Position numbers and translations under genes: made by a program
Notes under the pieces: generated by a model
The model's database searches: none
Told to the model about the DNA's origin: nothing
The model's input: the letters and a program-made list of their open reading frames with translations, nothing else
Shown: in pieces, positions 1 to 62,733 of the stretch
Layout: every line of letters begins with the position of its first letter
How positions within the stretch are numbered: the first letter of the stretch is position 1
NCBI GenBank assembly: GCA_017477435.1
Contig: JAFUVV010000004.1
Location: 1 to 62,733 of the forward strand
Length of the DNA stretch: 62,733 bases
Source of the DNA: Prevotella sp.
GTDB lineage: Bacteria > Bacteroidota > Bacteroidia > Bacteroidales > Bacteroidaceae
Reading direction: 5' to 3'

Positions 1-390
1 ACCAGCGGGAGCAAAGATAACAACTTTCTTTGCGCCGGCCTGGATATGAGCCGAAGCCTTTTCCTTTGATGTATAGAAACCTGTGCACTCGAGCACTACG
101 TCTACGCCGAGCTCGCCCCATGGGAGTTCAGCTGCGTTTGGCTTTGCATAGATAGTGATCTCCTTACCATCGACGATGATGGAGTTCTCTGTGCAGTCAA
201 CAGTGTGCTTACCCTCACCGAATTTGCCGGCGAAGCCACCCTGAGCTGTGTCATACTTCAACAGATGAGCAAGCATCTTTGGGCTTGTCAAGTCGTTGAT
301 AGCTACTACTTCATAACCTTCAGCCTCGAACATCTGACGGAATGCGAGGCGACCAATACGGCCGAAACCGTTAATTGCAACTTTTGTCAT
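1..390 (-). CDS. gap: Glyceraldehyde-3-phosphate dehydrogenase, type I (5' part only)
   Basis: Glycolytic, NAD-dependent, cytosolic dehydrogenase converting glyceraldehyde-3-phosphate to 1,3-bisphosphoglycerate. The ATG is the complement of 388-390. The first 130 codons are present and the gene runs off the left edge, so the catalytic Cys region is not visible. The N-terminus reads [20 protein letters not shown], the classical NGFGRIGR Rossmann dinucleotide motif. It is followed by [19 protein letters not shown], then [20 protein letters not shown], all strongly conserved in GAPDH. No frameshift is seen in the visible part. It is divergent from mscL. Identification is secure; whether it is the only GAPDH of the genome cannot be judged. 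Confidence 0.95.
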
Positions 391-678
391 TGTTTTTTTA
401 AGTTTAAAAAAGTATTAAAATGTTTGTTCGTTTTCCTACTTTTTGCCCTCTTTTGCAGCCTTCGAAAATAAATTTGAGGCCCGAGGAGCATTTTTTTCAA
501 TTTTTCGTGCGCAAAGTTACAAAATATTTATATATTTGCGGAAGAAATCATTCTTAATTATTATAAAAAGTGCTAAACAAAGCACAATGATATTTAATCT
601 TTGATTTCGTTGCGATGAAATTGCAAAATGAACATTACAAATTTTCATATTTAATATTCACTTTTAAATCTAACAATT
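391..678. other. Gap/mscL divergent intergenic region
   Basis: About 290 bp without a gene, AT-rich. The complement of 512-519 reads TAACTTTG, a Bacteroidetes -7 box oriented toward gap, but no TTTG is found 19-21 bp upstream of it. On the plus strand 531-538 reads TATATTTG, again without a clear -33 box. Promoters for both genes presumably lie here, but I cannot fix them. Confidence 0.35.
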
Positions 679-1077
679 ATGGGTTTCATTAAAGAATTCA
701 AGGAGTTTGCTCTTAAGGGCAATGTGATGGACATGGCAGTCGGTGTGATCATCGGCGGTGCTTTCGGTAAGATTGTCAGCTCTCTGGTTGACGACATCCT
801 GATGCCTCTCGTAGGTGTTGTGACAGGCAATGTCGACTTCACCAATCTGGTCTACAAGTTTGGCGAGGGCGACCTCGCTGCTACGCTGAAGTATGGCAAC
901 TTCATCCAGAACACTGTCGACTTCCTGATCGTGGCTCTCTGTATTTTCTGCTTCATCAAGGCCATCAACAAGATGACAGCCAAGAAGGAAGAGCCTGCTG
1001 CTCCAGAGCCGGCACCGGAGCCCTCTGCAGAGGAGAAGCTGCTCGGAGAGATTCGCGATCTGCTGAAGAACAAGTAA
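679..1077 (+). CDS. mscL: Large-conductance mechanosensitive channel
   Basis: Pentameric inner-membrane channel that opens under membrane tension and releases solutes on hypo-osmotic shock. 132 residues, the usual MscL length. The N-terminal amphipathic helix and TM1 read [20 protein letters not shown] (about residues 7-26), containing the conserved [20 protein letters not shown] pore-lining segment. TM2 is at about residues 78-95 ([19 protein letters not shown]). A Pro/Ala/Glu-rich linker precedes the cytoplasmic C-terminal helix [15 protein letters not shown]. The gene stands alone and is closed by a strong hairpin terminator about 20 bp after the stop. Nothing unusual. Confidence 0.96.
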
Positions 1078-1099
1078 TCAGCTCTTTTGAGAACATCAT

Positions 1100-1131
1100 G
1101 GGGACTCCAATACGGGGAGTCCCCTTTTATT
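1100..1131 (+). terminator. Rho-independent terminator of mscL
   Basis: GGGGACTCC (1100-1108) pairs with GGAGTCCCC (1116-1124) over a 7-nt loop and is followed by TTTTATTTT. The 9-bp stem and U-run fit an intrinsic terminator. It ends about 10 bp before the next ATG, so the following gene needs its own promoter or readthrough. Confidence 0.85.
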
Positions 1132-1141
1132 TTAATGTAGT

Positions 1142-1984
1142 ATGAAACGATTTTTTCTTTTCTTTTTCTTTGCTTTCGCCACGCTGTCGCATGCCTGTGC
1201 GCAGGGTGGTCCGTTCTTCAGTGAAGGCAAATGCACGGCCACCCGCCAGTCGCGTCAGGGTGCCGCATGCTACGACGGGGTGCTCTTTCAGTTTCACAAT
1301 GCCAACGGCGTTGTTGAGGTTTTCGACCTCTCGCGCGGTGTGAAACTCGACGAGATAGTACGCCTGGAGGTAGCCAGGCAACATTGCAACACTGTGGCAT
1401 TCGGCCGCAAGCGCTGGGCGAAGGGCGACCGTTTCCCGCTCATCTACGTGAGTACCGAGCGCGACGACAGGATATTGGTCTGTCGGATAACTGAGAACAG
1501 CGGGCGCTTCAGCATCGAGACCGTGCAGAACATTTTCTTGCCGAAAAGCGAGGAAATGGGACTTTATTTCCCCAATTCAATCATCGACGGCCGTGGCCGA
1601 CACCTGTGGCTGAGCGGATATGCAAGGAATTCCTGGCAGAAGGCATCCGACGGCAACCACCTGAGATACATCCGCTTTGCGCTCCCCGACCCTCACGCCG
1701 GCGACGTGACCATCGACTTTGCTAAAAAGCAGCGCGAATTCACCCTGCCGTTCACTTATGCCACACAGGGCGTGGTGTTCCACAAGGGCCGGATATGCCA
1801 GGCTTATGGCGTACCGAAAGAGACTATAATGTTTCGCGTGATTAATCCTCGCAACGGTAAGATTGTCAGCGAGAAGCGCTCTGAAGAACTGGGTATCGCC
1901 GACGAACCGGAGGGCACATTCGTCTATCGCAATCGCCTGGCCGTGGTGACCATTCTCGGCGACTGCTACTACGTAGAAAAATAG
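1142..1984 (+). CDS. Exported protein of unknown function
   Basis: 280 residues. It starts with a clear signal peptide: MKR, then a Phe-rich hydrophobic stretch, then SHACAQ as a plausible signal peptidase I site (about residues 18-21). I do not recognise the family. The mature part is rich in short beta-strand-like segments (GVLFQFHNANGVVEVFDLS, HLWLSGYARNSW, GRICQAYGVPKETIMFRVI), which could be a small beta-propeller or TolB-like repeat. That is only an impression from strand periodicity. No catalytic motif is visible. It lies immediately after the mscL terminator and converges with guaA, so it is a single-gene unit. Start chosen at 1142 because the signal peptide begins there. Confidence 0.7.
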   Translation: MKRFFLFFFFAFATLSHACAQGGPFFSEGKCTATRQSRQGAACYDGVLFQFHNANGVVEVFDLSRGVKLDEIVRLEVARQHCNTVAFGRKRWAKGDRFPLIYVSTERDDRILVCRITENSGRFSIETVQNIFLPKSEEMGLYFPNSIIDGRGRHLWLSGYARNSWQKASDGNHLRYIRFALPDPHAGDVTIDFAKKQREFTLPFTYATQGVVFHKGRICQAYGVPKETIMFRVINPRNGKIVSEKRSEELGIADEPEGTFVYRNRLAVVTILGDCYYVEK

Positions 1985-2052
1985 TACCTGCTATTGCTAT
2001 TGAATCTATAACGTCTATAGTACCTATAGCCCAAACAAGATATCCCTCTCTC

Positions 2053-3597
2053 CTACTCCCACTCTATTGTTGCTGGGGGTTTTGAGGAGATATCGTAGCA
2101 CACGCGGTTCACTCCGCGCACCTTATTTATTATTTCGTTCGACACTTTTGCGAGGAACTCGTATGGCAGGTGGGCCCAGTCGGCCGTCATGGCGTCGGTG
2201 CTTGTGACGGCCCTCAGTGCGATGGGGTTCTCATAGGTGCGCTCGTCGCCCATCACGCCCACGCTTCTGACGGTAGACAGGAGTACTGCTCCGGCCTGCC
2301 ATACATGGTCGTAGAGGGGCTGTCCGTCGTCGGCTTTCCACGCATGGAGTCCTTCGATGAAGATATCGTCGGCTTCCTGCAGCACGCGCACCTTCTCGGG
2401 AGTGATGTCGCCAAGGATGCGCACCGCCAGCCCTGGGCCCGGGAAAGGATGGCGCTTGATAAGGCGCTCGGGCATTCCAAGTTCGCGGCCGACCCTTCTC
2501 ACTTCGTCCTTGAACAGCCATTTCAGCGGTTCACACAGTTGCAGGTGCATCTCCTTCGGCAGGCCGCCGACGTTGTGATGGCTCTTTATGACTTTTCCTG
2601 TAATATTCAGGCTTTCAATGCGATCGGGATATATCGTCCCTTGTGCGAGCCAGCGGGCATCGGTTATTTTCTTCGCCTCGGCGTTGAACACTTCGACGAA
2701 GTCGCGGCCGATTATTTTACGTTTCTCTTCCGGCTCGGTCACCCCGGCGAGATCGGTGAAGAACTTCTTACTTGCGTCAACACCTATCACATTGAGTCCC
2801 AGTCCGCTATAGGCTTCCATTACCTTTTGAAACTCGTTCTTGCGCAGCATGCCGTGGTCGACGAAGATGCACGTCAGGTTCTTTCCTATCGCGCGGTTGA
2901 GCAACGTGGCGCATACCGACGAGTCGACTCCTCCCGACAGACCGAGTATGACGCGGTCGTTGCCCAGCTGCGCTTTCAGCTCGGCCACGGTTGTCTCTAC
3001 GAACGAGGCTGCGCTCCATTCCTGCCGCGATCCGCAGATGTCGACAACGAAATTCTTCAGCAGCTGTTTGCCTTGCACCGTATGATACACCTCGGGATGG
3101 AACTGTACGGCCCAGACGGGCTGATTCTCCGACGCATAGGCAGCCTGCCGCACGTCGTGGGTGGAGGCGATGGTCTTGAATCCTTCGGGGATGGCCGTGA
3201 TCGTGTCGCCGTGGCTCATCCACACCTGCGAATGCTCATCGAAGCCTCTGAAGAGGGGATTCGTGGTATCGACGGTCTCGAGGTGGGCACGACCGTACTC
3301 GCGGGAGTCGGCTTTCTCTACCCGTCCGCCGAGGGTGTGGGAGATGAACTGTGCTCCGTAGCATATGCCGAGCACGGGCAGGCGACCGATAAACTCCGAG
3401 AGGTCGACGCTGAAGGCTTCAGGATCGTGGACGGAGTAAGGCGATCCGCTGAGGATCACGCCGATCACCGAGGGGTCGTCCTTCGGGAACTTGTTGTAGG
3501 GACGGATCTCCCAGAAGGTGTCGAGCTCGCGCACGCGGCGGCCGATGAGCTGGGTGGTCTGCGAGCCAAAGTCGAGGATAATGATTTTCTGTTGCAT
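2053..3597 (-). CDS. guaA: GMP synthase (glutamine-hydrolysing)
   Basis: Cytosolic enzyme converting XMP, ATP and glutamine to GMP, the last step of de novo GMP synthesis. 514 residues, full length. The N-terminal class I glutamine amidotransferase domain carries the nucleophile in LGICYGAQ (Cys about 79) and His/Glu in [10 protein letters not shown] (about 167-169). The ATP-pyrophosphatase domain begins with the P-loop [14 protein letters not shown] (about 220). The C-terminal dimerisation domain ends in the canonical [10 protein letters not shown]. The start codon is only 17 bp after the stop of the MurU-like gene upstream on the same strand, so the two are probably cotranscribed. A long reading frame antisense to it is a coding shadow. 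Confidence 0.97.
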
Positions 3598-3614
3598 ATA
3601 TCTGTTTTGTATTT

Positions 3615-4361
3615 TTATCTGATGTTTTTTTCTGTCTCGGCAAGAAACGCCTCTGCCTCGCCGATGGTCTCTATCTTACCCACGTCCATAAGCCGAAGGT
3701 CGGTTTTTTCATACCCGTGGATGGCGCAGCGGTCGCAATATTTCAGGTAGAAATCTACTATTCCGAATCGCTCCGGCATTGCATCAAGAAGATGAAGCAT
3801 TTGTGGAGCAACAACGTGTATACCACTGAATGCCAACAGCTTGTTATTCTCTGTCTTAACATTGGAAAACGGGCTGCGCACCTCACCTGTTTCTATATTC
3901 GTCCACCCGCGCAGCATCATCTGCTCGCTGAAGAGCAGGTAGCGCTTGGTGGTGCGCCGGCTGACGAGCAACGTGGCGTCGTAGCGGCCGACATGGGCGT
4001 AGAAAGCGGCAAGGTCGACGTTGCTCAGTATGTCGACATTGTGAATGAGTATGGGTGATTCGGGGTCGAAGAAGGGCAAGGCCCGGCGTATGCCTCCGCC
4101 TGTCTCGAGGAGCATGCTGCTCTCGTCGCTGATGCGTATGTCGAGGCCGAAGTTCCGATTCTCAGCAAGATAGGCCTCTATCTGCCCGGCGAAGTGGTGC
4201 ACGTTGACCACGATGCGCTCGAATCCTGCGGCCTTCAGCTTCATGACGACATGCCACAGGAGCGGCTGCCCCCCTACCCTTACCAGCGCCTTCGGCATAT
4301 TGTCGGTAAGGGGACGAAGACGGGTGCCAAGCCCTGCAGCAAAGACCATTGCTTGCTTCAT
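3615..4361 (-). CDS. murU: Sugar-1-phosphate nucleotidyltransferase, MurU-like
   Basis: 248 residues with a nucleotidyltransferase Rossmann-like fold. The N-terminal signature [20 protein letters not shown] (about 8-27) is the NTP-binding loop with the conserved Lys. [12 protein letters not shown] (about 84-95) and [10 protein letters not shown] (metal-binding Asp region) follow the MurU pattern. In Pseudomonas MurU makes UDP-MurNAc from MurNAc-1-phosphate, bypassing de novo synthesis during peptidoglycan recycling. The gene upstream on the same strand encodes an anomeric sugar kinase-like protein, the expected partner (AmgK), which supports this role. RmlA/GlmU-like nucleotidyltransferases are the alternative; neither a hexapeptide repeat domain nor the longer RmlA body is present. 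It has its own promoter (4387-4418). Confidence 0.75.
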
Positions 4362-4386
4362 CGGAGAAAAAAATTTTTTACATCTG

Positions 4387-4418
4387 CAAAATTAACGCTT
4401 TTCTTCCGACAAAACAAA
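4387..4418 (-). promoter_or_regulatory. Promoter of the murU-guaA unit
   Basis: The complement of 4387-4394 reads TAATTTTG (-7 box) and the complement of 4415-4418 reads TTTG (-33 box), with a 20-bp spacer. The predicted start of transcription is about 20 nt before the murU ATG. The first dyad of the 22-bp array begins about 36 bp upstream of the -33 box. Confidence 0.7.
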
Positions 4419-4454
4419 TGTAGTCAGCGCTTTTTCTTATTTTTTTCGCCGGCA

Positions 4455-4537
4455 GTACAAAGCCCATGTACCCCGAGTACAAAGCCCATGTACTCCGAGT
4501 ACAAAAGCCATGTACTCACAGTACAAAGCCTTTGTAC
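4455..4537 (+). repeat. 22-bp periodic quadruple dyad array, family A, copy 1
   Basis: Four 17-bp units start at 4455, 4477, 4499 and 4521, exactly 22 bp apart: GTACAAAGCCCATGTAC twice, GTACAAAAGCCATGTAC, and the perfect palindrome GTACAAAGCCTTTGTAC. The 5-bp spacers are CCCGA, TCCGA and TCACA. It sits in the 354-bp gap between the kinase-RapZ gene and murU, together with array C and the murU promoter. Five further copies occur in this window. Confidence 0.95.
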
Positions 4538-4587
4538 TGCGCCCGAAGACGCCTGCTGACTCTTTCCGACATGCTTTCCGCTGACGG

Positions 4588-4670
4588 ACAAGAGGCCTCT
4601 TAGGCGTCGGTTAAAAGGCTTTTATGCAAAGGATAAGAGCCTCTTAACCGCGGGCTAAGAGGCTCTTTAT
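4588..4670 (+). repeat. 22-bp periodic quadruple dyad array, family C
   Basis: Four palindromes are centred near 4596, 4618, 4640 and 4662: AAGAGGCCTCTT, AAAAGGCTTTT, AAGAGCCTCTT and AAGAGGCTCTT. The period is 22 bp as in family A, but the dyad is a different one. On the minus strand the units at 4657-4667 and 4635-4645 can also pair with each other into a stem of about 12 bp, so part of the array may act as the terminator of the kinase-RapZ gene, whose stop is 46 bp away. Confidence 0.8.
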
Positions 4671-4715
4671 TGAGAGGAGCGGATATTGCTGTTTCCGACA
4701 GATGTGTCTTCAGAA

Positions 4716-6194
4716 TTACTCACTGCGGCGTGGCAATACCGTCGTGATACCCTGCTCGCGGTGGCAGACGCGCACCTCGATGCCGTATTTGCCGTGGATA
4801 TGCTCAGCCAGATGTTGAGCCGAATAGACCGAGCGATGCTGGCCGCCGGTGCAGCCGAACGAGAACATGAGCGACGTGAACCCGCGCTGGATGTACCGCT
4901 CCACGTGGTGGTCGGCAAGACGATAGACGCTCTCCAGGAACTGGAGTATCTCGCCGTCGTCCTCAAGGAATTTCACGACCGGCGCGTCGAGACCCGTGAG
5001 TCGCTTATACTCCTCGTAGCGGCCGGGGTTGTGGGTACTCCGGCAGTCGAAGACATAGCCGCCACCGTTGCCCGACTCATCGGTGGGGATGCCTTTCTTA
5101 TATGAAAAGCTGAACACGCGTACGACGAGCGGCCCTTGTCCGTCGTACTTCGAGGCCGTAGGCATCAGTTTCTTTTCGGGCGCGACGGGCTGGAACTGAG
5201 GAAGCAGAGTTATCTGCCGGAGCACATCGCAGAGGTAAGTATATGGGAAATCACGCTTTAGCAGTTGCCGCAGATTGTCTATTGCCGGCGGTATACTGGC
5301 CAAGAAGTGCGGCTTGCGTTCGAAGTATCCCCTGAACCCGTAGGCCCCGAGCACCTGCATGGTGCGGAAGAGGACGAACGTGTCGAGACGCTCTCTGAAC
5401 ACATCCGGCGACGGCACCTCCGTCAGCGACGAAAGACTGTCATAGTATTCCCCAATCAGTTCCTCGCGCAACACGTCGGGATATCGAGCCGAAGCCTGCC
5501 AGAGAAACGAGGCGACATCGTAGTAGAACGGTCCGCGGCGACCGCCCTGGAAGTCGATGAACCACGGCAGGCCGGCAGCATCGAGCATGACATTGCGCGC
5601 CTGGAAATCGCGATAGAGAAATCCGACGGAAGTGTCGGAGGTCAAATCAGAGGCAAGCAACCGGAAATCCTCTTCGAGACGACACTCGTGGAAGTCGATG
5701 CCGGTGGCCTTCAGAAAGCAGTATTTAAAATAGTTAAGGTCGAAGAAGACGCCTTCACTGTCGAACTCAGGCTGAGGATAGCACACGGAGAAGTCCATCC
5801 CCTCGGCCCCAAGCACCTGCAGGCGCGGCAACTCGCGGATGGTGCCTACGAGCAGCGCCTTCTCCTCCTCAGAATATCGCCCGCCCTTCTCGCGACCCGC
5901 TTTCAAGGCAGAAAAAAGCGACACGTCGCCGAAATCGCTCTGAAGATAGCGCATCCCGTCGTCGCTGACAGCGAGTATCTCGGGAACATGCAGCCCCTTC
6001 TTCCGCAGATGACGCGCAATGGACACAAAGGCACGGTTCTCGTCGCGACTTGTACCCACGACACCGACAACCGTACGACCGCAATCGTCGGAAAACCTGT
6101 AATAAACACGATTGCTTCCCTCGCCGGCGAGCACTTTCTCATGAGCAGGCCAGACGCCGCACCAGCCACGATATAACTCTCTGAGTCTATCCAT
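4716..6194 (-). CDS. AmgK-like sugar phosphotransferase fused to a RapZ C-terminal domain
   Basis: 492 residues, two domains. Residues about 1-330 are an aminoglycoside-phosphotransferase/choline-kinase fold: AGEGSNRVYYRF as nucleotide loop, GFLYRDFQARNVML (about 191-204) as catalytic Brenner loop, and WFIDFQGGRRGPFYYDVASFLW (about 210-231) as metal loop. This arrangement matches AmgK, the anomeric MurNAc/GlcNAc kinase of cell-wall recycling. Residues about 345-490 match the C-terminal half of RapZ: FSFSYKKGIPTDE, YVFDCRSTHNP, FSFGCTGGQHRSVYSAQHLA (about 443-462). In E. coli this half binds GlcN6P and small RNAs. The N-terminal P-loop kinase of RapZ is absent and replaced by the sugar kinase. 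The MurU-like partner is downstream. Own promoter at 6219-6249. Kinase substrate and RapZ-domain ligand are inferred. Confidence 0.85.
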   Translation of the reverse strand: MDRLRELYRGWCGVWPAHEKVLAGEGSNRVYYRFSDDCGRTVVGVVGTSRDENRAFVSIARHLRKKGLHVPEILAVSDDGMRYLQSDFGDVSLFSALKAGREKGGRYSEEEKALLVGTIRELPRLQVLGAEGMDFSVCYPQPEFDSEGVFFDLNYFKYCFLKATGIDFHECRLEEDFRLLASDLTSDTSVGFLYRDFQARNVMLDAAGLPWFIDFQGGRRGPFYYDVASFLWQASARYPDVLREELIGEYYDSLSSLTEVPSPDVFRERLDTFVLFRTMQVLGAYGFRGYFERKPHFLASIPPAIDNLRQLLKRDFPYTYLCDVLRQITLLPQFQPVAPEKKLMPTASKYDGQGPLVVRVFSFSYKKGIPTDESGNGGGYVFDCRSTHNPGRYEEYKRLTGLDAPVVKFLEDDGEILQFLESVYRLADHHVERYIQRGFTSLMFSFGCTGGQHRSVYSAQHLAEHIHGKYGIEVRVCHREQGITTVLPRRSE

Positions 6195-6218
6195 CTCCTA
6201 ATAAGATTAATTGCACGA

Positions 6219-6249
6219 CAAAATTACGAAATAACAAGTGCATCGCAAA
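6219..6249 (-). promoter_or_regulatory. Promoter of the kinase-RapZ gene
   Basis: On the minus strand: TTTG (complement of 6246-6249), 19-bp spacer, TAATTTTG (complement of 6219-6226). Transcription would start about 18 nt before the ATG at 6194. The promoter lies beyond the terminator hairpin of the upstream candidate sRNA, so the gene need not depend on readthrough of that RNA. Confidence 0.75.
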
Positions 6250-6282
6250 GAAAACACTTTCATTTTCTTACCCAAAGACAAC

Positions 6283-6400
6283 AAAAAAGCCAAATGCATC
6301 ACTGCATCCGGCTCTCAAAAAAAACAAACTACTTAAAAACTAATCTACTAAAACAAATCAAAATGCTTAGGCTCACGCCTAACTTTCTATTCCAAAGTTA
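6283..6400 (-). ncRNA. Candidate small RNA upstream of the kinase-RapZ gene
   Basis: A complete small transcription unit on the minus strand. A consensus promoter at 6407-6437 predicts a start near 6400. The 5' hairpin UUAGGC-GUGA-GCCUAA (complement of 6367-6382) is followed by about 50 nt of U-rich single strand. A 10-bp hairpin with a GUGA loop (complement of 6289-6312) then precedes a U6 run (complement of 6283-6288). Both loops are GNRA type. No reading frame with coding character is seen. About 118 nt. No Rfam family is recognised by eye. It could instead be a 5' leader with an attenuator, but the downstream gene has its own promoter after the terminator. Role unknown; its position beside a RapZ-domain gene is notable. 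Confidence 0.6.
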
Positions 6401-6406
6401 TCGCGA

Positions 6407-6437
6407 CAAAGGTATGCAAAATAATTTCAATCTCAAA
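6407..6437 (-). promoter_or_regulatory. Promoter of the candidate sRNA
   Basis: TTTG (complement of 6434-6437), 19-bp spacer, TACCTTTG (complement of 6407-6414) on the minus strand: a full match to the Bacteroidetes consensus. No coding gene begins within the next 118 nt before the terminator, so it appears dedicated to a non-coding transcript. Confidence 0.75.
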
Positions 6438-6572
6438 ATATTTTTGTTAATTTTTTTTCATTTCGTTATTATATCAGTTAAAAAAAGGCCTATACCAAGC
6501 AAAAATCAAGCCCGCCACCAGCCCATGACGACAATTATTGCGTACTGCATAGACCCAGGAGCGGGCAAAAAC

Positions 6573-6604
6573 AAAAAAGCACGACGCCCTCACGGGCATC
6601 GTGC
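6573..6604 (-). terminator. Terminator of groES-groEL
   Basis: On the minus strand an 11-bp stem (complement of 6594-6604 with 6579-6589, one G-U pair) closes a GUGA loop and is followed by TTTTTTGT. It lies 34 bp after the groEL stop. Confidence 0.85.
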
Positions 6605-6637
6605 AACAAAAAAATACTAACTATTGAAAAAAATCTT

Positions 6638-8272
<1,635 letters not shown>

Positions 8273-8408
8273 TTACAATTTTACTATTTTACAATTTCAA
8301 GATTTCTTTCTAATAATATTTTTTCAGGACATTTTACTCCCCTCGCCATTTGGAGAGGTGCTAGGAGTGAGGCTTTTTTACTTTTTACCTTTAACTCCCT
8401 AACGTATA

Positions 8409-8678
8409 TTACCCGACGATAGCGAGCACATCGCTCTGCCGCATGATGAGATAGTTCTTGCCGTCGAACTCGATCTCTGTGCCTGAATACTTTCCGTAGA
8501 GCACTTCGTCGCCCTCTTTGAGTATCATCTGCTCGTCTTTGGTGCCGTTGCCGACAGCGACAACTTTGCCATGGAGCGGTTTCTCTTTCGATGTGTCGGG
8601 AATGATGATTCCACCTACTGTTTTCTCTACCGGTGCCGGCTCTACCAACACGCGGTCTGCTAATGGTTTGATGTTCAT
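8409..8678 (-). CDS. groS: Co-chaperonin GroES (Hsp10)
   Basis: 89 residues. Heptameric cap of GroEL. It reads [20 protein letters not shown], then the mobile loop [23 protein letters not shown] (about 21-43) with the GroEL-binding III/IPD tripeptide region, and ends DVLAIVG. It is the first gene of the groES-groEL pair. Two TGACA/TGTCA dyads lie 77-114 bp upstream of its start and may be operators. No CIRCE element is seen. Confidence 0.97.
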
Positions 8679-8754
8679 AATCTTTTTAGTATTTAAGTTT
8701 TTATTTCTTATCTTCTGTCATTATCTAAGCGAAAAGTGTGCCAAAAAAGGTGTA

Positions 8755-8792
8755 TGACACAATTGTCAGTCCTCGGCATGACAATATTGTCA
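8755..8792. promoter_or_regulatory. Paired TGACA/TGTCA dyads upstream of groES
   Basis: TGACACAATTGTCA (8755-8768) has 5-bp inverted arms, and TGACAATATTGTCA (8779-8792) is a perfect 14-bp palindrome. Their centres are 24 bp apart. Two more palindromes follow farther from groES: TATATTATAATATA (8812-8825) and TGTCGACA (8845-8852). The stretch lies between groES and the stop of the next minus-strand gene, where the groES promoter must be. A two-site operator for a dimeric repressor is a reasonable inference; the regulator is unknown. Confidence 0.5.
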
Positions 8793-8866
8793 CACCGCAG
8801 GGATGAGTGTGTATATTATAATATAAGGTGTATGGGGATGGTATTGTCGACACACTTTGGTGACGC

Positions 8867-9709
8867 TTACTTCCTTCTTGATGCCTTATCTACGATCCAC
8901 TTGTAGATACCCAGCATCTCGGGATGCTTCACTATCATCGCCTCCGGATGGAACTGCACACAGAGTATTCCTTCTCCTTCGATTGCTTCGGGCACGCCGT
9001 CGGGTGCCGTCGCCACGATTCTCATGCCCGGGGCAGGCTGCCTGACGCACTGGTGATGGGTGCTGTTCACCTGTGCCTTCGCGCCGAGGATGGTGTAGAG
9101 CTGCGAGCCTTTTTCTATCGTGATGGAGTGATGTGGCGTAGACGTCGCCGACCATTGTCCGTGCTGCACCTTCGGCGAGTAGTCGGCAGAGGGGATATCC
9201 TGGCAGAGCGTCCCGCCCAGTGCGACGTTTGTCACCTGCATGCCGCGGCAGACTGAAAGAATGGGTATACCGCGCTGACGGGCAAGACGTATGAGGGCAA
9301 TCTCGAAGTAGTCGCGCTCAAGGCAGTCGGTACCGAAGTGCGGGTCGGGCTCCTCGCCGTAGAGGAACGGATGGACATCTTCGCCCCCGGGAATCACGAG
9401 TCCGTCGATGCCGCTGAGTATGCGGTCGATGGCAGCCACGTCGTCGCCGACGGGAAGCAGCACGGGAGCGCCGCCTGCTGCTCTCACGGCGTCGATGTAG
9501 AACTGCTCGGCGACAGTATTCTTATCAGAGAACCGCGTCCCGATGCCTATCACGGGCAGGGTCACTCCTTTCGATGCTGCGACGACCGAGTCGATGCGAT
9601 GGTTAAGCACGCTTAGATTGTACTCATTCTGGAATATTTTTCCTCGCTCCGTCTGTGCCGAAATGGCAAGCGGAAGGGCAAGGATGATGTAAATGAAAAG
9701 TCGTCTCAT
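8867..9709 (-). CDS. Exported class I glutamine amidotransferase-like peptidase (C26, PuuD-like)
   Basis: 280 residues from the chosen ATG at 9709, where a signal peptide begins (MRRLFIYIILALPLAISAQ). An ATG seven codons earlier is possible. The mature protein is a class I GATase/peptidase C26 fold: VIGIGTRF, GLVIPGGEDVHPFLYGEEPDP (oxyanion region), the nucleophile in PILSVCRGMQVTNVALGG, and the His-Glu pair in LCVQFHPEAMI. Cytosolic relatives cleave gamma-glutamyl-GABA or other gamma-glutamyl amides. A signal peptide on this family is less usual and suggests a periplasmic role with gamma-glutamyl peptides. Substrate not known. The SDR gene lies 46 bp upstream on the same strand. Confidence 0.82.
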   Translation of the reverse strand: MRRLFIYIILALPLAISAQTERGKIFQNEYNLSVLNHRIDSVVAASKGVTLPVIGIGTRFSDKNTVAEQFYIDAVRAAGGAPVLLPVGDDVAAIDRILSGIDGLVIPGGEDVHPFLYGEEPDPHFGTDCLERDYFEIALIRLARQRGIPILSVCRGMQVTNVALGGTLCQDIPSADYSPKVQHGQWSATSTPHHSITIEKGSQLYTILGAKAQVNSTHHQCVRQPAPGMRIVATAPDGVPEAIEGEGILCVQFHPEAMIVKHPEMLGIYKWIVDKASRRK

Positions 9710-9755
9710 TACGGTTATAAAAATCTTCATGTCAAATGGTTAAAATTGTTGAGTA

Positions 9756-10487
9756 TCATTTCTTTACCAGTAGATTAATCCGTCTCCACACCCAACGTGG
9801 CAAGCATCGCCACAATGGCGTGAGCAGTGCATATCGCCAGTCGACGACAGCCACGTGCCTGCCGGCGAGTGCAGAATCTACAGCTTTGCGCGCCACCTTA
9901 CGTTTATCCATGAGCATGGGATAGCTCGAACCGGCTATCAGGTCGGTGTCTACGAATCCGGGGCGTATGTCGGTGAATCGGATGTTCAGACTTCGCGACC
10001 GTGCCAACTGCTCAAGAGCCTGGATATAAGTGTTCTGCAGAGCCTTCGTAGCGCTGTAGGCCGGTGCAGGACCGAGTCCTTTCGTGCCCGCAATCGACGT
10101 TATCGCCGCGATGTGCCCTCCCCCGTTCTCGCTCATGTAGCCGAACACAGTGTCCATCATCCGCGTAAATCCGCAAGCATTGGTTGCCATGGTGGTCATC
10201 TCGCGGTCGATATCGAGCTGCGGATTGTTCCACCCGACGCCCGAGACGTGGAAGTAGAGGTCAACGCCTCCCATTCTCCCGATGAGATCGAGCAACTGAC
10301 TTGCGGCCTCATCGGTGGTGATATCAATCCGAGCCACACTCACCTGCCCTGCAAACCTGCTTTCCAGCTCGGCAAGGAGTTCCACCCTGCGTGCGGCAAG
10401 ACCCACCTGCCAGCCACGCTCAAGCAACACCTGCGCCACCTCGAAGCCTATCCCCGACGAGGCACCCATTACGATTGCGCGTTTCAT
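9756..10487 (-). CDS. Short-chain dehydrogenase/reductase
   Basis: 243 residues, classical SDR. Nucleotide-binding GASSGIGFEVAQVLLERGW (about 8-26) and ARRVELL (NADP-type basic residue after beta2). FHVSGVGWNN takes the place of the usual NNAG. The catalytic Ser is in AAITSIAGTKG and the Tyr-x-x-x-Lys in YSATKALQNTY. GFVDTDLIAG is the usual post-catalytic turn. It ends in a short hydrophobic, basic stretch (WRYALLTPLWRCLPRWVWRRINLLVKK), which could sit at a membrane, as in some sphingolipid- or lipid-related SDRs. Specific substrate unknown. First gene of a minus-strand pair with the C26 peptidase; divergent from sppA. Confidence 0.85.
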   Translation of the reverse strand: MKRAIVMGASSGIGFEVAQVLLERGWQVGLAARRVELLAELESRFAGQVSVARIDITTDEAASQLLDLIGRMGGVDLYFHVSGVGWNNPQLDIDREMTTMATNACGFTRMMDTVFGYMSENGGGHIAAITSIAGTKGLGPAPAYSATKALQNTYIQALEQLARSRSLNIRFTDIRPGFVDTDLIAGSSYPMLMDKRKVARKAVDSALAGRHVAVVDWRYALLTPLWRCLPRWVWRRINLLVKK

Positions 10488-10593
10488 GCCGCTAAGTTAT
10501 AAAAAATATCAGGCACGGGCAAATTTATCCCGACAATTCATCAAAAACGCAGAGAAAACCATCTGCCGCCAACGACCAATACAGCCGACGGCA

Positions 10594-10676
10594 GTACATG
10601 GGCTTTGTACTCCGAGTACATGGCCTTTGTACTCCGAGTACATGAACCTTGTACTGCGAGTACATAGGCTTTGTAC
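10594..10676 (-). repeat. 22-bp periodic quadruple dyad array, family A, copy 2
   Basis: Units start at 10594, 10616, 10638 and 10660. On the plus strand they read GTACATGGGCTTTGTAC, GTACATGGCCTTTGTAC, GTACATGAACCTTGTAC and GTACATAGGCTTTGTAC, which is family A in reverse orientation, 22 bp apart. It lies in the 391-bp divergent region between the SDR gene and sppA, 132 bp upstream of the sppA -33 box. Nothing else recognisable lies in that region. Confidence 0.95.
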
Positions 10677-10808
10677 TGCAGCATGTCCCCCCAGGCAATG
10701 ATGCCCCACGGACGTCCCTTTCAGCAAAAAAAGCCTCCCCTATCCTGCCATTTGTACCTATATTTCCATCTGGCAGCCAACAGATAATCAAAAAAACATG
10801 CGTTTTTC

Positions 10809-10839
10809 TTTGCTCGGAAATCATTTCTTTTTATCTTTG
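10809..10839 (+). promoter_or_regulatory. Promoter of the sppA operon
   Basis: TTTG (10809-10812), 19-bp spacer, TATCTTTG (10832-10839): a full consensus match. The predicted start is about 33 nt before the sppA ATG. Confidence 0.8.
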
Positions 10840-10878
10840 CATGTATAATGTACACGAAACATTAATATTAATAACGAT

Positions 10879-12651
10879 ATGAAACAGTTTTTCAAGTATG
10901 TCCTCGCTACGGTTGTAGGACTGTTAGTTTTTGGAATCATCGTCGCCATCTTCGGCACGATGAGCATTGTAGGAATGGTGGCTTCGGGCGAAGCTACTAA
11001 GAATGTCAGTAAGAACAGCGTGATGGTAATCAACATGAACAGCATTGTCGACGAGCAATCGCAGCCAGACATCGTGTCGAAACTGACCGGTGGCGGCATT
11101 GAGACAATAGGACTCGACGAGCTGCTCAGTGCCATCAAGAAAGCCAAGACAAACGACAACATCAAAGGCATCTACATGGAGGGCGGTCTGATAGAAATGG
11201 GACTTGCCAGCGCACAGGAGGTACGCGCTGCCCTTGAAGACTTCCGTGAGAGCGGGAAATGGATTGTCAGCTACGCCGACGTATATTCACAGGGCTCATA
11301 CTACCTTGCATCGGTGGCAGATAAGGTGATTGTCAACCCGAAAGGAATGGTCGACATTCACGGTATTGGCTCACAGCCGATGTTTGTGAAAGACCTGATG
11401 AAGAAATTCGGCGTGAAGATGCAGGTGATAAAGGTGGGACAGTATAAGAGCGCCACCGAGATGTTCACCGAAGACAAGATGAGCGCCGCCAACCGCCAGC
11501 AGGTGGAGGCATACGTGAAAGGCATCTGGGACAACATGGTGGCCTCTATCAGCAAGAGCCGCGACATCACCCCCGAGCAGCTCAATCTGCTTGCCGACAG
11601 CGTGACCATGATGATGCCCACCGAGGCACTGCTCGGCGCCAAGCTGGTGGACACGCTCCTATATGCCGACGGCGTGAAGGGCGTGGTGAAAGACTTGCTC
11701 GGCATCGATGAGAAGAAGACCATCAATCAGGTGAGCCTCGAAGAGATGAAGGGCGTGAAAGGTCCACGCAAGGATGGCGAGGAGATTGCCGTCTACTATG
11801 CCTTCGGCGACATCGTGCAGAACGGCGCCACGGGCATCGGGCAACAGGGACACGAGATTGCTGCCGCCACCGTGTGCAAGGATATTGAGAAGCTGGCAGC
11901 CGACGATAACGTGAAGGCAGTGGTCATCAGGGTTAACTCCGGCGGCGGCGACGCATACGCATCAGAGCAGCTGTGGCACGCCATCACCGAGCTCAAGGCG
12001 AAGAAACCGGTAGTGGTGTCGATGGGCGACTATGCTGCTTCGGGAGGATACTATATGAGTTGTCCCGCCTCGTGGATTGTGGCACAGCCAAATACACTGA
12101 CAGGCAGCATCGGCATCTTCGGCATGATACCCGACGCAAGCGAACTCGTAACACAGAAACTCGGCGTGAGGTTCGACGAAGTGAAGACCAATCGCCACAG
12201 CACACTGGGCGGAGGATACTCGCGTCCGCTCAACAACGAGGAGATCGGCATGCTGCAGAAAGAGATCGGACGCGGCTATGAACTGTTCCGTCAGCGTGTG
12301 GCCGACGGCCGCGGACTGACCATCGAAGAGGTGGAGAACATTGCCCAGGGACACGTTTGGCTCGGACAAGATGCCCTCGACATTAAGCTCGTAGACCAGC
12401 TCGGAGGACTCGACGACGCCGTGGCAAAAGCTGCCGAACTGGCCGAGCTGAAAGAGTATTACACCAGCAGCTACCCCGCAGCACCAGGTATATTAGACCA
12501 AATCTTCGGTGCAGCATCGAAGGGGACAAACCTCGACGAACAGATGCGGGCCGTGATGGGCGACCTCTATGAGCCATACATCATGCTCAAGAACATCAAC
12601 CGCCGGCAGATGATGCAGGCACGCATGCCCTTCATACTCAACGTGAGATAA
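10879..12651 (+). CDS. sppA: Signal peptide peptidase SppA, 67K type
   Basis: 590 residues. Membrane-anchored Ser/Lys protease (S49) that degrades signal peptides left after secretion. One N-terminal membrane helix (about 7-33, YVLATVVGLLVFGIIVAIFG). Two tandem S49 repeats as in the 67-kDa E. coli type: the N-terminal repeat supplies the general-base Lys in VGQYKSATEMF (about K190) and the C-terminal repeat the nucleophile in SMGDYAASGGYYMS (about S388). The motif VIRVNSGGGDAYASEQLW, typical of the second repeat, is intact. First gene of the sppA-lpxK-punA-thiL operon, with its own consensus promoter. Confidence 0.95.
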   Translation: MKQFFKYVLATVVGLLVFGIIVAIFGTMSIVGMVASGEATKNVSKNSVMVINMNSIVDEQSQPDIVSKLTGGGIETIGLDELLSAIKKAKTNDNIKGIYMEGGLIEMGLASAQEVRAALEDFRESGKWIVSYADVYSQGSYYLASVADKVIVNPKGMVDIHGIGSQPMFVKDLMKKFGVKMQVIKVGQYKSATEMFTEDKMSAANRQQVEAYVKGIWDNMVASISKSRDITPEQLNLLADSVTMMMPTEALLGAKLVDTLLYADGVKGVVKDLLGIDEKKTINQVSLEEMKGVKGPRKDGEEIAVYYAFGDIVQNGATGIGQQGHEIAAATVCKDIEKLAADDNVKAVVIRVNSGGGDAYASEQLWHAITELKAKKPVVVSMGDYAASGGYYMSCPASWIVAQPNTLTGSIGIFGMIPDASELVTQKLGVRFDEVKTNRHSTLGGGYSRPLNNEEIGMLQKEIGRGYELFRQRVADGRGLTIEEVENIAQGHVWLGQDALDIKLVDQLGGLDDAVAKAAELAELKEYYTSSYPAAPGILDQIFGAASKGTNLDEQMRAVMGDLYEPYIMLKNINRRQMMQARMPFILNVR

Positions 12652-12666
12652 GAAAAACAGAGAATA

Positions 12667-13842
12667 ATGCGCACAGAAGGCGACCTGATAGAAATAAACA
12701 AATGGCTCACGCCGCTCAGCCTCGTCTACGGACTGGGCGTCGGACTGAGGAATAGGATGTATGAACTCGGCATAAAGAAAAGCCGGTCGTTCGCTATCCC
12801 CGTAATCTCACTGGGCAACATCACCGTGGGCGGCGCTGGCAAGACGCCCCACACGGAGTACTTGGTGCGGCTGCTGAAAGAGCGGCTGAAGGTTGCCGTG
12901 CTGAGCCGGGGATACAAACGGAAGACAAAGGGCTACGTGCTGGCCGACGATGATTCCACAGTCGAGGACATCGGCGACGAGCCACGGCAGATGAAGACAA
13001 AATTCCCAGACATCTACGTGGCTGTCGATGCCAACCGATGTGAAGGCATAGACCGACTGACAGAAGACGAGGCGACAAAAGACGTCGACGTGATACTCCT
13101 CGACGATACATATCAGCACCGACACGTAAAGCCCGGGATAAACATCCTGCTCGTAGACTATCACCGCCTTATCATCTACGACCGCCTGCTGCCGGCAGGA
13201 CGGCTGCGGGAGCCAGAGAAAGGAAAAGAAAGGGCCGACATGGTGATCATCACCAAATGCCCACGCGACCTGAAGCCGATGGAGTTCCGAGTACTGACGA
13301 AAGTGATGAACCTCCGACCATATCAGGACCTCTTCTTCACCACGATAGACTACGACACACTCGTGCCCATCCTCGACACCCAGCAAGGAAAAGCCGCTGT
13401 CGGGAAAGACGACAACGTGCTGCTTCTCACAGGCATAGCATCACCGAAACAGATGGAGCAAGACATCTCGCCGATGTGCAAGAGCCTGACAGCGCTCACC
13501 TTCGCCGACCATCACAGCTTCCGCCAGCGCGACATAGAAAAGATAAACGAGGCTTTCCTCAATATCCCCGAGCCGCGCATCGTGGTCACAACAGAAAAAG
13601 ATGCAGCACGACTGCAGGCTGTCGACGGACTCAGCGACAGCGTAAGGCAGAGCATATATGCACTGCCCGTGAAGATAAAATTCATGCTCGGACAGGAAGA
13701 AACTTTTAAAAACAAGATACTAAGTTATGTACAAAAAAATTCAAGAAACAGCATCCTGGTTAAGACAAAGGATGACATCAAGCCCAAAGATAGCAATAAT
13801 ACTGGGGAGCGGCCTCGGAGAATTAGCTTCAGAGATAACTGA
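12667..13842 (+). CDS. lpxK: Tetraacyldisaccharide 4'-kinase
   Basis: 391 residues. Inner-membrane lipid A kinase adding the 4'-phosphate to the tetraacyl disaccharide. VISLGNITVGGAGKTPHTEYLVRLL (about 45-69) holds the P-loop, LSRGYKRKTKGYV follows, and VILLDDTYQHRHVKPGINILLVD (about 142-164) is the conserved DDxxQH region. It starts 15 bp after sppA. The last about 38 codons overlap the start of punA by 116 bp in another frame, a long overlap. The core LpxK fold appears complete before it (near YALPVKIKFMLGQEE), so the tail may be dispensable or may be a readthrough of a lost stop. Confidence 0.93.
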   Translation: MRTEGDLIEINKWLTPLSLVYGLGVGLRNRMYELGIKKSRSFAIPVISLGNITVGGAGKTPHTEYLVRLLKERLKVAVLSRGYKRKTKGYVLADDDSTVEDIGDEPRQMKTKFPDIYVAVDANRCEGIDRLTEDEATKDVDVILLDDTYQHRHVKPGINILLVDYHRLIIYDRLLPAGRLREPEKGKERADMVIITKCPRDLKPMEFRVLTKVMNLRPYQDLFFTTIDYDTLVPILDTQQGKAAVGKDDNVLLLTGIASPKQMEQDISPMCKSLTALTFADHHSFRQRDIEKINEAFLNIPEPRIVVTTEKDAARLQAVDGLSDSVRQSIYALPVKIKFMLGQEETFKNKILSYVQKNSRNSILVKTKDDIKPKDSNNTGERPRRISFRDN

Positions 13843-14536
13843 CGCCACCGAGATACCGTACGGCGACATCCCCAACTTCCCCGTTTCGACCGTGGAAGGT
13901 CACAGTGGAAAACTCATCTTCGGCAAGCTCGGAGGCAAAGACGTGATGGCCATGAAAGGCCGGTTCCACTACTATGAGGGCTACTCAATGAAGGAAGTAA
14001 CCTTCCCTGAGCGTGTGATGTACGAACTGGGAATAAAGACTCTCATCGTGAGCAACGCTGCCGGAGGAATGAATCCCGAATTCCACATCGGAGATATCAT
14101 GGTCATCACCGACCATATCAACTTCTTCCCAGAGCATCCGCTGCATGGACCAAACTTCCCTACAGGGCCACGATTCCCTGATATGCACGAGCCTTATGAC
14201 TCAGACCTGATTGCATTGGCTGACAAGATTGCAGAAGAAAAGGGAATCAGACTCGTTCATGGAGTGTACGTGGGAGTTCAGGGACCAACATTCGAAACGC
14301 CGGCAGAATATCGTATGTATCGCATCCTTGGCGGCGACACCGTTGGTATGAGCACCGTTCCTGAGGTGATTGTCGCAAAACACTGCGGCATGAAGACCTT
14401 CGGACTGAGCATTATAACCGACCTTGGAGGATTCGACATGCCTGTTGAGGTAAGCCACGAGGAAGTGCAGGAGGCTGCCAACAATGCACAACCTATAATG
14501 ACTGAACTCATAAGCGAGATGATAAAACGCATTTAA
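13727..14536 (+). CDS. punA: Purine nucleoside phosphorylase I
   Basis: 269 residues. Cytosolic phosphorolysis of purine (deoxy)nucleosides for salvage; trimeric low-molecular-mass PNP family. Motifs: IILGSGLGELA (phosphate loop), VEGHSGKLIFG, GRFHYYEGYSMKEVTFPERVM, VSNAAGGMNPEFHIGDIMVI, GVYVGVQGPTFETPAEYRMYR, and GMSTVPEVIVAKHCGM with STDLGG-like SIITDLGGFD. All catalytic and purine-site segments are intact. The ATG lies inside the 3' end of lpxK and the N-terminus MYKKIQETASWLRQRM is typical, so the overlap is not a mis-chosen start. Confidence 0.95.
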   Translation: MYKKIQETASWLRQRMTSSPKIAIILGSGLGELASEITDATEIPYGDIPNFPVSTVEGHSGKLIFGKLGGKDVMAMKGRFHYYEGYSMKEVTFPERVMYELGIKTLIVSNAAGGMNPEFHIGDIMVITDHINFFPEHPLHGPNFPTGPRFPDMHEPYDSDLIALADKIAEEKGIRLVHGVYVGVQGPTFETPAEYRMYRILGGDTVGMSTVPEVIVAKHCGMKTFGLSIITDLGGFDMPVEVSHEEVQEAANNAQPIMTELISEMIKRI

Positions 14537-14544
14537 GCAAGAAA

Positions 14545-15642
14545 ATGGACATCGCAAAGATAGGTGAGTTCGGACTTATAGACCGACTCGCAAAGGATAT
14601 AAAACCGACAAATGCCTCTACTATTAAAGGCATTGGTGACGATTGTGCTGTTCTCTCCTACCCCGACAGCCGCACACTTGTCACAACCGATATGCTCATG
14701 GAGGGCATACATTTCGACCTGACATATATCGATATGCAGCATCTCGGCTATAAATCGGCAATGGTGAACATCAGCGACATCTTCGCCATGAACGGCACTC
14801 CACGCCAGATGACCGTCAGCATCGCACTGAGCAAACGCTTCTCGGTGGAAGATGTCGACGAATTCTATGCCGGCCTCAAAGCTGCATGCGGGAAGTGGAA
14901 TGTTGACATCGTAGGCGGCGATACGACGGCTTCTCTGACAGGACTCGCCATCAGCATAACCTGCATCGGCGAGGCACGCGAAGAGGAGACGGTCTATCGC
15001 AGCGGGGCCAAAGACACCGACCTGATATGCGTCAGCGGCGATCTGGGTGCTGCTTACATGGGACTGCAACTCCTTGAACGCGAAAAGGCTGTCTACTATC
15101 AGCAGGTGGACGATGTGCAGCGGAAGATAGACGAGGCAAAGGCCGCAGGAAGGAATATCACGAAGCTGACCGAACAACTGAAGGAACTAAGCTCTTTCCA
15201 ACCCGACTTCGCCGGCAAGGAATATCTTCTGCAGCGCCAGCTGCAGCCGGAGGCACGTGGCGACATTGTCGCTATGCTCCGCCAGGCAGGCGTCCATCCC
15301 ACGGCAATGATGGACATCAGCGACGGTCTCTCGTCGGAACTTCTCCACATCTGCAAGCAGAGCAACTGCGGGTGTCGCATCTACGAGAAAAACATCCCCA
15401 TCGACTATCAGACCGCTCTCATGGCCGAAGAGCTGAACATGAACGTGACCACCTGCGCCATGAACGGCGGCGAGGACTACGAGCTGCTGTTCACCGTGCC
15501 CATCGGCGACCACGAGAAGGTGAGCCAGATGGAAGGCGTCCACCTGATAGGTCACATCACCAAGCCGGAGCTCGGGGCTCAGATGATTACCCGCGACGGA
15601 CAGGAGTTTGAGATAAAAGCCCAAGGGTGGAAACACATGTAA
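14545..15642 (+). CDS. thiL: Thiamine-monophosphate kinase
   Basis: 365 residues; AIRS/PurM fold enzyme that phosphorylates thiamine phosphate to thiamine diphosphate. Motifs: IGEFGLIDRL, IKGIGDDCAVL (metal/ATP Asp pair), TTDMLMEGIHFD, VNISDIFAMNGTP, IVGGDTTASLTGLAISITC, VSGDLGAAYMGLQLL, MMDISDGLSSELLHI and NGGEDYELLFTVP. It is about 40 residues longer than the usual 325. The extra segment at about 190-225 is charged and helical (DDVQRKIDEAKAAGRNITKL), a lineage insertion that does not disturb catalytic loops. It begins 8 bp after punA, so translation is probably coupled. No TPP riboswitch is seen upstream. Confidence 0.93.
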   Translation: MDIAKIGEFGLIDRLAKDIKPTNASTIKGIGDDCAVLSYPDSRTLVTTDMLMEGIHFDLTYIDMQHLGYKSAMVNISDIFAMNGTPRQMTVSIALSKRFSVEDVDEFYAGLKAACGKWNVDIVGGDTTASLTGLAISITCIGEAREEETVYRSGAKDTDLICVSGDLGAAYMGLQLLEREKAVYYQQVDDVQRKIDEAKAAGRNITKLTEQLKELSSFQPDFAGKEYLLQRQLQPEARGDIVAMLRQAGVHPTAMMDISDGLSSELLHICKQSNCGCRIYEKNIPIDYQTALMAEELNMNVTTCAMNGGEDYELLFTVPIGDHEKVSQMEGVHLIGHITKPELGAQMITRDGQEFEIKAQGWKHM

Positions 15643-15739
15643 GGTGATGGTCTATGCCCTATGGCTCTTGGCTGATGGCCAATGGATCGTGGGAAGAAAC
15701 TTCAACAGATAATACTTCAACAGATATAATAATAACAGA

Positions 15740-16570
15740 ATGAAAAACTCAAGAATGAAAAGGCTCGTTGCTGTTGCATTTTTTCTTGCCACAGCAATCA
15801 CCGTCGGCGCTCAGACCGTAGAGGGACAGCGCGGATCAGACGATTTCAAAATCGGCGTGGCAGGTTTCACCTACCGCAAGTTCTCGTTGGAGGAGACGCT
15901 GAAGACCCTGCAAGGCATGGGTGTGAAGTATCTCTCCGTGAAAGACTGGTGGCTTCCGCTCAATTCCAACAAGGAGCAGATGGACAAGTTCAAGGCCACC
16001 TGTGCCAAGTATGGCGTAGAGGGGTATATCCTCGGGCCTATCTACATGAACTCTGAGGCAGAGGTCGACCGCGCCTTCGACTATGCTGCGCGCTACGGTG
16101 CAAAGATGTTCATCGGCGTACCGAAATACGAGCTTCTGCCCTATACCATCGAGAAGGTGAAGGCTACCGGCATCCGCGTTGCCATCCACACCCACGGTCC
16201 CGACGGGCTGCCCTTCCCCGACATTGAGAAGATTGTGGAGATGGTGAAGGACCCGAAGCTCGGTGTGGGCTGTTGCATGGACATGGGGCACAGCGTGCGC
16301 ATGGGACAGAACATCGCCCGCGACCTGAAGAAATACAAAGATTGGATATACGATGTCCACATTAAAGACGAGACCGACGCTTCGCAAAAAGGCCAGACCT
16401 GGGAGATGGGCCGCGGAGTGATCGACTTCCGTCCGATAGTGAAGGCACTCCGTAAGATTAAGTACAAGGGAGTGTTGTCAGTGGAGTTTGAGAAGAACGA
16501 AAACAACCCCACGCCCGGAGTAGCCGAGTCGGTTGGCTATCTGCGCGGAGTCTGCGACGCTACAAAATAA
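15740..16570 (+). CDS. Exported sugar phosphate isomerase/epimerase-like TIM-barrel protein
   Basis: 276 residues. Signal peptide MKNSRMKRLVAVAFFLATAITVGAQ. The mature part is a xylose-isomerase-like TIM barrel (AP-endonuclease 2 superfamily): KIGVAGFTYRKFSLEETLKTLQGMGVKYLSVKDWWLP at strand 1-2, RVAIHTHGPDG, LGVGCCMDMGHSVRMGQN (metal Asp/His), WIYDVHIKDETD, MGRGVIDFRPIVKAL and GVLSVEFEKNE (metal Glu). Metal-site residues are present. Exported versions are frequent in Bacteroidetes, and their substrates (often sugar derivatives such as 3-keto-glycosides) are mostly undefined. 97 bp after thiL; it ends at a strong terminator. Confidence 0.85.
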   Translation: MKNSRMKRLVAVAFFLATAITVGAQTVEGQRGSDDFKIGVAGFTYRKFSLEETLKTLQGMGVKYLSVKDWWLPLNSNKEQMDKFKATCAKYGVEGYILGPIYMNSEAEVDRAFDYAARYGAKMFIGVPKYELLPYTIEKVKATGIRVAIHTHGPDGLPFPDIEKIVEMVKDPKLGVGCCMDMGHSVRMGQNIARDLKKYKDWIYDVHIKDETDASQKGQTWEMGRGVIDFRPIVKALRKIKYKGVLSVEFEKNENNPTPGVAESVGYLRGVCDATK

Positions 16571-16595
16571 AGCATCGAAACTGCCATTCACAAAA

Positions 16596-16640
16596 TAACG
16601 AGGCTACATGTATTTCACATGCAGCCTCGTTACTTTTTTT
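16596..16640 (+). terminator. Terminator after the sppA-epimerase unit
   Basis: TAACGAGGCT (16596-16605) pairs with AGCCTCGTTA (16623-16632), with further pairing of ACATG/CATGC toward the loop. It is followed by C and seven Ts. It ends transcription from the plus strand. Confidence 0.88.
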
Positions 16641-16857
16641 ATTCTAACCTGAACTTTCGCAAGTAGGAGCTAGCAGGAGTTAACGGGAGTTAGCTCGCTG
16701 CGCTCGCTGGAGGAACGTGCTGTTGAGCGCAGCGAAAAAACGGACATTAGACATGCATATGTCAGCTAACTCCCGTGGTCGTAGACCACTAACTCCAGAT
16801 AACTCCCATTAACTCCAGAAGTTGAGCGCTTGCGAAACTTCATTTCTAACCTGAAGG
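16641..16857. repeat. Repeat-rich intergenic segment with AACTCC/GGAGTT motifs
   Basis: No gene. The segment is a mosaic of GGAGTTA-type words on the left (16676-16700) and AACTCC words on the right (16764-16818). ACGGGAGTTAGCT (about 16683-16695) and AGCTAACTCCCGT (about 16764-16776) form a perfect 13-bp inverted repeat around a roughly 70-bp loop. Near the right end, the complement of about 16818-16840 matches 33307-33329 (AGTTTCGCAAG, one variable base, GCTCAACTTC). A hairpin-forming intergenic repeat, not a transposon I know. Confidence 0.6.
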
Positions 16858-18012
16858 TTACAGAATCTTGTAATACAGGTCGACGATGTCCTGCTTCGTC
16901 ACCTCACGCGGGTTGCCCGGTGTGCAGACGTCGTTGATAGCCTGTTCGGCAAGAGCGGGGATGTCGGCCTCCGTCACTCCGAGTTCGGTCAGGTGTTCGG
17001 GTATTCCCACGAGGCGCGACAGTGCTGCTATCTCGTCGCAAGCCGCCTCGGCAGCCTCCTCCTTCGTCATGCCGTCGCGATAAACGCCCACCGCCTTGGC
17101 GATGTCGACATACTTGTCGATTGCTGCAGGCATATTGAAGCGCATCACCGTCGGGAGCAGCATAGCGCAAGCCACTCCGTGAGGAATGTCGTGCAGGGCC
17201 GACAGCGGGTGAGCCATGCCGTGGTCTACGCCCAGACCGACGTTGGAGAATGCCATGCCGGCCACATACTGTGCCACGGCCATGCCGTTGCGGCCAACGG
17301 GGTTAGTAGGCTCGTTCACGGCTATAGGCAGATAGCGGTGGATCATCTCTATGGCCTTTATCTCAAACATGTCGGAGAGCTCCCATGCTGCTTTCGTGAT
17401 GAGACCCTCTATGGCGTGCGTCATAGCGTCCATACCCGTTGCAGCGGTGAGGCTCTTAGGCAGCGAGTACATCAGCTCTGCGTCGATAATGGCAACGCAC
17501 GGGATGTCGTTCGGGTCCACGCATACCATCTTTGCCTGACGTGTCTCGTCGATAATCACATAGTTGATCGTCGTCTCGGCAGCTGTACCGGCGGTGGTAG
17601 GCAGAGCGATGATGGGCAGCGACTTGTTCTTCGTGTCGGCAACGCCCTCGAGCGAGACGATATCCGAGAACTCCGGATTTCTCACCACGATGCCGATACC
17701 CTTTGCCGTATCCATCGACGATCCGCCGCCGATGGCCACGATGAAATCGGCCTCAGCCTTCTTGCAAGCCTCGATGCCGTTCTTCACGTTAGTGACAGTG
17801 GGGTTTGGCTTCACGTCGTCGAAAATCTCATAGGCGATTCCGGCCTCGTCCATGACGTCGAGCACCATCTTTGCCACGCCGAACTTCATCAAGCCCTTGT
17901 CGGTTACTACCAGCGCCTTCTTGAACCAAAGACGCGCAACCACGCCCGGCAACTCCTTGCGAGCACCAGGACCGAAGTATGACACTTCGTTAAGGATAAA
18001 TCTGTTTACCAT
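16858..18012 (-). CDS. fucO: Lactaldehyde reductase (iron-containing alcohol dehydrogenase)
   Basis: 384 residues, group III iron-dependent dehydrogenase. FucO reduces L-lactaldehyde from fucose or rhamnose breakdown to 1,2-propanediol with NADH. Motifs: FIVAIGGGSSMDTAKGIGI (dinucleotide loop), LPTTAGTAAETTINYVIID, MDAMTHAIEGLI (metal Asp/His region), and VGLGVDHGMAHPLSALHDIPHGVACAMLLP, which holds the two metal His residues. Close similarity to FucO in length and motif order. The gene diverges from an alpha-L-fucosidase, which supports a role in fucose use, although no other fuc gene is nearby. General 1,2-diol dehydrogenases are the alternative. Confidence 0.88.
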   Translation of the reverse strand: MVNRFILNEVSYFGPGARKELPGVVARLWFKKALVVTDKGLMKFGVAKMVLDVMDEAGIAYEIFDDVKPNPTVTNVKNGIEACKKAEADFIVAIGGGSSMDTAKGIGIVVRNPEFSDIVSLEGVADTKNKSLPIIALPTTAGTAAETTINYVIIDETRQAKMVCVDPNDIPCVAIIDAELMYSLPKSLTAATGMDAMTHAIEGLITKAAWELSDMFEIKAIEMIHRYLPIAVNEPTNPVGRNGMAVAQYVAGMAFSNVGLGVDHGMAHPLSALHDIPHGVACAMLLPTVMRFNMPAAIDKYVDIAKAVGVYRDGMTKEEAAEAACDEIAALSRLVGIPEHLTELGVTEADIPALAEQAINDVCTPGNPREVTKQDIVDLYYKIL

Positions 18013-18169
18013 AAATGTGTTTATTAAGTTTAAGGTTCAAACCATGTATTTTCCAAAGGGCGAAATTACTACAAAACGGGAGAAAAACAAAATAAAAACA
18101 GAAGTTTTTTTCCTTTTCTTTTTCTCTGCCTCAGCCCATTGCCTGCTTCATGCATCCTCTCCGGGGCAA

Positions 18170-18252
18170 GTACATGGGCTTTGTACTGCAAGTACATGGC
18201 CTTTGTACTGCGAGTACATGGCCCTTGTACTGCAAGTACATGGCTTTTGTAT
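18170..18252 (-). repeat. 22-bp periodic quadruple dyad array, family A, copy 3
   Basis: Units start at 18170, 18192, 18214 and 18236: GTACATGGGCTTTGTAC, GTACATGGCCTTTGTAC, GTACATGGCCCTTGTAC and GTACATGGCTTTTGTAT, in reverse orientation, 22 bp apart. It lies in the 582-bp divergent gap between fucO and the fucosidase gene. The rest of the gap holds the fucosidase promoter, a second promoter-like TATCTTTG at 18440-18447, and no gene. No clear fucO promoter was found. Confidence 0.95.
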
Positions 18253-18503
18253 TGCGGGCGACTCTCCCTTCCGTCGACGTCGACCGACTGCAGCAATGCC
18301 AGCGGAAAAGGAAATAAGGGAAAAGAGTGCAGGCGCATGGGGCTACCGCACGCCGCTATGAGCAGGATATGTAGCGACAGCAAAGGGCTGCAACGGGGAA
18401 ATAATCCGTTAATCGTTTTGACTTTCAACTCTTTTTTACTATCTTTGACTTTGTCGAAGTTACTGCGTCTCGGTAGTACAAAATAAAAAAACGAGTTTTT
18501 TCT

Positions 18504-18534
18504 TTTGTTCTACTCTCGACTTTTGCTATCTTTG
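18504..18534 (+). promoter_or_regulatory. Promoter of the GH29 fucosidase gene
   Basis: TTTG (18504-18507), 19-bp spacer, TATCTTTG (18527-18534). The transcript would start about 18541 and carry a leader of about 54 nt that can fold around GCATGC/GCATTCGCATG/GGATGC words. Confidence 0.8.
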
Positions 18535-18594
18535 CATGCGGTAGTATGCATTCGCATGGCGGGATGCAACGGTAGTAACAATTAAATCTATGCT

Positions 18595-20061
18595 ATGACT
18601 ATGATCAGACGAAATCTTTCTATAGCCATTCTTGCCTGCCTGTGTGGCTTTGCTCATGGGAAGGTGGACCCTCCGAAGCCGTTTGGTCCGACGCCGACGC
18701 AGCGACAGATGGAGTGGCACGAGACAGGCTACTATGCGTTCATTTGTCTCTCCACGGCCACGTATCGCGACGTGGAATGGGGCTACGGCGACGCCAGTCC
18801 CGACGAGTTCCAGCCTACGAAGTTCAACCCGCGCCAGTGGGCTGAGGTGGTGAAGGCTGCGGGAATGAGGGGCATGGTGCTCACGGCAAAGCATCACGAC
18901 GGCTTCTGCCTGTGGCCCTCGAAGCTGACCGACTACAGCGTGGCCAGCAGCTCGTGGCGGGGCGGCAAAGGCGACATCGTGGGGGAGCTGGCGCGAGAGG
19001 CTAAGCGCGCAGGACTGAAATTCGGGGTGTATCTCTCGCCATGGGACCGTCATGAAATGACCTACGGCACTCCGGCTTATCTGGACTACTTCCGCGGACA
19101 GCTGAAGGAGTTGCTCACGTGGTATGGCCCCATCTTCGAGGTGTGGCAGGATGGTGCCAACGGCGGCGACGGGTACTACAACGGACTGAGGGAGAAACGC
19201 ATCGTCGACGGAAAGACTTACTACGACTGGGCTACCACCGACACACTGATAAGGAAGCTGCAGCCCATGGCGTGTATCTTCGGCGACGGAGGTCCCGATG
19301 CACGATGGTGCGGCAACGAGGTGGGTATGGCTGGCGACCCCAACTGGGCTACACTGCAGAAAGACAACTATACACCGGGTATTGCCGACATAAACGGACT
19401 GCAGCATGGCGACAAGGGAGGTAGTCACTGGGTGCCGTCGGAGGTCGACGTGTCGATACGACCGGGATGGTTCTACCATGAGAGCGAGGACGACAAGGTG
19501 AAGTCCGTAGAACAGCTGATGAACATATACTACTGCTCCGTAGGCAGAGGGGCAAACCTCATTCTCAATGCCCCACCCACAAAGGATGGACTCATCCATC
19601 CCATAGACTCGGCACGCCTTGTAGACTTTGGCAAGGCTCTGAAGAGAGAGTTCAGCAATCCGCTAAGACGTGACATGATAAGGCAAATCACGGCGAGCAA
19701 CGTGCGCGGCGGCAGCAAGCGATATGGAGCAGCGAAGGTGGTGGATGGGAAGAAAAAGACGTATTGGGCTACCGACGACAACGTAAGGAAGGCATCGACC
19801 ACCATCGAGATGAAAAAGGCACAACAGCTCTATCGCCTAAGGCTAAAAGAGCCTATACAGCTGGGACAACGCATAGAGAAATTCTGCATTGAGGCACGTG
19901 GCACCGACGGACAGTGGCAGACGATAGAAAATGGCACTACCATAGGGCCGCAACGGCTGGTGAAACTGCCAAAGATGGAGGCTACGGCACTCAGAGTGAC
20001 AGTAGAGAGCAGCATGGCATGCCCGCTGCTCAGCGAGATACAGCTTTTTCTACCATATTGA
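18595..20061 (+). CDS. Exported alpha-L-fucosidase, GH29, with C-terminal discoidin-like domain
   Basis: 488 residues. Signal peptide MIRRNLSIAILACLCGFAHG; two possible starts (18595 and 18601). A GH29 barrel of about 330 residues shows QMEWHETGYYAFICLST, MRGMVLTAKHHDGFCLWPSK (substrate-binding HHDGF), KFGVYLSPWDRH, and the nucleophile Asp in FEVWQDGANGG (about 182-192). IRPGWFYHESEDDKVKS and GRGANLILNAPPTKDGLIH also fit, and the order suggests subfamily B (alpha-1,3/1,4 specific). Residues about 350-488 look like a galactose-binding/F5-8 type C domain (VVDGKKKTYWATDD, LRLKEPIQLGQRIEKFCIEARG). It likely releases fucose from host or plant glycans in the periplasm. First of a plus-strand run of hydrolases. 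Confidence 0.92.
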   Translation: MTMIRRNLSIAILACLCGFAHGKVDPPKPFGPTPTQRQMEWHETGYYAFICLSTATYRDVEWGYGDASPDEFQPTKFNPRQWAEVVKAAGMRGMVLTAKHHDGFCLWPSKLTDYSVASSSWRGGKGDIVGELAREAKRAGLKFGVYLSPWDRHEMTYGTPAYLDYFRGQLKELLTWYGPIFEVWQDGANGGDGYYNGLREKRIVDGKTYYDWATTDTLIRKLQPMACIFGDGGPDARWCGNEVGMAGDPNWATLQKDNYTPGIADINGLQHGDKGGSHWVPSEVDVSIRPGWFYHESEDDKVKSVEQLMNIYYCSVGRGANLILNAPPTKDGLIHPIDSARLVDFGKALKREFSNPLRRDMIRQITASNVRGGSKRYGAAKVVDGKKKTYWATDDNVRKASTTIEMKKAQQLYRLRLKEPIQLGQRIEKFCIEARGTDGQWQTIENGTTIGPQRLVKLPKMEATALRVTVESSMACPLLSEIQLFLPY

Positions 20062-20064
20062 TGG

Positions 20065-20102
20065 AGTTAAGGAGTTAAGGAGTTATGGAGTTATGGAGTT
20101 AA
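20065..20102 (+). repeat. 8-bp tandem repeat GGAGTTAA/GGAGTTAT
   Basis: Five consecutive copies of an 8-bp word (GGAGTTA followed by A or T) fill the gap between the fucosidase stop and the next gene. The complementary word (TAACTCCA/TAACTCCT) recurs at 43275-43335, and a related GGAGTTA mosaic lies at 16676-16818. Confidence 0.8.
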
Positions 20103-20112
20103 AAATTAAATA

Positions 20113-22314
20113 ATGAGAAAAGTATTACCATTCCTCTTTTTGTTTTTCACGATTAGCACCCATTCACAGAGTATTGAAGAAAAGCTTGCGACGCTGCCGG
20201 TGTTCGACGAACTGGCATCGACGAAGACCCCGTTCGACTGGATAATTACTCCGGAGAAATCGAAGGCAGAGATATATGCCACTGCCGACAGAAAGAGCAT
20301 CGTGGTGGCCAACGGCATGGTATGGCGCACACTGCGCATCACACCCAATCTGGCTACCACCTACTACGTGAACCGCATGACCGGCGAACGGATGCTCCGG
20401 TTCGTGGAGAGCGAAGGGACAATCACCATCGACGGCCGGCGATACTACATCGGAGGGCTGCGTGGACAGGAAGAGCGAGGATATCTGCTCGGCGAATGGA
20501 TTGACAAGATGACGGCGAAAGACAGTGCGTTCATAGTAGAAGACTTCAGCATTCAGCCCATCAGACAAGACTTCACATGGAAGCGCAACCGATGGGCTCT
20601 GAATACCGAACTGCCAACGGGCAAAGACCTGGTATTCACCCTTCGCGGACAGGGAGAGATATCCGACGTGACACTGCTGCTTCACTTTGCCATCTACGAC
20701 CATCTGCCAGTCATCTGCAAATGGTTTGAGATAGAGAATCATTCGGGCAGAACCATCAATATCGACTCGTTTAAGCTTGAACGGCTATCGATGTTTGAAC
20801 CCGACTCACCATCTGGCAGTCCCAGAGACGGATTCATGCTACCAAACATTCACGTGGAAAGCGACTACCACTGCGGCGGCAGCTTCACACAGAGGGAGAC
20901 AAACAGCACAGTGCGCTGGGTGAAGGACCGTAACTACACCTCACAACGCAACTACAATCTGGACACGCCATGCATCCTTGAGGTAGCTCCTCCAATCGGT
21001 CCCGACCAAAGAGTGGCTGCAGGAGAGAGGCTACGGTCGTTCAAAGTCTACGAGATGCCGTTCGACAGCTACGACAGAAAGAGGAAAGGGCTATTCACAA
21101 GACACTTCTACTCCACCATCGCACCATGGACAACACAGAACCCCATATTCCTTCATCTCACCTCCACCGACCCTGCTACCGTGAGAAGGGCCGTGGATCA
21201 GTGCGTCGAGACGGGCTACGAGATGATAATCATCAGCTTCGGAAGCGACCTCAACATGGAGGACATCTCCGAAGAGAACATTGCCCGGTTCAAGTCGCTC
21301 GTCGATTATGCCCGCAGTCGTGGGATAGAGATGGGCTGCTATAGCCTGCTCGCAAGCCGGAAGGTCAGCGAAGAAGTCGACTGTATCAACCCGAAGACGG
21401 GCCACACGGGAGGCATGACGTTCGGCAATTCACCCTGTCTGTGCAGCGATTGGGGCTATGACTACTTCGACAAGCTGAAGACCTTCCTCCGTCGTACAGG
21501 CATGATGTGTCTGGAGCACGACGGATCATACCCGGGCGACGTATGTGCCAGCACGAAGCATAAGTATCATCGGGGAGAGAAAGATTCGCAGTGGAACCAG
21601 TTCTATAAAATCGTTGACTTCTACCATCAGCTTCTCGCAGAAGGGGTCTACATGAATGTTCCCGACTTTTACCTGCTCAACGGCTCCACGAAGACCAGCA
21701 TCGGCTACCGCGAGGTGAACTGGTCGCTGCCCCGCGAACGACAACTCATACACGCCCGACAACTGAACTACGACTGCACATGGACTCAACCCACAGGTTC
21801 CATGTGGAGCTTCGTGCCATTGGTGCAATACCACGGAGGCGGCGATGCCGCGACGCTCGAACCGCTCAGCGACCATCTGCGGGAATACCGTACCCACATG
21901 GTGCAGAACTTCGGAACGGGCATTCAGGCATGCTATCGCGGTCCGAGGGTCTACGACACGGAAGAAACAAAGCAGACTGTCGTCGACGTCATCGGCTGGT
22001 ATAAGAAATACCGCCGCATCCTCAACAGCGACATCATCCACCTGCGCAAACCCGACGCACGCGACTGGGACGGCATTATGCACGTCAGCCCAAAGGAGAA
22101 AGAGCGGGCTCTCGCAATGCTCTACAACCCTCTCGACGAAGACATTACACGAGAAATAACCCTCCCACTCTACTACACCGGACTGACCCAGAAAGCACGA
22201 ATACGCGAAAAAGAGGGAAAGGCAAAGGCATACAAGCTCGACAACAAGCAGAGCGTGACGCTGAAGGTGACCATCCCGGCAAGAGGATACACTTGGTATG
22301 TCGTAGAAGAATAA
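20113..22314 (+). CDS. Large exported glycosidase-like protein, clan GH-D-like barrel (family uncertain)
   Basis: 733 residues. Signal peptide MRKVLPFLFLFFTISTHSQ. Three-part layout resembles alpha-galactosidase-like enzymes: an N-terminal beta-sandwich to about residue 330 (ITPNLATTYYVNRMTGERMLRF, ICKWFEIENHSGRTINIDSF), a TIM-barrel-like middle (YEMIIISFGSDLNMEDIS, RGIEMGCYSLLASRKV), and a C-terminal beta domain ending YTWYVVEE. The segment TGMMCLEHDGSYPGDVCAST (about 465-484) places an Asp where clan GH-D has its nucleophile, and MNVPDFYLLNGSTKTSIGYRE follows. I cannot assign a CAZy family. The cluster context (GH29, GH2 remnant) suggests glycan breakdown. 51 bp after the fucosidase gene, so possibly cotranscribed. 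Confidence 0.6.
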   Translation: MRKVLPFLFLFFTISTHSQSIEEKLATLPVFDELASTKTPFDWIITPEKSKAEIYATADRKSIVVANGMVWRTLRITPNLATTYYVNRMTGERMLRFVESEGTITIDGRRYYIGGLRGQEERGYLLGEWIDKMTAKDSAFIVEDFSIQPIRQDFTWKRNRWALNTELPTGKDLVFTLRGQGEISDVTLLLHFAIYDHLPVICKWFEIENHSGRTINIDSFKLERLSMFEPDSPSGSPRDGFMLPNIHVESDYHCGGSFTQRETNSTVRWVKDRNYTSQRNYNLDTPCILEVAPPIGPDQRVAAGERLRSFKVYEMPFDSYDRKRKGLFTRHFYSTIAPWTTQNPIFLHLTSTDPATVRRAVDQCVETGYEMIIISFGSDLNMEDISEENIARFKSLVDYARSRGIEMGCYSLLASRKVSEEVDCINPKTGHTGGMTFGNSPCLCSDWGYDYFDKLKTFLRRTGMMCLEHDGSYPGDVCASTKHKYHRGEKDSQWNQFYKIVDFYHQLLAEGVYMNVPDFYLLNGSTKTSIGYREVNWSLPRERQLIHARQLNYDCTWTQPTGSMWSFVPLVQYHGGGDAATLEPLSDHLREYRTHMVQNFGTGIQACYRGPRVYDTEETKQTVVDVIGWYKKYRRILNSDIIHLRKPDARDWDGIMHVSPKEKERALAMLYNPLDEDITREITLPLYYTGLTQKARIREKEGKAKAYKLDNKQSVTLKVTIPARGYTWYVVEE

Positions 22315-22336
22315 CCATCCATAAATCAATGATAGC

Positions 22337-24208
22337 ATGAAACATATTGCATTCCGACTGTCGCTTCTGCTGCTGACAGTCATCTTTTCTTCCGTCGTCA
22401 TGGCACATGAGCTCGACGACCTTAAAAAACGATACACGAAACGTGAGGTGATGATCACGATGCGCGACGGCATCCGCCTGTTCACATCCATCTATGAACC
22501 TAAGATAAGCGAGCCGCGACCCATCATCGTGCGCCGCACTCCCTACTCCTGCGCACCCTATGGAGAGGAGTTCAGATGGAATCTTGTCAGGGAATGGAAA
22601 AACTTCACCGACGCCAACTTCATAGTTGTAATACAAGATGTCAGGGGACATCACCGCAGCGAGGGAGTCTTCGAGCATGTCCGTCCGCTGAACAAGAACC
22701 GCAAGGTGAAGGGCGGCAAAGCCACCGACGAGGCCACCGACACCTACGACACCGTAGACTGGCTTGTGAAAAACACCCGCAACAACGGCCGAGTGGGGTT
22801 CTGGGGTTTCAGCTACGACGGATTCTTCTCTACCATGGCAGCCTTCTCACAGCATCCTGCCGTGGTAGCCGTATCGCCACAGGCACCCATCACAGACTGG
22901 TTTATAGGCGACGACCGCCATCATGGAGGGGCGTTCACCATGCTGCAGACATTCGACTACATCCCGCAGACCGAAGGACGCTACCGTTACACGAAGGATA
23001 TATATAATAAGGTGATACGCAACGATGTCTACACCGACCTGCTCAATGCCGGAACATATAAGAACCTCACCGAGATTCTCGACGACTCCACCGCCACACT
23101 GTGGCACAACTTTGCCAAGCATCCCAACTACGACGAGTTCTGGCAGGAGCGCAACGTGCGCAACTCGTGCTACAACATAAAGCCGGCCATGCTCATCGTC
23201 GGAGGCTCCTACGACACCGAGGACTGCTTCGGGGCATGGGAACTATACAAAGCCGTAAGGAAGCAGTCGCCGCAAACCGAAGCCTACCTGACCATGGGAC
23301 CATGGTGGCACGGCGGATGGGCAGTGCGCGGATACACGGGCTACGACCACTTCTACTTCGGCGAGGGAACCACAGACTATTTCCTCGACGAGGTGGAGTT
23401 TCCCTTCTTCAGCTACTATCTCGACGGGAAAGGAACGAAGCCAGAGAAGAGAGTGAACACATTCTTCGCTGGGGAGAATCGCTGGGAGCACTTCGACGAC
23501 TGGCCGATAGCCAACTACGAGCCAACACCGTTCTACCTCCACCGCAAAGGTAAGGTGTCGACAGAGAAGCCGAAGGAGTGGAACTCATTCACCGAATACA
23601 TCTCCGACATGGAGCATCCTGTGCCTTTCTCCCCCGATCCTGAAGACCACCGTGTGCGTGAGTTCGACGACCAGCGCTTCGCCTCTGCACGCCCCGATGT
23701 CATAACATTCGTTTCCGAACCACTCACCGACACTCTGCGCATCGCCGGTCCTATAGAGGCAAAGCTTTGGGCTGCCATAAGCAGTACCGATGCCGACTTC
23801 GTGGTGAAGCTCATCGATGAATACCCCGACGGATACCGCAACCCCGAAGAAGCAGAGCGTGGAACAGAGCGGAAACGCTACCAGATGGGCAAGTTCCAGC
23901 ATGTCGTGCGTGCTGAGATTCTGCGCGGACGCTATCGCAACAGCTATGAGCACCCCGAGCCCTTCGTGCCAGGCGAGGTAACACCAGTCACCGTGCGCCT
24001 CAACGACGCAAGCCATACCTTCCTGCCAGGTCACAGCGTGATGATACAGATACAGAGCTCGTGGTTCCCTCTGTTCGACCGAAACCCGCAGAGGTTCATC
24101 GATACATATTCATGCACGACCGACGACTTCGTGATGAAGCAGACCATACGCATCTATCACCAGCAGAATGCACCGTCGGCAATCGTGCTTCCAGTCATGA
24201 GGAAATAG
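22337..24208 (+). CDS. Exported X-Pro dipeptidyl-peptidase/CocE-type serine hydrolase (S15)
   Basis: 623 residues. Signal peptide MKHIAFRLSLLLLTVIFSSVVMA. Alpha/beta-hydrolase of the S15/CocE family: VMITMRDGIRLFTSIYEP, IIVRRTPYSC, FIVVIQDVRGHHRSEGVF, the nucleophile in RVGFWGFSYDGFFSTMAA (Ser about 158), PQAPITDWFIGDD, ILIVGGSYDTED-like MLIVGGSYDTEDCFGAW, and MGPWWHGGW carrying the His. The C-terminal jelly roll (about 430-610, DFVVKLIDEYPDGYR, HSVMIQIQSSWFPLFDRNPQ) matches the X-Pro peptidase C-domain. The family includes proline-specific peptidases and ester hydrolases; the exact substrate is unknown. It follows the preceding gene by 22 bp. Confidence 0.87.
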   Translation: MKHIAFRLSLLLLTVIFSSVVMAHELDDLKKRYTKREVMITMRDGIRLFTSIYEPKISEPRPIIVRRTPYSCAPYGEEFRWNLVREWKNFTDANFIVVIQDVRGHHRSEGVFEHVRPLNKNRKVKGGKATDEATDTYDTVDWLVKNTRNNGRVGFWGFSYDGFFSTMAAFSQHPAVVAVSPQAPITDWFIGDDRHHGGAFTMLQTFDYIPQTEGRYRYTKDIYNKVIRNDVYTDLLNAGTYKNLTEILDDSTATLWHNFAKHPNYDEFWQERNVRNSCYNIKPAMLIVGGSYDTEDCFGAWELYKAVRKQSPQTEAYLTMGPWWHGGWAVRGYTGYDHFYFGEGTTDYFLDEVEFPFFSYYLDGKGTKPEKRVNTFFAGENRWEHFDDWPIANYEPTPFYLHRKGKVSTEKPKEWNSFTEYISDMEHPVPFSPDPEDHRVREFDDQRFASARPDVITFVSEPLTDTLRIAGPIEAKLWAAISSTDADFVVKLIDEYPDGYRNPEEAERGTERKRYQMGKFQHVVRAEILRGRYRNSYEHPEPFVPGEVTPVTVRLNDASHTFLPGHSVMIQIQSSWFPLFDRNPQRFIDTYSCTTDDFVMKQTIRIYHQQNAPSAIVLPVMRK

Positions 24209-24241
24209 GATTACGGCGACCAGACTGCCGTGTCGGCTATA

Positions 24242-24324
24242 GTACAAAGGCCATGTACTGCAAGTACAAGAACTATGTACTGTAAGTACAACGCCAATGT
24301 ACGCCAAGTACAAAGCCTTTGTAC
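24242..24324 (+). repeat. 22-bp periodic quadruple dyad array, family A, copy 4
   Basis: Units start at 24242, 24264, 24286 and 24308: GTACAAAGGCCATGTAC, GTACAAGAACTATGTAC, GTACAACGCCAATGTAC and the perfect palindrome GTACAAAGCCTTTGTAC. Spacers are TGCAA, TGTAA and GCCAA. It begins 33 bp after the S15 stop. The cores differ most in this copy while the 6-bp arms stay fixed. Confidence 0.95.
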
Positions 24325-24401
24325 TCTCGCCGACCGACAATGCTGCCCCGTCTATCCCAGTATTTAAATCCAGATAAAAAGACTGAGTGACAACAAAAAA
24401 C

Positions 24402-24418
24402 GCGAGAGGAGCTCTCGC
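24402..24418. other. Stem-loop just upstream of the GH2 remnant
   Basis: GCGAGAG-GAG-CTCTCGC, a 7-bp perfect stem 22 bp before the ATG. No T-run follows on the plus strand, but the minus strand continues into TTTTTTG, so it could terminate antisense transcription or act as a leader hairpin. Function unclear. Confidence 0.45.
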
Positions 24419-24439
24419 ATAATACAAATAGGAGAAGAA

Positions 24440-25265
24440 ATGAAAAAGACAAGAAGAATCCTCCTTCCAGCGGCTTTCCTGCTTCTGACGTTGGCCGCAG
24501 GACTGGCCATAGCAGGACCTTTCTCGCGCACCGACGACTCCATATCGCTTGCGGGAGAATGGAAGTTTGCCCTCGACCCGCAAGACAAGGGCATGAGCGA
24601 GAAGTGGTATGCCGGCGAACTGAAAGAGCAGATTCAGATGCCCGGCTCCTGCGAGCAGCGCGGCTATGGCGAGGAAGCCAAAGAGCCCACAGTGGGACGG
24701 CTCACACGGGTAGTGAAATACGAAGGAAAGGCGTGGTATCAGAAAGAAATCACCGTGCCGAAGGCGTGGAAAGACAAGCGCGTGGAGCTCTTCCTGGAAA
24801 GATGCCACTGGGAATCGAACGTATGGGTTGACGACCAATTCGTGGGCACTCAGAACAGCCTCTCAGCCCCTCATCTCTACGACCTCGGACAACTGTCGCC
24901 AGGCATGCACCGACTGACCGTCTGCATCGACAACACCTATAAAATCCCTATCGGCTCGTGGGCACATGCCATCACCGAAGACACTCAGGGTAACTGGAAC
25001 GGAATGATCGGACAACTGGAACTGAGGGCCACCCCGACGGTGTGGATAAAGAACGTGCAGGTGCATCCCGACCGAATGCTCGTCGACGTTGGAAACGCGA
25101 CGGGAAGCGCACAGGAAGCGACCATACAGGGCGAGAAGCCTGCGAAAGTCGCTAATAGAATATGCATCAGGCAGCAATTTCAATCCAGAATTTGAACTCG
25201 ACCCCAAGATGCTCGACATCATACTCTACGACAATAGCGAGACCAACAGACCGCAAGGGAAGTAA
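24440..25265 (+). pseudogene. Remnant of a GH2-type glycosidase joined to a foreign C-terminal tail
   Basis: The first fragment (24440 to about 25140) encodes a signal peptide (KTRRILLPAAFLLLTLAAGLAIA) and the N-terminal sugar-binding jelly roll of GH2 enzymes: LAGEWKFALDPQDKGM, PGSCEQRGYG, KAWYQKEITVPKAW, FLERCHWESNVWVDD, LYDLGQLSPGMHRLTVCIDNTYK, NWNGMIGQLEL. Near 25145 the frame breaks and runs to a stop at 25195. In another frame, about 25152-25265 encodes a tail reading EYASGSNFNPEFELDPKM and LDIILYDNSETNRPQGK before TAA, which looks like a true C-terminus. The GH2 immunoglobulin-like and catalytic barrel domains are missing, so a large internal deletion is more likely than a point frameshift. 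Not catalytically active. Confidence 0.75.
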
Positions 25266-25295
25266 TTCTGCACTACGAACTATAAACTATAAGCC

Positions 25296-26519
25296 ATGAA
25301 CTTATTCAGACTCGTCTGCATCATCGCATGCATACTCATTGGAACATCGGCCACTGAGGCACAGTTAGGGAAATCGATACAAGACTTCGGAGTGAAGCCC
25401 ACAAACAGCCCGAGCATCAATCGGGAACGCCTGCAGAAAGCCATCGACGAGATGTCGCCGAAGGGCGGAGCACTATACGTGGAACCCGTAGAAGGAGGAT
25501 ATCCCATCGACGGAGGAATCATCCTGAAGAGAAATGTCTCCCTCATCGGCGTTCATGGTCCTACGGGACGCGGCACAGCAGTTGCCGACAGAACCAAGCC
25601 CACAGGCTCGCTGTTTGTGATAACCGACCGCGAACACCCACTTCTCACTGTAGAGTCAGCCACGCAGGTGCGAGGAATACAGTTCTATTATCCCGAACAG
25701 ACGTTCGACAACCCCGACCGCATAATCCCCTACCCCGCCACAATACAGATGTCGCAGACCAATCCCGTGCAGGGTGTCACGCTCTCGTGCCTCACCTTCT
25801 ACGGCGAATACATGGCAATGGACTTTCGTGCAAAGGCGCCTCAGATATGCGAGCAGATACTCTTCGAACACTGTTACGGCTACCCGCTCAGCGGACAGTT
25901 CATCGCCATCGACCGCTGCTACGACATCCCACGCATACTCCACTGCCATGTGAACCCGGCAAACATGCGTGAGTTCGGACGCAGCTTCCATCGTCAGGTC
26001 GTCGACGCCGTCGTCGCAAAGAAGACATACACCTACTCCATCGACCACACCGACAACGCCCAGCTCATGGACCTCTTCACCTTCGGAGTCTACGGAGGTA
26101 TACTCCTCGGCAACGAGACCTACGGACAGCTCACAAATTTCAACTTCGACTGCGTCAGCATTGGCATCCACAAACTCGGCTCCAACTGGATTAACCGCAA
26201 CTGGCAAATAGCCCAGGGATCGATCATCGCCAACGTCGGCGAACGTCTGGAAGACATCCACCCCATTCTCATCGAAGGCAAGGGCCACACAGCGCTAACT
26301 AACGTCGAAGCCTTTTCCGGCGGCAACAGCGCGCTCACCACCCTCGGCGCATCATGGGACTACATCACCATCCGCGACGAGGCAACAGTCACGATGACAG
26401 GATGCCGCATGCAAGGCTACAAAGCCGACTCGCCAATCCACGTCGCACCCACCGCTACGCTCCGCGCAGTGGCATGCATCGACCGCGACAACGAAATCTT
26501 TGAGAAAAATATAGAGTAA
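25296..26519 (+). CDS. Exported right-handed beta-helix protein (pectate-lyase superfamily)
   Basis: 407 residues. Signal peptide MNLFRLVCIIACILIGTSATEA. After a short domain that opens like many phage and PUL beta-helix proteins (IQDFGVKPTNSPSINRERLQKAIDEMSPKGGALYVEP, about 29-65), the rest is repeated short strands and turns (LLTVESATQVRGIQFYYPEQ, VQGVTLSCLTFYGEYMAMDF, QLTNFNFDCVSIGIHKLG, TALTNVEAFSGGNSALTT) typical of a parallel beta-helix. Such proteins are polysaccharide lyases, GH28-type hydrolases or carbohydrate-binding scaffolds. No diagnostic lyase or GH28 catalytic triad is evident, so activity is open. 31 bp after the GH2 remnant; it converges with aroB. Confidence 0.72.
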   Translation: MNLFRLVCIIACILIGTSATEAQLGKSIQDFGVKPTNSPSINRERLQKAIDEMSPKGGALYVEPVEGGYPIDGGIILKRNVSLIGVHGPTGRGTAVADRTKPTGSLFVITDREHPLLTVESATQVRGIQFYYPEQTFDNPDRIIPYPATIQMSQTNPVQGVTLSCLTFYGEYMAMDFRAKAPQICEQILFEHCYGYPLSGQFIAIDRCYDIPRILHCHVNPANMREFGRSFHRQVVDAVVAKKTYTYSIDHTDNAQLMDLFTFGVYGGILLGNETYGQLTNFNFDCVSIGIHKLGSNWINRNWQIAQGSIIANVGERLEDIHPILIEGKGHTALTNVEAFSGGNSALTTLGASWDYITIRDEATVTMTGCRMQGYKADSPIHVAPTATLRAVACIDRDNEIFEKNIE

Positions 26520-26531
26520 ATTGTCCTCTCA

Positions 26532-26614
26532 CTATCAAGCACAGATAGCGACACTGTCAAGCACAGATAGTACGTCTGTCAAGTACAGATAGTAAGACTG
26601 TCAAAGCTTGACAG
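26532..26614 (+). repeat. 22-bp periodic quadruple dyad array, family B
   Basis: Four 17-bp units start at 26532, 26554, 26576 and 26598, 22 bp apart: CTATCAAGCACAGATAG, CTGTCAAGCACAGATAG, CTGTCAAGTACAGATAG and CTGTCAAAGCTTGACAG. The last has fully complementary 7-bp arms, as the last unit does in copies 1, 4 and 6 of family A. Spacers are CGACA, TACGT and TAAGA. The inner AAGCACA resembles the AAGCCCA of family A, but the arms are different. It lies between convergent genes, 12 bp from the aroB stop. Confidence 0.92.
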
Positions 26615-26625
26615 TGGAATAATGG

Positions 26626-27606
26626 TTACCCTTCGCGGAGGAAGTCAAGAGCTTCCAGTATGGTCTCATCGCTCTCTTGCTGATTGATGAGCGGTTGGCC
26701 GATGCCGGCAAGGAGAGTGAAGTTGATTCCATCTGCTGTGTTTTTCTTGTCGTGCTGCATGAACTGCAGAAGTTCGGGATAGTCGTCGCAGGTGATGGCA
26801 GGACGACCATAGTGCTCACGGATATATGTCACCACTTGCCGCATGGTTTCTGTGGGGAATCCTTTTGCGACGGCCGACATGTAAAGTGCCGCCACGAGTC
26901 CGTGGGCAACGGCATAACCATGGAGCATGACATGACCTCGCTTAATGGAGAGCGACTCGATGGCGTGGCCGATGGTGTGACCGAGGTTAAGCGCTTTGCG
27001 AAGATTTTTTTCAAGTGGGTCTTGCTCCACGATGTGCTTCTTTACGTCTGCCGACTGACGGATCATGGTGTCGAGCCGTTCGTAGTCGGGATTGAGAATA
27101 TCGAAGGTGAGTATGTCAGCAAGCATTGCAGAACTTGCAAGCAGTGCATGCTTTATCATCTCAGCATAGCCAGAGAGGAGGTTTTCACGGTCGAGTGTGC
27201 GGAGCATCCGCGTGTCGATTATGGTATCCTCGGGTTCGGCGAATGCTCCTATCTCGTTCTTCAGTCCTCCGAAGTTTATTCCTGTCTTCCCCCCTATCCC
27301 GGCGTCGACCATAGCGAGCAACGTGGTGGGGATATTAATAAATTTCATCCCCCGCTTAAACGTGGCCGCTGCGAAGCCTCCAAGGTCAGTCACCATTCCT
27401 CCTCCGAGATTAATGAGCAGCGAGTGGCGTGTAGCGCCATGGTCCTGCAGCTGCTGCCAGACATATGTGAGGGTGTCGAGGTTTTTAGCCTCGTCGGATG
27501 CAGGTATAGTGATGACGTGAGCATCGGTGTATGCAGGGTCGTTGCTGAGCAATGGCCAGCAATACTGCAAAGTGTTTGTATCGGTGAGGATGAAGGTTTT
27601 GTCCAT
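26626..27606 (-). CDS. aroB: 3-Dehydroquinate synthase
   Basis: 326 residues, slightly short for AroB (about 350). Second step of the shikimate pathway: DAHP to 3-dehydroquinate with NAD and a divalent metal. Motifs: HSLLINLGGGMVTDLGGFAAATFKRGM (GGGxxxDxxGFxA, about 65-91), FINIPTTLLAMVDAGIGGKTGINFGGLKNEIGAF, GYAEMIKHALL (metal Glu), KALNLGHTIGHAIE (metal His) and MLHGYAVAHGLVAA (metal His region). All metal ligands are present; the N-terminal NAD-binding strands are compact. A TATAG-rich stretch (27610-27660) separates it from hslR upstream. Confidence 0.95.
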   Translation of the reverse strand: MDKTFILTDTNTLQYCWPLLSNDPAYTDAHVITIPASDEAKNLDTLTYVWQQLQDHGATRHSLLINLGGGMVTDLGGFAAATFKRGMKFINIPTTLLAMVDAGIGGKTGINFGGLKNEIGAFAEPEDTIIDTRMLRTLDRENLLSGYAEMIKHALLASSAMLADILTFDILNPDYERLDTMIRQSADVKKHIVEQDPLEKNLRKALNLGHTIGHAIESLSIKRGHVMLHGYAVAHGLVAALYMSAVAKGFPTETMRQVVTYIREHYGRPAITCDDYPELLQFMQHDKKNTADGINFTLLAGIGQPLINQQESDETILEALDFLREG

Positions 27607-27660
27607 ATTTTTTGGAGGGATAGAGGATATAGATAATATAGATGCTATAGAAACTATAGA

Positions 27661-28080
27661 TTAAACATCATCGAAATCGTCGTCTTCGTCGAAACCGAAG
27701 GTGAAAGGATCGGTGAAAGCATCCATGGCGCGGCGTTCTTTCTTTGTTGGGCGGCCTGTGCCACGCTGACGGTCAATGAATCCGCTTATGCGGCTCATTT
27801 CCAGAAGTTCGTATTGCTCTTTGGGGGTGACGTTCTCATAGACCTCCGGTATCAGCTTTGCACCAACCCGCATTTCAATAGTCTTCAGTATGCGGAACGA
27901 ATAAGTGATTGGCGGTTTCTTTACACTGACCACTTCTCCTTCCTTCACCATACGGCTCGGTTTCACGTTTACACCTCCGATAGTCACGCGTCCATTCTTT
28001 ATGGCATCGACAGCAATGGAACGAGTCTTGAATATTCGTGCCGCCCAAAGCCATTTGTCTATTCTTGCGAGGTTTGGCAT
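27661..28080 (-). CDS. hslR: S4-domain RNA-binding heat-shock protein (HslR/Hsp15-like)
   Basis: 139 residues. The N-terminal S4 domain [50 protein letters not shown] (about 4-53) is the RNA-binding core of Hsp15, which rescues stalled 50S subunits carrying tRNA. The C-terminal part is basic, then ends in a very acidic tail ([10 protein letters not shown]). It overlaps the 3' end of pth by 22 bp, so translation is likely coupled. Function in Bacteroidetes is inferred by family. Confidence 0.88.
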
Positions 28081-28649
28081 GGTTTGGGTTGTTTGTTGAA
28101 TTGATTCATCGTGAGGTCTATACCAGCAAGGACAAAGCTCTTTATTGCTTCCACAGCACGGTCTATAGCAGGCTGCAACTTGCTTTTCTCCTCTTCATCG
28201 TACTTCCCGAGCACCCAGTCTATCTGCATTCCGCGCGGGAAATCGTTGCCTATTCCCATACGCATTCGTGCATATTGCGGCCCGATGAGTTGTTCTATGT
28301 GTCCGAGACCATTGTGGCCTCCTCCTGAGCCGGCAGCCTTGATGCGGATTGTTCCCAATGGAAGGGCGATATCGTCAACGACGACGAGCATATGGCTCTG
28401 GTCGATATTTTCTTTGTTGAGCCAGTAGCGCACGGCATTACCGCTGAGATTCATATAGGTGGTAGGCTTCAGAAGAAAAAGCTTTCTTCCTCTCAATGAG
28501 GTTTCGGCGACATACCCATAGCGTCTGTCGGCAAACGGAACGCCTGCCTCATGCGCAAAGGCATCAACTACCATGTAGCCAGTATTGTGACGAGTCTCGG
28601 CGTATTCATCGCCAGGATTTCCGAGTCCTACTATGAGATATTTTTCCAT
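28059..28649 (-). CDS. pth: Peptidyl-tRNA hydrolase
   Basis: 196 residues from the ATG at 28649, which begins [32 protein letters not shown], the standard Pth N-terminus; an ATG ten codons earlier would add an atypical leader. The catalytic His is in RHNTGY (about 21), Asp in [16 protein letters not shown] (about 94), and [14 protein letters not shown] with [12 protein letters not shown] complete the active site. It recycles peptidyl-tRNA released early from ribosomes. Flanked by rplY upstream and hslR downstream, a translation-related cluster. Confidence 0.96.
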
Positions 28650-28705
28650 TATCCTTTTTTTAGAATCCAAAGATTCCAAAGTTTATCTGAATATTTCTAT
28701 GTCAG

Positions 28706-28752
28706 AAAAAGAAAAATCCCTCCAAATCCCATTTCGGGAGATGGAGGGGATT
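28706..28752 (-). terminator. Terminator between rplY and pth
   Basis: On the minus strand AATCCCCTCCATCTCCC (complement of 28736-28752) pairs with GGGATTTGGAGGGATT (complement of 28715-28730) over a short GAAAT loop and is followed by TTTTTC. It lies 14 bp after the rplY stop, so pth is either partly readthrough or has its own start signal. Confidence 0.8.
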
Positions 28753-28765
28753 GTCTTTGAGAATA

Positions 28766-29386
28766 TTATTCTGCCTCAGTTGTCTCTTCCTCGGTCGTTT
28801 CTGCAGCAGCGGCGGCGGAGAGAGCCTGACGCGTCATCTTGATTGTGCAGACGACAACCTCTGGGCTTGTTACGAGCTCAAGACCTTCGTAGCTGAGCTG
28901 GCCGACCTTGATGCTCTTACCGATCTTCAGGTTTGTTACATCGATGTCGAGAGTCTCTGGAATCTGCTGATAAGGAGCACGCACATCGATCTTACGGACG
29001 ACGAGGTTCATACGTCCACCGTCGCGCACACCCTGTGCCAGTCCGTTGAGCTTCACTGGAATGCCGATAGTGATAGGCTTCTGGTCGTTCACCTCGAGGA
29101 AGTCAACATGGAGCAGTGCGTCGGTGACGGGATGGAACTGGAGTTCCTTCATCACTGCTGTGTGAGACTCACCGTCGATGATGAGGTTGATAACGTAGAT
29201 ATGAGGAGTGTAGACCACCTTGCGGAGTTCAGTCATCGGGCAAGCAAATGCCATTGCTACTGGCTTGCCGTCTTCCGTAGCGTGTCCGTAGAGGTTGCAA
29301 GGTACGAGACCTTCTTTTCTCAATTGTTTAGAAGCTTTCTTTCCAAGGGCTTCGCGCTTCTGACCTGTTACATTAATCTCTTTCAT
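28766..29386 (-). CDS. rplY: 50S ribosomal protein L25/general stress protein Ctc
   Basis: 206 residues, the two-domain (TL5/Ctc) form. The N-terminal 5S rRNA-binding domain reads MKEINVTGQKREALGKKASKQLRKEGLVPCNLYGH (about 1-35), followed by the beta-barrel C domain (HTAVMKELQFHPVTDALLHVDFLEV, GIPVKLNGLAQGVRDGG, LNRKIDVRAP-like LVVRKIDVRAPYQQIPETLDIDV). The acidic, Ala-rich tail AAAAAETTEEETTEAE is common in Bacteroidetes. It is expressed from a consensus promoter with a leader of about 115 nt. Confidence 0.96.
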   Translation of the reverse strand: MKEINVTGQKREALGKKASKQLRKEGLVPCNLYGHATEDGKPVAMAFACPMTELRKVVYTPHIYVINLIIDGESHTAVMKELQFHPVTDALLHVDFLEVNDQKPITIGIPVKLNGLAQGVRDGGRMNLVVRKIDVRAPYQQIPETLDIDVTNLKIGKSIKVGQLSYEGLELVTSPEVVVCTIKMTRQALSAAAAAETTEEETTEAE

Positions 29387-29500
29387 AATGTGTTACTCTA
29401 AATTAAGTTTGTAAAATGTTTTGTGCCTTAATTCGCCATCACACGAGACGAGTTATTGAGCATCGGCGAAATATTGTTCCGCTCAGGCATACTCAAAAAA
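29387..29500 (-). promoter_or_regulatory. Leader of rplY with possible stem-loop
   Basis: The predicted 5' UTR, about 115 nt, begins near 29500. The words GAGTAT (complement of 29489-29494) and ATGCTC (complement of 29458-29463) can pair and enclose a GC-rich region, giving an imperfect stem-loop. Ribosomal-protein leaders often bind their own product, but no known motif is recognised. Confidence 0.3.
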
Positions 29501-29506
29501 GCGGTG

Positions 29507-29538
29507 CAAAGGTACTCCTTTTCTGCCTGTTGTGCAAA
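29507..29538 (-). promoter_or_regulatory. Promoter of rplY
   Basis: TTTG (complement of 29535-29538), 20-bp spacer, TACCTTTG (complement of 29507-29514). Confidence 0.75.
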
Positions 29539-29617
29539 TTTTTTACGTAGAAAGTTTCTCTTTTATAGCATCAAAAGCAAAAAATCATGGTCAAAAAAGA
29601 AAATCTTTTCCTGTTTT

Positions 29618-29649
29618 CTTGTTTTATCGGCGGAAAAGAACTATTTTTG
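29618..29649 (+). promoter_or_regulatory. Putative promoter of the nusB operon
   Basis: CTTG (29618-29621), 20-bp spacer, TATTTTTG (29642-29649). The transcript would have a leader of about 120 nt before the nusB ATG. The -33 box is one base off consensus. No gene is visible in 29650-29778. Confidence 0.55.
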
Positions 29650-29778
29650 CAAAAGAATACATGCCTGAGACAGGCGCGCCTTGGCATGCGACGTACAGTA
29701 TAGACTACTTATCATCATTTGCCAGGCGCGGTGTTGAGCATTCGAGTTATAATAATTGTGTAAATTAATTGTTAGAGA

Positions 29779-30720
29779 ATGATTAATCGCGAGCTTATCA
29801 GAATTAAAGTTTTACAGTTGGTGTATGCCTATTATCAAAACGGATACAACAACATCGACAACGCAGAGAAAGAGTTGTTTTTCAGTCTTTCCAAAGCCTA
29901 CGACTTATATAATTATATGTTGCTGCTCATTGTGGCAATCACTCGTGAGGAGGAATATCGCGTTCAGCTGCTCACCCAGCGTGCAGAGCGCGAAGGGAAG
30001 CCACTGCCGTCGACCAAATTCGTGAACAATCGCTTCGTCACCCAACTGGCAGAAAACCACATGCTCGAGGATTTCGTTGCCGACAAGAAATTATCGTGGA
30101 GCGACGATATAGAAGTGGTGAGGCACATCTGCAACATGATTGAGCAGAGCGACATATATGAGAACTACATGGTTAGCGGCGTAGATTCCTACGATGAAGA
30201 CCGCGAGATATGGCGACGCATATACAAGCAGCTCATACAAGACAACAGCGAGATTGACTCTCTTCTCGAGGACAAGAGCCTTTATTGGAACGACGACAAA
30301 GAGATTGTCGACACATTCGTCATCAAGACTATCAAGCGTTTTTCCCCAGAGAACGGTCGCGACCAGGAACTCCTTCCCGAGTATAAAGACGAAGAAGACA
30401 AGGACTTTGCACGCCGGCTGCTCCGTGCCACGATAATGAATGCCGACCAATACCAGCGCTACATGAGCGAGACATCGCGCAACTGGGATTTCTCCCGACT
30501 GGCATTCATGGATGTCATACTCATGCAGATAGCCATCGCCGAAATGACTACATTCCCAGGCATTCCGGTCTCTGTCACAATAAACGAATATGTAGATCTT
30601 GCCAAGCTCTACAGCACCAGCCGCAGCGGCGGATACATCAACGGCATGCTCGACTCCATTGCACGATATCTAAACGCAACAGGCAGAATATTCAAGCCTA
30701 TGGAGGACAAGCGCAAATAA
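29779..30720 (+). CDS. nusB: Transcription antitermination factor NusB, long Bacteroidetes form
   Basis: 313 residues; twice the size of E. coli NusB (139), as usual in Bacteroidetes. The start MINRELIRIKVLQLVYAYYQ resembles the NusB first helix, and the C-terminal half carries the recognisable core: LLRATIMNADQYQRYMSETSRNWDFSRLAFMDVILMQIAIAEMTTFPGIPVSVTINEYVDLAKLYSTSRSGGYINGMLDSIAR. NusB binds boxA RNA with S10 in rRNA antitermination. First gene of a nusB-yajC-ybbR-coaE unit. Confidence 0.93.
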   Translation: MINRELIRIKVLQLVYAYYQNGYNNIDNAEKELFFSLSKAYDLYNYMLLLIVAITREEEYRVQLLTQRAEREGKPLPSTKFVNNRFVTQLAENHMLEDFVADKKLSWSDDIEVVRHICNMIEQSDIYENYMVSGVDSYDEDREIWRRIYKQLIQDNSEIDSLLEDKSLYWNDDKEIVDTFVIKTIKRFSPENGRDQELLPEYKDEEDKDFARRLLRATIMNADQYQRYMSETSRNWDFSRLAFMDVILMQIAIAEMTTFPGIPVSVTINEYVDLAKLYSTSRSGGYINGMLDSIARYLNATGRIFKPMEDKRK

Positions 30721-30759
30721 AATAAGGAGAAAGACTTTATTTAATTAAAACAAAACAAT

Positions 30760-31077
30760 ATGACACAGATTATTCTTCAGGCCCAGACTCAGGGCAGCGG
30801 TATGAGCATGCTCATCATGCTCATCGCCATTTTTGCAATCATGTGGTTCTTCATGATCAGACCACAACAGAAACGCCAGAAAGAAATCCGCGCATTCCAG
30901 AATGCACTACAGCCAGGCACAGAAGTCGTGACAGGTGGCGGACTCTATGGAACAGTGAAAAACGTCGACTTTGCACGCAACATCGTTGAAGTGGAAGTGG
31001 CACGTGGCGTCGTGCTGAAAGTAGACAAGAACTACGTCTTTGCAAGCGCTGCACAGCAGACAGGAGCCAACGCATAA
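30760..31077 (+). CDS. yajC: Preprotein translocase subunit YajC
   Basis: 105 residues. Single-pass inner-membrane accessory of SecDF: hydrophobic helix MSMLIMLIAIFAIMWFFMI (about 16-34), immediately followed by RPQQKRQKEIRAFQNALQPGTEVVTGGGLYGTVKNVD, the conserved YajC cytoplasmic core, and VLKVDKNYVFA. 39 bp after nusB. No secDF is in the window. Confidence 0.94.
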   Translation: MTQIILQAQTQGSGMSMLIMLIAIFAIMWFFMIRPQQKRQKEIRAFQNALQPGTEVVTGGGLYGTVKNVDFARNIVEVEVARGVVLKVDKNYVFASAAQQTGANA

Positions 31078-31117
31078 TGCCCGAGAAAGGATTAGCGTTG
31101 GTTGACGATCAACAGAA

Positions 31118-32092
31118 ATGGGAATAAAAAGCAGACTTAAACAAACGAGGGAAGCCCTGTTCAAAATGCTGAACAGGGATTTCCTCGTTTTCCTTTTCTT
31201 CCTTGTCTTGAGCGGAGCATTCTGGTTGTCGATGACTCTCGATGAAACCACCGACCGCGAGTATCCCGTTGCGGTGATACTCACAAATGTGCCGGAGAAT
31301 GCAGTGATCACAACCGACATGGCCGACACGATCCATCTCGTACTGCGCGACAAAGGTATGACCCTCATGACCTACTGGCTCGGCAAAGGAATAGCTCCAG
31401 CAACATTCAACTTCTCGAAATACGCCTCAACAGAACACCTGAAAGGCACCATCACGTCTGTGGACATCCAGAAGGCAATAACCAAAAACCTCCATGGCTC
31501 AACAAAGATAGTATCGATGAAGCCAGAGCGACTGGAGTTTTACTTCAACTATGGACAGAAGAAAGAAGTGCCTGTCAGACTGACAGGAAGGATGGATCCG
31601 GCCGGAAGCTATTATCTTGCATCGACAAAGATAGAACCATCTACCGTAGCCGTCTACGCAAGCCAGCGGCTGCTCGACAGTCTGAAATCGGTAACGGCAC
31701 GCATCGACATCACCAACTACGAAGACACCGTCATTAAAGTGATACCCCTCACTCGACGCACAGGAGTAAAATGCGTTCCCGCGGAAGTAAAGGTCACTCT
31801 TTGTCCCGACATTCTCACCGAGCAGACAATAGAAGTTCCCATCACTGCCGTCGGTCTGCCACCTGACAAGATACTACGCACATTCCCTGGAAAAGTGGAA
31901 GTCAGTTTCAATGTCGGTGCAAGCATATTCCGACAGATACATCCAGAACAGTTCACCGTGGAGGCCAACTACAACGACATCGTCGCCAAACCCTCAGAGA
32001 AGTGTACGCTCAAACTCATCGCTTCGCCGCAGACTGTGCAAAACGCTCGCCTCGTGAACACACAGGTGGACTATCTCATCGAACAAAGATAA
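31118..32092 (+). CDS. YbbR-like domain protein (CdaR-like)
   Basis: 324 residues. One N-terminal membrane helix (DFLVFLFFLVLSGAFWLSM, about 20-38) and a large extracytoplasmic part of about three YbbR-type beta repeats (EYPVAVILTNVPENAVITTDM; KEVPVRLTGRMDPAGSYYLASTKIEPSTVAVYA; IEVPITAVGLPPDKILRTFPGKVEVSF). In Firmicutes CdaR proteins regulate the c-di-AMP cyclase CdaA, usually encoded next door; here no cyclase gene is adjacent. The nusB-yajC-ybbR-coaE neighbourhood is typical of Bacteroidales. Precise role unknown. Confidence 0.85.
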   Translation: MGIKSRLKQTREALFKMLNRDFLVFLFFLVLSGAFWLSMTLDETTDREYPVAVILTNVPENAVITTDMADTIHLVLRDKGMTLMTYWLGKGIAPATFNFSKYASTEHLKGTITSVDIQKAITKNLHGSTKIVSMKPERLEFYFNYGQKKEVPVRLTGRMDPAGSYYLASTKIEPSTVAVYASQRLLDSLKSVTARIDITNYEDTVIKVIPLTRRTGVKCVPAEVKVTLCPDILTEQTIEVPITAVGLPPDKILRTFPGKVEVSFNVGASIFRQIHPEQFTVEANYNDIVAKPSEKCTLKLIASPQTVQNARLVNTQVDYLIEQR

Positions 32093-32120
32093 AAAGACAG
32101 TTGATTATTTATCTGATATT

Positions 32121-32714
32121 TTGTCAACTCGTTTCATTACAGCACTCACTGGAGGAATCGGCTCTGGAAAGAGTTTCGTTGCCTCGCTACTAAGGAAAAG
32201 GGGCATAGAAGTCTACGACTGCGATTCTGCAGCCAAACGACTCATGCGTGAGTCGACAGAGCTGCAGAAACAGTTGTCGGCACTAATCGGAAAATCTGTT
32301 TTCGACGACGGCCAGCTCAACAAGCGTGCAATAGCTGAGTTTCTCCTCGAGAGCGAAGGAAACAAGCAGGCCGTGAACAATATTGTCCACCCTGCCGTGG
32401 CACGCGATTTCGAACAATCGGGACTATCGTGGATAGAAAGTGCAATACTTTTCGAAAGCCGATTCAATGAACGTATCCACATCGACCGCGTAATTTGTGT
32501 TACAGCGCCAAGACGAGTGAGAATACGCCGAATAATGGAGCGCGACAACATAACTGCGGATCAAGCCAGACAATGGATCGACCGCCAGACACCCCAGCGA
32601 CTAACAGCACAACGGTCAGACTACATCATCGTCAATGATGGTATTGAAAATGTTGAAGAACAACTGGAAACGATAATGAAAACGATGACGATAAACGATA
32701 ACGATAACGATTAA
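32121..32714 (+). CDS. coaE: Dephospho-CoA kinase
   Basis: 197 residues. Last step of CoA synthesis. The P-loop is in FITALTGGIGSGKSFVASLLRKRG (about 5-28), VYDCDSAAKRLM holds the Asp of the CoA site, IVHPAVARDFE and ESAILFESRFNERIHIDRVICVTAPRRVRIRRIMERDNITADQARQWIDRQ form the lid and adenine region. The start is TTG: no in-frame ATG lies between the ybbR stop and the P-loop. The last residues (TMTINDNDND) are encoded by a tandem AACGAT repeat that continues beyond the stop, so the C-terminal tail is set by the repeat. Confidence 0.9.
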   Translation: MSTRFITALTGGIGSGKSFVASLLRKRGIEVYDCDSAAKRLMRESTELQKQLSALIGKSVFDDGQLNKRAIAEFLLESEGNKQAVNNIVHPAVARDFEQSGLSWIESAILFESRFNERIHIDRVICVTAPRRVRIRRIMERDNITADQARQWIDRQTPQRLTAQRSDYIIVNDGIENVEEQLETIMKTMTINDNDND

Positions 32715-32757
32715 CGATGACGATAAACGATAACGATTAACGATAACGATAAACGAT
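32680..32757 (+). repeat. AACGAT microsatellite across the coaE stop
   Basis: About a dozen imperfect copies of a 6-bp word (AACGAT with variants ATGACG and AAACGAT). The coaE TAA is inside it. The same word occurs at 42965-43015, 49130-49160 and inside the U32 gene. Confidence 0.85.
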
Positions 32758-32773
32758 AAAAACATAATAAAAA

Positions 32774-33214
32774 ATGGAAACAATCATCTCTGTTTCTGGG
32801 AAACCAGGACTCTATCGCCTTGTATCGCAAGGCAAAAACACTCTCATAGTAGAATCACTCGACGAGCAGCGCCGCCGCATGCCTATCTTTGCATCCGACC
32901 GCGTTACAAGTCTCGCCGACATAGCCATGTACACCGACGAAGAGGATATCCCGCTCTGGCAAGTGCTTAAGAATATGGGAGAAAAGGAGCAGAACAAGGT
33001 TTGCTCGATTAACTATAAGAAATGTCCGTCGGAAGAACTGAAAGCCTACTTCGGCGAGGTGCTGCCCAACTTCGACCGCGACCGAGTGCGCGACTCCGAT
33101 ATCAAGAAGCTCATCCAGTGGTACGACATTCTCGTGAAAGCCGGCTTCACCGACTTCGAGGCAACACTGAAGCCCACTGAAGGCGACAACATCAGCGACA
33201 GGGAAGAAATGTAG
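32774..33214 (+). CDS. DUF5606 family protein
   Basis: 146 residues, cytosolic by sequence. It starts METIISVSGKPGLYRLVSQGKNTLIVESLDEQRRRMPIFASDRVTSLADIAMYTDEEDIPLWQVL, the conserved N-terminal domain of a small family confined to Bacteroidetes, with a helical C-terminal half (EELKAYFGEVLPNFDRDRVRDSDIKKLIQWYDILVKAGF). Function not known. The fold of the first 60 residues looks like a small SH3-like barrel (inference). 60 bp after coaE; a strong terminator follows. Confidence 0.85.
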   Translation: METIISVSGKPGLYRLVSQGKNTLIVESLDEQRRRMPIFASDRVTSLADIAMYTDEEDIPLWQVLKNMGEKEQNKVCSINYKKCPSEELKAYFGEVLPNFDRDRVRDSDIKKLIQWYDILVKAGFTDFEATLKPTEGDNISDREEM

Positions 33215-33241
33215 GAAAAGAAGACTTCTTGTCAATAACAA

Positions 33242-33300
33242 AATAAGTTGATTTGCGACCAAGACAGATAGATTTGGTCATAAAATCAACTTATTTTTTA
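33242..33300 (+). terminator. Terminator after the DUF5606 gene
   Basis: AAATAAGTTGATTT (33242-33255) pairs with AAATCAACTTATTT (33284-33297), with a second block GACCAA/TTTGGTC inside, followed by a T-run. It is AT-rich and near-symmetric, so possibly bidirectional. The 33301-33417 stretch after it holds only repeat fragments. Confidence 0.85.
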
Positions 33301-33417
33301 TGGGCTGAAGTTTCGCAAGTGCTCAACTTCTTAGGATAGAGGTTATAAGTTTTTGGGGGAGGCTGAGCCTGTTAGGTGCTCTCTATAGATAGAAGATGGA
33401 CTGTTTTTACTTTATAT

Positions 33418-36414
33418 TTAGAATTGACGTCCTCCACCGAATCCGCCGCCTCCAGGACCGCGTCCCCCTCCGAAGCCGCCACGTCCACGGCCCTCGCCTC
33501 TTCCTCCTTCACCGCGTTCTCCATCTTCTGGCGGACCGAACTGCCGTCCTCTTCCCATCTCGCGGCGATCGCTGCGGTTGCCGAAGAGATTGAGACGGTA
33601 GATCACATGGAGCATGGCATAGGAGTGAATGGAGTTATACTCTGTATCGCTACGGCGCATCTCGTTGATGCTACGTGAGAAATTACTCTGTTTGTTAAGG
33701 ATGTCATAGAACTGCAACGATATCGTCAACGCTTTCCGCCGGAGGAATCCCTGACTGATCTGTGCGTTCCAGAGTAGCTCGTTGGTGTTCATCTCCTCGT
33801 TTGCATATCCTCTGCGACTGTGCTCATGAATGTTTGTAGAGATGCTCATATTCCACGGCAAATTCAGTGTGACGCTACCGCCATAGGAGAATCGCCACGT
33901 ATCGAGATTGCTTTGTGGGCGAAGTTCATTGCGAGCATGGTTGTAAGTGAACGATCCGTCGAGATCGACGCTTAACAGTTTGCTGCGATAGCTGAGTCCG
34001 AGCTGCTCACTGACTTCATGGTTCCGCGTTACATTCTCCACCGAATTGCTTTGGTTGTCGAGGGTGATATATCCTACGTGATGGCCGAAGGAGTAGTCGG
34101 TCGACGAGTTAACATTCCACGCAGCAAGCGTGTCGATTGATGTATTGAACGTGAAGCCTGTCGACAAGTTCCAGTTACCGTTGATGTTCTCCGGCCTGCG
34201 AACAGAGCCGCCAGTCTGTTCGTTGTATGTCACTGCCGAGCTGATGGAGTTGCTCACCGTGCGGAAGTTCATGTGTGTGGCAATGGTCGTCAGTCGATGT
34301 TTGCGTCAAGTGTTGTTATAGTTGGCCGAAATGCTGTTAGTGAACGACGGTTTCAGTCCGGGGTTACCACGCCGTATGTTGAGCGGGTCGCTGTCGTCGC
34401 GAATGTCGATGAGATCGTCGAGCGACGGTTGTCCGGTCGAGCCATTCCAACGCAGGCGCAGGTTGCTGGTCTTCGTGAATCGATAGGTCATGTTCAGCGA
34501 TGGTGCCCAGTTGGTCACTGTCCGGATGGTGTCGATGTGCCGGCCCATATAGTCCTGCTGCATGTGCGACCGCTGCGGGCGGAGGGCAAAACCGACGTTC
34601 AGATTCAGCTTTGTGCGCACTATTCTCAGCTGCGCATCTATATCGTGGTTTGTGTTGGTGTGTTCTGCGTATCGGCTCAGATCTCGGTCGAGGTAATACT
34701 CCAACGGCTCGGTGAGCGTGTTGAAATAGCTGTCCCAGTCGCGGTATCTGTTCAGAGACGAAAGGAACACGTCTTCGGTCATGTCGTCGAAGTCGTAGGT
34801 CGAGGGGTCGCTCTTTGAGTGGCTATAGCGGAAGCGATAGCTTGTCTGAAGGAAGACGTTCTTCAGTATAGGCTCGGTGTAGGTGAGCTGGAGGCTATAG
34901 TTGAAGCTGTTCGACGGCCGGAGCGTGTAGCGGTTTGTCTGGTAAGTGGAGTCGTTGCCATAGACATCCTTCACCTGATAGAGGTGGACACTGGATGCCG
35001 ACAGGCTTTTGTTCTCACTATTCGAGAAATTTATGCTCGTATTGAGGTTTATGTTTCGTCCTTTTGAATTTAGTCTGCGATGTATCATGAACGATGTTCC
35101 GAACGATTTTGTCTCTCCCGACGATATCGACTTACCCATTCTGCGGTTTACCATCACTCCGCGTGCTGCCAGATCGTCGATAGACTGATTGTCGAGAGGA
35201 TTCTCTACGAAGTCGTAAGGGTTTTCAAGATACGATGCCGATGTGTTTTCCGACCGTCGGTCGTTGGTAGAATAGCTTGCCGTCGGACGCATATTGATCG
35301 TCGTCATCGTATCGGGTTTCCATTCTATGCGGAAGTTAGCATTCCACGAATCACTTCTCGACAGCGACTGCGAGTTGCGATTGGAGAAGGCAGCATTTCG
35401 CGAGACGAAGTTCTCGGTTGCCGTCTTCTCGCGGGTGTCGGTGTTATTATGATTCCATCTCACTCCGCCGTCTATCTTCAGTCCCTTGCGATTGTCGTAG
35501 TTCACGTTCACGCCGGTGTTCTTCGCCGTGCTCTGTCCGTTGCCTCCTCCCCGTCCGCCACGTCGTCCGCTGAATCCGCGGCCGTTCACGTTGTTGGCAC
35601 CACCCACGACATTAAAGCGCAGGTTGCCGCTGAATCTCGATACCGACGCATTGACTCCATAGCGGTCCTCGGTACCATAGCCGACGTCGAGATTCGAATT
35701 GATGCCATTTCTCATTCGTGGCTTCACGGTGAAGTCGAGCACTGCCATTTCGTTGCCGTCGTCGATACCTGTCAACTTCGACATGTCGCTCTTTTCGTCG
35801 TATGACTTTATCTTGTCTACGATGTACGACGGCAGATTCTTCATCATTTCGTTTGTGCTTCCGCCACCCATGAACTCCTTGCCGTCGAGCATTACCTTCT
35901 TCACCTCTTTTCCGTTGACGGTTATCTTCCCACTGTCGTCGATCTTAGCCCCTGGCAGTTGTTCCACGAGAGCTTCGATGGCCGACCCTTCGGGCACCTG
36001 ATATGCGTCGGCGTTGTACACAATCGTATCGTCGCGCACTACCATCTTCGGCAGCAGGGCCGTGACGACTGTCTCGTCGAGCATGATGGCGTCGCGGGCC
36101 ATGCGTATAGTGCCGAGCGAGACATCGGTGAGTTGCTTCGTATCGATGACAAAAGTTGTGTCGGCATAGGAAAGCGACGATATCTTCATCCGGTACATGC
36201 CGCTGTTCAGACCGGCAATACGGAACAGTCCGAGCGTATCGGCCACGGCTCCACCGACGTAGACGGAGTCCGACTGATACATCTGGACAGTAGTACCCAC
36301 TGCGGGTTCGTTGTTGTCGGCATCGACTACCTTCCCACTAATGCTCACTGTCTGCGCATGTACGATGGCAGACAGTGAAACAAAAATGAAGATGGAAAGT
36401 AATCTATAATTCAT
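33418..36414 (-). pseudogene. Outer-membrane beta-barrel receptor-like protein interrupted by one in-frame TGA
   Basis: A 998-codon frame with a single TGA (complement of 34306-34308). Upstream part, 702 residues: signal peptide MNYRLLSIFIFVSLSAIVHAQ, a carboxypeptidase-like regulatory domain (VSISGKVVDADNNEPAVGTTVQMY, about 23-100), a plug-like region (VPEGSAIEALVEQLPGAKIDDSGKITVNGKEVKKVMLDGKEF) and barrel strands. After the stop the same frame continues for 20 codons and on through residues homologous to the downstream paralogue, ending in a Gly/Arg-rich tail (RGGFGGGRGPGGGGFGGGRQF). The shift-free homology on both sides argues for a recent nonsense change (CGA to TGA would do), a sequencing error, or readthrough. 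OMP_b-brl_3-type family; substrate unknown. Confidence 0.85.
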
Positions 36415-36450
36415 AAAAATTAATCATGTGTTGCTATGTGAACAGCCGTG

Positions 36451-39402
36451 CTATCTGCGTCCTCCGAATCCGCCGCCTCCCGGGCCACGACCGCCACCGA
36501 ATCCTCCGCGTCCTCCTCCAGGACCGCCCATACCCGGGCCTCCCATGCCACCTTCGCGACTCTTACCGTTGAAGAGGTTGAGGCGATAGATCACGTGGAC
36601 CATGGCGTAAGAGTGGATGGTGTTATACTGCGTGTCGGAGCGCATGATGTCGGAGATCGAGCGGCTGTAGTTGCTCTGCTTGTTCAGTATGTCGTAGAAC
36701 TGCAGCGATATTGTCAGCGGACGCCCTTTGAGGAAGCTCTGCGATATCTGTGCGTTCCATATCAGCTCGTTGGTGTTCATGCTCTTGTCGTTGTATCCGC
36801 GGCGACTCTGATTGTGGATGTCGGTAGAGAGGCTCGTTCCCCATGGGGCGAAAATGTTCAGGCTTCCTCCGTAGGCAAACTGCCACGTGTCGAGATTCAC
36901 GGCACTCTGCAGCTTGTTGCGCGAGTGGTTGTAGTTGACGCTTGCGTCGAGCGACACCTCCACGATGCTCTTACGCCAGCTGCCACGCAGGTTCGACATG
37001 ACGCTCGTCGTGCGGGTGGTGTTCTTGATGCTCTCGTGTAGATCGTTCTGGTAGAGATAGCCTACGATATTGTTGTAGGCACCGCGTGTGAAGAGGTTCA
37101 CGTTCCACACACCGGCAGAGTCGATGGCAGTATTGCCAACAAAAACTAAGTCTGCGTTCCAGTTGCCGTTGATGTTCTCGTGGGTGCTGATGGTTCCGCC
37201 GGTAGAGAGGTTATAGTTCACGCGGTTGACCACGGAGTTACGTGTGTTTGTATATCTTCCGAAGACCACGAGCGACTGCTGATGGAACTGTCGTGCTGTG
37301 CTGTAGAACAGCCGCAGGTTGTTTGAGAACGCAGGTTTCAGTCCCGGGTTTCCCTGTACAATGTTCAGCGGGTCGCTGTCGTCACGAATGTCGAGGAGCT
37401 GTGTCATGCTTGGCTGCGACGTGCTGCCGCGATAGGTCAGGCGGAGCTCGGTCTGGTCGTTGGGACGATAGCGATAGTCTACGGTCGGAGTGATGTTAAA
37501 CACGTTTCTGACCGTGTCGGTATGGATGCCGAGATAGTCCTGAGTGAACTTCGAGCGCTGTGGCTGGAACATCACTCCGGCGTTCAGCTGGTACTTGTCG
37601 CGTATGCGGCGGAACATGAGGTTAAACTCCTGTATGTAGTTCTTATACTCTGAGTAGCGGCTCAGCGTCTGGCTCTCGTAGTCGGCAAGCGATGTTCCGA
37701 CGGGAATGTGTGATAGGTACATGTTCCAGTCGCGGTACATCGGCGTGAGTCCTCCGAAGATATTCTCGGGCAGGAGACTGAAGTCGTATGTTGTCTTGTC
37801 CGACTTCGAGTAGTTGTATGTGTACTGATACGAGAACTGCAGGTAGGTTCTGTCGGCTATTGGTTCGCTGTACGTTGCCTGAGCCGAGTAGCTGTAGTTC
37901 TTCGTTGGCGTCACAGAGTAGCGGTTTGTGTAGTAAGTGGAGTCGAGACCAGCTGCGTTCATCACCTTGAAGAGCGTCACCTCGTTGGCGGTGATGTTCT
38001 TCGAGTCGGCGTCGCTGTAGCTGAAGTCGCCGCGAAGGGTGATGTTACGGCCGCGGTTGTTCAGCTTACGGTTGAACTGGAACATTGTGCGTGCCGAGTT
38101 GTTGTCGCTGTAGGAGAGCGACGAGTTGGTACGATAGTTCACGGCCACGTCCTCGTCGTCGAGTTTCTTTATCGACTCTGGGTCGAGCGGATCAGTGACA
38201 AACTGATATGGGTCGTCGGAGAACTGTGCCGAGTTGCTCCATCCGCGGGAGTCTGTTTTCGAGAGAGTCAGCTGCGGACGGAAAATGATGTTCGTCATCG
38301 AGTCGGGTCGCCATTCCAGCCGGAAGCGTCCGTTCCAGCTGTTGGTGCGGCCGTAGCGCTGGGAGAGGCTGTTGCCGAACGAGCCAGTGCCTACAAACAT
38401 CTGCGTCGACTGCTGCGAGAGCACGTCGGTGTTCCCGTGGTTCCAACGGAGCGAAGCATCGATCTCGAGCTTGTCCTTGTCGTCGTAGTTGAAGTTGAGG
38501 CCCGCCATCTTCGAAGCACTGCGCCCTTGGGTATTCCCCCAAAAGCCGCCGCCGCCACCGCCAGGGAATCCGCGGTCGCCAGTGTTGTTGGCATTGCCGA
38601 AGCCCATCAACCGCCATTTGTCCTTACACATGCCAGCCATCACGCGCTCAGCATAGAGCCCGTGGTTGCCGACGGCGAGGTCGATGTTGGTCAGGAAACC
38701 TTTGTTCATGCCAGGCTTGATGCCGAAGTCGAGCACAGTCTCCTCGTTGCCGTCTTCGATACCAGTGATACGCGCAAGGTCACTCTTCTTGTCGTACGAC
38801 TTTATATTATTTATAATAGATGTGGGCAGATTCTTCATTGCAGTCTTCGTGTCGCCCTTCATAAACTCCTTTCCGTCGACAAGAATCTGTTTCACCTGCT
38901 TGCCGTTGATGGTGATGTTTCCCTCGTCGTCAACCTCCGCACCAGGCAGCTTCTTCACGAGCTCCTCTATCACGGAGCCTTCCGGCGTGCGATAGGCCGC
39001 GGCATTATATACAAACGTGTCCTTCTTTATCGTCATCTTCGAGGCCTGTGCCGTCACGGTGGTCCCCTTCAGCATCACAGCATCGGGCTTGATGGTCATC
39101 TCACCGAGATCGACATCGTCCTTACCATTGATTTTCACGTCCTTCGTCAAGCTGACGTAACCCACGTAGCTGCACTTCACGATATAGCTGCCGTTCTTCG
39201 GAGCCTTCAGCGTGAAACGCCCGTCGTCGTCGGTGAGAGCACCGACAACAAACGTACTGTCGCTCTTCAACAGCTGCACCGTCGTGAGCGACATCGGTTC
39301 CTTGGAATCGCCATCAATAAGCAATCCCGTAATCTTCCTGTCCTGAGACACAGATGCCAACGATATCATCATCAAGAGCATCAGTGTGAGAGTCTTCTTC
39401 AT
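36451..39402 (-). CDS. Outer-membrane beta-barrel protein, TonB-receptor-like, with Gly/Arg-rich tail
   Basis: 983 residues, intact paralogue of the neighbour downstream (36-bp gap). Signal peptide MKKTLTLMLLMMISLASVSQ; carboxypeptidase-like regulatory domain (KITGLLIDGDSKEPMSLTTVQLLKSDSTFVVGALTDDDGRFTLKAP, about 23-68); plug-like segment (TPEGSVIEELVKKLPGAEVDDEGNITINGKQVKQILVDGKEF); then a long barrel rich in alternating aromatic strands. A Gly-rich loop GFPGGGGGGFWGN (around 282-294) and the C-terminal tail GPGGGRGGFGGGRGPGGGGFGGRR are low-complexity. No SusD partner is adjacent, so it is not a classical SusC. Probably binds and/or imports an unknown ligand. Confidence 0.88.
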   Translation of the reverse strand: MKKTLTLMLLMMISLASVSQDRKITGLLIDGDSKEPMSLTTVQLLKSDSTFVVGALTDDDGRFTLKAPKNGSYIVKCSYVGYVSLTKDVKINGKDDVDLGEMTIKPDAVMLKGTTVTAQASKMTIKKDTFVYNAAAYRTPEGSVIEELVKKLPGAEVDDEGNITINGKQVKQILVDGKEFMKGDTKTAMKNLPTSIINNIKSYDKKSDLARITGIEDGNEETVLDFGIKPGMNKGFLTNIDLAVGNHGLYAERVMAGMCKDKWRLMGFGNANNTGDRGFPGGGGGGFWGNTQGRSASKMAGLNFNYDDKDKLEIDASLRWNHGNTDVLSQQSTQMFVGTGSFGNSLSQRYGRTNSWNGRFRLEWRPDSMTNIIFRPQLTLSKTDSRGWSNSAQFSDDPYQFVTDPLDPESIKKLDDEDVAVNYRTNSSLSYSDNNSARTMFQFNRKLNNRGRNITLRGDFSYSDADSKNITANEVTLFKVMNAAGLDSTYYTNRYSVTPTKNYSYSAQATYSEPIADRTYLQFSYQYTYNYSKSDKTTYDFSLLPENIFGGLTPMYRDWNMYLSHIPVGTSLADYESQTLSRYSEYKNYIQEFNLMFRRIRDKYQLNAGVMFQPQRSKFTQDYLGIHTDTVRNVFNITPTVDYRYRPNDQTELRLTYRGSTSQPSMTQLLDIRDDSDPLNIVQGNPGLKPAFSNNLRLFYSTARQFHQQSLVVFGRYTNTRNSVVNRVNYNLSTGGTISTHENINGNWNADLVFVGNTAIDSAGVWNVNLFTRGAYNNIVGYLYQNDLHESIKNTTRTTSVMSNLRGSWRKSIVEVSLDASVNYNHSRNKLQSAVNLDTWQFAYGGSLNIFAPWGTSLSTDIHNQSRRGYNDKSMNTNELIWNAQISQSFLKGRPLTISLQFYDILNKQSNYSRSISDIMRSDTQYNTIHSYAMVHVIYRLNLFNGKSREGGMGGPGMGGPGGGRGGFGGGRGPGGGGFGGRR

Positions 39403-39555
39403 TCGATTTTGGCTTTAAATTTACTTTTTTCCTTAAAAAAGAACTAATACTTTTCCAACCTTTGACGTACAAGCCCGACGAAGGTTTAAAACATGCCCAT
39501 TATTTTGCACAATAATATAGCAGTTGACCCAATTTGTTCTGTATGTGCCATTGCG

Positions 39556-39760
39556 TAACCCCGAAGGGGTGACAGAACACAGGCAGGGTGTGGAGTGCGA
39601 AGCACGCAACCTCTGATATAGAGTGCCGAAGGTACGACAGAACCGCCTATTGCAAATTTGTTCTGTCACCCTTTCAGGGTTCATATACAAAATCGCAACA
39701 ATAGCAGGGGTTTTGCTACGCTCCACCCCTGCCTGTGATATCACCACCCCTTCGGGGTTT
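39556..39760. repeat. Long hairpin-forming inverted repeat with AACCCCGAAGGGGTGA ends
   Basis: The left arm starts TAACCCCGAAGGGGTGACAG, contains AGGCAGGGTGTGGAG, and ends near 39605. The right arm, about 39712-39760, contains CTCCACCCCTGCCTGTGATA and ends CACCCCTTCGGGGTTTA. The arms are largely complementary over about 45 bp, with a roughly 110-bp centre that holds a second copy of TTGTTCTGTCACCC. It sits in the 524-bp gap between the barrel gene and the antiporter gene; no reading frame there looks real. REP-like, probably multicopy in the genome. Confidence 0.65.
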
Positions 39761-39869
39761 ATGCCAACAGCTATATCATTGCTATTTATTTTGTTTTGTC
39801 TTCGGCTTGCACTAACTTTGGCTGCGCCCAAGTTAGGCTGCACCTCGGAAGAAAAATAAATGAATTTAT

Positions 39870-39900
39870 TTTGTTCTTCTCTCGGTTTGCACTAACTTTG
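39870..39900 (+). promoter_or_regulatory. Promoter of the antiporter gene, inside a repeat word
   Basis: TTTG (39870-39873), 19-bp spacer, TAACTTTG (39893-39900). The -7 box belongs to a repeated word TTGCACTAACTTTG that also occurs at about 39808-39821 and in altered form at 55549-55562. The ATG at 39927 is 27 bp after the box. Confidence 0.75.
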
Positions 39901-39926
39901 TGCCGCAAACGGAAAAAACTGTAAAA

Positions 39927-40856
39927 ATGATTGTACACATTCTTTTCATCATCCTCGGGATATACATCGTCATCCGTGGTGCCGACTTCCTCACCGACGG
40001 GGCAGTGGCAATAGCCGAGCGCGCCAACATCCCGCAGATCATCATCGGACTCACCATCGTGGCCATGGGCACATCAATGCCCGAGTTCTGCGTCAGTTTC
40101 ATGTCGGCACTCAAAGGCACCAGCGACATCGCCGTGGGCAACGTCATAGGGTCGAACATCTTCAACACCCTCCTCATCGTGGGCAGTGCGGCAGCAATAG
40201 CACCCATCGCCATCGCGCCCGTCACCATACGGCGCGACGTGCCAGTATCTATCCTTGCCTCCATTGCACTCATCATTCTCATCATCGACGGACACCTCTC
40301 GCGCATCGACGCCGCAATCATCTTCGTCCTCTTCATCGCCTTCATGGCCCTCACCCTCCGCGGGGCAAAGGATTCCGACGAAGAGACAGCCCAGAAGAAG
40401 AACTACTCAATATGGAAATCCATCGGCTTCGTGGCCGCAGGACTCCTCTTCCTCATCGTAGGCTCCAACGTCTTCGTCGACCACGCCGTAGAGGTAGCCC
40501 GCAAGCTCAACGTCAGCGACGCCATCATCGGACTCACCATCGTAGCCGGTGGCACCTCGATGCCCGAGCTCGCCACATCCATCGTCGCCGCACGTAAAGG
40601 CAACAGCGGCATAGCAATAGGCAACGTCCTCGGATCGAACGTGTTCAACATCCTCTTCATCCTCAGCCTCACCGGCCTCGTATGCCCCATGACCATCAGC
40701 GGCATCACGCCTGTCGACTTGACAATGCTCGCAGGTTCCGTCGTCCTCCTCTGGCTCTTCGCAGCGTCGAAGCTCAGGATAGAACGCTGGGAGGCATTCG
40801 TCCTCCTCGCTATATTCATCGCCTACATGGGATATCTAATCAAAAGCGCAGTCTGA
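39927..40856 (+). CDS. Calcium/sodium antiporter, YrbG family
   Basis: 309 residues. Inner-membrane Ca2+:cation exchanger with two inverted repeats of five helices. Both alpha repeats are visible: GLTIVAMGTSMPEFCVSFMSALKGTSDIAVGNVIGSNIFNTLLIVG (about 40-85) and GLTIVAGGTSMPELATSIVAARKGNSGIAIGNVLGSNVFNILFILS (about 202-247), each with the ion-binding G(T)S(M)PE and N(V)xGSN motifs. A short acidic cytoplasmic loop (KDSDEETAQKKN) separates them. The start at 39927 is preferred because the upstream alternative at 39900 falls inside the -7 box. It ends at a strong terminator. Confidence 0.93.
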   Translation: MIVHILFIILGIYIVIRGADFLTDGAVAIAERANIPQIIIGLTIVAMGTSMPEFCVSFMSALKGTSDIAVGNVIGSNIFNTLLIVGSAAAIAPIAIAPVTIRRDVPVSILASIALIILIIDGHLSRIDAAIIFVLFIAFMALTLRGAKDSDEETAQKKNYSIWKSIGFVAAGLLFLIVGSNVFVDHAVEVARKLNVSDAIIGLTIVAGGTSMPELATSIVAARKGNSGIAIGNVLGSNVFNILFILSLTGLVCPMTISGITPVDLTMLAGSVVLLWLFAASKLRIERWEAFVLLAIFIAYMGYLIKSAV

Positions 40857-40873
40857 AAATATCACTGAAGAAT

Positions 40874-40923
40874 AAAGCGGCAGCAGCCAATGCCAAACCC
40901 GACACCGGCTGCTGTCGCTTTTT
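40874..40923. terminator. Bidirectional-type terminator between convergent genes
   Basis: AAAGCGGCAGCAGCC (40874-40888) pairs with GGCTGCTGTCGCTTT (40907-40921) with one mismatch, followed by T residues. It serves the antiporter gene and lies 22 bp from the stop of the secreted protein on the other strand. Confidence 0.88.
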
Positions 40924-40945
40924 ATATTATAAATATGTGTGACTT

Positions 40946-42133
40946 TTAAAAAGGAATTGCCCTTTTCTTTCCGCCTACAATGTAGATGCCACGAGGAGGG
41001 ACGCTCGTGATTCGACGCCCATGAAGGTCGTAGATCTCCGGCGATAGCTTACTTTCCATCCTCACGTTGCCTTCTATCCCCGTCGTTATCTCCACCTCAC
41101 TCTCTGCCGGTACTTCGAAGTAGGCACGCAACGCCTTGAGCTGACTGCTGCCCTTCGGCTTCGTCAGCGTACGGCCGTCGGAGGAAAGGAAGCGGTCGGT
41201 GCCGTCGGTGGAGAGGGTGGTGGCAGCATATATACCGCGGAAAGAGAACGAGCCCAGAGTGCTGGTGAGGGTTACGGTGAGTGGATCTTCGGCCGTAATG
41301 GTCTTTGCCTTGAATGTCATGTCGGCAATGTCTTCCGCAGGACAGATGATGAATGGCCGGCCTGCCTCAACATGGTCGGTGCTGGAGAAGATAATCTCTA
41401 CCCTGCCCTCTTTCTCTGCTACAGCCGTCATCGTATGCACCTGCGCTCCGCCAAACACCGTGCTGATATCGTCGGCTGTAATCTCAAAAGGCAGGCAGAG
41501 GGTATACCATCCGCCGTCGGCCTCCATTGTGCGGGCTACTTTCACGTCGACGGTCTTATCAACATTATCGCTTATGACCTGGCTGTTGTCGTCGTCTGGA
41601 TTATCACCGGCGATAGTAATGGTTGGCAGTGTGGGATTCGCCGGCTCCACAAGTACATCGTCGAGGAAAAAACGGCCTTTCTTCGACGGCGAGGAGATAT
41701 GTATCCGCGATGCGGGAGTGAGTCCTTTTAGGGCAATGGTAAAAGTGGTGAAGGTCTCTTCTACCATCGTCACCGCCTTCGTATCCACCTTTCCTCCACC
41801 ACCTGTGATGCTGATTTCGAGTTCCTTCGGCCATCCTGTCCACGGTCCGGCACGGAAGGTAAGCGTGGCATCGCCTTCGATGCCGAGCGACGGAGTAGTG
41901 GCATAGCCCGACGACGTAGAACTGCCAAGGCGGGCACATTTGTTTCCCTGTACCGATGCACCATCAAACTTCCATCCCTCATTGTCGGTCACTACATTAC
42001 CCTCAACGGTGGTCTTGTTCCAATATCCATCGTTGCCGCCAACGCCTTCGCAGCCATCGAACGACTCATAGAATGTCTGTCCGAAGGCCGAATGGAATAT
42101 GGCAAGCAGGATTAAAGTAAGGAATTGTCTCAT
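40946..42133 (-). CDS. Secreted protein with a type IX secretion-style C-terminus
   Basis: 395 residues. Signal peptide MRQFLTLILLAIFHSAFG, then a carbohydrate-binding-like beta-sandwich of about 150 residues (TFYESFDGCEGVGGNDGYWNKTTV, ATLTFRAGPWTGWPKELEISITGGGG, IHISSPSKKGRFFLDDVLVEPA). A second beta region follows (WYTLCLPFEITADDISTVFGGAQVHTM), typical of Prevotella secreted proteins of unknown role. The end IYDLHGRRITSVPPRGIYIVGGKKRAIPF matches the type A sorting-signal pattern used by T9SS. Ligand unknown. It is 9 bp after the zinc-ribbon gene on the same strand. Confidence 0.75.
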   Translation of the reverse strand: MRQFLTLILLAIFHSAFGQTFYESFDGCEGVGGNDGYWNKTTVEGNVVTDNEGWKFDGASVQGNKCARLGSSTSSGYATTPSLGIEGDATLTFRAGPWTGWPKELEISITGGGGKVDTKAVTMVEETFTTFTIALKGLTPASRIHISSPSKKGRFFLDDVLVEPANPTLPTITIAGDNPDDDNSQVISDNVDKTVDVKVARTMEADGGWYTLCLPFEITADDISTVFGGAQVHTMTAVAEKEGRVEIIFSSTDHVEAGRPFIICPAEDIADMTFKAKTITAEDPLTVTLTSTLGSFSFRGIYAATTLSTDGTDRFLSSDGRTLTKPKGSSQLKALRAYFEVPAESEVEITTGIEGNVRMESKLSPEIYDLHGRRITSVPPRGIYIVGGKKRAIPF

Positions 42134-42142
42134 GATTCTGGT

Positions 42143-42955
42143 TTATCTTCTCCGGTAATATTTGTTATATCTTCGCGACTTTTTCGGTTTTGGTGTGTCG
42201 GGATGTGATGCTTTTATGATGGCACTGCGCCGGGCACTGATACGAGCCTGACGCTCGGCCTCGGCAAGGGTCTTCTGCTGTTGCTGCTCGTGGAAGTGGT
42301 CGGTCTTGATCATCTTGACTTTTCCCTCGGCAAGCATGAGGATGATCTGCTCCTTCTCGGGCTGCAGGCGACAGACGAGCTCGGTGTCGGGCTGGAAATG
42401 GAAGGTCATCTTGTCGCCGACGATGCGATGGATGCCGGAATGGATCGTGCCGGAACGGGTGAGCGCGATGTTGTATCCGTGGATGGAAAGGGTCGTGGTG
42501 TCGCCCTGGCTGATACCTATCCAGCTGCCTTCTATCCAACGGGGGACGGTGTCGGTGGGGTGTTGGCTGGAGAGAAGGAAGTCGGTGGGGTCGGTGTCGC
42601 CGGAGGATTGGGCTCTTTCGGCGCTGCCGCTGCAGAGGTAGAGCATGAGGATGAGGAAGAGGGCGATGGCAATGATGCAGCCAAGTCCGCTTCGCTCGCG
42701 ACGACGGATATTGGGGATGGTCTTCGTACGGATATCGTCAAGGGTCTTCTCGTAGTCGGTGGGTGTGTCTGTGTTCTGCTCCGCTGCCGGCGCTGATGGC
42801 GTGTCCTCGACATGCTGCTGTGCTTCGGCTGCCGGCTGTCTTACGGCAACGACAAAGGGTGTGCCGCACAACGGACAGACGCTGTGTACCTCGGTGATGC
42901 CTTCTGCAACGGGCTCATCGAATCGGTAGCGGCACTTGGGACAACGAATTAACAA
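42143..42955 (-). CDS. Zinc-ribbon membrane protein of unknown function
   Basis: 270 residues. The N-terminal MJ0042-type zinc ribbon has four Cys: CPKC (4-7 region) and CPLCGTPF (about 31-38). A Pro/Ala/Thr-rich linker leads to one membrane helix (GLGCIIAIALFLILMLYLCSG, about 90-110) and a compact beta domain (WIGISQGDTTTLSIHGYNIALTRSGTIHSGIHRIVGDKMTFHF, about 145-187) with a basic helical tail ending RRYNKYYRRR. The start is TTG at 42955: the ribbon begins at once and no ATG is available; the codon lies in a TTAATTCGTT repeat. The 384 bp upstream are repeats, so linkage to the tubulin/actin-like genes is uncertain. Confidence 0.65.
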   Translation of the reverse strand: MLIRCPKCRYRFDEPVAEGITEVHSVCPLCGTPFVVAVRQPAAEAQQHVEDTPSAPAAEQNTDTPTDYEKTLDDIRTKTIPNIRRRERSGLGCIIAIALFLILMLYLCSGSAERAQSSGDTDPTDFLLSSQHPTDTVPRWIEGSWIGISQGDTTTLSIHGYNIALTRSGTIHSGIHRIVGDKMTFHFQPDTELVCRLQPEKEQIILMLAEGKVKMIKTDHFHEQQQQKTLAEAERQARISARRSAIIKASHPDTPKPKKSRRYNKYYRRR

Positions 42956-42959
42956 ATCA

Positions 42960-43335
42960 ACTAATTAACGGATTAACGAATTAACGAATTAACGATGACG
43001 AAAGGACGATGACGAATTCTCGCAAATGCAATTTAGAAGTTCTGACCGTTTGAGTTTCCTTGTTAAGGAAACGGCGTAAGCGAAGGATTTTAATTATCCC
43101 CGCATTCTCCAGACTCGCTGACGCTAATAGGAGCGAACAAGTTCGAGCGATAGCCGCCCCTTATCAAGGGGCTCTAAATGCCCCGCGGGGAGGTCATAGA
43201 ACTTTAATTGCATCAAGAGAATCAGCGACAGCTAAAGGACGATGACGAAGGGACGATGACGAGGACGAAAGATTTTTAACTCCATAACTCCAAATCATAC
43301 GTCATAACTCCATAACTCCTTAACTCCATAACTCC
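42960..43335. repeat. Repeat mosaic between the zinc-ribbon and coiled-coil genes
   Basis: No gene in 384 bp. From left to right: AACGAATT/GACGATG microsatellite (42960-43015); GAATTCTCGCAA (43014-43025); the perfect hairpin GTTTCCTT-GTT-AAGGAAAC (about 43053-43071); CCCCTT/AAGGGG; CCCCGCGGGG (43181-43190); AAGAGAATCAGCGACAGCTA (from 43215); GACGATG microsatellite; and TAACTCCA/TAACTCCT words (43275-43335). The segment 43181-43235 is closely matched by the complement of 55892-55946 inside the U32 coding sequence. Confidence 0.75.
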
Positions 43336-43339
43336 AAAT

Positions 43340-43873
43340 TTACTCAAACTGCACTTGTGCTTTTACTGTCGTGCGCCAGACGCCATCTTCGAAGACGGCG
43401 GAGCCTGGCATGTGGACGACAACGTGGCGGGGCTGGATGTTCACTTGTCCGATTATCTTGCACACGGGTTTTACGAACTGGGAGATGCTTATCGTTGCCG
43501 TGGCGAGTGCATCAGGGGTGTTGAGCAGCCGGAAGGTGCCGTTGATGCCGTCGTCGGTGGTGAGGAGGTACACGCTGCTGCCTACTCGCTCCTCGGGGGT
43601 GTATTCTGTGAACACGCCGTCGATGGTGGGGGCGGAGAGATAGAGCTGCTTTGGCCACGACTCGGGCTCTGGCTGTGGTGGGGCGACGGGCTGTGGCGTC
43701 TCGACAACAGCGGCGGCGGGCACCGACTTGAGCTGCTCTTCGAGCTCGGCAACGCGGGCCTCGAGGGCGGCAAGGCGGGCTTCGAGGGCTTGGATGGCAA
43801 GGCGGGCTTCGGTGTCTTCAAATGGCACTGACGGCTCGGGCTCTTGCTCTGTGAAGTTTCCGAATAGTTTCAT
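43340..43873 (-). CDS. Coiled-coil protein downstream of the actin-like gene
   Basis: 177 residues from ATG 43873 (an ATG 14 codons earlier overlaps the previous gene). Acidic N-terminus, then a clear heptad coiled coil, RLAIQALEARLAALEARVAELEEQL (about 26-50), a Pro-rich linker (VETPQPVAPPQPEPESWPK) and a C-terminal beta domain of about 100 residues (QLYLSAPTIDGVFTEYTPEERVGSSVYLLTTDDGINGTFRLL; QPRHVVVHMPGSAVFEDGVWRTTVKAQVQFE). No known domain recognised. It starts 28 bp after the actin-like stop on the same strand, so it is very probably the last gene of that operon and perhaps a regulator or adaptor of the actin-like protein. Confidence 0.7.
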   Translation of the reverse strand: MKLFGNFTEQEPEPSVPFEDTEARLAIQALEARLAALEARVAELEEQLKSVPAAAVVETPQPVAPPQPEPESWPKQLYLSAPTIDGVFTEYTPEERVGSSVYLLTTDDGINGTFRLLNTPDALATATISISQFVKPVCKIIGQVNIQPRHVVVHMPGSAVFEDGVWRTTVKAQVQFE

Positions 43874-43901
43874 AGAATGGGATGGTTTAGGGGGATTTGT
43901 A

Positions 43902-46900
43902 TCATAGCAGTCCAAGTTCTTCTATCAGGTTGTCGCGGATGCTTCCGATGATGGGATAGAAGAACACGGCATCTTCGACGACATCTGCTTCGTTCTTGTC
44001 TTCGGCATTGCGGTTCATGTAGCTCCAGCCGTTGACAAGATGGTGCTCGAGGTCTTTTCCTACGAGTTCGCGGAACATCTGCAGCGACTTGCTGTCGACG
44101 AGGAAGCGGTCGGTCACACGGAGGTCGGTGCACAGGGTGAGGAAGAAGTCGTTATACTTCTCTACTTCACCAATGATGGCATGTCGCACTTCGGCATTGT
44201 CCATGTCGGCATAGGTGATTCGCTCGCGGTCGATGGCTGAATAGACATATTTCATCGGCATGTCGATATCGTCGATGAGACGGTTTAGCTGTTCAACGTT
44301 GTCGCAGCCCTGACGGTCGCGCACCTGCATCAGTGCTCCGCGACAGGTGATTTGTTTGGGTTCGCGACGTTCCATCACTACCGAGAATCCGTCGCTGCCA
44401 TACTTCTTTCCATAGACATTCTCGAAGATGTAGGCGGTGAGCAGATCGAGGTCGCGCTGGCTTCCCACGATGTCGAGCACTTTGCTTCCGGTGCCGCTGA
44501 ACATCACGCTGCGTGGCATGTCGAGGCCGCGATGGTGCATCATACGGGCTACGTAGTAGATGAGGGCGGAATAGAAATAGACGAATACTATCTTGAGCCG
44601 GCTGTCTTCTCCGAGTCGCATGTCGTAGGAGAAGACGTCGTTGCCGCCGACGGCCTTGTTGCCGATGATGGAGAAGAGGAACGCGTTGATGTCTTCGCTC
44701 TTGCGTTTCGACGTGATGTCTTCCATTATTCCGTTGAGCTCTCCATAGCGATCGTCGTCGGTATCGAACAGACGGCGGAAGTAGTCTACGTATTTCTTCA
44801 CCATCGGGTTGCTGTCGCCTTGCGGCACTTCTGAATATCCGTCGCCGAAGAGAACGTTGGCTGCGAAGCGGAAGGAGGTGAGCAGGGATGGCTGTGAGGC
44901 GTTGCTCTCGAAGACGACCACGTCGCTCGACCCGCCGCCGATATCGATATTTGCTACTGTCGATGCTCCTCCACGGAACTTACTCGACGAGCGGTAGAAA
45001 TAGTATGGTGCTACGCTCTCGGGCATGGCGATGAGGTTGCTGCTGTCGGTGCTGATGCCGAACACTTCGCTCACTGTCTTTGCCCACATTTGTCCGAGCT
45101 TATTGATGTTGCCCACTTTCATGGCGAGTGGATAGAACCACACGATGCGTGTCTTCGACAGGTCGCCGTTGGAGAGAAGCACTTTTGTGCGCATGAGCAT
45201 GGCGAGTTCGGTCAGATAGGCTTTCACCCGCTTGCTTGTTGCGGGCTCCACCGACCATTTCAGGTTGGCAACAATCCTATTTCCGTATCCCACGCTTTCT
45301 TTTTCGTATATGAACGGCAGGCATGCGTCGGCAAGTGCCACGATGCGGTCGGCATTCTCGGCGTCGAGCCTCACGCTCTCGGAGAGGACGGTGCGCTGTG
45401 GGAAGCCGTAATCGCCGCCTATGGCTTTGGGAAGGAATTCCTGCTTCATTATCACATCGTAGAGTATGCTCTCTCCATTATACGACGTTGCGACCAGTCG
45501 CTGTGCAGCCACTGAGTCGATGGCCAGCGGGGCTGGTATCTCTCCCTCGTGCATGGCTTCCACATGGGTGTTTGTGGTGCCAAAGTCTACGGCGAAGGTG
45601 TATGCTTCGTGGCCTGCCACATAGTCGCTCCACCGCGGGCACAGCAGTCCTGTCGCTGCGACGGTTTCGCGCTCGGTGAGCAGCGTCACTCCGATATATT
45701 CGAAGTTGCCGTCGACACTGTAGTATGCCGACCCTACTCGCTTCTCTGCCTTCAGGCTACGCTCGCGGCACGTCGTCAGTTTGTCGTCGAGTGGTCGGCC
45801 GTCGTTATCGAAGAAGGCGAGCTGCATGCGGTAGCCTTCGAGCATTCCGAGGGCGCGGTCGACAAGTTGTACTCTGTACTGCCCTGGCGTCGGTGTCTTC
45901 ACAAACGGGAACACGCTGACGGCGAAGGGCACGGTCACGATCTTCCCGCTGTCGTTCATGCGGTCGTAGCTGAGGTCGACGCCGCTGGCCGTGGTGTACT
46001 GCCGCTGCAGGGTGATGTAGTGTCCTTGCTTCTGCACAGGAATGCGCAGCGTTGCGGTCACGGTCTCCGTAGAGCCGCTCTTGCTGGCTGTCAGTTCGAA
46101 GCGCGGCCGTCCGCATGTCGTCCCCCACAGGTCTTTCACGCTGAAATACCTGAAGAACAGCGGTGAAAGCGGCAGCAGATAGTCGCCACCTTGTCGCGTG
46201 ACTCGCATCTCGTGTATGCCTCCGTCGAAGAAGCAGTCGGCATTGAGTGGATAGTCGAGCCTTATGATGACTGGCTGGAAGAAGTCGTCGGCCGTGAGCC
46301 AGGGGTATCGATGCGTTGTTGCCGGCAGTACGCGCTCCTCGGGAGCCACGGCTGTCATGGCGGGGGTGATGCGGATAGTGTCGTCCCAGGGGCGGGTGAT
46401 ATATCTCATCGGATCGCCCTGGGGGGCATTCAGGTTGTTCTGCAGGACCAGAGGCAGGCGTTCTTCTCCCATGTTCTTCGTGGGTACTATCACGAAGTCG
46501 CTCTCTCCTATTGCTGTCTCCACGTCGCCGTGTCGTGCTTCATAGAGCGGCACTCCGAGCACCTGCACGCCACCGTCGATTCTGTCGAAGTTGCTCTCCA
46601 CATAGGTCTTGGCCCGTCCGGTGCTCTCGAGGTCGAGTGCGGCGGGGTTGCCTATCTCGCTGAGTATCTCCTGCCGGAGTTCCGTCGGCAGCAGGGGTAA
46701 TGCTGCAACGAGGTAGCTGTTCACCTCGGCACACCGCCGCTTCAGCTCGGGATAGGCTGTGAAGAGGGCATAAACGTATTTCACGAAATTAGGTTCTCTT
46801 TCCGTCAGCTGGCGTATCTGGTCGAAGAGGCGCACGTTCTGCTCTACGTGGACAGCATACTTTCCTCTCCTTGCATTAGGCGATGCCATGAACAGCGTCA

Positions 46901-47381
46901 CGGGGGATGTAGATCCTACCACGTCGCCGTCGATGACGAGGAAGAACAGCTTGTCCATCATGTCGAAGTTGAAAGCTTCCCTGTCTTGCTCAAGGTACAT
47001 CTCCATTGTCTCGCCGAGCAGCCGGTGGGCAGTGCTGTCGCCGAGCATGGCGGGCTGCACCGCGCGGTCCCACGTCACCATTCTCATTCTCTCTGCCATC
47101 TCGCTATAGCCGAAGAAGAGCTGCGCCACGTCGAGCGCTCCCGACACCAGTTGCTCGTCCATCGCCTCTCCGCGGAGGTCGCTATGGTCGGCAAGGCGGC
47201 GAAAGGCATTCTTCACCAGGTCCATCTGTGCAAACGGCGACGGGATAGCCGTGCGGGGCTGTGCCGACAGACCGCCGTTGGGGTCGTCGATCATATTGAT
47301 TTCGTCGGCATTATACTGACCGTCGAGGGTTATCCAGCCCTCGCCGGTGGTCTTCTTGTTGTATGATAGAATCTTGCTCAC
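43902..47381 (-). CDS. Giant actin/Hsp70-fold (ASKHA) protein
   Basis: 1159 residues, GTG start (complement of 47379-47381; no ATG near). Residues 1 to about 585 show no recognised domain and end in beta-rich segments (RFELTASKSGSTETVTATLRIPV). Residues about 590-1100 form an ASKHA ATPase core: phosphate 1 loop TFAVDFGTTNTHVE (about 590), phosphate 2 loop ANIDIGGGSSDVVVFESN (about 812), and adenosine-type motif SVMFSGTGSKVLDIVGSQ (about 964). SrfB-type virulence proteins have similar size and might be relatives; this needs profile comparison. It lies downstream of a tubulin-like and a vWA-like gene in one orientation, with array A copy 5 in between. Probably a nucleotide-dependent switch or filament. 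Confidence 0.75.
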   Translation of the reverse strand: MSKILSYNKKTTGEGWITLDGQYNADEINMIDDPNGGLSAQPRTAIPSPFAQMDLVKNAFRRLADHSDLRGEAMDEQLVSGALDVAQLFFGYSEMAERMRMVTWDRAVQPAMLGDSTAHRLLGETMEMYLEQDREAFNFDMMDKLFFLVIDGDVVGSTSPVTLFMASPNARRGKYAVHVEQNVRLFDQIRQLTEREPNFVKYVYALFTAYPELKRRCAEVNSYLVAALPLLPTELRQEILSEIGNPAALDLESTGRAKTYVESNFDRIDGGVQVLGVPLYEARHGDVETAIGESDFVIVPTKNMGEERLPLVLQNNLNAPQGDPMRYITRPWDDTIRITPAMTAVAPEERVLPATTHRYPWLTADDFFQPVIIRLDYPLNADCFFDGGIHEMRVTRQGGDYLLPLSPLFFRYFSVKDLWGTTCGRPRFELTASKSGSTETVTATLRIPVQKQGHYITLQRQYTTASGVDLSYDRMNDSGKIVTVPFAVSVFPFVKTPTPGQYRVQLVDRALGMLEGYRMQLAFFDNDGRPLDDKLTTCRERSLKAEKRVGSAYYSVDGNFEYIGVTLLTERETVAATGLLCPRWSDYVAGHEAYTFAVDFGTTNTHVEAMHEGEIPAPLAIDSVAAQRLVATSYNGESILYDVIMKQEFLPKAIGGDYGFPQRTVLSESVRLDAENADRIVALADACLPFIYEKESVGYGNRIVANLKWSVEPATSKRVKAYLTELAMLMRTKVLLSNGDLSKTRIVWFYPLAMKVGNINKLGQMWAKTVSEVFGISTDSSNLIAMPESVAPYYFYRSSSKFRGGASTVANIDIGGGSSDVVVFESNASQPSLLTSFRFAANVLFGDGYSEVPQGDSNPMVKKYVDYFRRLFDTDDDRYGELNGIMEDITSKRKSEDINAFLFSIIGNKAVGGNDVFSYDMRLGEDSRLKIVFVYFYSALIYYVARMMHHRGLDMPRSVMFSGTGSKVLDIVGSQRDLDLLTAYIFENVYGKKYGSDGFSVVMERREPKQITCRGALMQVRDRQGCDNVEQLNRLIDDIDMPMKYVYSAIDRERITYADMDNAEVRHAIIGEVEKYNDFFLTLCTDLRVTDRFLVDSKSLQMFRELVGKDLEHHLVNGWSYMNRNAEDKNEADVVEDAVFFYPIIGSIRDNLIEELGLL

Positions 47382-47443
47382 TGGGCAAATGTTTTTATGT
47401 TTCTATATCTTTTTGTCGTTGTCGCTATTTTCTCTCGCCGCCA

Positions 47444-47526
47444 GTACATGGGCTTTGCATTCTCAGTACATGAACGTTGTACTCGGGGTACATGGGCTTT
47501 GTACTGTCAGTACATGGGCTTTGTAC
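47444..47526 (-). repeat. 22-bp periodic quadruple dyad array, family A, copy 5
   Basis: Units start at 47444, 47466, 47488 and 47510: GTACATGGGCTTTGCAT, GTACATGAACGTTGTAC, and GTACATGGGCTTTGTAC twice; reverse orientation, 22 bp apart. It lies between the tubulin-like stop and the GTG of the actin-like gene (62 bp away), so inside a presumed operon. Confidence 0.95.
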
Positions 47527-47573
47527 TGCGGCCGTCGGAATCTGATGCCGCGGCCGAGGAGGCGAGATTATCA

Positions 47574-49118
47574 TCAAACCACACCCACATATTTCTCGTC
47601 GACGAGTCGGTCGAGCGTGTGGAAGAGGAGGTCGAACAGTCGCAGGGCAACGTGGTCGTTGTCGTAGCGGCGGCTGCGGGTGGCCTCCTGAGAGGCACGG
47701 TTGAGAGCCGAGAGAAGCGTGTTGTAGTCAATCGCCGAACGGAAGAGGCTGCTCTTCGGTGCGATGTCGTTGAGACAGTCGGAGAGTTTGGCCGTGTTGA
47801 GATTGAACGGAGCGAAGCTGCGCTGATTGGTCTTCATCTCCTTGAGCCACTGGCGGTAGCCCACGAGGAAGTCGGCAGTGAGGGTGTTGAAGAACGTCGA
47901 CGAGAGAAATGCCTTCGTGATCTGCGGGCGGTCGACGGTGTAGCCGCGGCCGATGTCGTCGCGAAGCTGGTGGGTGATATACATGTAGGCGAGATGGAAC
48001 TTCGCCATGTTGCGGTTCACGAGCTGCCGCGTGGGAAGGCCGAAGTCTTTGAGGCTGAGCACTGTCTTGTCGGCAGCAAGGCCATATTCCTTGTATATCG
48101 GATTGACAGCATTGCCGTCGACGGTGCGCAACTGATCGTCGGGCACCTGAAGGAAATCGAGAATCGAGAGAGCACCGACGTACTCCACGAGATGGGCATC
48201 GTTGCGCTGGCCGCCACCTCCAGGGTCGTTGAAGTATGGATTGCTGGCCACTTCGTCGCCGAGGTAGTAGCAGGCATTGACTTTAGAAAGGGGCAGGTCG
48301 CGTGCATCGTGGCGCAGACCGGTGAGATTGTCGTGATAATAGTAGAGGGCCGACTTGGTCTTCGAAATAAAGTCGGCACGCGAGATGGGCGAGTTGTCGT
48401 CGTGCTGGATGTTGAAGTACGGCAGCACGGTGAGCGCTCCGATGCGGGCATTGCGCAGGTCGCCACGGTTGTTGATGGCACTGTTGACGGCTGCGTTGCG
48501 TATGTTCTTCACTATTATGGGATAGCCGGCGGCTCCCGTTCCGCCGAAGATGGAACTGACGACGAAGATGCGGTCGTCTTTACGGAACACATTGGCAAAC
48601 TGGCGAAACTCCTCTGAGTCTTTCAGCTGATTGAGGGCAACGCTCCCGATGTTGGGACTGCCCACAAAACCGATGTCCATCTTCGTGTCGAGCTGATAGT
48701 CGGCAAACATCATCGAACAGAGGGCTTGGTTGCCGCTGTCGAGGGTGGAATAGTCGATAAGCTCGGAGAACTTCTTCGACTCCACTCCCGCCATGCTCAT
48801 GACGAAGTTGTCGGGAAGCATATTGCTGTCGGGAACGATGTCGCCGAGGGTTGAGAGCTTGGCTGCGAAGAATCCGTCGGGCACATCGACGGCATCGCCA
48901 TAGAGCTGACGACGCAGCTGTCGATACCAGCGCATCATGTTCTCTGTGCGCTTGAGGTCTTGATTAGCCTTGTGGGGATCGACTACGATGGGAACTACTT
49001 CGACGGGAACAGAACGTCCGTCGGCAGTCTTCGGACGTATGCCGGAGGCGAGCTGCATAATGAGAGGGCGCATCACACGCGACCCTGTGCCGCCTACTAA
49101 GAAAAGGAATAGTCGCAT
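47574..49118 (-). CDS. Tubulin/FtsZ-like GTPase-fold protein
   Basis: 514 residues. It opens MRLFLFLVGGTGSRVMRPLIMQLA, a Rossmann strand and glycine loop of the tubulin type, and carries the tubulin signature-like loop FVVSSIFGGTGAAGYPIIVKNIRNAA (about 185-210; FGGTGAAG for GGGTGSG). NIQHDDNSPISRADFISKTKSALYYYHDNLTG lies where the T7/synergy region is expected. The C-terminal 200 residues are helical. It fits the tubulin-like Pfam family (Tubulin_2) found outside cell-division FtsZ; canonical FtsZ is about 380 residues with a different body. Such proteins have been described next to vWA-domain genes in predicted membrane-remodelling systems, as here. GTP binding is inferred only. Confidence 0.75.
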   Translation of the reverse strand: MRLFLFLVGGTGSRVMRPLIMQLASGIRPKTADGRSVPVEVVPIVVDPHKANQDLKRTENMMRWYRQLRRQLYGDAVDVPDGFFAAKLSTLGDIVPDSNMLPDNFVMSMAGVESKKFSELIDYSTLDSGNQALCSMMFADYQLDTKMDIGFVGSPNIGSVALNQLKDSEEFRQFANVFRKDDRIFVVSSIFGGTGAAGYPIIVKNIRNAAVNSAINNRGDLRNARIGALTVLPYFNIQHDDNSPISRADFISKTKSALYYYHDNLTGLRHDARDLPLSKVNACYYLGDEVASNPYFNDPGGGGQRNDAHLVEYVGALSILDFLQVPDDQLRTVDGNAVNPIYKEYGLAADKTVLSLKDFGLPTRQLVNRNMAKFHLAYMYITHQLRDDIGRGYTVDRPQITKAFLSSTFFNTLTADFLVGYRQWLKEMKTNQRSFAPFNLNTAKLSDCLNDIAPKSSLFRSAIDYNTLLSALNRASQEATRSRRYDNDHVALRLFDLLFHTLDRLVDEKYVGVV

Positions 49119-49192
49119 ATGTGACAGATTAACGAATTAACATATTAACGGATTAACGAGAAACTCTACACTCTACACTATCCACTCTCCAC

Positions 49193-49639
49193 TTACTCCG
49201 GAATCGGAGTGTGGCGGCAGTTAGACGACCACCAACGGACAGAGAAGGAGACAATCGTGAAAAGGACAAACTCAATGAGCGAGTTGACGAGGGAGAATAT
49301 TGTCAGCTGGGTGCTGAAGTCGATGTTATCCTCTATGAACACTCTGTTGCAGCTCATCCATGCCGCTACCGATGCTGCGGCAGAAGCAATGATGGCAATG
49401 AGCAGCCAGTGATACCACCGCGAGAAGAGGACCGAATTGACGACATAATAGAAGAGTCCTGCCAATGCCCAGGCAACGACAACATCGATTATGGCGACGA
49501 CGATGTAGAGACTCTGGTTGTACATCTCGTTGGAGAATTCACGCTCATAGTAGATACTCTCCATCACCACGGCGGAGAAGACCAAGAACAGCACCGAAAT
49601 CACGATGCCAAGAAAAAGCAGTATGAAATTCTTTCTCAT
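49193..49639 (-). CDS. Small four-helix integral membrane protein
   Basis: 148 residues, about four membrane helices: FILLFLGIVISVLFLVFSAVV (5-25), LYIVVAIIDVVVAWALAGLFYYVV (44-67), WLLIAIIASAAASVAAWMS (78-96) and FSLVNSLIEFVLFTIVSFSVRWW (115-137). No recognised family. It lies between the vWA-like lipoprotein gene (50 bp) and the tubulin-like gene (74 bp), all on the minus strand, so it is probably the membrane component of that set. Confidence 0.7.
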   Translation of the reverse strand: MRKNFILLFLGIVISVLFLVFSAVVMESIYYEREFSNEMYNQSLYIVVAIIDVVVAWALAGLFYYVVNSVLFSRWYHWLLIAIIASAAASVAAWMSCNRVFIEDNIDFSTQLTIFSLVNSLIEFVLFTIVSFSVRWWSSNCRHTPIPE

Positions 49640-49689
49640 AAGTAAACTATGAATTCTTATTTATGAATTTTGCATTATGAATTATCACT

Positions 49690-51213
49690 TCACTTGTTTA
49701 TCTCTATTTCCAACTCGAAATAATGCGGCTGCTGTCCTGAATACCGACGATAGCTGTCGTAGATGCCCTGCATGAGATACTTTATGCCGAAGGTGGACTG
49801 ACTGAAATCATCGGCAAGTACGTCGCGGTCGTCATCGGTCGACGTCGCATCAACCCAGTGGGGAAGACGGTTTAAGAGACTTATTTCAACATCTTGATGC
49901 GAGCGTAGCTCAGTGGCACGGAGAATGAAGAGGTGGGTGGCAGTCTTCAGGTATTTCTTCTCTGCCGGAGTGATATCTTTCTTGTCTATCGGCCGGATAT
50001 CGACAATCTCAATCTTGCCGTCGGAGTCTACTTCATAGTTAGCCTTGTCGGTGAGATAGTCGCTGTCGATGAACATACCGCTGAGGTCGACGGCCAGCGA
50101 CAGCTGCAGGTCGCCACTGTTGCGGTCGGGGCTGGCATCTTCAATGCTGGTGATGCGGTCGGCTTGCCCTCGCCTGGGCTGGAAACGACCACGGATGTCG
50201 CTGCCGGCAAGGAGAAGGGAATAATATGGGGAATAGACATCATTGGCTGAGAAGAGATACATACTCTCATATCCACGCAGCTCGGTCAACTGACAGAAAG
50301 CTGAATAGCCCGCGTCGTGCGGCAGGCGGCTCATTGTGTCGTTGTCGCCGACAATGACAATATAGTACGGCCGCTGACCTTTATAGTTGACACTGCCCGA
50401 CTGGGTATATGGATAATATTTCCCGCTATACATCCCCGACATCTTCACCACAAGCATGCTCTTGTCCTTCACCTGCTGCTTGAATACCGCCTGTGTCATT
50501 CCCTTGGCATCGGCGAATATCTTCTGGGCGTTGGTTCCTTCCATCTCTCGGGTGGAATATATCATGTCGGTGACAAGGATACTAAGCTCGTTTTTCCTCG
50601 TTGTGCGGAGTATATTATCGAATATCGCCGCAAAATCGGTATAGTTCGCATTGCCTATACCACGTGTCGACTCGAAGATATTGCGGTCGGCCACAAACTG
50701 CTTCACTCCCTGCGGATAGGGATAGATGCTATCGTTCACCACGAAGACGGCACCATCGTCGCCAGGCAGATTGTTGAGCATGCTCACTATTGCTGCCTTG
50801 AAAGCTCCGTCGCCGTCGGCAGTATCGTAGGGCGTCATCGAACCGGAACGCTCCAGATAGAACTTTACGGCGAGGGCACCGCCGCCGTTCATCCCGTCGA
50901 ACCGGATATCGACAGACGGACGACGATCATCGAAATACTCCGAGATGTAATCCTCCAACTTGTCATAGTCTATCTGCCCGTCGGTATAGAACTCTCCGAA
51001 GTGAGCCTTATGCTCATCGAGATAGCCGGCAATCTTGCCCCAGTCATCGCTGTCGATAGTGGCATCGTCGGCAGCAAGTGAGACAAGCATACGGTTGAAC
51101 TCACGCCGATCCCTGTCGCCGCACGATGCAGCAACAACGACAAGAAGCCCCGACAGAAGCAGGGCAAAGCCATAGCGAACAGGTGTCAACACTCTATTCC
51201 CAAAATATTTCAT
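49690..51213 (-). CDS. vWA-like lipoprotein
   Basis: 507 residues from the ATG at 51213 (a GTG precedes it directly; GAGGTG upstream fits a ribosome site better for the ATG). Lipoprotein signal: FALLLSGLLVVVAASCGDRD (Cys about 31). An alpha/beta domain starts at about 115 with LAVKFYLERSGSMTPYD, a MIDAS-like motif in which the usual first Asp of DxSxS is Glu. Then DDGAVFVVNDSIYPYPQGVKQFV, TDFAAIFDNILRTTRKNELSILVTDMIYSTRE (the Thr- and Asp-bearing loops of vWA) and YYIVIVGDNDTMSRL. The C-terminal half is beta-rich. First gene of the minus-strand set, with a consensus promoter. Metal binding is not certain because of the Glu. Confidence 0.75.
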   Translation of the reverse strand: MKYFGNRVLTPVRYGFALLLSGLLVVVAASCGDRDRREFNRMLVSLAADDATIDSDDWGKIAGYLDEHKAHFGEFYTDGQIDYDKLEDYISEYFDDRRPSVDIRFDGMNGGGALAVKFYLERSGSMTPYDTADGDGAFKAAIVSMLNNLPGDDGAVFVVNDSIYPYPQGVKQFVADRNIFESTRGIGNANYTDFAAIFDNILRTTRKNELSILVTDMIYSTREMEGTNAQKIFADAKGMTQAVFKQQVKDKSMLVVKMSGMYSGKYYPYTQSGSVNYKGQRPYYIVIVGDNDTMSRLPHDAGYSAFCQLTELRGYESMYLFSANDVYSPYYSLLLAGSDIRGRFQPRRGQADRITSIEDASPDRNSGDLQLSLAVDLSGMFIDSDYLTDKANYEVDSDGKIEIVDIRPIDKKDITPAEKKYLKTATHLFILRATELRSHQDVEISLLNRLPHWVDATSTDDDRDVLADDFSQSTFGIKYLMQGIYDSYRRYSGQQPHYFELEIEINK

Positions 51214-51241
51214 CACCTCTTACATTTTATATTATAATCTG

Positions 51242-51272
51242 CAAAGATAGTGCAAGTTGAGTGTAAAACAAA
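51242..51272 (-). promoter_or_regulatory. Promoter of the vWA/tubulin/actin-like operon
   Basis: TTTG (complement of 51269-51272), 19-bp spacer, TATCTTTG (complement of 51242-51249). The predicted start is about 22 nt before the ATG at 51213. Confidence 0.8.
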
Positions 51273-51421
51273 AGAATTTATTCTTTTTTTTACCGAAACG
51301 CAGCCTGTCTTCTTCTGCCAAGGGCAGGAAAAGATAGTGCAAGCCAGAGCGGAGAGCAAAAGAAACAACAAATCCTTAATTCGTTTTTTCCACTTTGTGC
51401 CGTTTTTCATAATAAATTAGG

Positions 51422-51453
51422 ATTGCATGCCCACCTTATTTTGACTAACTTTG
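51422..51453 (+). promoter_or_regulatory. Promoter of the TonB-dependent receptor gene
   Basis: ATTG (51422-51425), 20-bp spacer, TAACTTTG (51446-51453). The box overlaps the upstream in-frame start at 51451, so translation must begin at the ATG at 51481. Confidence 0.7.
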
Positions 51454-51480
51454 CAGCCGGAAATAACAGATACAGAAATA

Positions 51481-53886
51481 ATGAGACAAAAATTTTTCAC
51501 CATTTTCGCCCTTAGCCTTCTTGCTAGTAATATCTTTGCAGAAAACGTCGGCGAGCCCGTCCTCGGCGATACATCACGCGTCATAATGCTCGACGAAGTC
51601 GACGTCGTGTCGAGTCCAAAGGAGAATTTCTCCCTCCGTCAGCAGCCCGTCAGTTCGACATCCTTCGGCACCCAGGCCATCGAAGTGCTCAATCTGCGCG
51701 ACCTCCGCGACCTGTCGCTCTACGTACCGTCGTTCACCATGCCGTCCTATGGCTCGCGCCTCACCTCGTCGATGTACATACGTGGCATCGGCTCGAGAGT
51801 GAACAGCCCTGCTGTAGGGGTATATATCGACGATATCCCCGTGATGTCGAAGTCGGCTTTCAACCAGCATATCTACAGCACGCGCCGCGTAGACGTGCTT
51901 CGCGGACCGCAGGGCACACTCTATGGACAGAACAATGAAGGCGGACTGGTGCGCATCAGTTCGCTATCGCCGTTCCAGAACCAAGGCACCGACATCATTC
52001 TCGGCGGCGGCACACACGGCTATCGCAATGCCGAAGTAGCCCACAGGGCACAGCTCTCAGACTATGCCGCCATCGCCGTAGCAGGATTCTACAACGGGCA
52101 GAACGGCTTCTTCCGCAACCAGGCCACCGGCGAGCGTGCCGACAACATCAACGAAGCCGGAGGAAAGATAGCCCTCCACTTCCGACCGACACAGGGATGG
52201 ACCATCGCCCTCAACGCCGACTATCAATACACACGGCAGAACGGCTTCGCCTACGGACTCGTCGATGAAGCAACAGGCAAGACCGCCGACCCAGCCACCA
52301 ACCGACAGGGCAACTACCGGCGCAACTCGCTCATCACAGGGCTCAACCTGAAATACAAAGGCTCGCTGGCCGACTTCTCGTCTGTCACGTCGTACCAGTA
52401 TCTGAAAGACTACATGCTCATGGACATCGACTACACTCCCGACGACTTCATGCACCTCGAGCAGCGACAACTGCAGAACGCCTTCACACAGGAACTCACC
52501 CTCCGCAGCAACCGGGAAAACCGCTGGCGCTGGACAACAGGTGCATTCTTCTCTGCATCATGGCTGAAGACATGGGCACCCGTCTACTTCGACGAAGCCC
52601 TCACCGCTCCCATTGCCAACGCCATAAACACTGCCATGTACAACGCAATGCTCAACTCCATGGCAGCCAGAATGATGCAGACAGGTATGCCCCGCGAAGC
52701 AGCACTCGCAGCAGCAGCTGCTGCCATAGAACGCGCAGGGGGAGTGAGCATGACCGTCGACATGCAGGCACCTGGCACCTTCCACACTCCCGACTACAAC
52801 CTCGCCGTCTTCCACGAGTCGAACATCTATCTCACACCGCGACTCGTCGCCACACTCGGACTCAGATACGACTACAACCACGTAAGCATCAACTATAACA
52901 CCTCTGCCTACATGGCAATGACGGCAAACGTAATGGGAACCGAAGCCACTTACACCCTCACCTCAGCCCTCAACCGCCACGCAAGCAACGACTTCAACCA
53001 ACTGCTGCCGAAGATCGGACTGCGCTACGACCTCGACAGCCACGGAAGCAACATCTTCCTCACCGCTGCAAAAGGCTATCGCGCAGGGGGATACAACATC
53101 CAGATGTTCTCCGACATCCTCCAGACTGAACTCAACGCCAACAGCAGCCGGGCCATGCGAGGCGACTACGACGTGCCTCACGACGACGCTGCCTACGAAG
53201 CCATCACAAAAACAATAGAATATAAACCCGAGACATCGTGGAACTACGAGCTCGGCACACACCTATCCCTCTTCGACGGCAAGATGACGGCCGACCTCTC
53301 AACATTCTATATGCAAGTGCGCAACCAGCAACTCTCCGTCATGGCAGGAAACTACGGATTCGGTCGCATGATGGTCAATGCCGGCCGAAGCTACAGCTGC
53401 GGAGCAGAAATAGCACTCCGCGGAGCAACACTCTGGCGCCGCCTCGAGTGGATGGCATCCTACTCCTACACCCACGCCGCCTTCAAGGAATACACCGACA
53501 GCACCACCGTCGACGGCAAGACCATGGCCGTCAGCTACGAAGACAACCGCGTGCCATTCGTGCCGGAACACTCCTTCGCAGCATCGCTCGACTACACACA
53601 GCCCCTCACCTCGGCCATCAGCCTGCGCCTGGGTGCCAACATCAGCGGAATGGGAAAGACCTACTGGGACGACGCCAACACCATCAGCCAGAAATTCTAC
53701 GCCACACTCGGTGCGCATGCCGACCTGCTCACGAAGCACGTCACCCTCTCCCTCTGGGGACGAAACCTCACAGCCACACACTTCAACACCTTCGCCGTCG
53801 AGAGCTCGGCAACAGGAGAGCACCTCGTATTCGCACAACGTGGCAACCCTCTGCAGATAGGCGTCGACCTCCGACTGCACTTCTGA
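51481..53886 (+). CDS. TonB-dependent outer-membrane receptor
   Basis: 801 residues. Signal peptide MRQKFFTIFALSLLASNIFA. The plug domain begins near ALEVLNLRDLRDLSLYVPSF-like FGTQAIEVLNLRDLRDLSLYVPSFTMPSYGSRLTSSMYIRGIGSRVNSPAVGVYIDDIPVM and includes RVDVLRGPQGTLYGQNNEGGLVRI, the classical plug motif. A 22-strand type barrel follows and ends in GNPLQIGVDLRLHF with terminal Phe. There is no carboxypeptidase-like N-domain, so it is of the iron-complex/cobalamin receptor type rather than SusC. An Ala/Met-rich helical insertion (about 380-425, with PREAALAAAAAAIERAGG) sits in what should be an extracellular loop. Ligand unknown. Divergent from the vWA operon; flanked downstream by a terminator. 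Confidence 0.92.
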   Translation: MRQKFFTIFALSLLASNIFAENVGEPVLGDTSRVIMLDEVDVVSSPKENFSLRQQPVSSTSFGTQAIEVLNLRDLRDLSLYVPSFTMPSYGSRLTSSMYIRGIGSRVNSPAVGVYIDDIPVMSKSAFNQHIYSTRRVDVLRGPQGTLYGQNNEGGLVRISSLSPFQNQGTDIILGGGTHGYRNAEVAHRAQLSDYAAIAVAGFYNGQNGFFRNQATGERADNINEAGGKIALHFRPTQGWTIALNADYQYTRQNGFAYGLVDEATGKTADPATNRQGNYRRNSLITGLNLKYKGSLADFSSVTSYQYLKDYMLMDIDYTPDDFMHLEQRQLQNAFTQELTLRSNRENRWRWTTGAFFSASWLKTWAPVYFDEALTAPIANAINTAMYNAMLNSMAARMMQTGMPREAALAAAAAAIERAGGVSMTVDMQAPGTFHTPDYNLAVFHESNIYLTPRLVATLGLRYDYNHVSINYNTSAYMAMTANVMGTEATYTLTSALNRHASNDFNQLLPKIGLRYDLDSHGSNIFLTAAKGYRAGGYNIQMFSDILQTELNANSSRAMRGDYDVPHDDAAYEAITKTIEYKPETSWNYELGTHLSLFDGKMTADLSTFYMQVRNQQLSVMAGNYGFGRMMVNAGRSYSCGAEIALRGATLWRRLEWMASYSYTHAAFKEYTDSTTVDGKTMAVSYEDNRVPFVPEHSFAASLDYTQPLTSAISLRLGANISGMGKTYWDDANTISQKFYATLGAHADLLTKHVTLSLWGRNLTATHFNTFAVESSATGEHLVFAQRGNPLQIGVDLRLHF

Positions 53887-53933
53887 TTCGGGTGATGACC
53901 CGCGACCAAAACTGAAAACCAAAAACAAGGAAC

Positions 53934-53950
53934 GCGGGCGTCTCGCCCGC
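53934..53950. other. GC-rich hairpin downstream of the receptor gene
   Basis: GCGGGCG-TCT-CGCCCGC, preceded by a smaller hairpin CGGGT-GATG-ACCCG (53889-53902) right after the stop. Neither has a T-run, so they may stabilise the mRNA 3' end; the true terminator is 40 bp further. Confidence 0.4.
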
Positions 53951-53984
53951 ATCCTAAAGAAACATAAAACTAAAAACTGAAAAC

Positions 53985-54040
53985 TAAAAAAGCCTGCACA
54001 CTCTCGCCAGCATCGCGACGGAGCGTGCAGGCTCGTTTTA
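53985..54040. terminator. Terminator after the TonB receptor gene
   Basis: AGCCTGCAC-A-CTC (53991-54003) pairs with GAG-C-GTGCAGGCT (54021-54032), followed by CGTTTTAT. An A-run on the left makes it usable on the other strand too. Confidence 0.8.
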
Positions 54041-54089
54041 TATCACCTAAAAGACCGAAAAAGACAAACAGCCTTGCCGTCAGACTGCA

Positions 54090-54172
54090 GTACAAGGTTC
54101 ATGTACTCCGAGTACAAAGCCCATGTACTGTGAGTACAACAGTCATGTACTGCAAGTACAAAGCCTTTGTAC
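54090..54172 (+). repeat. 22-bp periodic quadruple dyad array, family A, copy 6
   Basis: Units start at 54090, 54112, 54134 and 54156: GTACAAGGTTCATGTAC, GTACAAAGCCCATGTAC, GTACAACAGTCATGTAC and the perfect palindrome GTACAAAGCCTTTGTAC. It lies in the 520-bp gap between convergent genes. The remaining gap (54173-54384) shows no gene or recognisable element. Confidence 0.95.
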
Positions 54173-54376
54173 TGACGCAAAGGAAACGAAGCTACACCAC
54201 AGATTCTTCACTCTTCGTTTTTCACTCCACGGGGATGAGAAGTTTCGCTATAAAAGTTAAATTACCCCCCCTTGTTAAATAAGCTTAAATGTGCACGTTT
54301 TGATGTCGATTTATACAAATTTACCTTCCCCTTCAGACAAAAAATGAAGAAGAAGGTAAGCGACAATCATTATGAA

Positions 54377-54410
54377 GATAAAAAAACAGCCGACTGGCGC
54401 CGGCTGTTAT
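54377..54410 (-). terminator. Terminator overlapping the stop of the SH3-like/zinc-ribbon gene
   Basis: AACAGCCG (complement of 54401-54408) pairs with CGGCTGTT (complement of 54385-54392) on the minus strand, followed by TTTTTA. The stem includes part of the TAA codon at 54407-54409. Confidence 0.75.
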
Positions 54411-55471
54411 TCCTGATTCATTGCTCCGCAGACAGGGCAGCGGCCTTTACTCTTCAATGGTGAGCCGCAACGGCCGCAGACATATTGCGGACGGCTGTGA
54501 CGATGGTAGACGGCAATGGCTGCGGCGATGTAGCAAATGAGCAGCGGGTAGCCGATATAGTAAAGCGTGGTGATGCTGAACACCACGTAGGCAACGGCAC
54601 AGACGGCAGCAAGCCCGACGAGATACATCACAGCCTCACCGAAGGGCAGCAGGCGACGCACTTCGTCGACAGCAGCTACGCCAACAATGATTATCGCCCA
54701 CACGGAGGCGATGAACACTGCAAGGAGCGGCGACTCGGAGAAAGGATTCAGCGAAGGGTGGAAATAGAAATGGCGCCACTCGTCGGCAGCAAAGAGCTGG
54801 AGGGTTGCATAGAACGTTGCAGCCGTGGCCACGAGGATGACAAGCAACGTGGGATAGAAAGATGGGATATCGTTGAAATGAACAATATGGCTCTGACGCC
54901 GCATAAGGGCGCGGATGACTATTACGAAGGCTACGAGGGTTATGAGGATGAGGAAGATGATGAGGTGGGTATTGGAGAAGGTGGAGATGAAGATGGAGAT
55001 TGGGTCGTCGGGCACCACCTTGTCGAGCAAGGCCTGCTCTGTAGTCCATCCGAACTCCGACGATGCAGTAGCAACCTTCACCCATACAGAGTCGCCGAAA
55101 ATATCGAAGGACGAGGGAAGGGTGACGATGTCGGCAACAACGAGCGGAGAGTCGTGGTAGGCATAGAAAGAGTCGACCATCATTCCGCCGACAACCTCCT
55201 CGGGCTGCTGACTGTAGAGCATGAGGGAGTCGGAGGCAACAAGGAAGTTGTAGTTCTCTGAATAATGATGCTCACGGGCGAAGGTGAGTGAGTCAATCTG
55301 CGACGGAGTAAGGTCGCGGGCATCAATCTGCCGTGGTGAACGTCCAACGTAACACGAGGAGAAAAGCAAGAGGCAAAAGGCAAAAATCGCCCCTATCTTT
55401 CTTCCAAGACACGGCTCGCTCCTATGTAGTCTTCCCCGAAGAAGGGAAGTCGCAACTGAATGATTAATCAT
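54407..55471 (-). CDS. Membrane lipoprotein with SH3-like domain, four helices and C-terminal zinc ribbon
   Basis: 354 residues from ATG 55471. An ATG at 55501 would add ten residues, and the farther one overlaps the U32 gene. A hydrophobic segment ending in a lipobox-like LLLFSSC (about Cys 39) precedes an SH3-like extracytoplasmic region (NFLVASDSLMLYSQQPEEVVGGMMVDSFYAY, DSVWVKVATASSEFGWTTEQALL, about 75-165). Four membrane helices follow (LIIFLILITLVAFVIVIRALM; YPTLLVILVATAATFYATLQLF; LLAVFIASVWAIIIVGVAAV; YLVGLAAVCAVAYVVFSI and YIGYPLLICYIAAAIAVY). The end is CGRCGSPLKSKGRCPVCGAMNQE, a Cys4 zinc ribbon. No named family recognised. Function unknown. Confidence 0.65.
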   Translation of the reverse strand: MINHSVATSLLRGRLHRSEPCLGRKIGAIFAFCLLLFSSCYVGRSPRQIDARDLTPSQIDSLTFAREHHYSENYNFLVASDSLMLYSQQPEEVVGGMMVDSFYAYHDSPLVVADIVTLPSSFDIFGDSVWVKVATASSEFGWTTEQALLDKVVPDDPISIFISTFSNTHLIIFLILITLVAFVIVIRALMRRQSHIVHFNDIPSFYPTLLVILVATAATFYATLQLFAADEWRHFYFHPSLNPFSESPLLAVFIASVWAIIIVGVAAVDEVRRLLPFGEAVMYLVGLAAVCAVAYVVFSITTLYYIGYPLLICYIAAAIAVYHRHSRPQYVCGRCGSPLKSKGRCPVCGAMNQE

Positions 55472-55563
55472 AACTTTCAACTTTATGTCGCTTCTCTCCA
55501 TGAAGTTTGGCTGCACCTCAGCCGAGAGCAAGCTCTCTGCCTTCGGTTTGCACAAACTTTCAA

Positions 55564-57627
55564 CTATCCAAAAATATTCATCTGGCATTCTTTGCAATCG
55601 AACTGCAATCTGAACTCACGCCCGTCGCCGAGGCGCAGTCGGAGTGGCTCACGCCATGTAGGACGCCGTCCGCCATGCTTCACACAGTAACCGAGAGCAT
55701 AGCGCAGGCAGTGGCGGCACTGCATGAGTGGGGCGCCATCGTCCGACTCTCGCTTGACACCACGAGCGGCATAGAATGTCTCTGAAAGGGAATTGGAGAT
55801 ATTATAAAGAGAGGAATAAGCGTAAAGCCCCCTAATCCCCCGGAGGGGGAGTTTTAGTGTAGAGCGTAGAGTGTAGAGTGTAGAGTTATCGTTAGCTGTC
55901 GCTGATTCTCTTAAAGCCTTTGAAGTTTTATAACCTCCCCGCGGGGCTGCGTCGATTAAAACTTCAGAAAGGCTCTTGCGAGAATTCCCGTCATCGTTAG
56001 CGTTAGCGTTATCGTTCTTCGTCTTTTCGCTATCGTTCATCGTTCCTTCGTTATCGTTCATCGTTCCTTCGTCATCGTTTTTCGTCATCGTTTTTCGCCG
56101 AAGTTCCGCAAGCTGACTCGATGGGATGAAATAGCTGTCGGCACCGCCTTCAATATTAACCTTCTCACAACGATAGATGGTATTGCCCAAACGTGTGAGC
56201 TGACGGATAATGTTCTCGTGCTGTGGCCGCTCGGCAAGCTGATGAGGACAACGGATAGTAGCTGTGGTGGAGAAGCCATCGCCGTCGGCCCGAAGAGAGA
56301 AACCGCCGTCGATGGCAGTGAGGGTCAAAGTGACGGGGATGTATCTCTCGGCCGTCTTCCCTGAGAGTATCTTCTCGAAAGCAACGTCGTTGTTGCGATA
56401 GAGCGGCATACCCTTCTTCAGCTCCTGGGGCATATTGAGTGGAAAGAGACGTCCAGCCTCAGCGCGGTTAACGCGAAATCCCTCAAGCTCGCGACGGCTG
56501 TTGATGAAACAAAGACCATCACCGTTAGCAAAGGCGGCAGTACCTGCAACGGTGAACGAGCGACCGCGGATTTCCTTCACCCTGCCGACATATTCGCCGA
56601 TGGCTTTGGGCGTATCAAATGATGCTATATCCTGACGGCGGCCATCGAGGAAGTAATGTGTCTGTCCACGATTGAACGTCTTCTTCAGGTTTGGCTCGAA
56701 ATAGTACTCCACCCTACCCTTCGATGCTCTGACATATTTATCAGGATTACGACGGATGACTTCATCGAGCCGCTGGCTGTATGCCGACACAACGTTCTTC
56801 ACATAGCCCACGTCTTTCAGCCGACCTTCAATCTTAAAGGAGCATGCGCCGGCAGCAGCCAGTTCTTCAAGTCGGTCTATCTGGCAAAGGTCTTTCAGCG
56901 AGAGTAGATGTCGCTGGTGCTCTATCTCTCGGCCGTCGGCATCGATGAGGTCGAACTTCATCCGACAGAACTGAGCACAAGCCCCACGGTTGGCGCTTCT
57001 GCCAAAACATCGTTCGGAGGCATAGCACAATCCAGAATAGCTAACGCAAAGGGCACCATGAACAAACACCTCCAGCTCGACATCGGGCACTCGTTCGTGA
57101 ATATGCCGTATCTCTTCAAGCGAGAGTTCACGTGCCAGCACTACCCTTGTGAAACCCAACGAACGCAACCACGCCACCTTCTCTGCCGTGCGGTTATCGG
57201 TCTGCGTAGAAGCATGGAGAGTGAGGGAAAGCCTCTTAATCCCCTGGATTGGGACTTCGTCGTCGTTTTCGTCATCGTTAGCGTTAGCGTTATCGTTATC
57301 GTTATCGTTAGCGTTTTCGTTAAGGTACAATACCGCCATATCCTGAACGAGAACGGCATCGACACCAATTTCACTTAACTGACGCAAAAGTATTCTCACG
57401 CTCTCAACCTCACTGTCGTAGATAAGAGTGTTGACCGTGACATATACTTTAGCCGAGAACTGATGAGCATAGCGGCATAGCTCTGATATATCTTCCAAAG
57501 AATTGCCTGCCGCAACACGTGCACCAAAGTTGGGTGCACCTATATACACAGCATCGGCGCCATGGTCTATGGCAGCCTTACCGCACATAATATCTTTTGC
57601 CGGAGCAAGCAACTCAAGAGTTTGCAT
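55564..57627 (-). CDS. U32 family peptidase/RNA-hydroxylation protein with two repeat-derived insertions
   Basis: 687 residues. The N-terminal U32 domain is intact: ELLAPAKDIMCGKAAIDHGADAVYIGAPNFGAR, LTLHASTQTDNRTAEKVAWLRSLGFTRVVLARELSLEEI, LEVFVHGALCVSYSGLCYASERCFGRSANRGACAQFCR (Cys cluster) and FKIEGRLKDVGYVKNVVSAY. Members such as E. coli RlhA/TrhP act in prephenate-dependent hydroxycytidine or hydroxyuridine formation in RNA; similar length favours that group. Two segments do not belong: about 104-133 (Asn/Asp/Ala/Glu-rich) and about 511-609 (NDNEGTMNDSEKTKNDNANA and following), both coded by DNA that matches intergenic repeats. The C-terminus has another Cys pair set (CRHCLRYALGYC, CKECQ). 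1 bp after metA. Confidence 0.88.
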   Translation of the reverse strand: MQTLELLAPAKDIMCGKAAIDHGADAVYIGAPNFGARVAAGNSLEDISELCRYAHQFSAKVYVTVNTLIYDSEVESVRILLRQLSEIGVDAVLVQDMAVLYLNENANDNDNDNANANDDENDDEVPIQGIKRLSLTLHASTQTDNRTAEKVAWLRSLGFTRVVLARELSLEEIRHIHERVPDVELEVFVHGALCVSYSGLCYASERCFGRSANRGACAQFCRMKFDLIDADGREIEHQRHLLSLKDLCQIDRLEELAAAGACSFKIEGRLKDVGYVKNVVSAYSQRLDEVIRRNPDKYVRASKGRVEYYFEPNLKKTFNRGQTHYFLDGRRQDIASFDTPKAIGEYVGRVKEIRGRSFTVAGTAAFANGDGLCFINSRRELEGFRVNRAEAGRLFPLNMPQELKKGMPLYRNNDVAFEKILSGKTAERYIPVTLTLTAIDGGFSLRADGDGFSTTATIRCPHQLAERPQHENIIRQLTRLGNTIYRCEKVNIEGGADSYFIPSSQLAELRRKTMTKNDDEGTMNDNEGTMNDSEKTKNDNANANDDGNSRKSLSEVLIDAAPRGGYKTSKALRESATANDNSTLYTLRSTLKLPLRGIRGLYAYSSLYNISNSLSETFYAARGVKRESDDGAPLMQCRHCLRYALGYCVKHGGRRPTWREPLRLRLGDGREFRLQFDCKECQMNIFG
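55800..56098 (-). repeat. Intragenic repeat block in the U32 gene (large insertion)
   Basis: In coding order: AACGATGA microsatellite, GAATTCTCGCAA, CCCCGCGGGGAGGTTATA (complement of 55929-55946), AAGAGAATCAGCGACAGCTA (from the complement of 55912), CTCTACA microsatellite (complement of about 55857-55888), and a CCCCCTCCGGGGG hairpin (complement of about 55834-55847). The order matches the intergenic mosaic at 42990-43245. It is read in frame without a stop. Confidence 0.85.
57232..57318 (-). repeat. Intragenic repeat block in the U32 gene (small insertion)
   Basis: About ten 6-bp AACGAT/AACGCT words, then a CCCAATCCAGGGGATTAAGA word related to the CCCC...GGGGATTAGGGGGC type in the large insertion. 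It encodes an Asn/Asp-rich stretch between VLYLN and LSLTLHAST of the U32 domain, with no frame break. Confidence 0.85.
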
Positions 57628-57628
57628 A

Positions 57629-58537
57629 TCAGATTTTTGCTACGTAATATCTCAACCAATTATCGAAGAATTTATCAGCGCTTTCCCGCCACGACACGAG
57701 AGGCTCTCTTTCAGGATTGTCGTCGGTGAAATAGTTCACTGGCAAGTCCACATCATCACGCTTGCCATAGTCGCGACGATATTCATTTCCAAGGGTATGC
57801 GATGCATATTCCATGTGTCCGGTGACGAAAATCTCCGCCCCGCCACGAGCAGACACGATGCTCACCCCACTCACCGGCGACTGCGCAAGAATCTGCAGAC
57901 GCCCGTCGGCAAGGATGTCTTCACCATGTATTTCCGTATGACGGCTGTGCGGCATCGGGAACGGGTTTGCTATCCCGCTAAACAATGGCAATGAGGTATC
58001 GATTATCGTTTGCTGAAAAATACCGAACTTCTTTCGTGGAAGACTGTATTTCGGTATACCATAGTGGAAATAGAGTCCAGCCTGAGCAGCCCAGCATATA
58101 TAGAGAGTCGGAACTGCTGAACTTTGCGCCCACGAGAAGATTCTCTTAAGTTCGTCCCAATAAGTCACCTCCTCGAAATCGAGTTGCTCAACTGGAGCAC
58201 CCGTCACTATCAGTCCGTCGATGCCAGTAGCTTTCAAATCGTCGAACGAAAGATAGAATTTGTTCATGTGCTCGGCAGATGTGTGCTTGGGAGTGTGTGT
58301 ACTGAGTTTCATCAAAACCAGTTCCACAGGCACTGACGAGGCTGTGAGCAGCCGGACGAAATCTGTTTCCGTCTCCTCCTTAAATGGCATCAGATTGAGC
58401 AATGCAACACGCAATCGACGGTGAGCATACCCGCCGCAGCCGGCATGCTCATCGTTCTCGATTTCTATTCCTTCTCCCCTCAGCCGTTCTATGGCTGGGA
58501 GACCTGTCGGGAGAAGAAGTTGCATTGCCTTTCTCAT
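57629..58537 (-). CDS. metA: Homoserine O-acyltransferase (MetA type)
   Basis: 302 residues. First committed step of methionine synthesis, acylating homoserine with succinyl- or acetyl-CoA. MQLLLPTGLPAIERLRGEGIEI at the N-terminus, RVALLNLMPFKEETETDFVRLLTASSVPVELVLMKL, GLIVTGAPVEQLDFEEVTYWDEL, nucleophile in TLYICWAAQAGLYFHYGIPKY (Cys about 142), FTMPHSRHTE-like PFPMPHSRHTEI, and the His/Glu in FVTGHMEYASHTLGNEYRRD. Acyl donor specificity cannot be told by eye. Upstream of the U32 gene by 1 bp, so translationally coupled; the M13 peptidase gene is 4 bp upstream. Confidence 0.95.
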   Translation of the reverse strand: MRKAMQLLLPTGLPAIERLRGEGIEIENDEHAGCGGYAHRRLRVALLNLMPFKEETETDFVRLLTASSVPVELVLMKLSTHTPKHTSAEHMNKFYLSFDDLKATGIDGLIVTGAPVEQLDFEEVTYWDELKRIFSWAQSSAVPTLYICWAAQAGLYFHYGIPKYSLPRKKFGIFQQTIIDTSLPLFSGIANPFPMPHSRHTEIHGEDILADGRLQILAQSPVSGVSIVSARGGAEIFVTGHMEYASHTLGNEYRRDYGKRDDVDLPVNYFTDDNPEREPLVSWRESADKFFDNWLRYYVAKI

Positions 58538-58541
58538 AGTT

Positions 58542-60575
58542 TTACCAGAGGTTAAGACGTTCGTTCTCTGGAATATACATCTTGTCGCCAGGCTTCACAC
58601 CGAATGCCTCATACCAAGCATTGATATGCGGCAGAGCGCCATCCACACGCCATTTGCCAAGCGAGTGAGGATCGCTCTTCGTACGGCTGCGTATCTCTTT
58701 TTCAGTGATATTGCCTGCCCAGACACCTGCGTAAGCAAGGAAGAAGCGCTGTGCGGGGGTTAGTCCGTCGATGGTTGAAAGCGGAGCATTCTTTGTGGCA
58801 TTGAGGAATGCATTGAATGCCACCTGCAGTCCACCGTGGTCGGCAAGATTCTCGCCGAGGGTGAGGCGGCCGTTTCCGTTCAGGTCGGGAAGCACTTTAA
58901 TGTTTGAGAAGAAGTCGGCATACTTGCCTGTACGCTCTTCGAATCCTTTCCCGTCGGCCTCCGTCCACCAGTCTTTCATATTGCCATCCTTGTCATAATG
59001 GCGACCCTGATCGTCGAATCCGTGGGTCATCTCGTGTCCGATGACCACTCCGATGGCTCCGTAGTTGAAAGCATCGTCGGCTGTAGGATCGAAGAACGGC
59101 ACCTGAAGGATGCCTGCGGGGAAGCATATCTCGTTGGTTGTCGGGTTGTAATAAGCATTAACCGTCTGCGGGGTCATATACCACTCTGTATTGTCGACAG
59201 GCTTACCGGCCTTACGCTCAATTTCATCCTTGTCCCAGAACATGCGGCAGGCAATGACATTCTCGTAGTAGCTCTTCGATGGGTCGATTGTCAGTCCGCT
59301 CATATCCTTCCACTTGTCGGGATAACCGATTTTCACGTAGAACGTAGAGAGTTTTGCGAGTGCATTCAGCTTAGTGTCTGTTTCCATCCAGTCTTGTGCC
59401 ATGATGCGCTCAGCGAGCGAGAGCTGCAGATTCTTCACAAGGCGTTCCATGCGTTCTTTCGACGATGCGGGGAAGAAGCGCTCTACATACATCTTGCCCA
59501 ATGCCTCGCCCATCTGTGCCTCCACCTGGTTTGTGGCTCGTTTCCAACGTGGGAAATTCTCTTTGCGGCCACTCATTGTCTTGCCGAAGAAATCGAAGTT
59601 GGCTTCAACAATGTCGTCGCTCAGATAGCTTGCCGATCCTGTGATGACATCCCACTCCATATAGGCACGCAGCTGGTCGGCCGTGTGCTTGCCGATCAGT
59701 TTGTCGGCTCCGGCAAGGAAGTCGGGCTGACCGATGATCATCTCTTGGAAATATTTCGTTGCAACACCTTCGGCATTGAGGAATTTCTCAAGCGGGATAT
59801 TCGGATAGAGAGCCTTGAATGTCTCAAATGTCACTTTGTTATAGTTTGCCTCCACGTCGCGCATTTCCGTGCGGCTCTTGCTCACCTGTGCAAGCTGTGT
59901 CTCATAGTCGAGGATGAGGTCCATCTTCTTCTGAGCCTCTTTTTTCTTGAAGCCGAAGAGCTGGAACATGCGCACGATGTGCTTCTTATAAGCCTCGCGT
60001 ATCTCTGTCGTCGGCTTATCGCTATCGAGATAATACTCTTTCTGCCCGAGAGTGAGTCCACCCTGATAGACATTCAGAATGTTCTGCGATGCGTTCTTCT
60101 CGTCGGCTCCGAACCCGATGCCCATAGGCACACCGATTCCGAGTGCTGCATACTTGTTCTGAATCTCGCGCAGGGCCTCGACAGTGGGTGCTGCCTCTAT
60201 CTCTTTTATGAGTGGCAATACGGGTTTCACGCCCTCCTTGTTGCGGCGGGTGCTGTCCATTGCGAGCTTGTAGAAGTCGGAAAGTTTCTGTTCTACTGTT
60301 CCTTTTGCATAGCTGCCTTTCTGCAACTCACCGAGAATAGAGTTGATGCGCTTGTTGTTGTCTTCTGCCAAGCGGTCGAAGCTGCCATAGCGTGAATAGG
60401 CTGCCGGCAGCGGATGTTTTTTCATCCAACCTCCACAAGCATACTCATAGAAGTTGTCGCCTGGTTTCACTGTCTGATTGAGATCCGTCAGGTCGATACC
60501 TGACTTCAACGGCGTCTGAGCCATTGATGCCGATGCTAACATAGCAAATGCGGTCATGATAAAAATCTTCTTCAT
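58542..60575 (-). CDS. pepO: M13 family metallopeptidase (PepO/neprilysin-like), exported
   Basis: 677 residues from the ATG at 60575, which starts the signal peptide MKKIFIMTAFAMLASASMAQ; a start 11 codons earlier would run into the ABC-F gene. Gluzincin: the zinc motif HEMTH is in IGVVIGHEMTHGFDDQGRHYD (about 527-547), the third ligand Glu in LGENLADHGGLQVAF (about 590), and NAYYNPTTNEICFPAGILQVPFFD provides the NAYY substrate-binding element. C-terminus NAWYEAFGVKPGDKMYIPENERLNLW is typical. Cleaves oligopeptides in the periplasm. 13 bp after the ABC-F gene. Confidence 0.95.
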   Translation of the reverse strand: MKKIFIMTAFAMLASASMAQTPLKSGIDLTDLNQTVKPGDNFYEYACGGWMKKHPLPAAYSRYGSFDRLAEDNNKRINSILGELQKGSYAKGTVEQKLSDFYKLAMDSTRRNKEGVKPVLPLIKEIEAAPTVEALREIQNKYAALGIGVPMGIGFGADEKNASQNILNVYQGGLTLGQKEYYLDSDKPTTEIREAYKKHIVRMFQLFGFKKKEAQKKMDLILDYETQLAQVSKSRTEMRDVEANYNKVTFETFKALYPNIPLEKFLNAEGVATKYFQEMIIGQPDFLAGADKLIGKHTADQLRAYMEWDVITGSASYLSDDIVEANFDFFGKTMSGRKENFPRWKRATNQVEAQMGEALGKMYVERFFPASSKERMERLVKNLQLSLAERIMAQDWMETDTKLNALAKLSTFYVKIGYPDKWKDMSGLTIDPSKSYYENVIACRMFWDKDEIERKAGKPVDNTEWYMTPQTVNAYYNPTTNEICFPAGILQVPFFDPTADDAFNYGAIGVVIGHEMTHGFDDQGRHYDKDGNMKDWWTEADGKGFEERTGKYADFFSNIKVLPDLNGNGRLTLGENLADHGGLQVAFNAFLNATKNAPLSTIDGLTPAQRFFLAYAGVWAGNITEKEIRSRTKSDPHSLGKWRVDGALPHINAWYEAFGVKPGDKMYIPENERLNLW

Positions 60576-60588
60576 TTTATTAAGTCCA

Positions 60589-62544
60589 TTATAATTGTAA
60601 ATCTTCAAGTTTTTCCGACAATGTCATCCAGAGATTATTTTCTTCGTCGAGCTTACGTGTGATGGCCGTGTATTCTGTGACAAGCTCCATGTTTGCGGCG
60701 TTCTCCGGACTAAGGAACATCGAGTCGAGTTCTTTCTGTCGCTTCTCCATCTTTGCTATTCTCTCCTCACATTCTTTCACTTCCTTCTCTGCCTTGCGAA
60801 TCTTCTTCTGCTGCTCTTTCCGCTCAGCGTAGTTCTGCTTTCCGGTCGAAGCGACGGTAGCCGAATCGCCCGATGTCGACAATGTCTGAGACTCTTTCTG
60901 CGGTGAGGGAGCCGATGTGTTCAGTTCGCTAAGGTTTTCCATCTTTTTCGTCCGCAGGAAGTCGTATATTCCTCCGAGGTGTTCTCTCACATTTCCGCCA
61001 CCAAACTCATAGACTTTCGTGACAAGTCCGTCGAGGAATTCGCGGTCGTGGCTGACGATGATCGCCGTACCGTCGAAAGCACGGATGGCTTCTTTCAGCA
61101 CGTCCTTCGACGCCATGTCGAGATGGTTTGTGGGCTCGTCGAGGATGAGGAGATTGACAGGCTCGAGCAGGAGTTTAATCATTGCAAGCCTACTGCGCTC
61201 GCCTCCACTGAGCACCCCTACCCTCTTGTCGGCCTCGTCGCCGCCAAACATGAACGCTCCGAGTATGTCTTTTATCTTCAGCCGTATCTCTCCCCGTGCC
61301 ACGCGGTCGATCGTGTCAAACACTGTCAGACTCTCGTCGAGCAGCTGTGCCTGGTTCTGTGCGAAATAGCCTATCTGCACGTTGTGGCCGATCTTGAGCG
61401 TCCCGTCGAAGGGTATCTGTCCCATTATCGACCGCACCAGCGTGGTCTTTCCCTCTCCGTTGCGCCCTACGAATGTCACTTTCTCGCCGCGACGGATTGT
61501 GAATGTCACATTGCTGTAGACTCGATGCTCACCGAAACTCTTCCCCACCTCGTCGCAGATGATCGGATAGTCGCCGCTACGCAGGCACGGCGGGAATTTC
61601 AGGTGCATCGCAGGATTGTCCTCTCCGTCGATTTCGATCGGCACGATGCGTTCCAACTGACGTATGCGCTGCTGCACCTGTACGGCTTTCGTGGCCTGAT
61701 AGCGGAAGCGTTCGATGAATGCCCGCCCGTCGGCTATCTCTTTCTGCTGATTCTCATAGGCACGCATCTGCTGCTCACGGCGCTCACGACGCAGGACGAC
61801 ATATTCGTCGTACTTCACGCGGTAGTCGTTGATTCGTCCGCAACTGATATCGAGCGTGCGGTTGGTCACGTTATTTATAAACGCGCGGTCGTGACTGACA
61901 AGCACGACGCTGCTGCCGCTCGACGCAAGAAACTGCTCGAGCCACTGTATGCTCTCGATGTCGAGATGGTTTGTGGGTTCATCGAGGAGCAATACGCTTG
62001 GTCGCTGCAACAATATCTTTGCCAGCTCGATGCGCATACGCCATCCGCCACTGAACTCTGCCGTCGGACGGTCGAAGTCGGTGCGGGTGAATCCGAGACC
62101 AGTCAGCGTACGTTCTATCTCCGCCTCGTAGTTCTCGCCTCCCATCATCAGGTAGCGCTCGTGGTCTTCCGTATACTTTTCCACAAGCCGCATGTACTCC
62201 TCACTTTCGTAGTCGGTCCTTTCGGTGAGTTCACGGTTCATCGCATCGAGCTGCTGCTTCAACGCCATGCGCGAGGCGAAGGCCTTTCGCGTTTCTTCGC
62301 GCACAGTGGTCTGGTCTTGCAGTTTCATCACCTGCGGCAGGTAGCCGATGGTGGTATCGCCCGACGGTGTCACTGTGCCCGACGTGGCCATCTGCTGCCC
62401 GCAGATGATTTTCAGCAGAGTCGACTTCCCTGCACCGTTCTTGCCCACGAGGGCAATGCGGTCGTGGTCGCCAATGGTGAATGTGGCATCGCGGAAAAGT
62501 GGCTTCACGCCAAACTCCACAGTAAGATGTTCTACTGATATCAT
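60589..62544 (-). CDS. ABC-F family ATPase
   Basis: 651 residues, two ABC domains and no membrane span. First Walker A ALVGKNGAGKSTLLKI (about 33-48), signature EFSGGWRMRIELAKILL, Walker B LLLDEPTNHLDIES. A charged interdomain linker follows (RREQQMRAYENQQKEIADG). Second Walker A FVGRNGEGKTTLVRSI, signature VLSGGERSRLAMIKLLL, Walker B LLILDEPTNHLDM. The C-terminal coiled coil (YAERKEQQKKIRKAEKEVKECEERIAKMEKRQKELDSMF) resembles Uup/YdiF types. ABC-F proteins act on ribosomes (translation or antibiotic protection); nothing here marks an antibiotic-resistance subtype. First gene of an ABC-F, pepO, metA, U32 run with very small gaps. Confidence 0.93.
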   Translation of the reverse strand: MISVEHLTVEFGVKPLFRDATFTIGDHDRIALVGKNGAGKSTLLKIICGQQMATSGTVTPSGDTTIGYLPQVMKLQDQTTVREETRKAFASRMALKQQLDAMNRELTERTDYESEEYMRLVEKYTEDHERYLMMGGENYEAEIERTLTGLGFTRTDFDRPTAEFSGGWRMRIELAKILLQRPSVLLLDEPTNHLDIESIQWLEQFLASSGSSVVLVSHDRAFINNVTNRTLDISCGRINDYRVKYDEYVVLRRERREQQMRAYENQQKEIADGRAFIERFRYQATKAVQVQQRIRQLERIVPIEIDGEDNPAMHLKFPPCLRSGDYPIICDEVGKSFGEHRVYSNVTFTIRRGEKVTFVGRNGEGKTTLVRSIMGQIPFDGTLKIGHNVQIGYFAQNQAQLLDESLTVFDTIDRVARGEIRLKIKDILGAFMFGGDEADKRVGVLSGGERSRLAMIKLLLEPVNLLILDEPTNHLDMASKDVLKEAIRAFDGTAIIVSHDREFLDGLVTKVYEFGGGNVREHLGGIYDFLRTKKMENLSELNTSAPSPQKESQTLSTSGDSATVASTGKQNYAERKEQQKKIRKAEKEVKECEERIAKMEKRQKELDSMFLSPENAANMELVTEYTAITRKLDEENNLWMTLSEKLEDLQL

Positions 62545-62596
62545 CCCGATTTACCTTTCTCTACTATTTGCTCTCTACAATATATCCTGCAACACT

Positions 62597-62733
62597 AGTG
62601 TCCGGTTAAATTTTTCCGAACGTTAATTAAATGTTTAAATTTCAATGAGATACAGCGATTTAAAAATTTTCCGATTTGATTTTTTATCTTTGTACTGTCT
62701 CATATATAAGATAGCACAGGATATGAATGCCGG
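62597..62733 (+). mobile_element. Probable left end of an IS4-like insertion sequence (runs off the window)
   Basis: The AT-rich segment beginning at CTAGTGTCCGGTTAAA resembles termini I recall from Bacteroidales IS4-type elements. It contains TATCTTTG (62685-62692) as a -7 box and then ATGAATGCCGG at the edge (start 62723), giving Met-Asn-Ala-Gly, which fits the start of DUF4372-containing IS4 transposases. Only four residues are visible, so this is a tentative call. It lies 55 bp upstream of the ABC-F start. Confidence 0.45.

Follow-up and report, generated by a model that had tools for sequence, protein, structure and literature searches.

A cassette of five minus-strand genes, encoding a vWA-like lipoprotein, a small membrane protein (4TM), a tubulin-type protein (TUB), a giant protein with an actin/Hsp70 fold (ASKHA) and a coiled-coil protein (CC), is kept in order across many Bacteroidota, and we give somewhat less than an even chance to the reading that it encodes one envelope-spanning machine, probably answering disturbance of the envelope, for instance by phages or by damage to the wall. 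The cassette was analysed in a window of 62,733 nucleotides from Prevotella sp. (contig JAFUVV010000004.1), the term window denoting that whole stretch of DNA. All five open reading frames (ORFs) listed by the initial annotation are present at 43340..51213, each with homologues in relatives, and the features of the region are the following:

51242..51272, minus strand: Bacteroides-type promoter, TTTG-N19-TATCTTTG (exact pattern match)
49690..51213, minus strand: vWA-like lipoprotein, 507 aa (residue conservation, hydropathy)
49193..49639, minus strand: 4TM membrane protein, 148 aa (four predicted TM helices)
47574..49118, minus strand: TUB, predicted tubulin/FtsZ-fold protein, 514 aa (predicted structure, motifs)
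47442..47527, strand not given: 22-bp imperfect tandem repeat, 3.9 copies, in the TUB-ASKHA spacer
43902..47381, minus strand: ASKHA, 1159 aa, GTG start (AlphaFold model, motifs)
44274..45608, minus strand: ASKHA core, residues 592-1036 (DFGTTNTH, DIGGGSSD, SGTGSK)
43340..43873, minus strand: CC, coiled-coil protein, 177 aa (start corrected)
42143..42955, minus strand: ZR, zinc-ribbon protein with one predicted TM helix

The five genes had been placed behind a single promoter, and an exact match to TTTG-N19-TATCTTTG, the Bacteroides promoter consensus, does lie at 51242-51272, 28 bases ahead of the ATG of the first gene (vWA). The pattern occurs 10 times in the window, against 0.57 expected from shuffles, and none of the other nine matches falls between 42143 and 51241; a simple sigma-70 scan did not report it. 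Spacers in the window measure 74 bp (4TM-TUB) and 192 bp (TUB-ASKHA), compared with medians of 37 and 18.5 bp in relatives, and 384 bp separate CC from ZR. Short tandem repeats with 22-bp and 8-bp units lie in the spacers (47442-47527, 42943-42995, 43277-43336 and 49128-49159), and the TTG start of ZR falls inside one of these arrays. A Pfam search of six window proteins at E 1 returned nothing over cut-off and no match whatever for ASKHA; NCBIfam likewise gave no match over cut-off for the window proteins, and PADLOC a single weak match (E 0.15) for the six.

The gene order and the co-presence of TUB and ASKHA are conserved in other genomes, which answers the question, raised with the initial annotation, of whether the neighbours are kept together elsewhere. 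Seven of forty genomes (the window's own included) contain ASKHA, and BLAST found all five genes in order at loci L010-L013; at the diverged locus L015 a DASAS lipoprotein and a membrane protein occupy the vWA and 4TM positions, and L014 has no recognised 4TM. Within the genus the cassette is present in 6 of 24 genomes (own included, several of them incomplete), and its presence is therefore patchy. From a scan of named genomes fetched by ASKHA, 80 of 179 loci were taken (78 titled as Bacteroidota, plus one Leptospiraceae and one Sulfuricurvum MAG) and their genes called by profile searches on greedily called ORFs. The conserved order is vWA-4TM-TUB-ASKHA-CC, with median gaps of 15.5-37 bp: among the 68 loci with enough sequence upstream of ASKHA, TUB is found in 66, vWA in 65 and 4TM in 61, CC follows in 49 of 56 testable loci, and the five-gene run is unbroken in 46/80, a count that includes loci cut by contig ends and mis-called ORFs. 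Carriers named as apparent cultured strains include Hoylesella pleuritidis JCM 14110, Prevotella koreensis KCOM 3155, Parabacteroides distasonis An897, Spirosoma endophyticum DSM 26130 and Chitinophaga eiseniae DSM 22224.

A search that started from TUB found it in 13 of 395 Bacteroidota genomes, 12 of which are also ASKHA-positive (nine strong and three diverged, the latter with E 1e-16 to 2e-19 on confirmation). In G429, the remaining genome, ASKHA and CC are missing, TUB is broken, and vWA, a short 4TM and MotA/MotB-like genes are retained. Of the 16 ASKHA-profile matches, four (G275, G298, G309 and G336) lie in frames of 336-514 aa, two of them appearing by eye to be Ppx-like and FtsA-like, and the co-occurrence count disregards all four. 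Over 71 loci the pairwise distances of ASKHA follow those of TUB (r 0.965; 0/200 shuffles as high), as expected of a unit inherited together, and joint inheritance is also expected to produce a high value.

The protein at 47574-49118 had been described as tubulin-type, and its predicted model indeed has the tubulin/FtsZ GTPase fold, with nucleotide loops GGTG and FGGTGAAG, a helical C-terminal part and a longest helix of 23 residues. The FGGTGA loop (residues 191-196), a slightly altered T4, is present in 45/45 aligned rows, and in the T1 loop G9, G10 and G12 are kept in 44/45 rows and T11 in 42/45, so that TUB carries the two glycine loops (T1 and T4, GGGTG[ST]G) by which the superfamily is recognised in PMC2875224. 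The Pfam matches of the window TUB to Tubulin_2 (19.7 bits, cut-off 27) and Tubulin (17.9) are sub-threshold; 37 of 45 TUB members match Tubulin_2 at E 0.01, which indicates distant homology of the GTPase domain. Since hhalign gave low values for TUB against FtsZ (0.4%) and FtsZl1 (29%), the fold assignment rests on the model and the Pfam counts. A quick tree places the window TUB in a mostly Prevotellaceae set of 12 (SH-aLRT 99), and the host also has an ordinary FtsZ.

ASKHA, for which the motifs DFGTTNT, DIGGGSSD and SGTGSK had been pointed out, has these motifs conserved, with D599, G601, D813, G815, G816 and D820 each present in 47/47 aligned rows, and the AlphaFold model (pLDDT 86.8, pTM 0.77) predicts a core of actin/Hsp70 fold in which the two phosphate loops and the adenosine loop place the protein in the superfamily. 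Some 590 N-terminal residues precede this core. By hhalign the core resembles FtsA (95.6%), and Pfam FtsA is weakly matched by 23 of 38 ASKHA members; Pfam HSP70 is absent from the 15 families that these 38 members match. The Pfam family of SrfB has no match to the window ASKHA at E 1 and is matched weakly by 3/38 members (best E 0.046). Compared with viral structures, the top matches of ASKHA are Hsp70-type proteins (best E 3.6e-8). A simple hydropathy measure finds a hydrophobic stretch within the first 45 residues in 4 of 76 TUB members and in no ASKHA, and both proteins are therefore taken as cytoplasmic.

The claim of a MIDAS-like lipoprotein stands, with one correction. The window vWA protein has an N-terminal hydrophobic segment, a lipobox-like AASC site (Cys31) and conserved MIDAS-like residues (ERSGSM...T...D), and no Pfam match over cut-off; the first of these residues is Glu and not Asp. 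E121 is kept in 70/71 aligned rows (the exception is one gap) and D216 in 71/71, and Glu comes first in 66/66 pattern matches among 73 vWA-family proteins, Asp appearing at the diverged loci L014 and L015. By simple hydropathy a lipobox-like site is found in 54 of these 73 proteins and none in 19, and 15 have no hydrophobic segment, which counts against the envelope-machine reading. The four predicted helices of the 148-aa protein bear out its description as a small 4-TM membrane protein, and 63 of 68 family members have three or four (simple hydropathy). The coiled-coil gene is present and its product has a conserved C-terminal domain; the gene most likely starts at ATG 43873, which corrects the earlier start; one or two membrane segments are predicted in 54/68 CC family members and none in the window CC. 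ZR, suggested previously as a possible accessory, recurs downstream of CC in Prevotella-type loci and is a putative accessory of that version of the cassette.

The genes downstream of the core are variable. Among 320 downstream genes from 80 loci, the recurrent families are CC (69 genes), MotA-like (26), MotB/OmpA-like (21), two zinc-ribbon families (16 and 15), retropepsin-like (15), trypsin-like (6), SNase (4) and YkuD (3), one member of each of the last four having been checked against Pfam. MotA-like genes occur in 21/56 relatives and MotB/OmpA-like genes in 17/56. The likeness to Zorya lies in these relatives: among five proteins scanned, the best PADLOC matches of three MotB-like proteins are to ZorB (1.1e-13, 1.3e-12 and 4.8e-14), two MotA-like proteins match ZorA more weakly (E 1.8e-4 and 2.6e-5), and the channel Asp is present in 22/22 MotB-like proteins, the last of which reads DLMIS. 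The window differs from Zorya in this respect, as our own profiles find no MotA/MotB-like ORF, and hence no ZorA/ZorB pair, among its 54 ORFs; the output of the window's own cassette would thus be limited to the core and ZR. In Zorya, ZorB of ZorAB binds peptidoglycan and phage defence needs ion flow (PMC11890865), and a 2025 survey of MotAB does not contain the word tubulin (PMC12505986).

Within the genus one chromosomal place is marked by a run of metA, a U32 peptidase gene, an SH3 lipoprotein gene (by eye) and often a TonB receptor gene. The cassette lies at this place in three genomes (G000, G012 and G019) and two genes further on in G009, it lies on other contigs in G002 and G008, and four genomes that have no ASKHA (G003, G004, G010 and G006) have other genes after that TonB receptor; the cassette thus comes and goes as a block, often at one place. 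A place shared by four genomes is as compatible with a chromosomal trait of long standing as with a defence gene. The TonB-receptor-like gene at 51451-53886 is on the plus strand in the window, whereas several relatives have it co-oriented with the SH3 lipoprotein gene, so that it seems to be inverted in the window genome. A phage or plasmid origin was considered and rejected: ASKHA has no match among 50,697 phage records, and TUB matches six plasmid records out of 72,556, of which a 1.77-Mb Prevotella replicon is close (68%) and five cyanobacterial ones are weak. Three IMG/VR contigs hold the cassette or most of it and could each be a viral or a host stretch; on two of these records (L222 and L223), near-identical vWA-x-TUB-ASKHA-MotA cassettes adjoin a helicase-like gene (by eye). 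Nor is a clear defence island seen: a few of 95 flanking or tail genes from 30 loci match PADLOC at 1e-8, a check made without a baseline. The matches listed, from 25 of 68 families and again without a baseline, include C3a212, mad3 and mad2 in two each and PDC-S02, PD_DExK, NsnB, GajA and AriA in one each.

Other neighbours were noted at single loci. In G008 (L016:6425-9712 and L015:1723-3084), the genes ahead of the cassette encode an Hsp70-like protein of 1095 aa and a coiled-coil protein that resembles GrpE (by eye), with no informative Pfam match, and trypsin-like and P-loop genes follow it. A diverged TUB-ASKHA cassette at L043:2172-4063 is followed by three TerD-like genes (by eye). Diverged L044 adjoins OmpA, and diverged L045 adjoins a sub-threshold MotA and OmpA.

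The initial annotation had likened the cassette to the FtsZ-like systems with vWA partners; the analogy and a distant homology of the tubulin domain hold, but membership does not. These FtsZl1-vWA-OmpA operons were proposed as membrane-remodelling systems by Makarova and Koonin (2010, PMC2875224), and the cassette resembles them in placing a tubulin-superfamily protein in an operon with vWA and membrane proteins, in the distant homology of the GTPase domain and in the OmpA/MotB-type proteins of 17/56 relatives. By contrast, TUB has ~500 aa and lacks an extended coiled coil, and the architecture given for most FtsZl1 proteins in the available part of that paper (an extended coiled coil and a helical C-terminal domain after the FtsZ domain) is not that of TUB; TUB falls below the Tubulin_2 cut-off (19.7 bits versus 27) and is accompanied by an ASKHA partner. 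Next to the DxSxS of the FtsZl1 vWA partner, the vWA partner in the cassette has Glu in first place (Asp in diverged L014 and L015). The P-loop GTPase and OmpA that are frequent, not universal, in the operons described there have no Pfam match over cut-off among the six window proteins. Nine of 395 genomes encode a canonical Tubulin_2 protein that passes the cut-off: in eight, which lack TUB, it is a long protein (977-1208 aa, one cut by a contig end), and in G323 it is the diverged TUB. At E 0.01, none of the five genes has a homologue in the neighbourhoods of the eight long proteins (7.8-19.5 kb). Judged by sequence, the cassette is therefore either a sister of these systems or an analogue of them, and it has a tubulin family of its own and a giant ASKHA partner. 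A 1187-aa IDFGTSNT protein without an ASKHA-profile match lies beside a Tubulin_2-type protein in G432 (L217:3923-7486) and is possibly part of a second, independent tubulin/ASKHA pairing. A 2023 survey of FtsZ and tubulins treats Tubulin_2 proteins as a sparse outgroup (PMC9871819, available part).

Zinc ribbons and, near the membrane, proteins of tubulin, vWA and HSP70 type are common to the cassette and the DO-GTPase/GAP1-N2 conflict systems, in the available part of their description (Kaur et al. 2020, PMC7159879), and diverged L014 has a trypsin as well as a DO-GTPase1 match that stays below threshold (22.6 bits, cut-off 27). The cassette differs in that the six window proteins have no DO-GTPase, GAP1 or FNIII match in Pfam at E 1, and in the GAP1-N2 systems tubulin and HSP70 are described as non-overlapping themes, the tubulin theme being limited to Firmicutes and Actinobacteria (PMC7159879). 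Among the matches listed in a search of open-licence papers the cassette is undescribed, and the operon tables of PMC2875224 may list the gene set. The ASKHA of the cassette was also set against other proteins of its fold. SrfB of SrfABC is, like it, a giant ASKHA protein, but in the comparison made through Pfam, ASKHA does not reach the cut-off of the SrfB family (PF07520). In the FtsZ-FtsA system tubulin- and actin-fold proteins are encoded side by side and work jointly at the inner membrane. The cassette likewise encodes such proteins side by side, and its ASKHA core resembles FtsA by hhalign; however, ASKHA, with its additional N-terminal half, approaches three times the length of FtsA, the sequence of TUB is distant from that of FtsZ, there are vWA, 4TM and CC partners, and the host keeps its own FtsZ.

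For an envelope-spanning machine, we propose locations of the proteins, an assembly, a direction of the signal, a trigger and a role as follows. The vWA lipoprotein, outside the cytoplasm, would bind a periplasmic ligand or sense damage through its metal-type site, and 4TM, together with CC in those relatives where CC has membrane segments, would relay the signal across the inner membrane. Beneath the membrane, TUB and ASKHA would undergo GTP/ATP-driven assembly, with ASKHA as obligate partner of TUB, acting on it as FtsA does on FtsZ (a tether or regulator) or as a remodeler; the FtsA-FtsZ precedent indicates that a tubulin/actin-fold pair can work at the inner membrane. The lineage-specific tail genes (a ZorAB-like ion channel, proteases, a nuclease and zinc-ribbon membrane proteins) would execute the response or serve as its read-out. 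Matches that tie tail genes to wall and membrane (MotA/MotB-like, OmpA, YkuD, retropepsin and trypsin) count for an envelope machine, and a response to envelope perturbation is favoured because of the ZorAB link.

A constitutive membrane-remodelling or vesicle/trafficking system, in which TUB and ASKHA bend or move membrane, vWA and 4TM serve as anchors and no threat is sensed, is a rather unlikely explanation that nevertheless accounts for several observations. The FtsZl1-vWA-OmpA operons, which are analogous, were proposed to work in this way (PMC2875224, available part), and the reading suits the chromosomal position that the cassette shares in four genomes within the genus, the envelope-linked tail genes and the 95 flanking genes that, by PADLOC at 1e-8 and without a baseline, form no clear defence island. 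However, the patchy presence (6/24 same-genus genomes and 12-13/395 Bacteroidota genomes) and the interchangeable tails (proteases, nuclease and ZorAB-like channel) are more in keeping with a response system. Less probable still is a chaperone-like quality-control or stress system, in which ASKHA would act as an Hsp70 on clients caught by vWA or TUB and not as a cytoskeletal partner; the absence of Pfam HSP70 from the 15 families matched by 38 ASKHA members and the nucleotide loop of TUB, kept in 45/45, both argue against it. Adjacency of five functionally independent genes by chance, to which the longer, repeat-filled spacers of the window would lend some credit, is scarcely credible, being contradicted by the co-presence of TUB and ASKHA and by a gene order that many Bacteroidota share with one Leptospiraceae and one Sulfuricurvum MAG.

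Going beyond the envelope machine itself, we consider it possible, with somewhat more doubt, that the cassette is a second, division-independent pairing of tubulin- and actin-fold proteins in bacteria and the first wired to a transenvelope sensor. This sensor would set off a mixed assembly of tubulin and actin type beneath the inner membrane, in many lineages coupled to a wall-bound, ion-driven ZorAB-like motor, to detect and stop phage entry or envelope damage. The best-known bacterial partnership of these folds is that of FtsZ with FtsA in division. The cassette provides another tubulin/actin-type pair, inherited across Bacteroidota as a unit with a predicted envelope sensor and membrane parts, and its apparent cultured-strain carriers make the machine testable. 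If TUB and ASKHA work together, they would constitute a cytoskeletal module that is new and separate from division, and the connection with a ZorAB-like motor suggests a route by which envelope stress or phage attack may be signalled inward.
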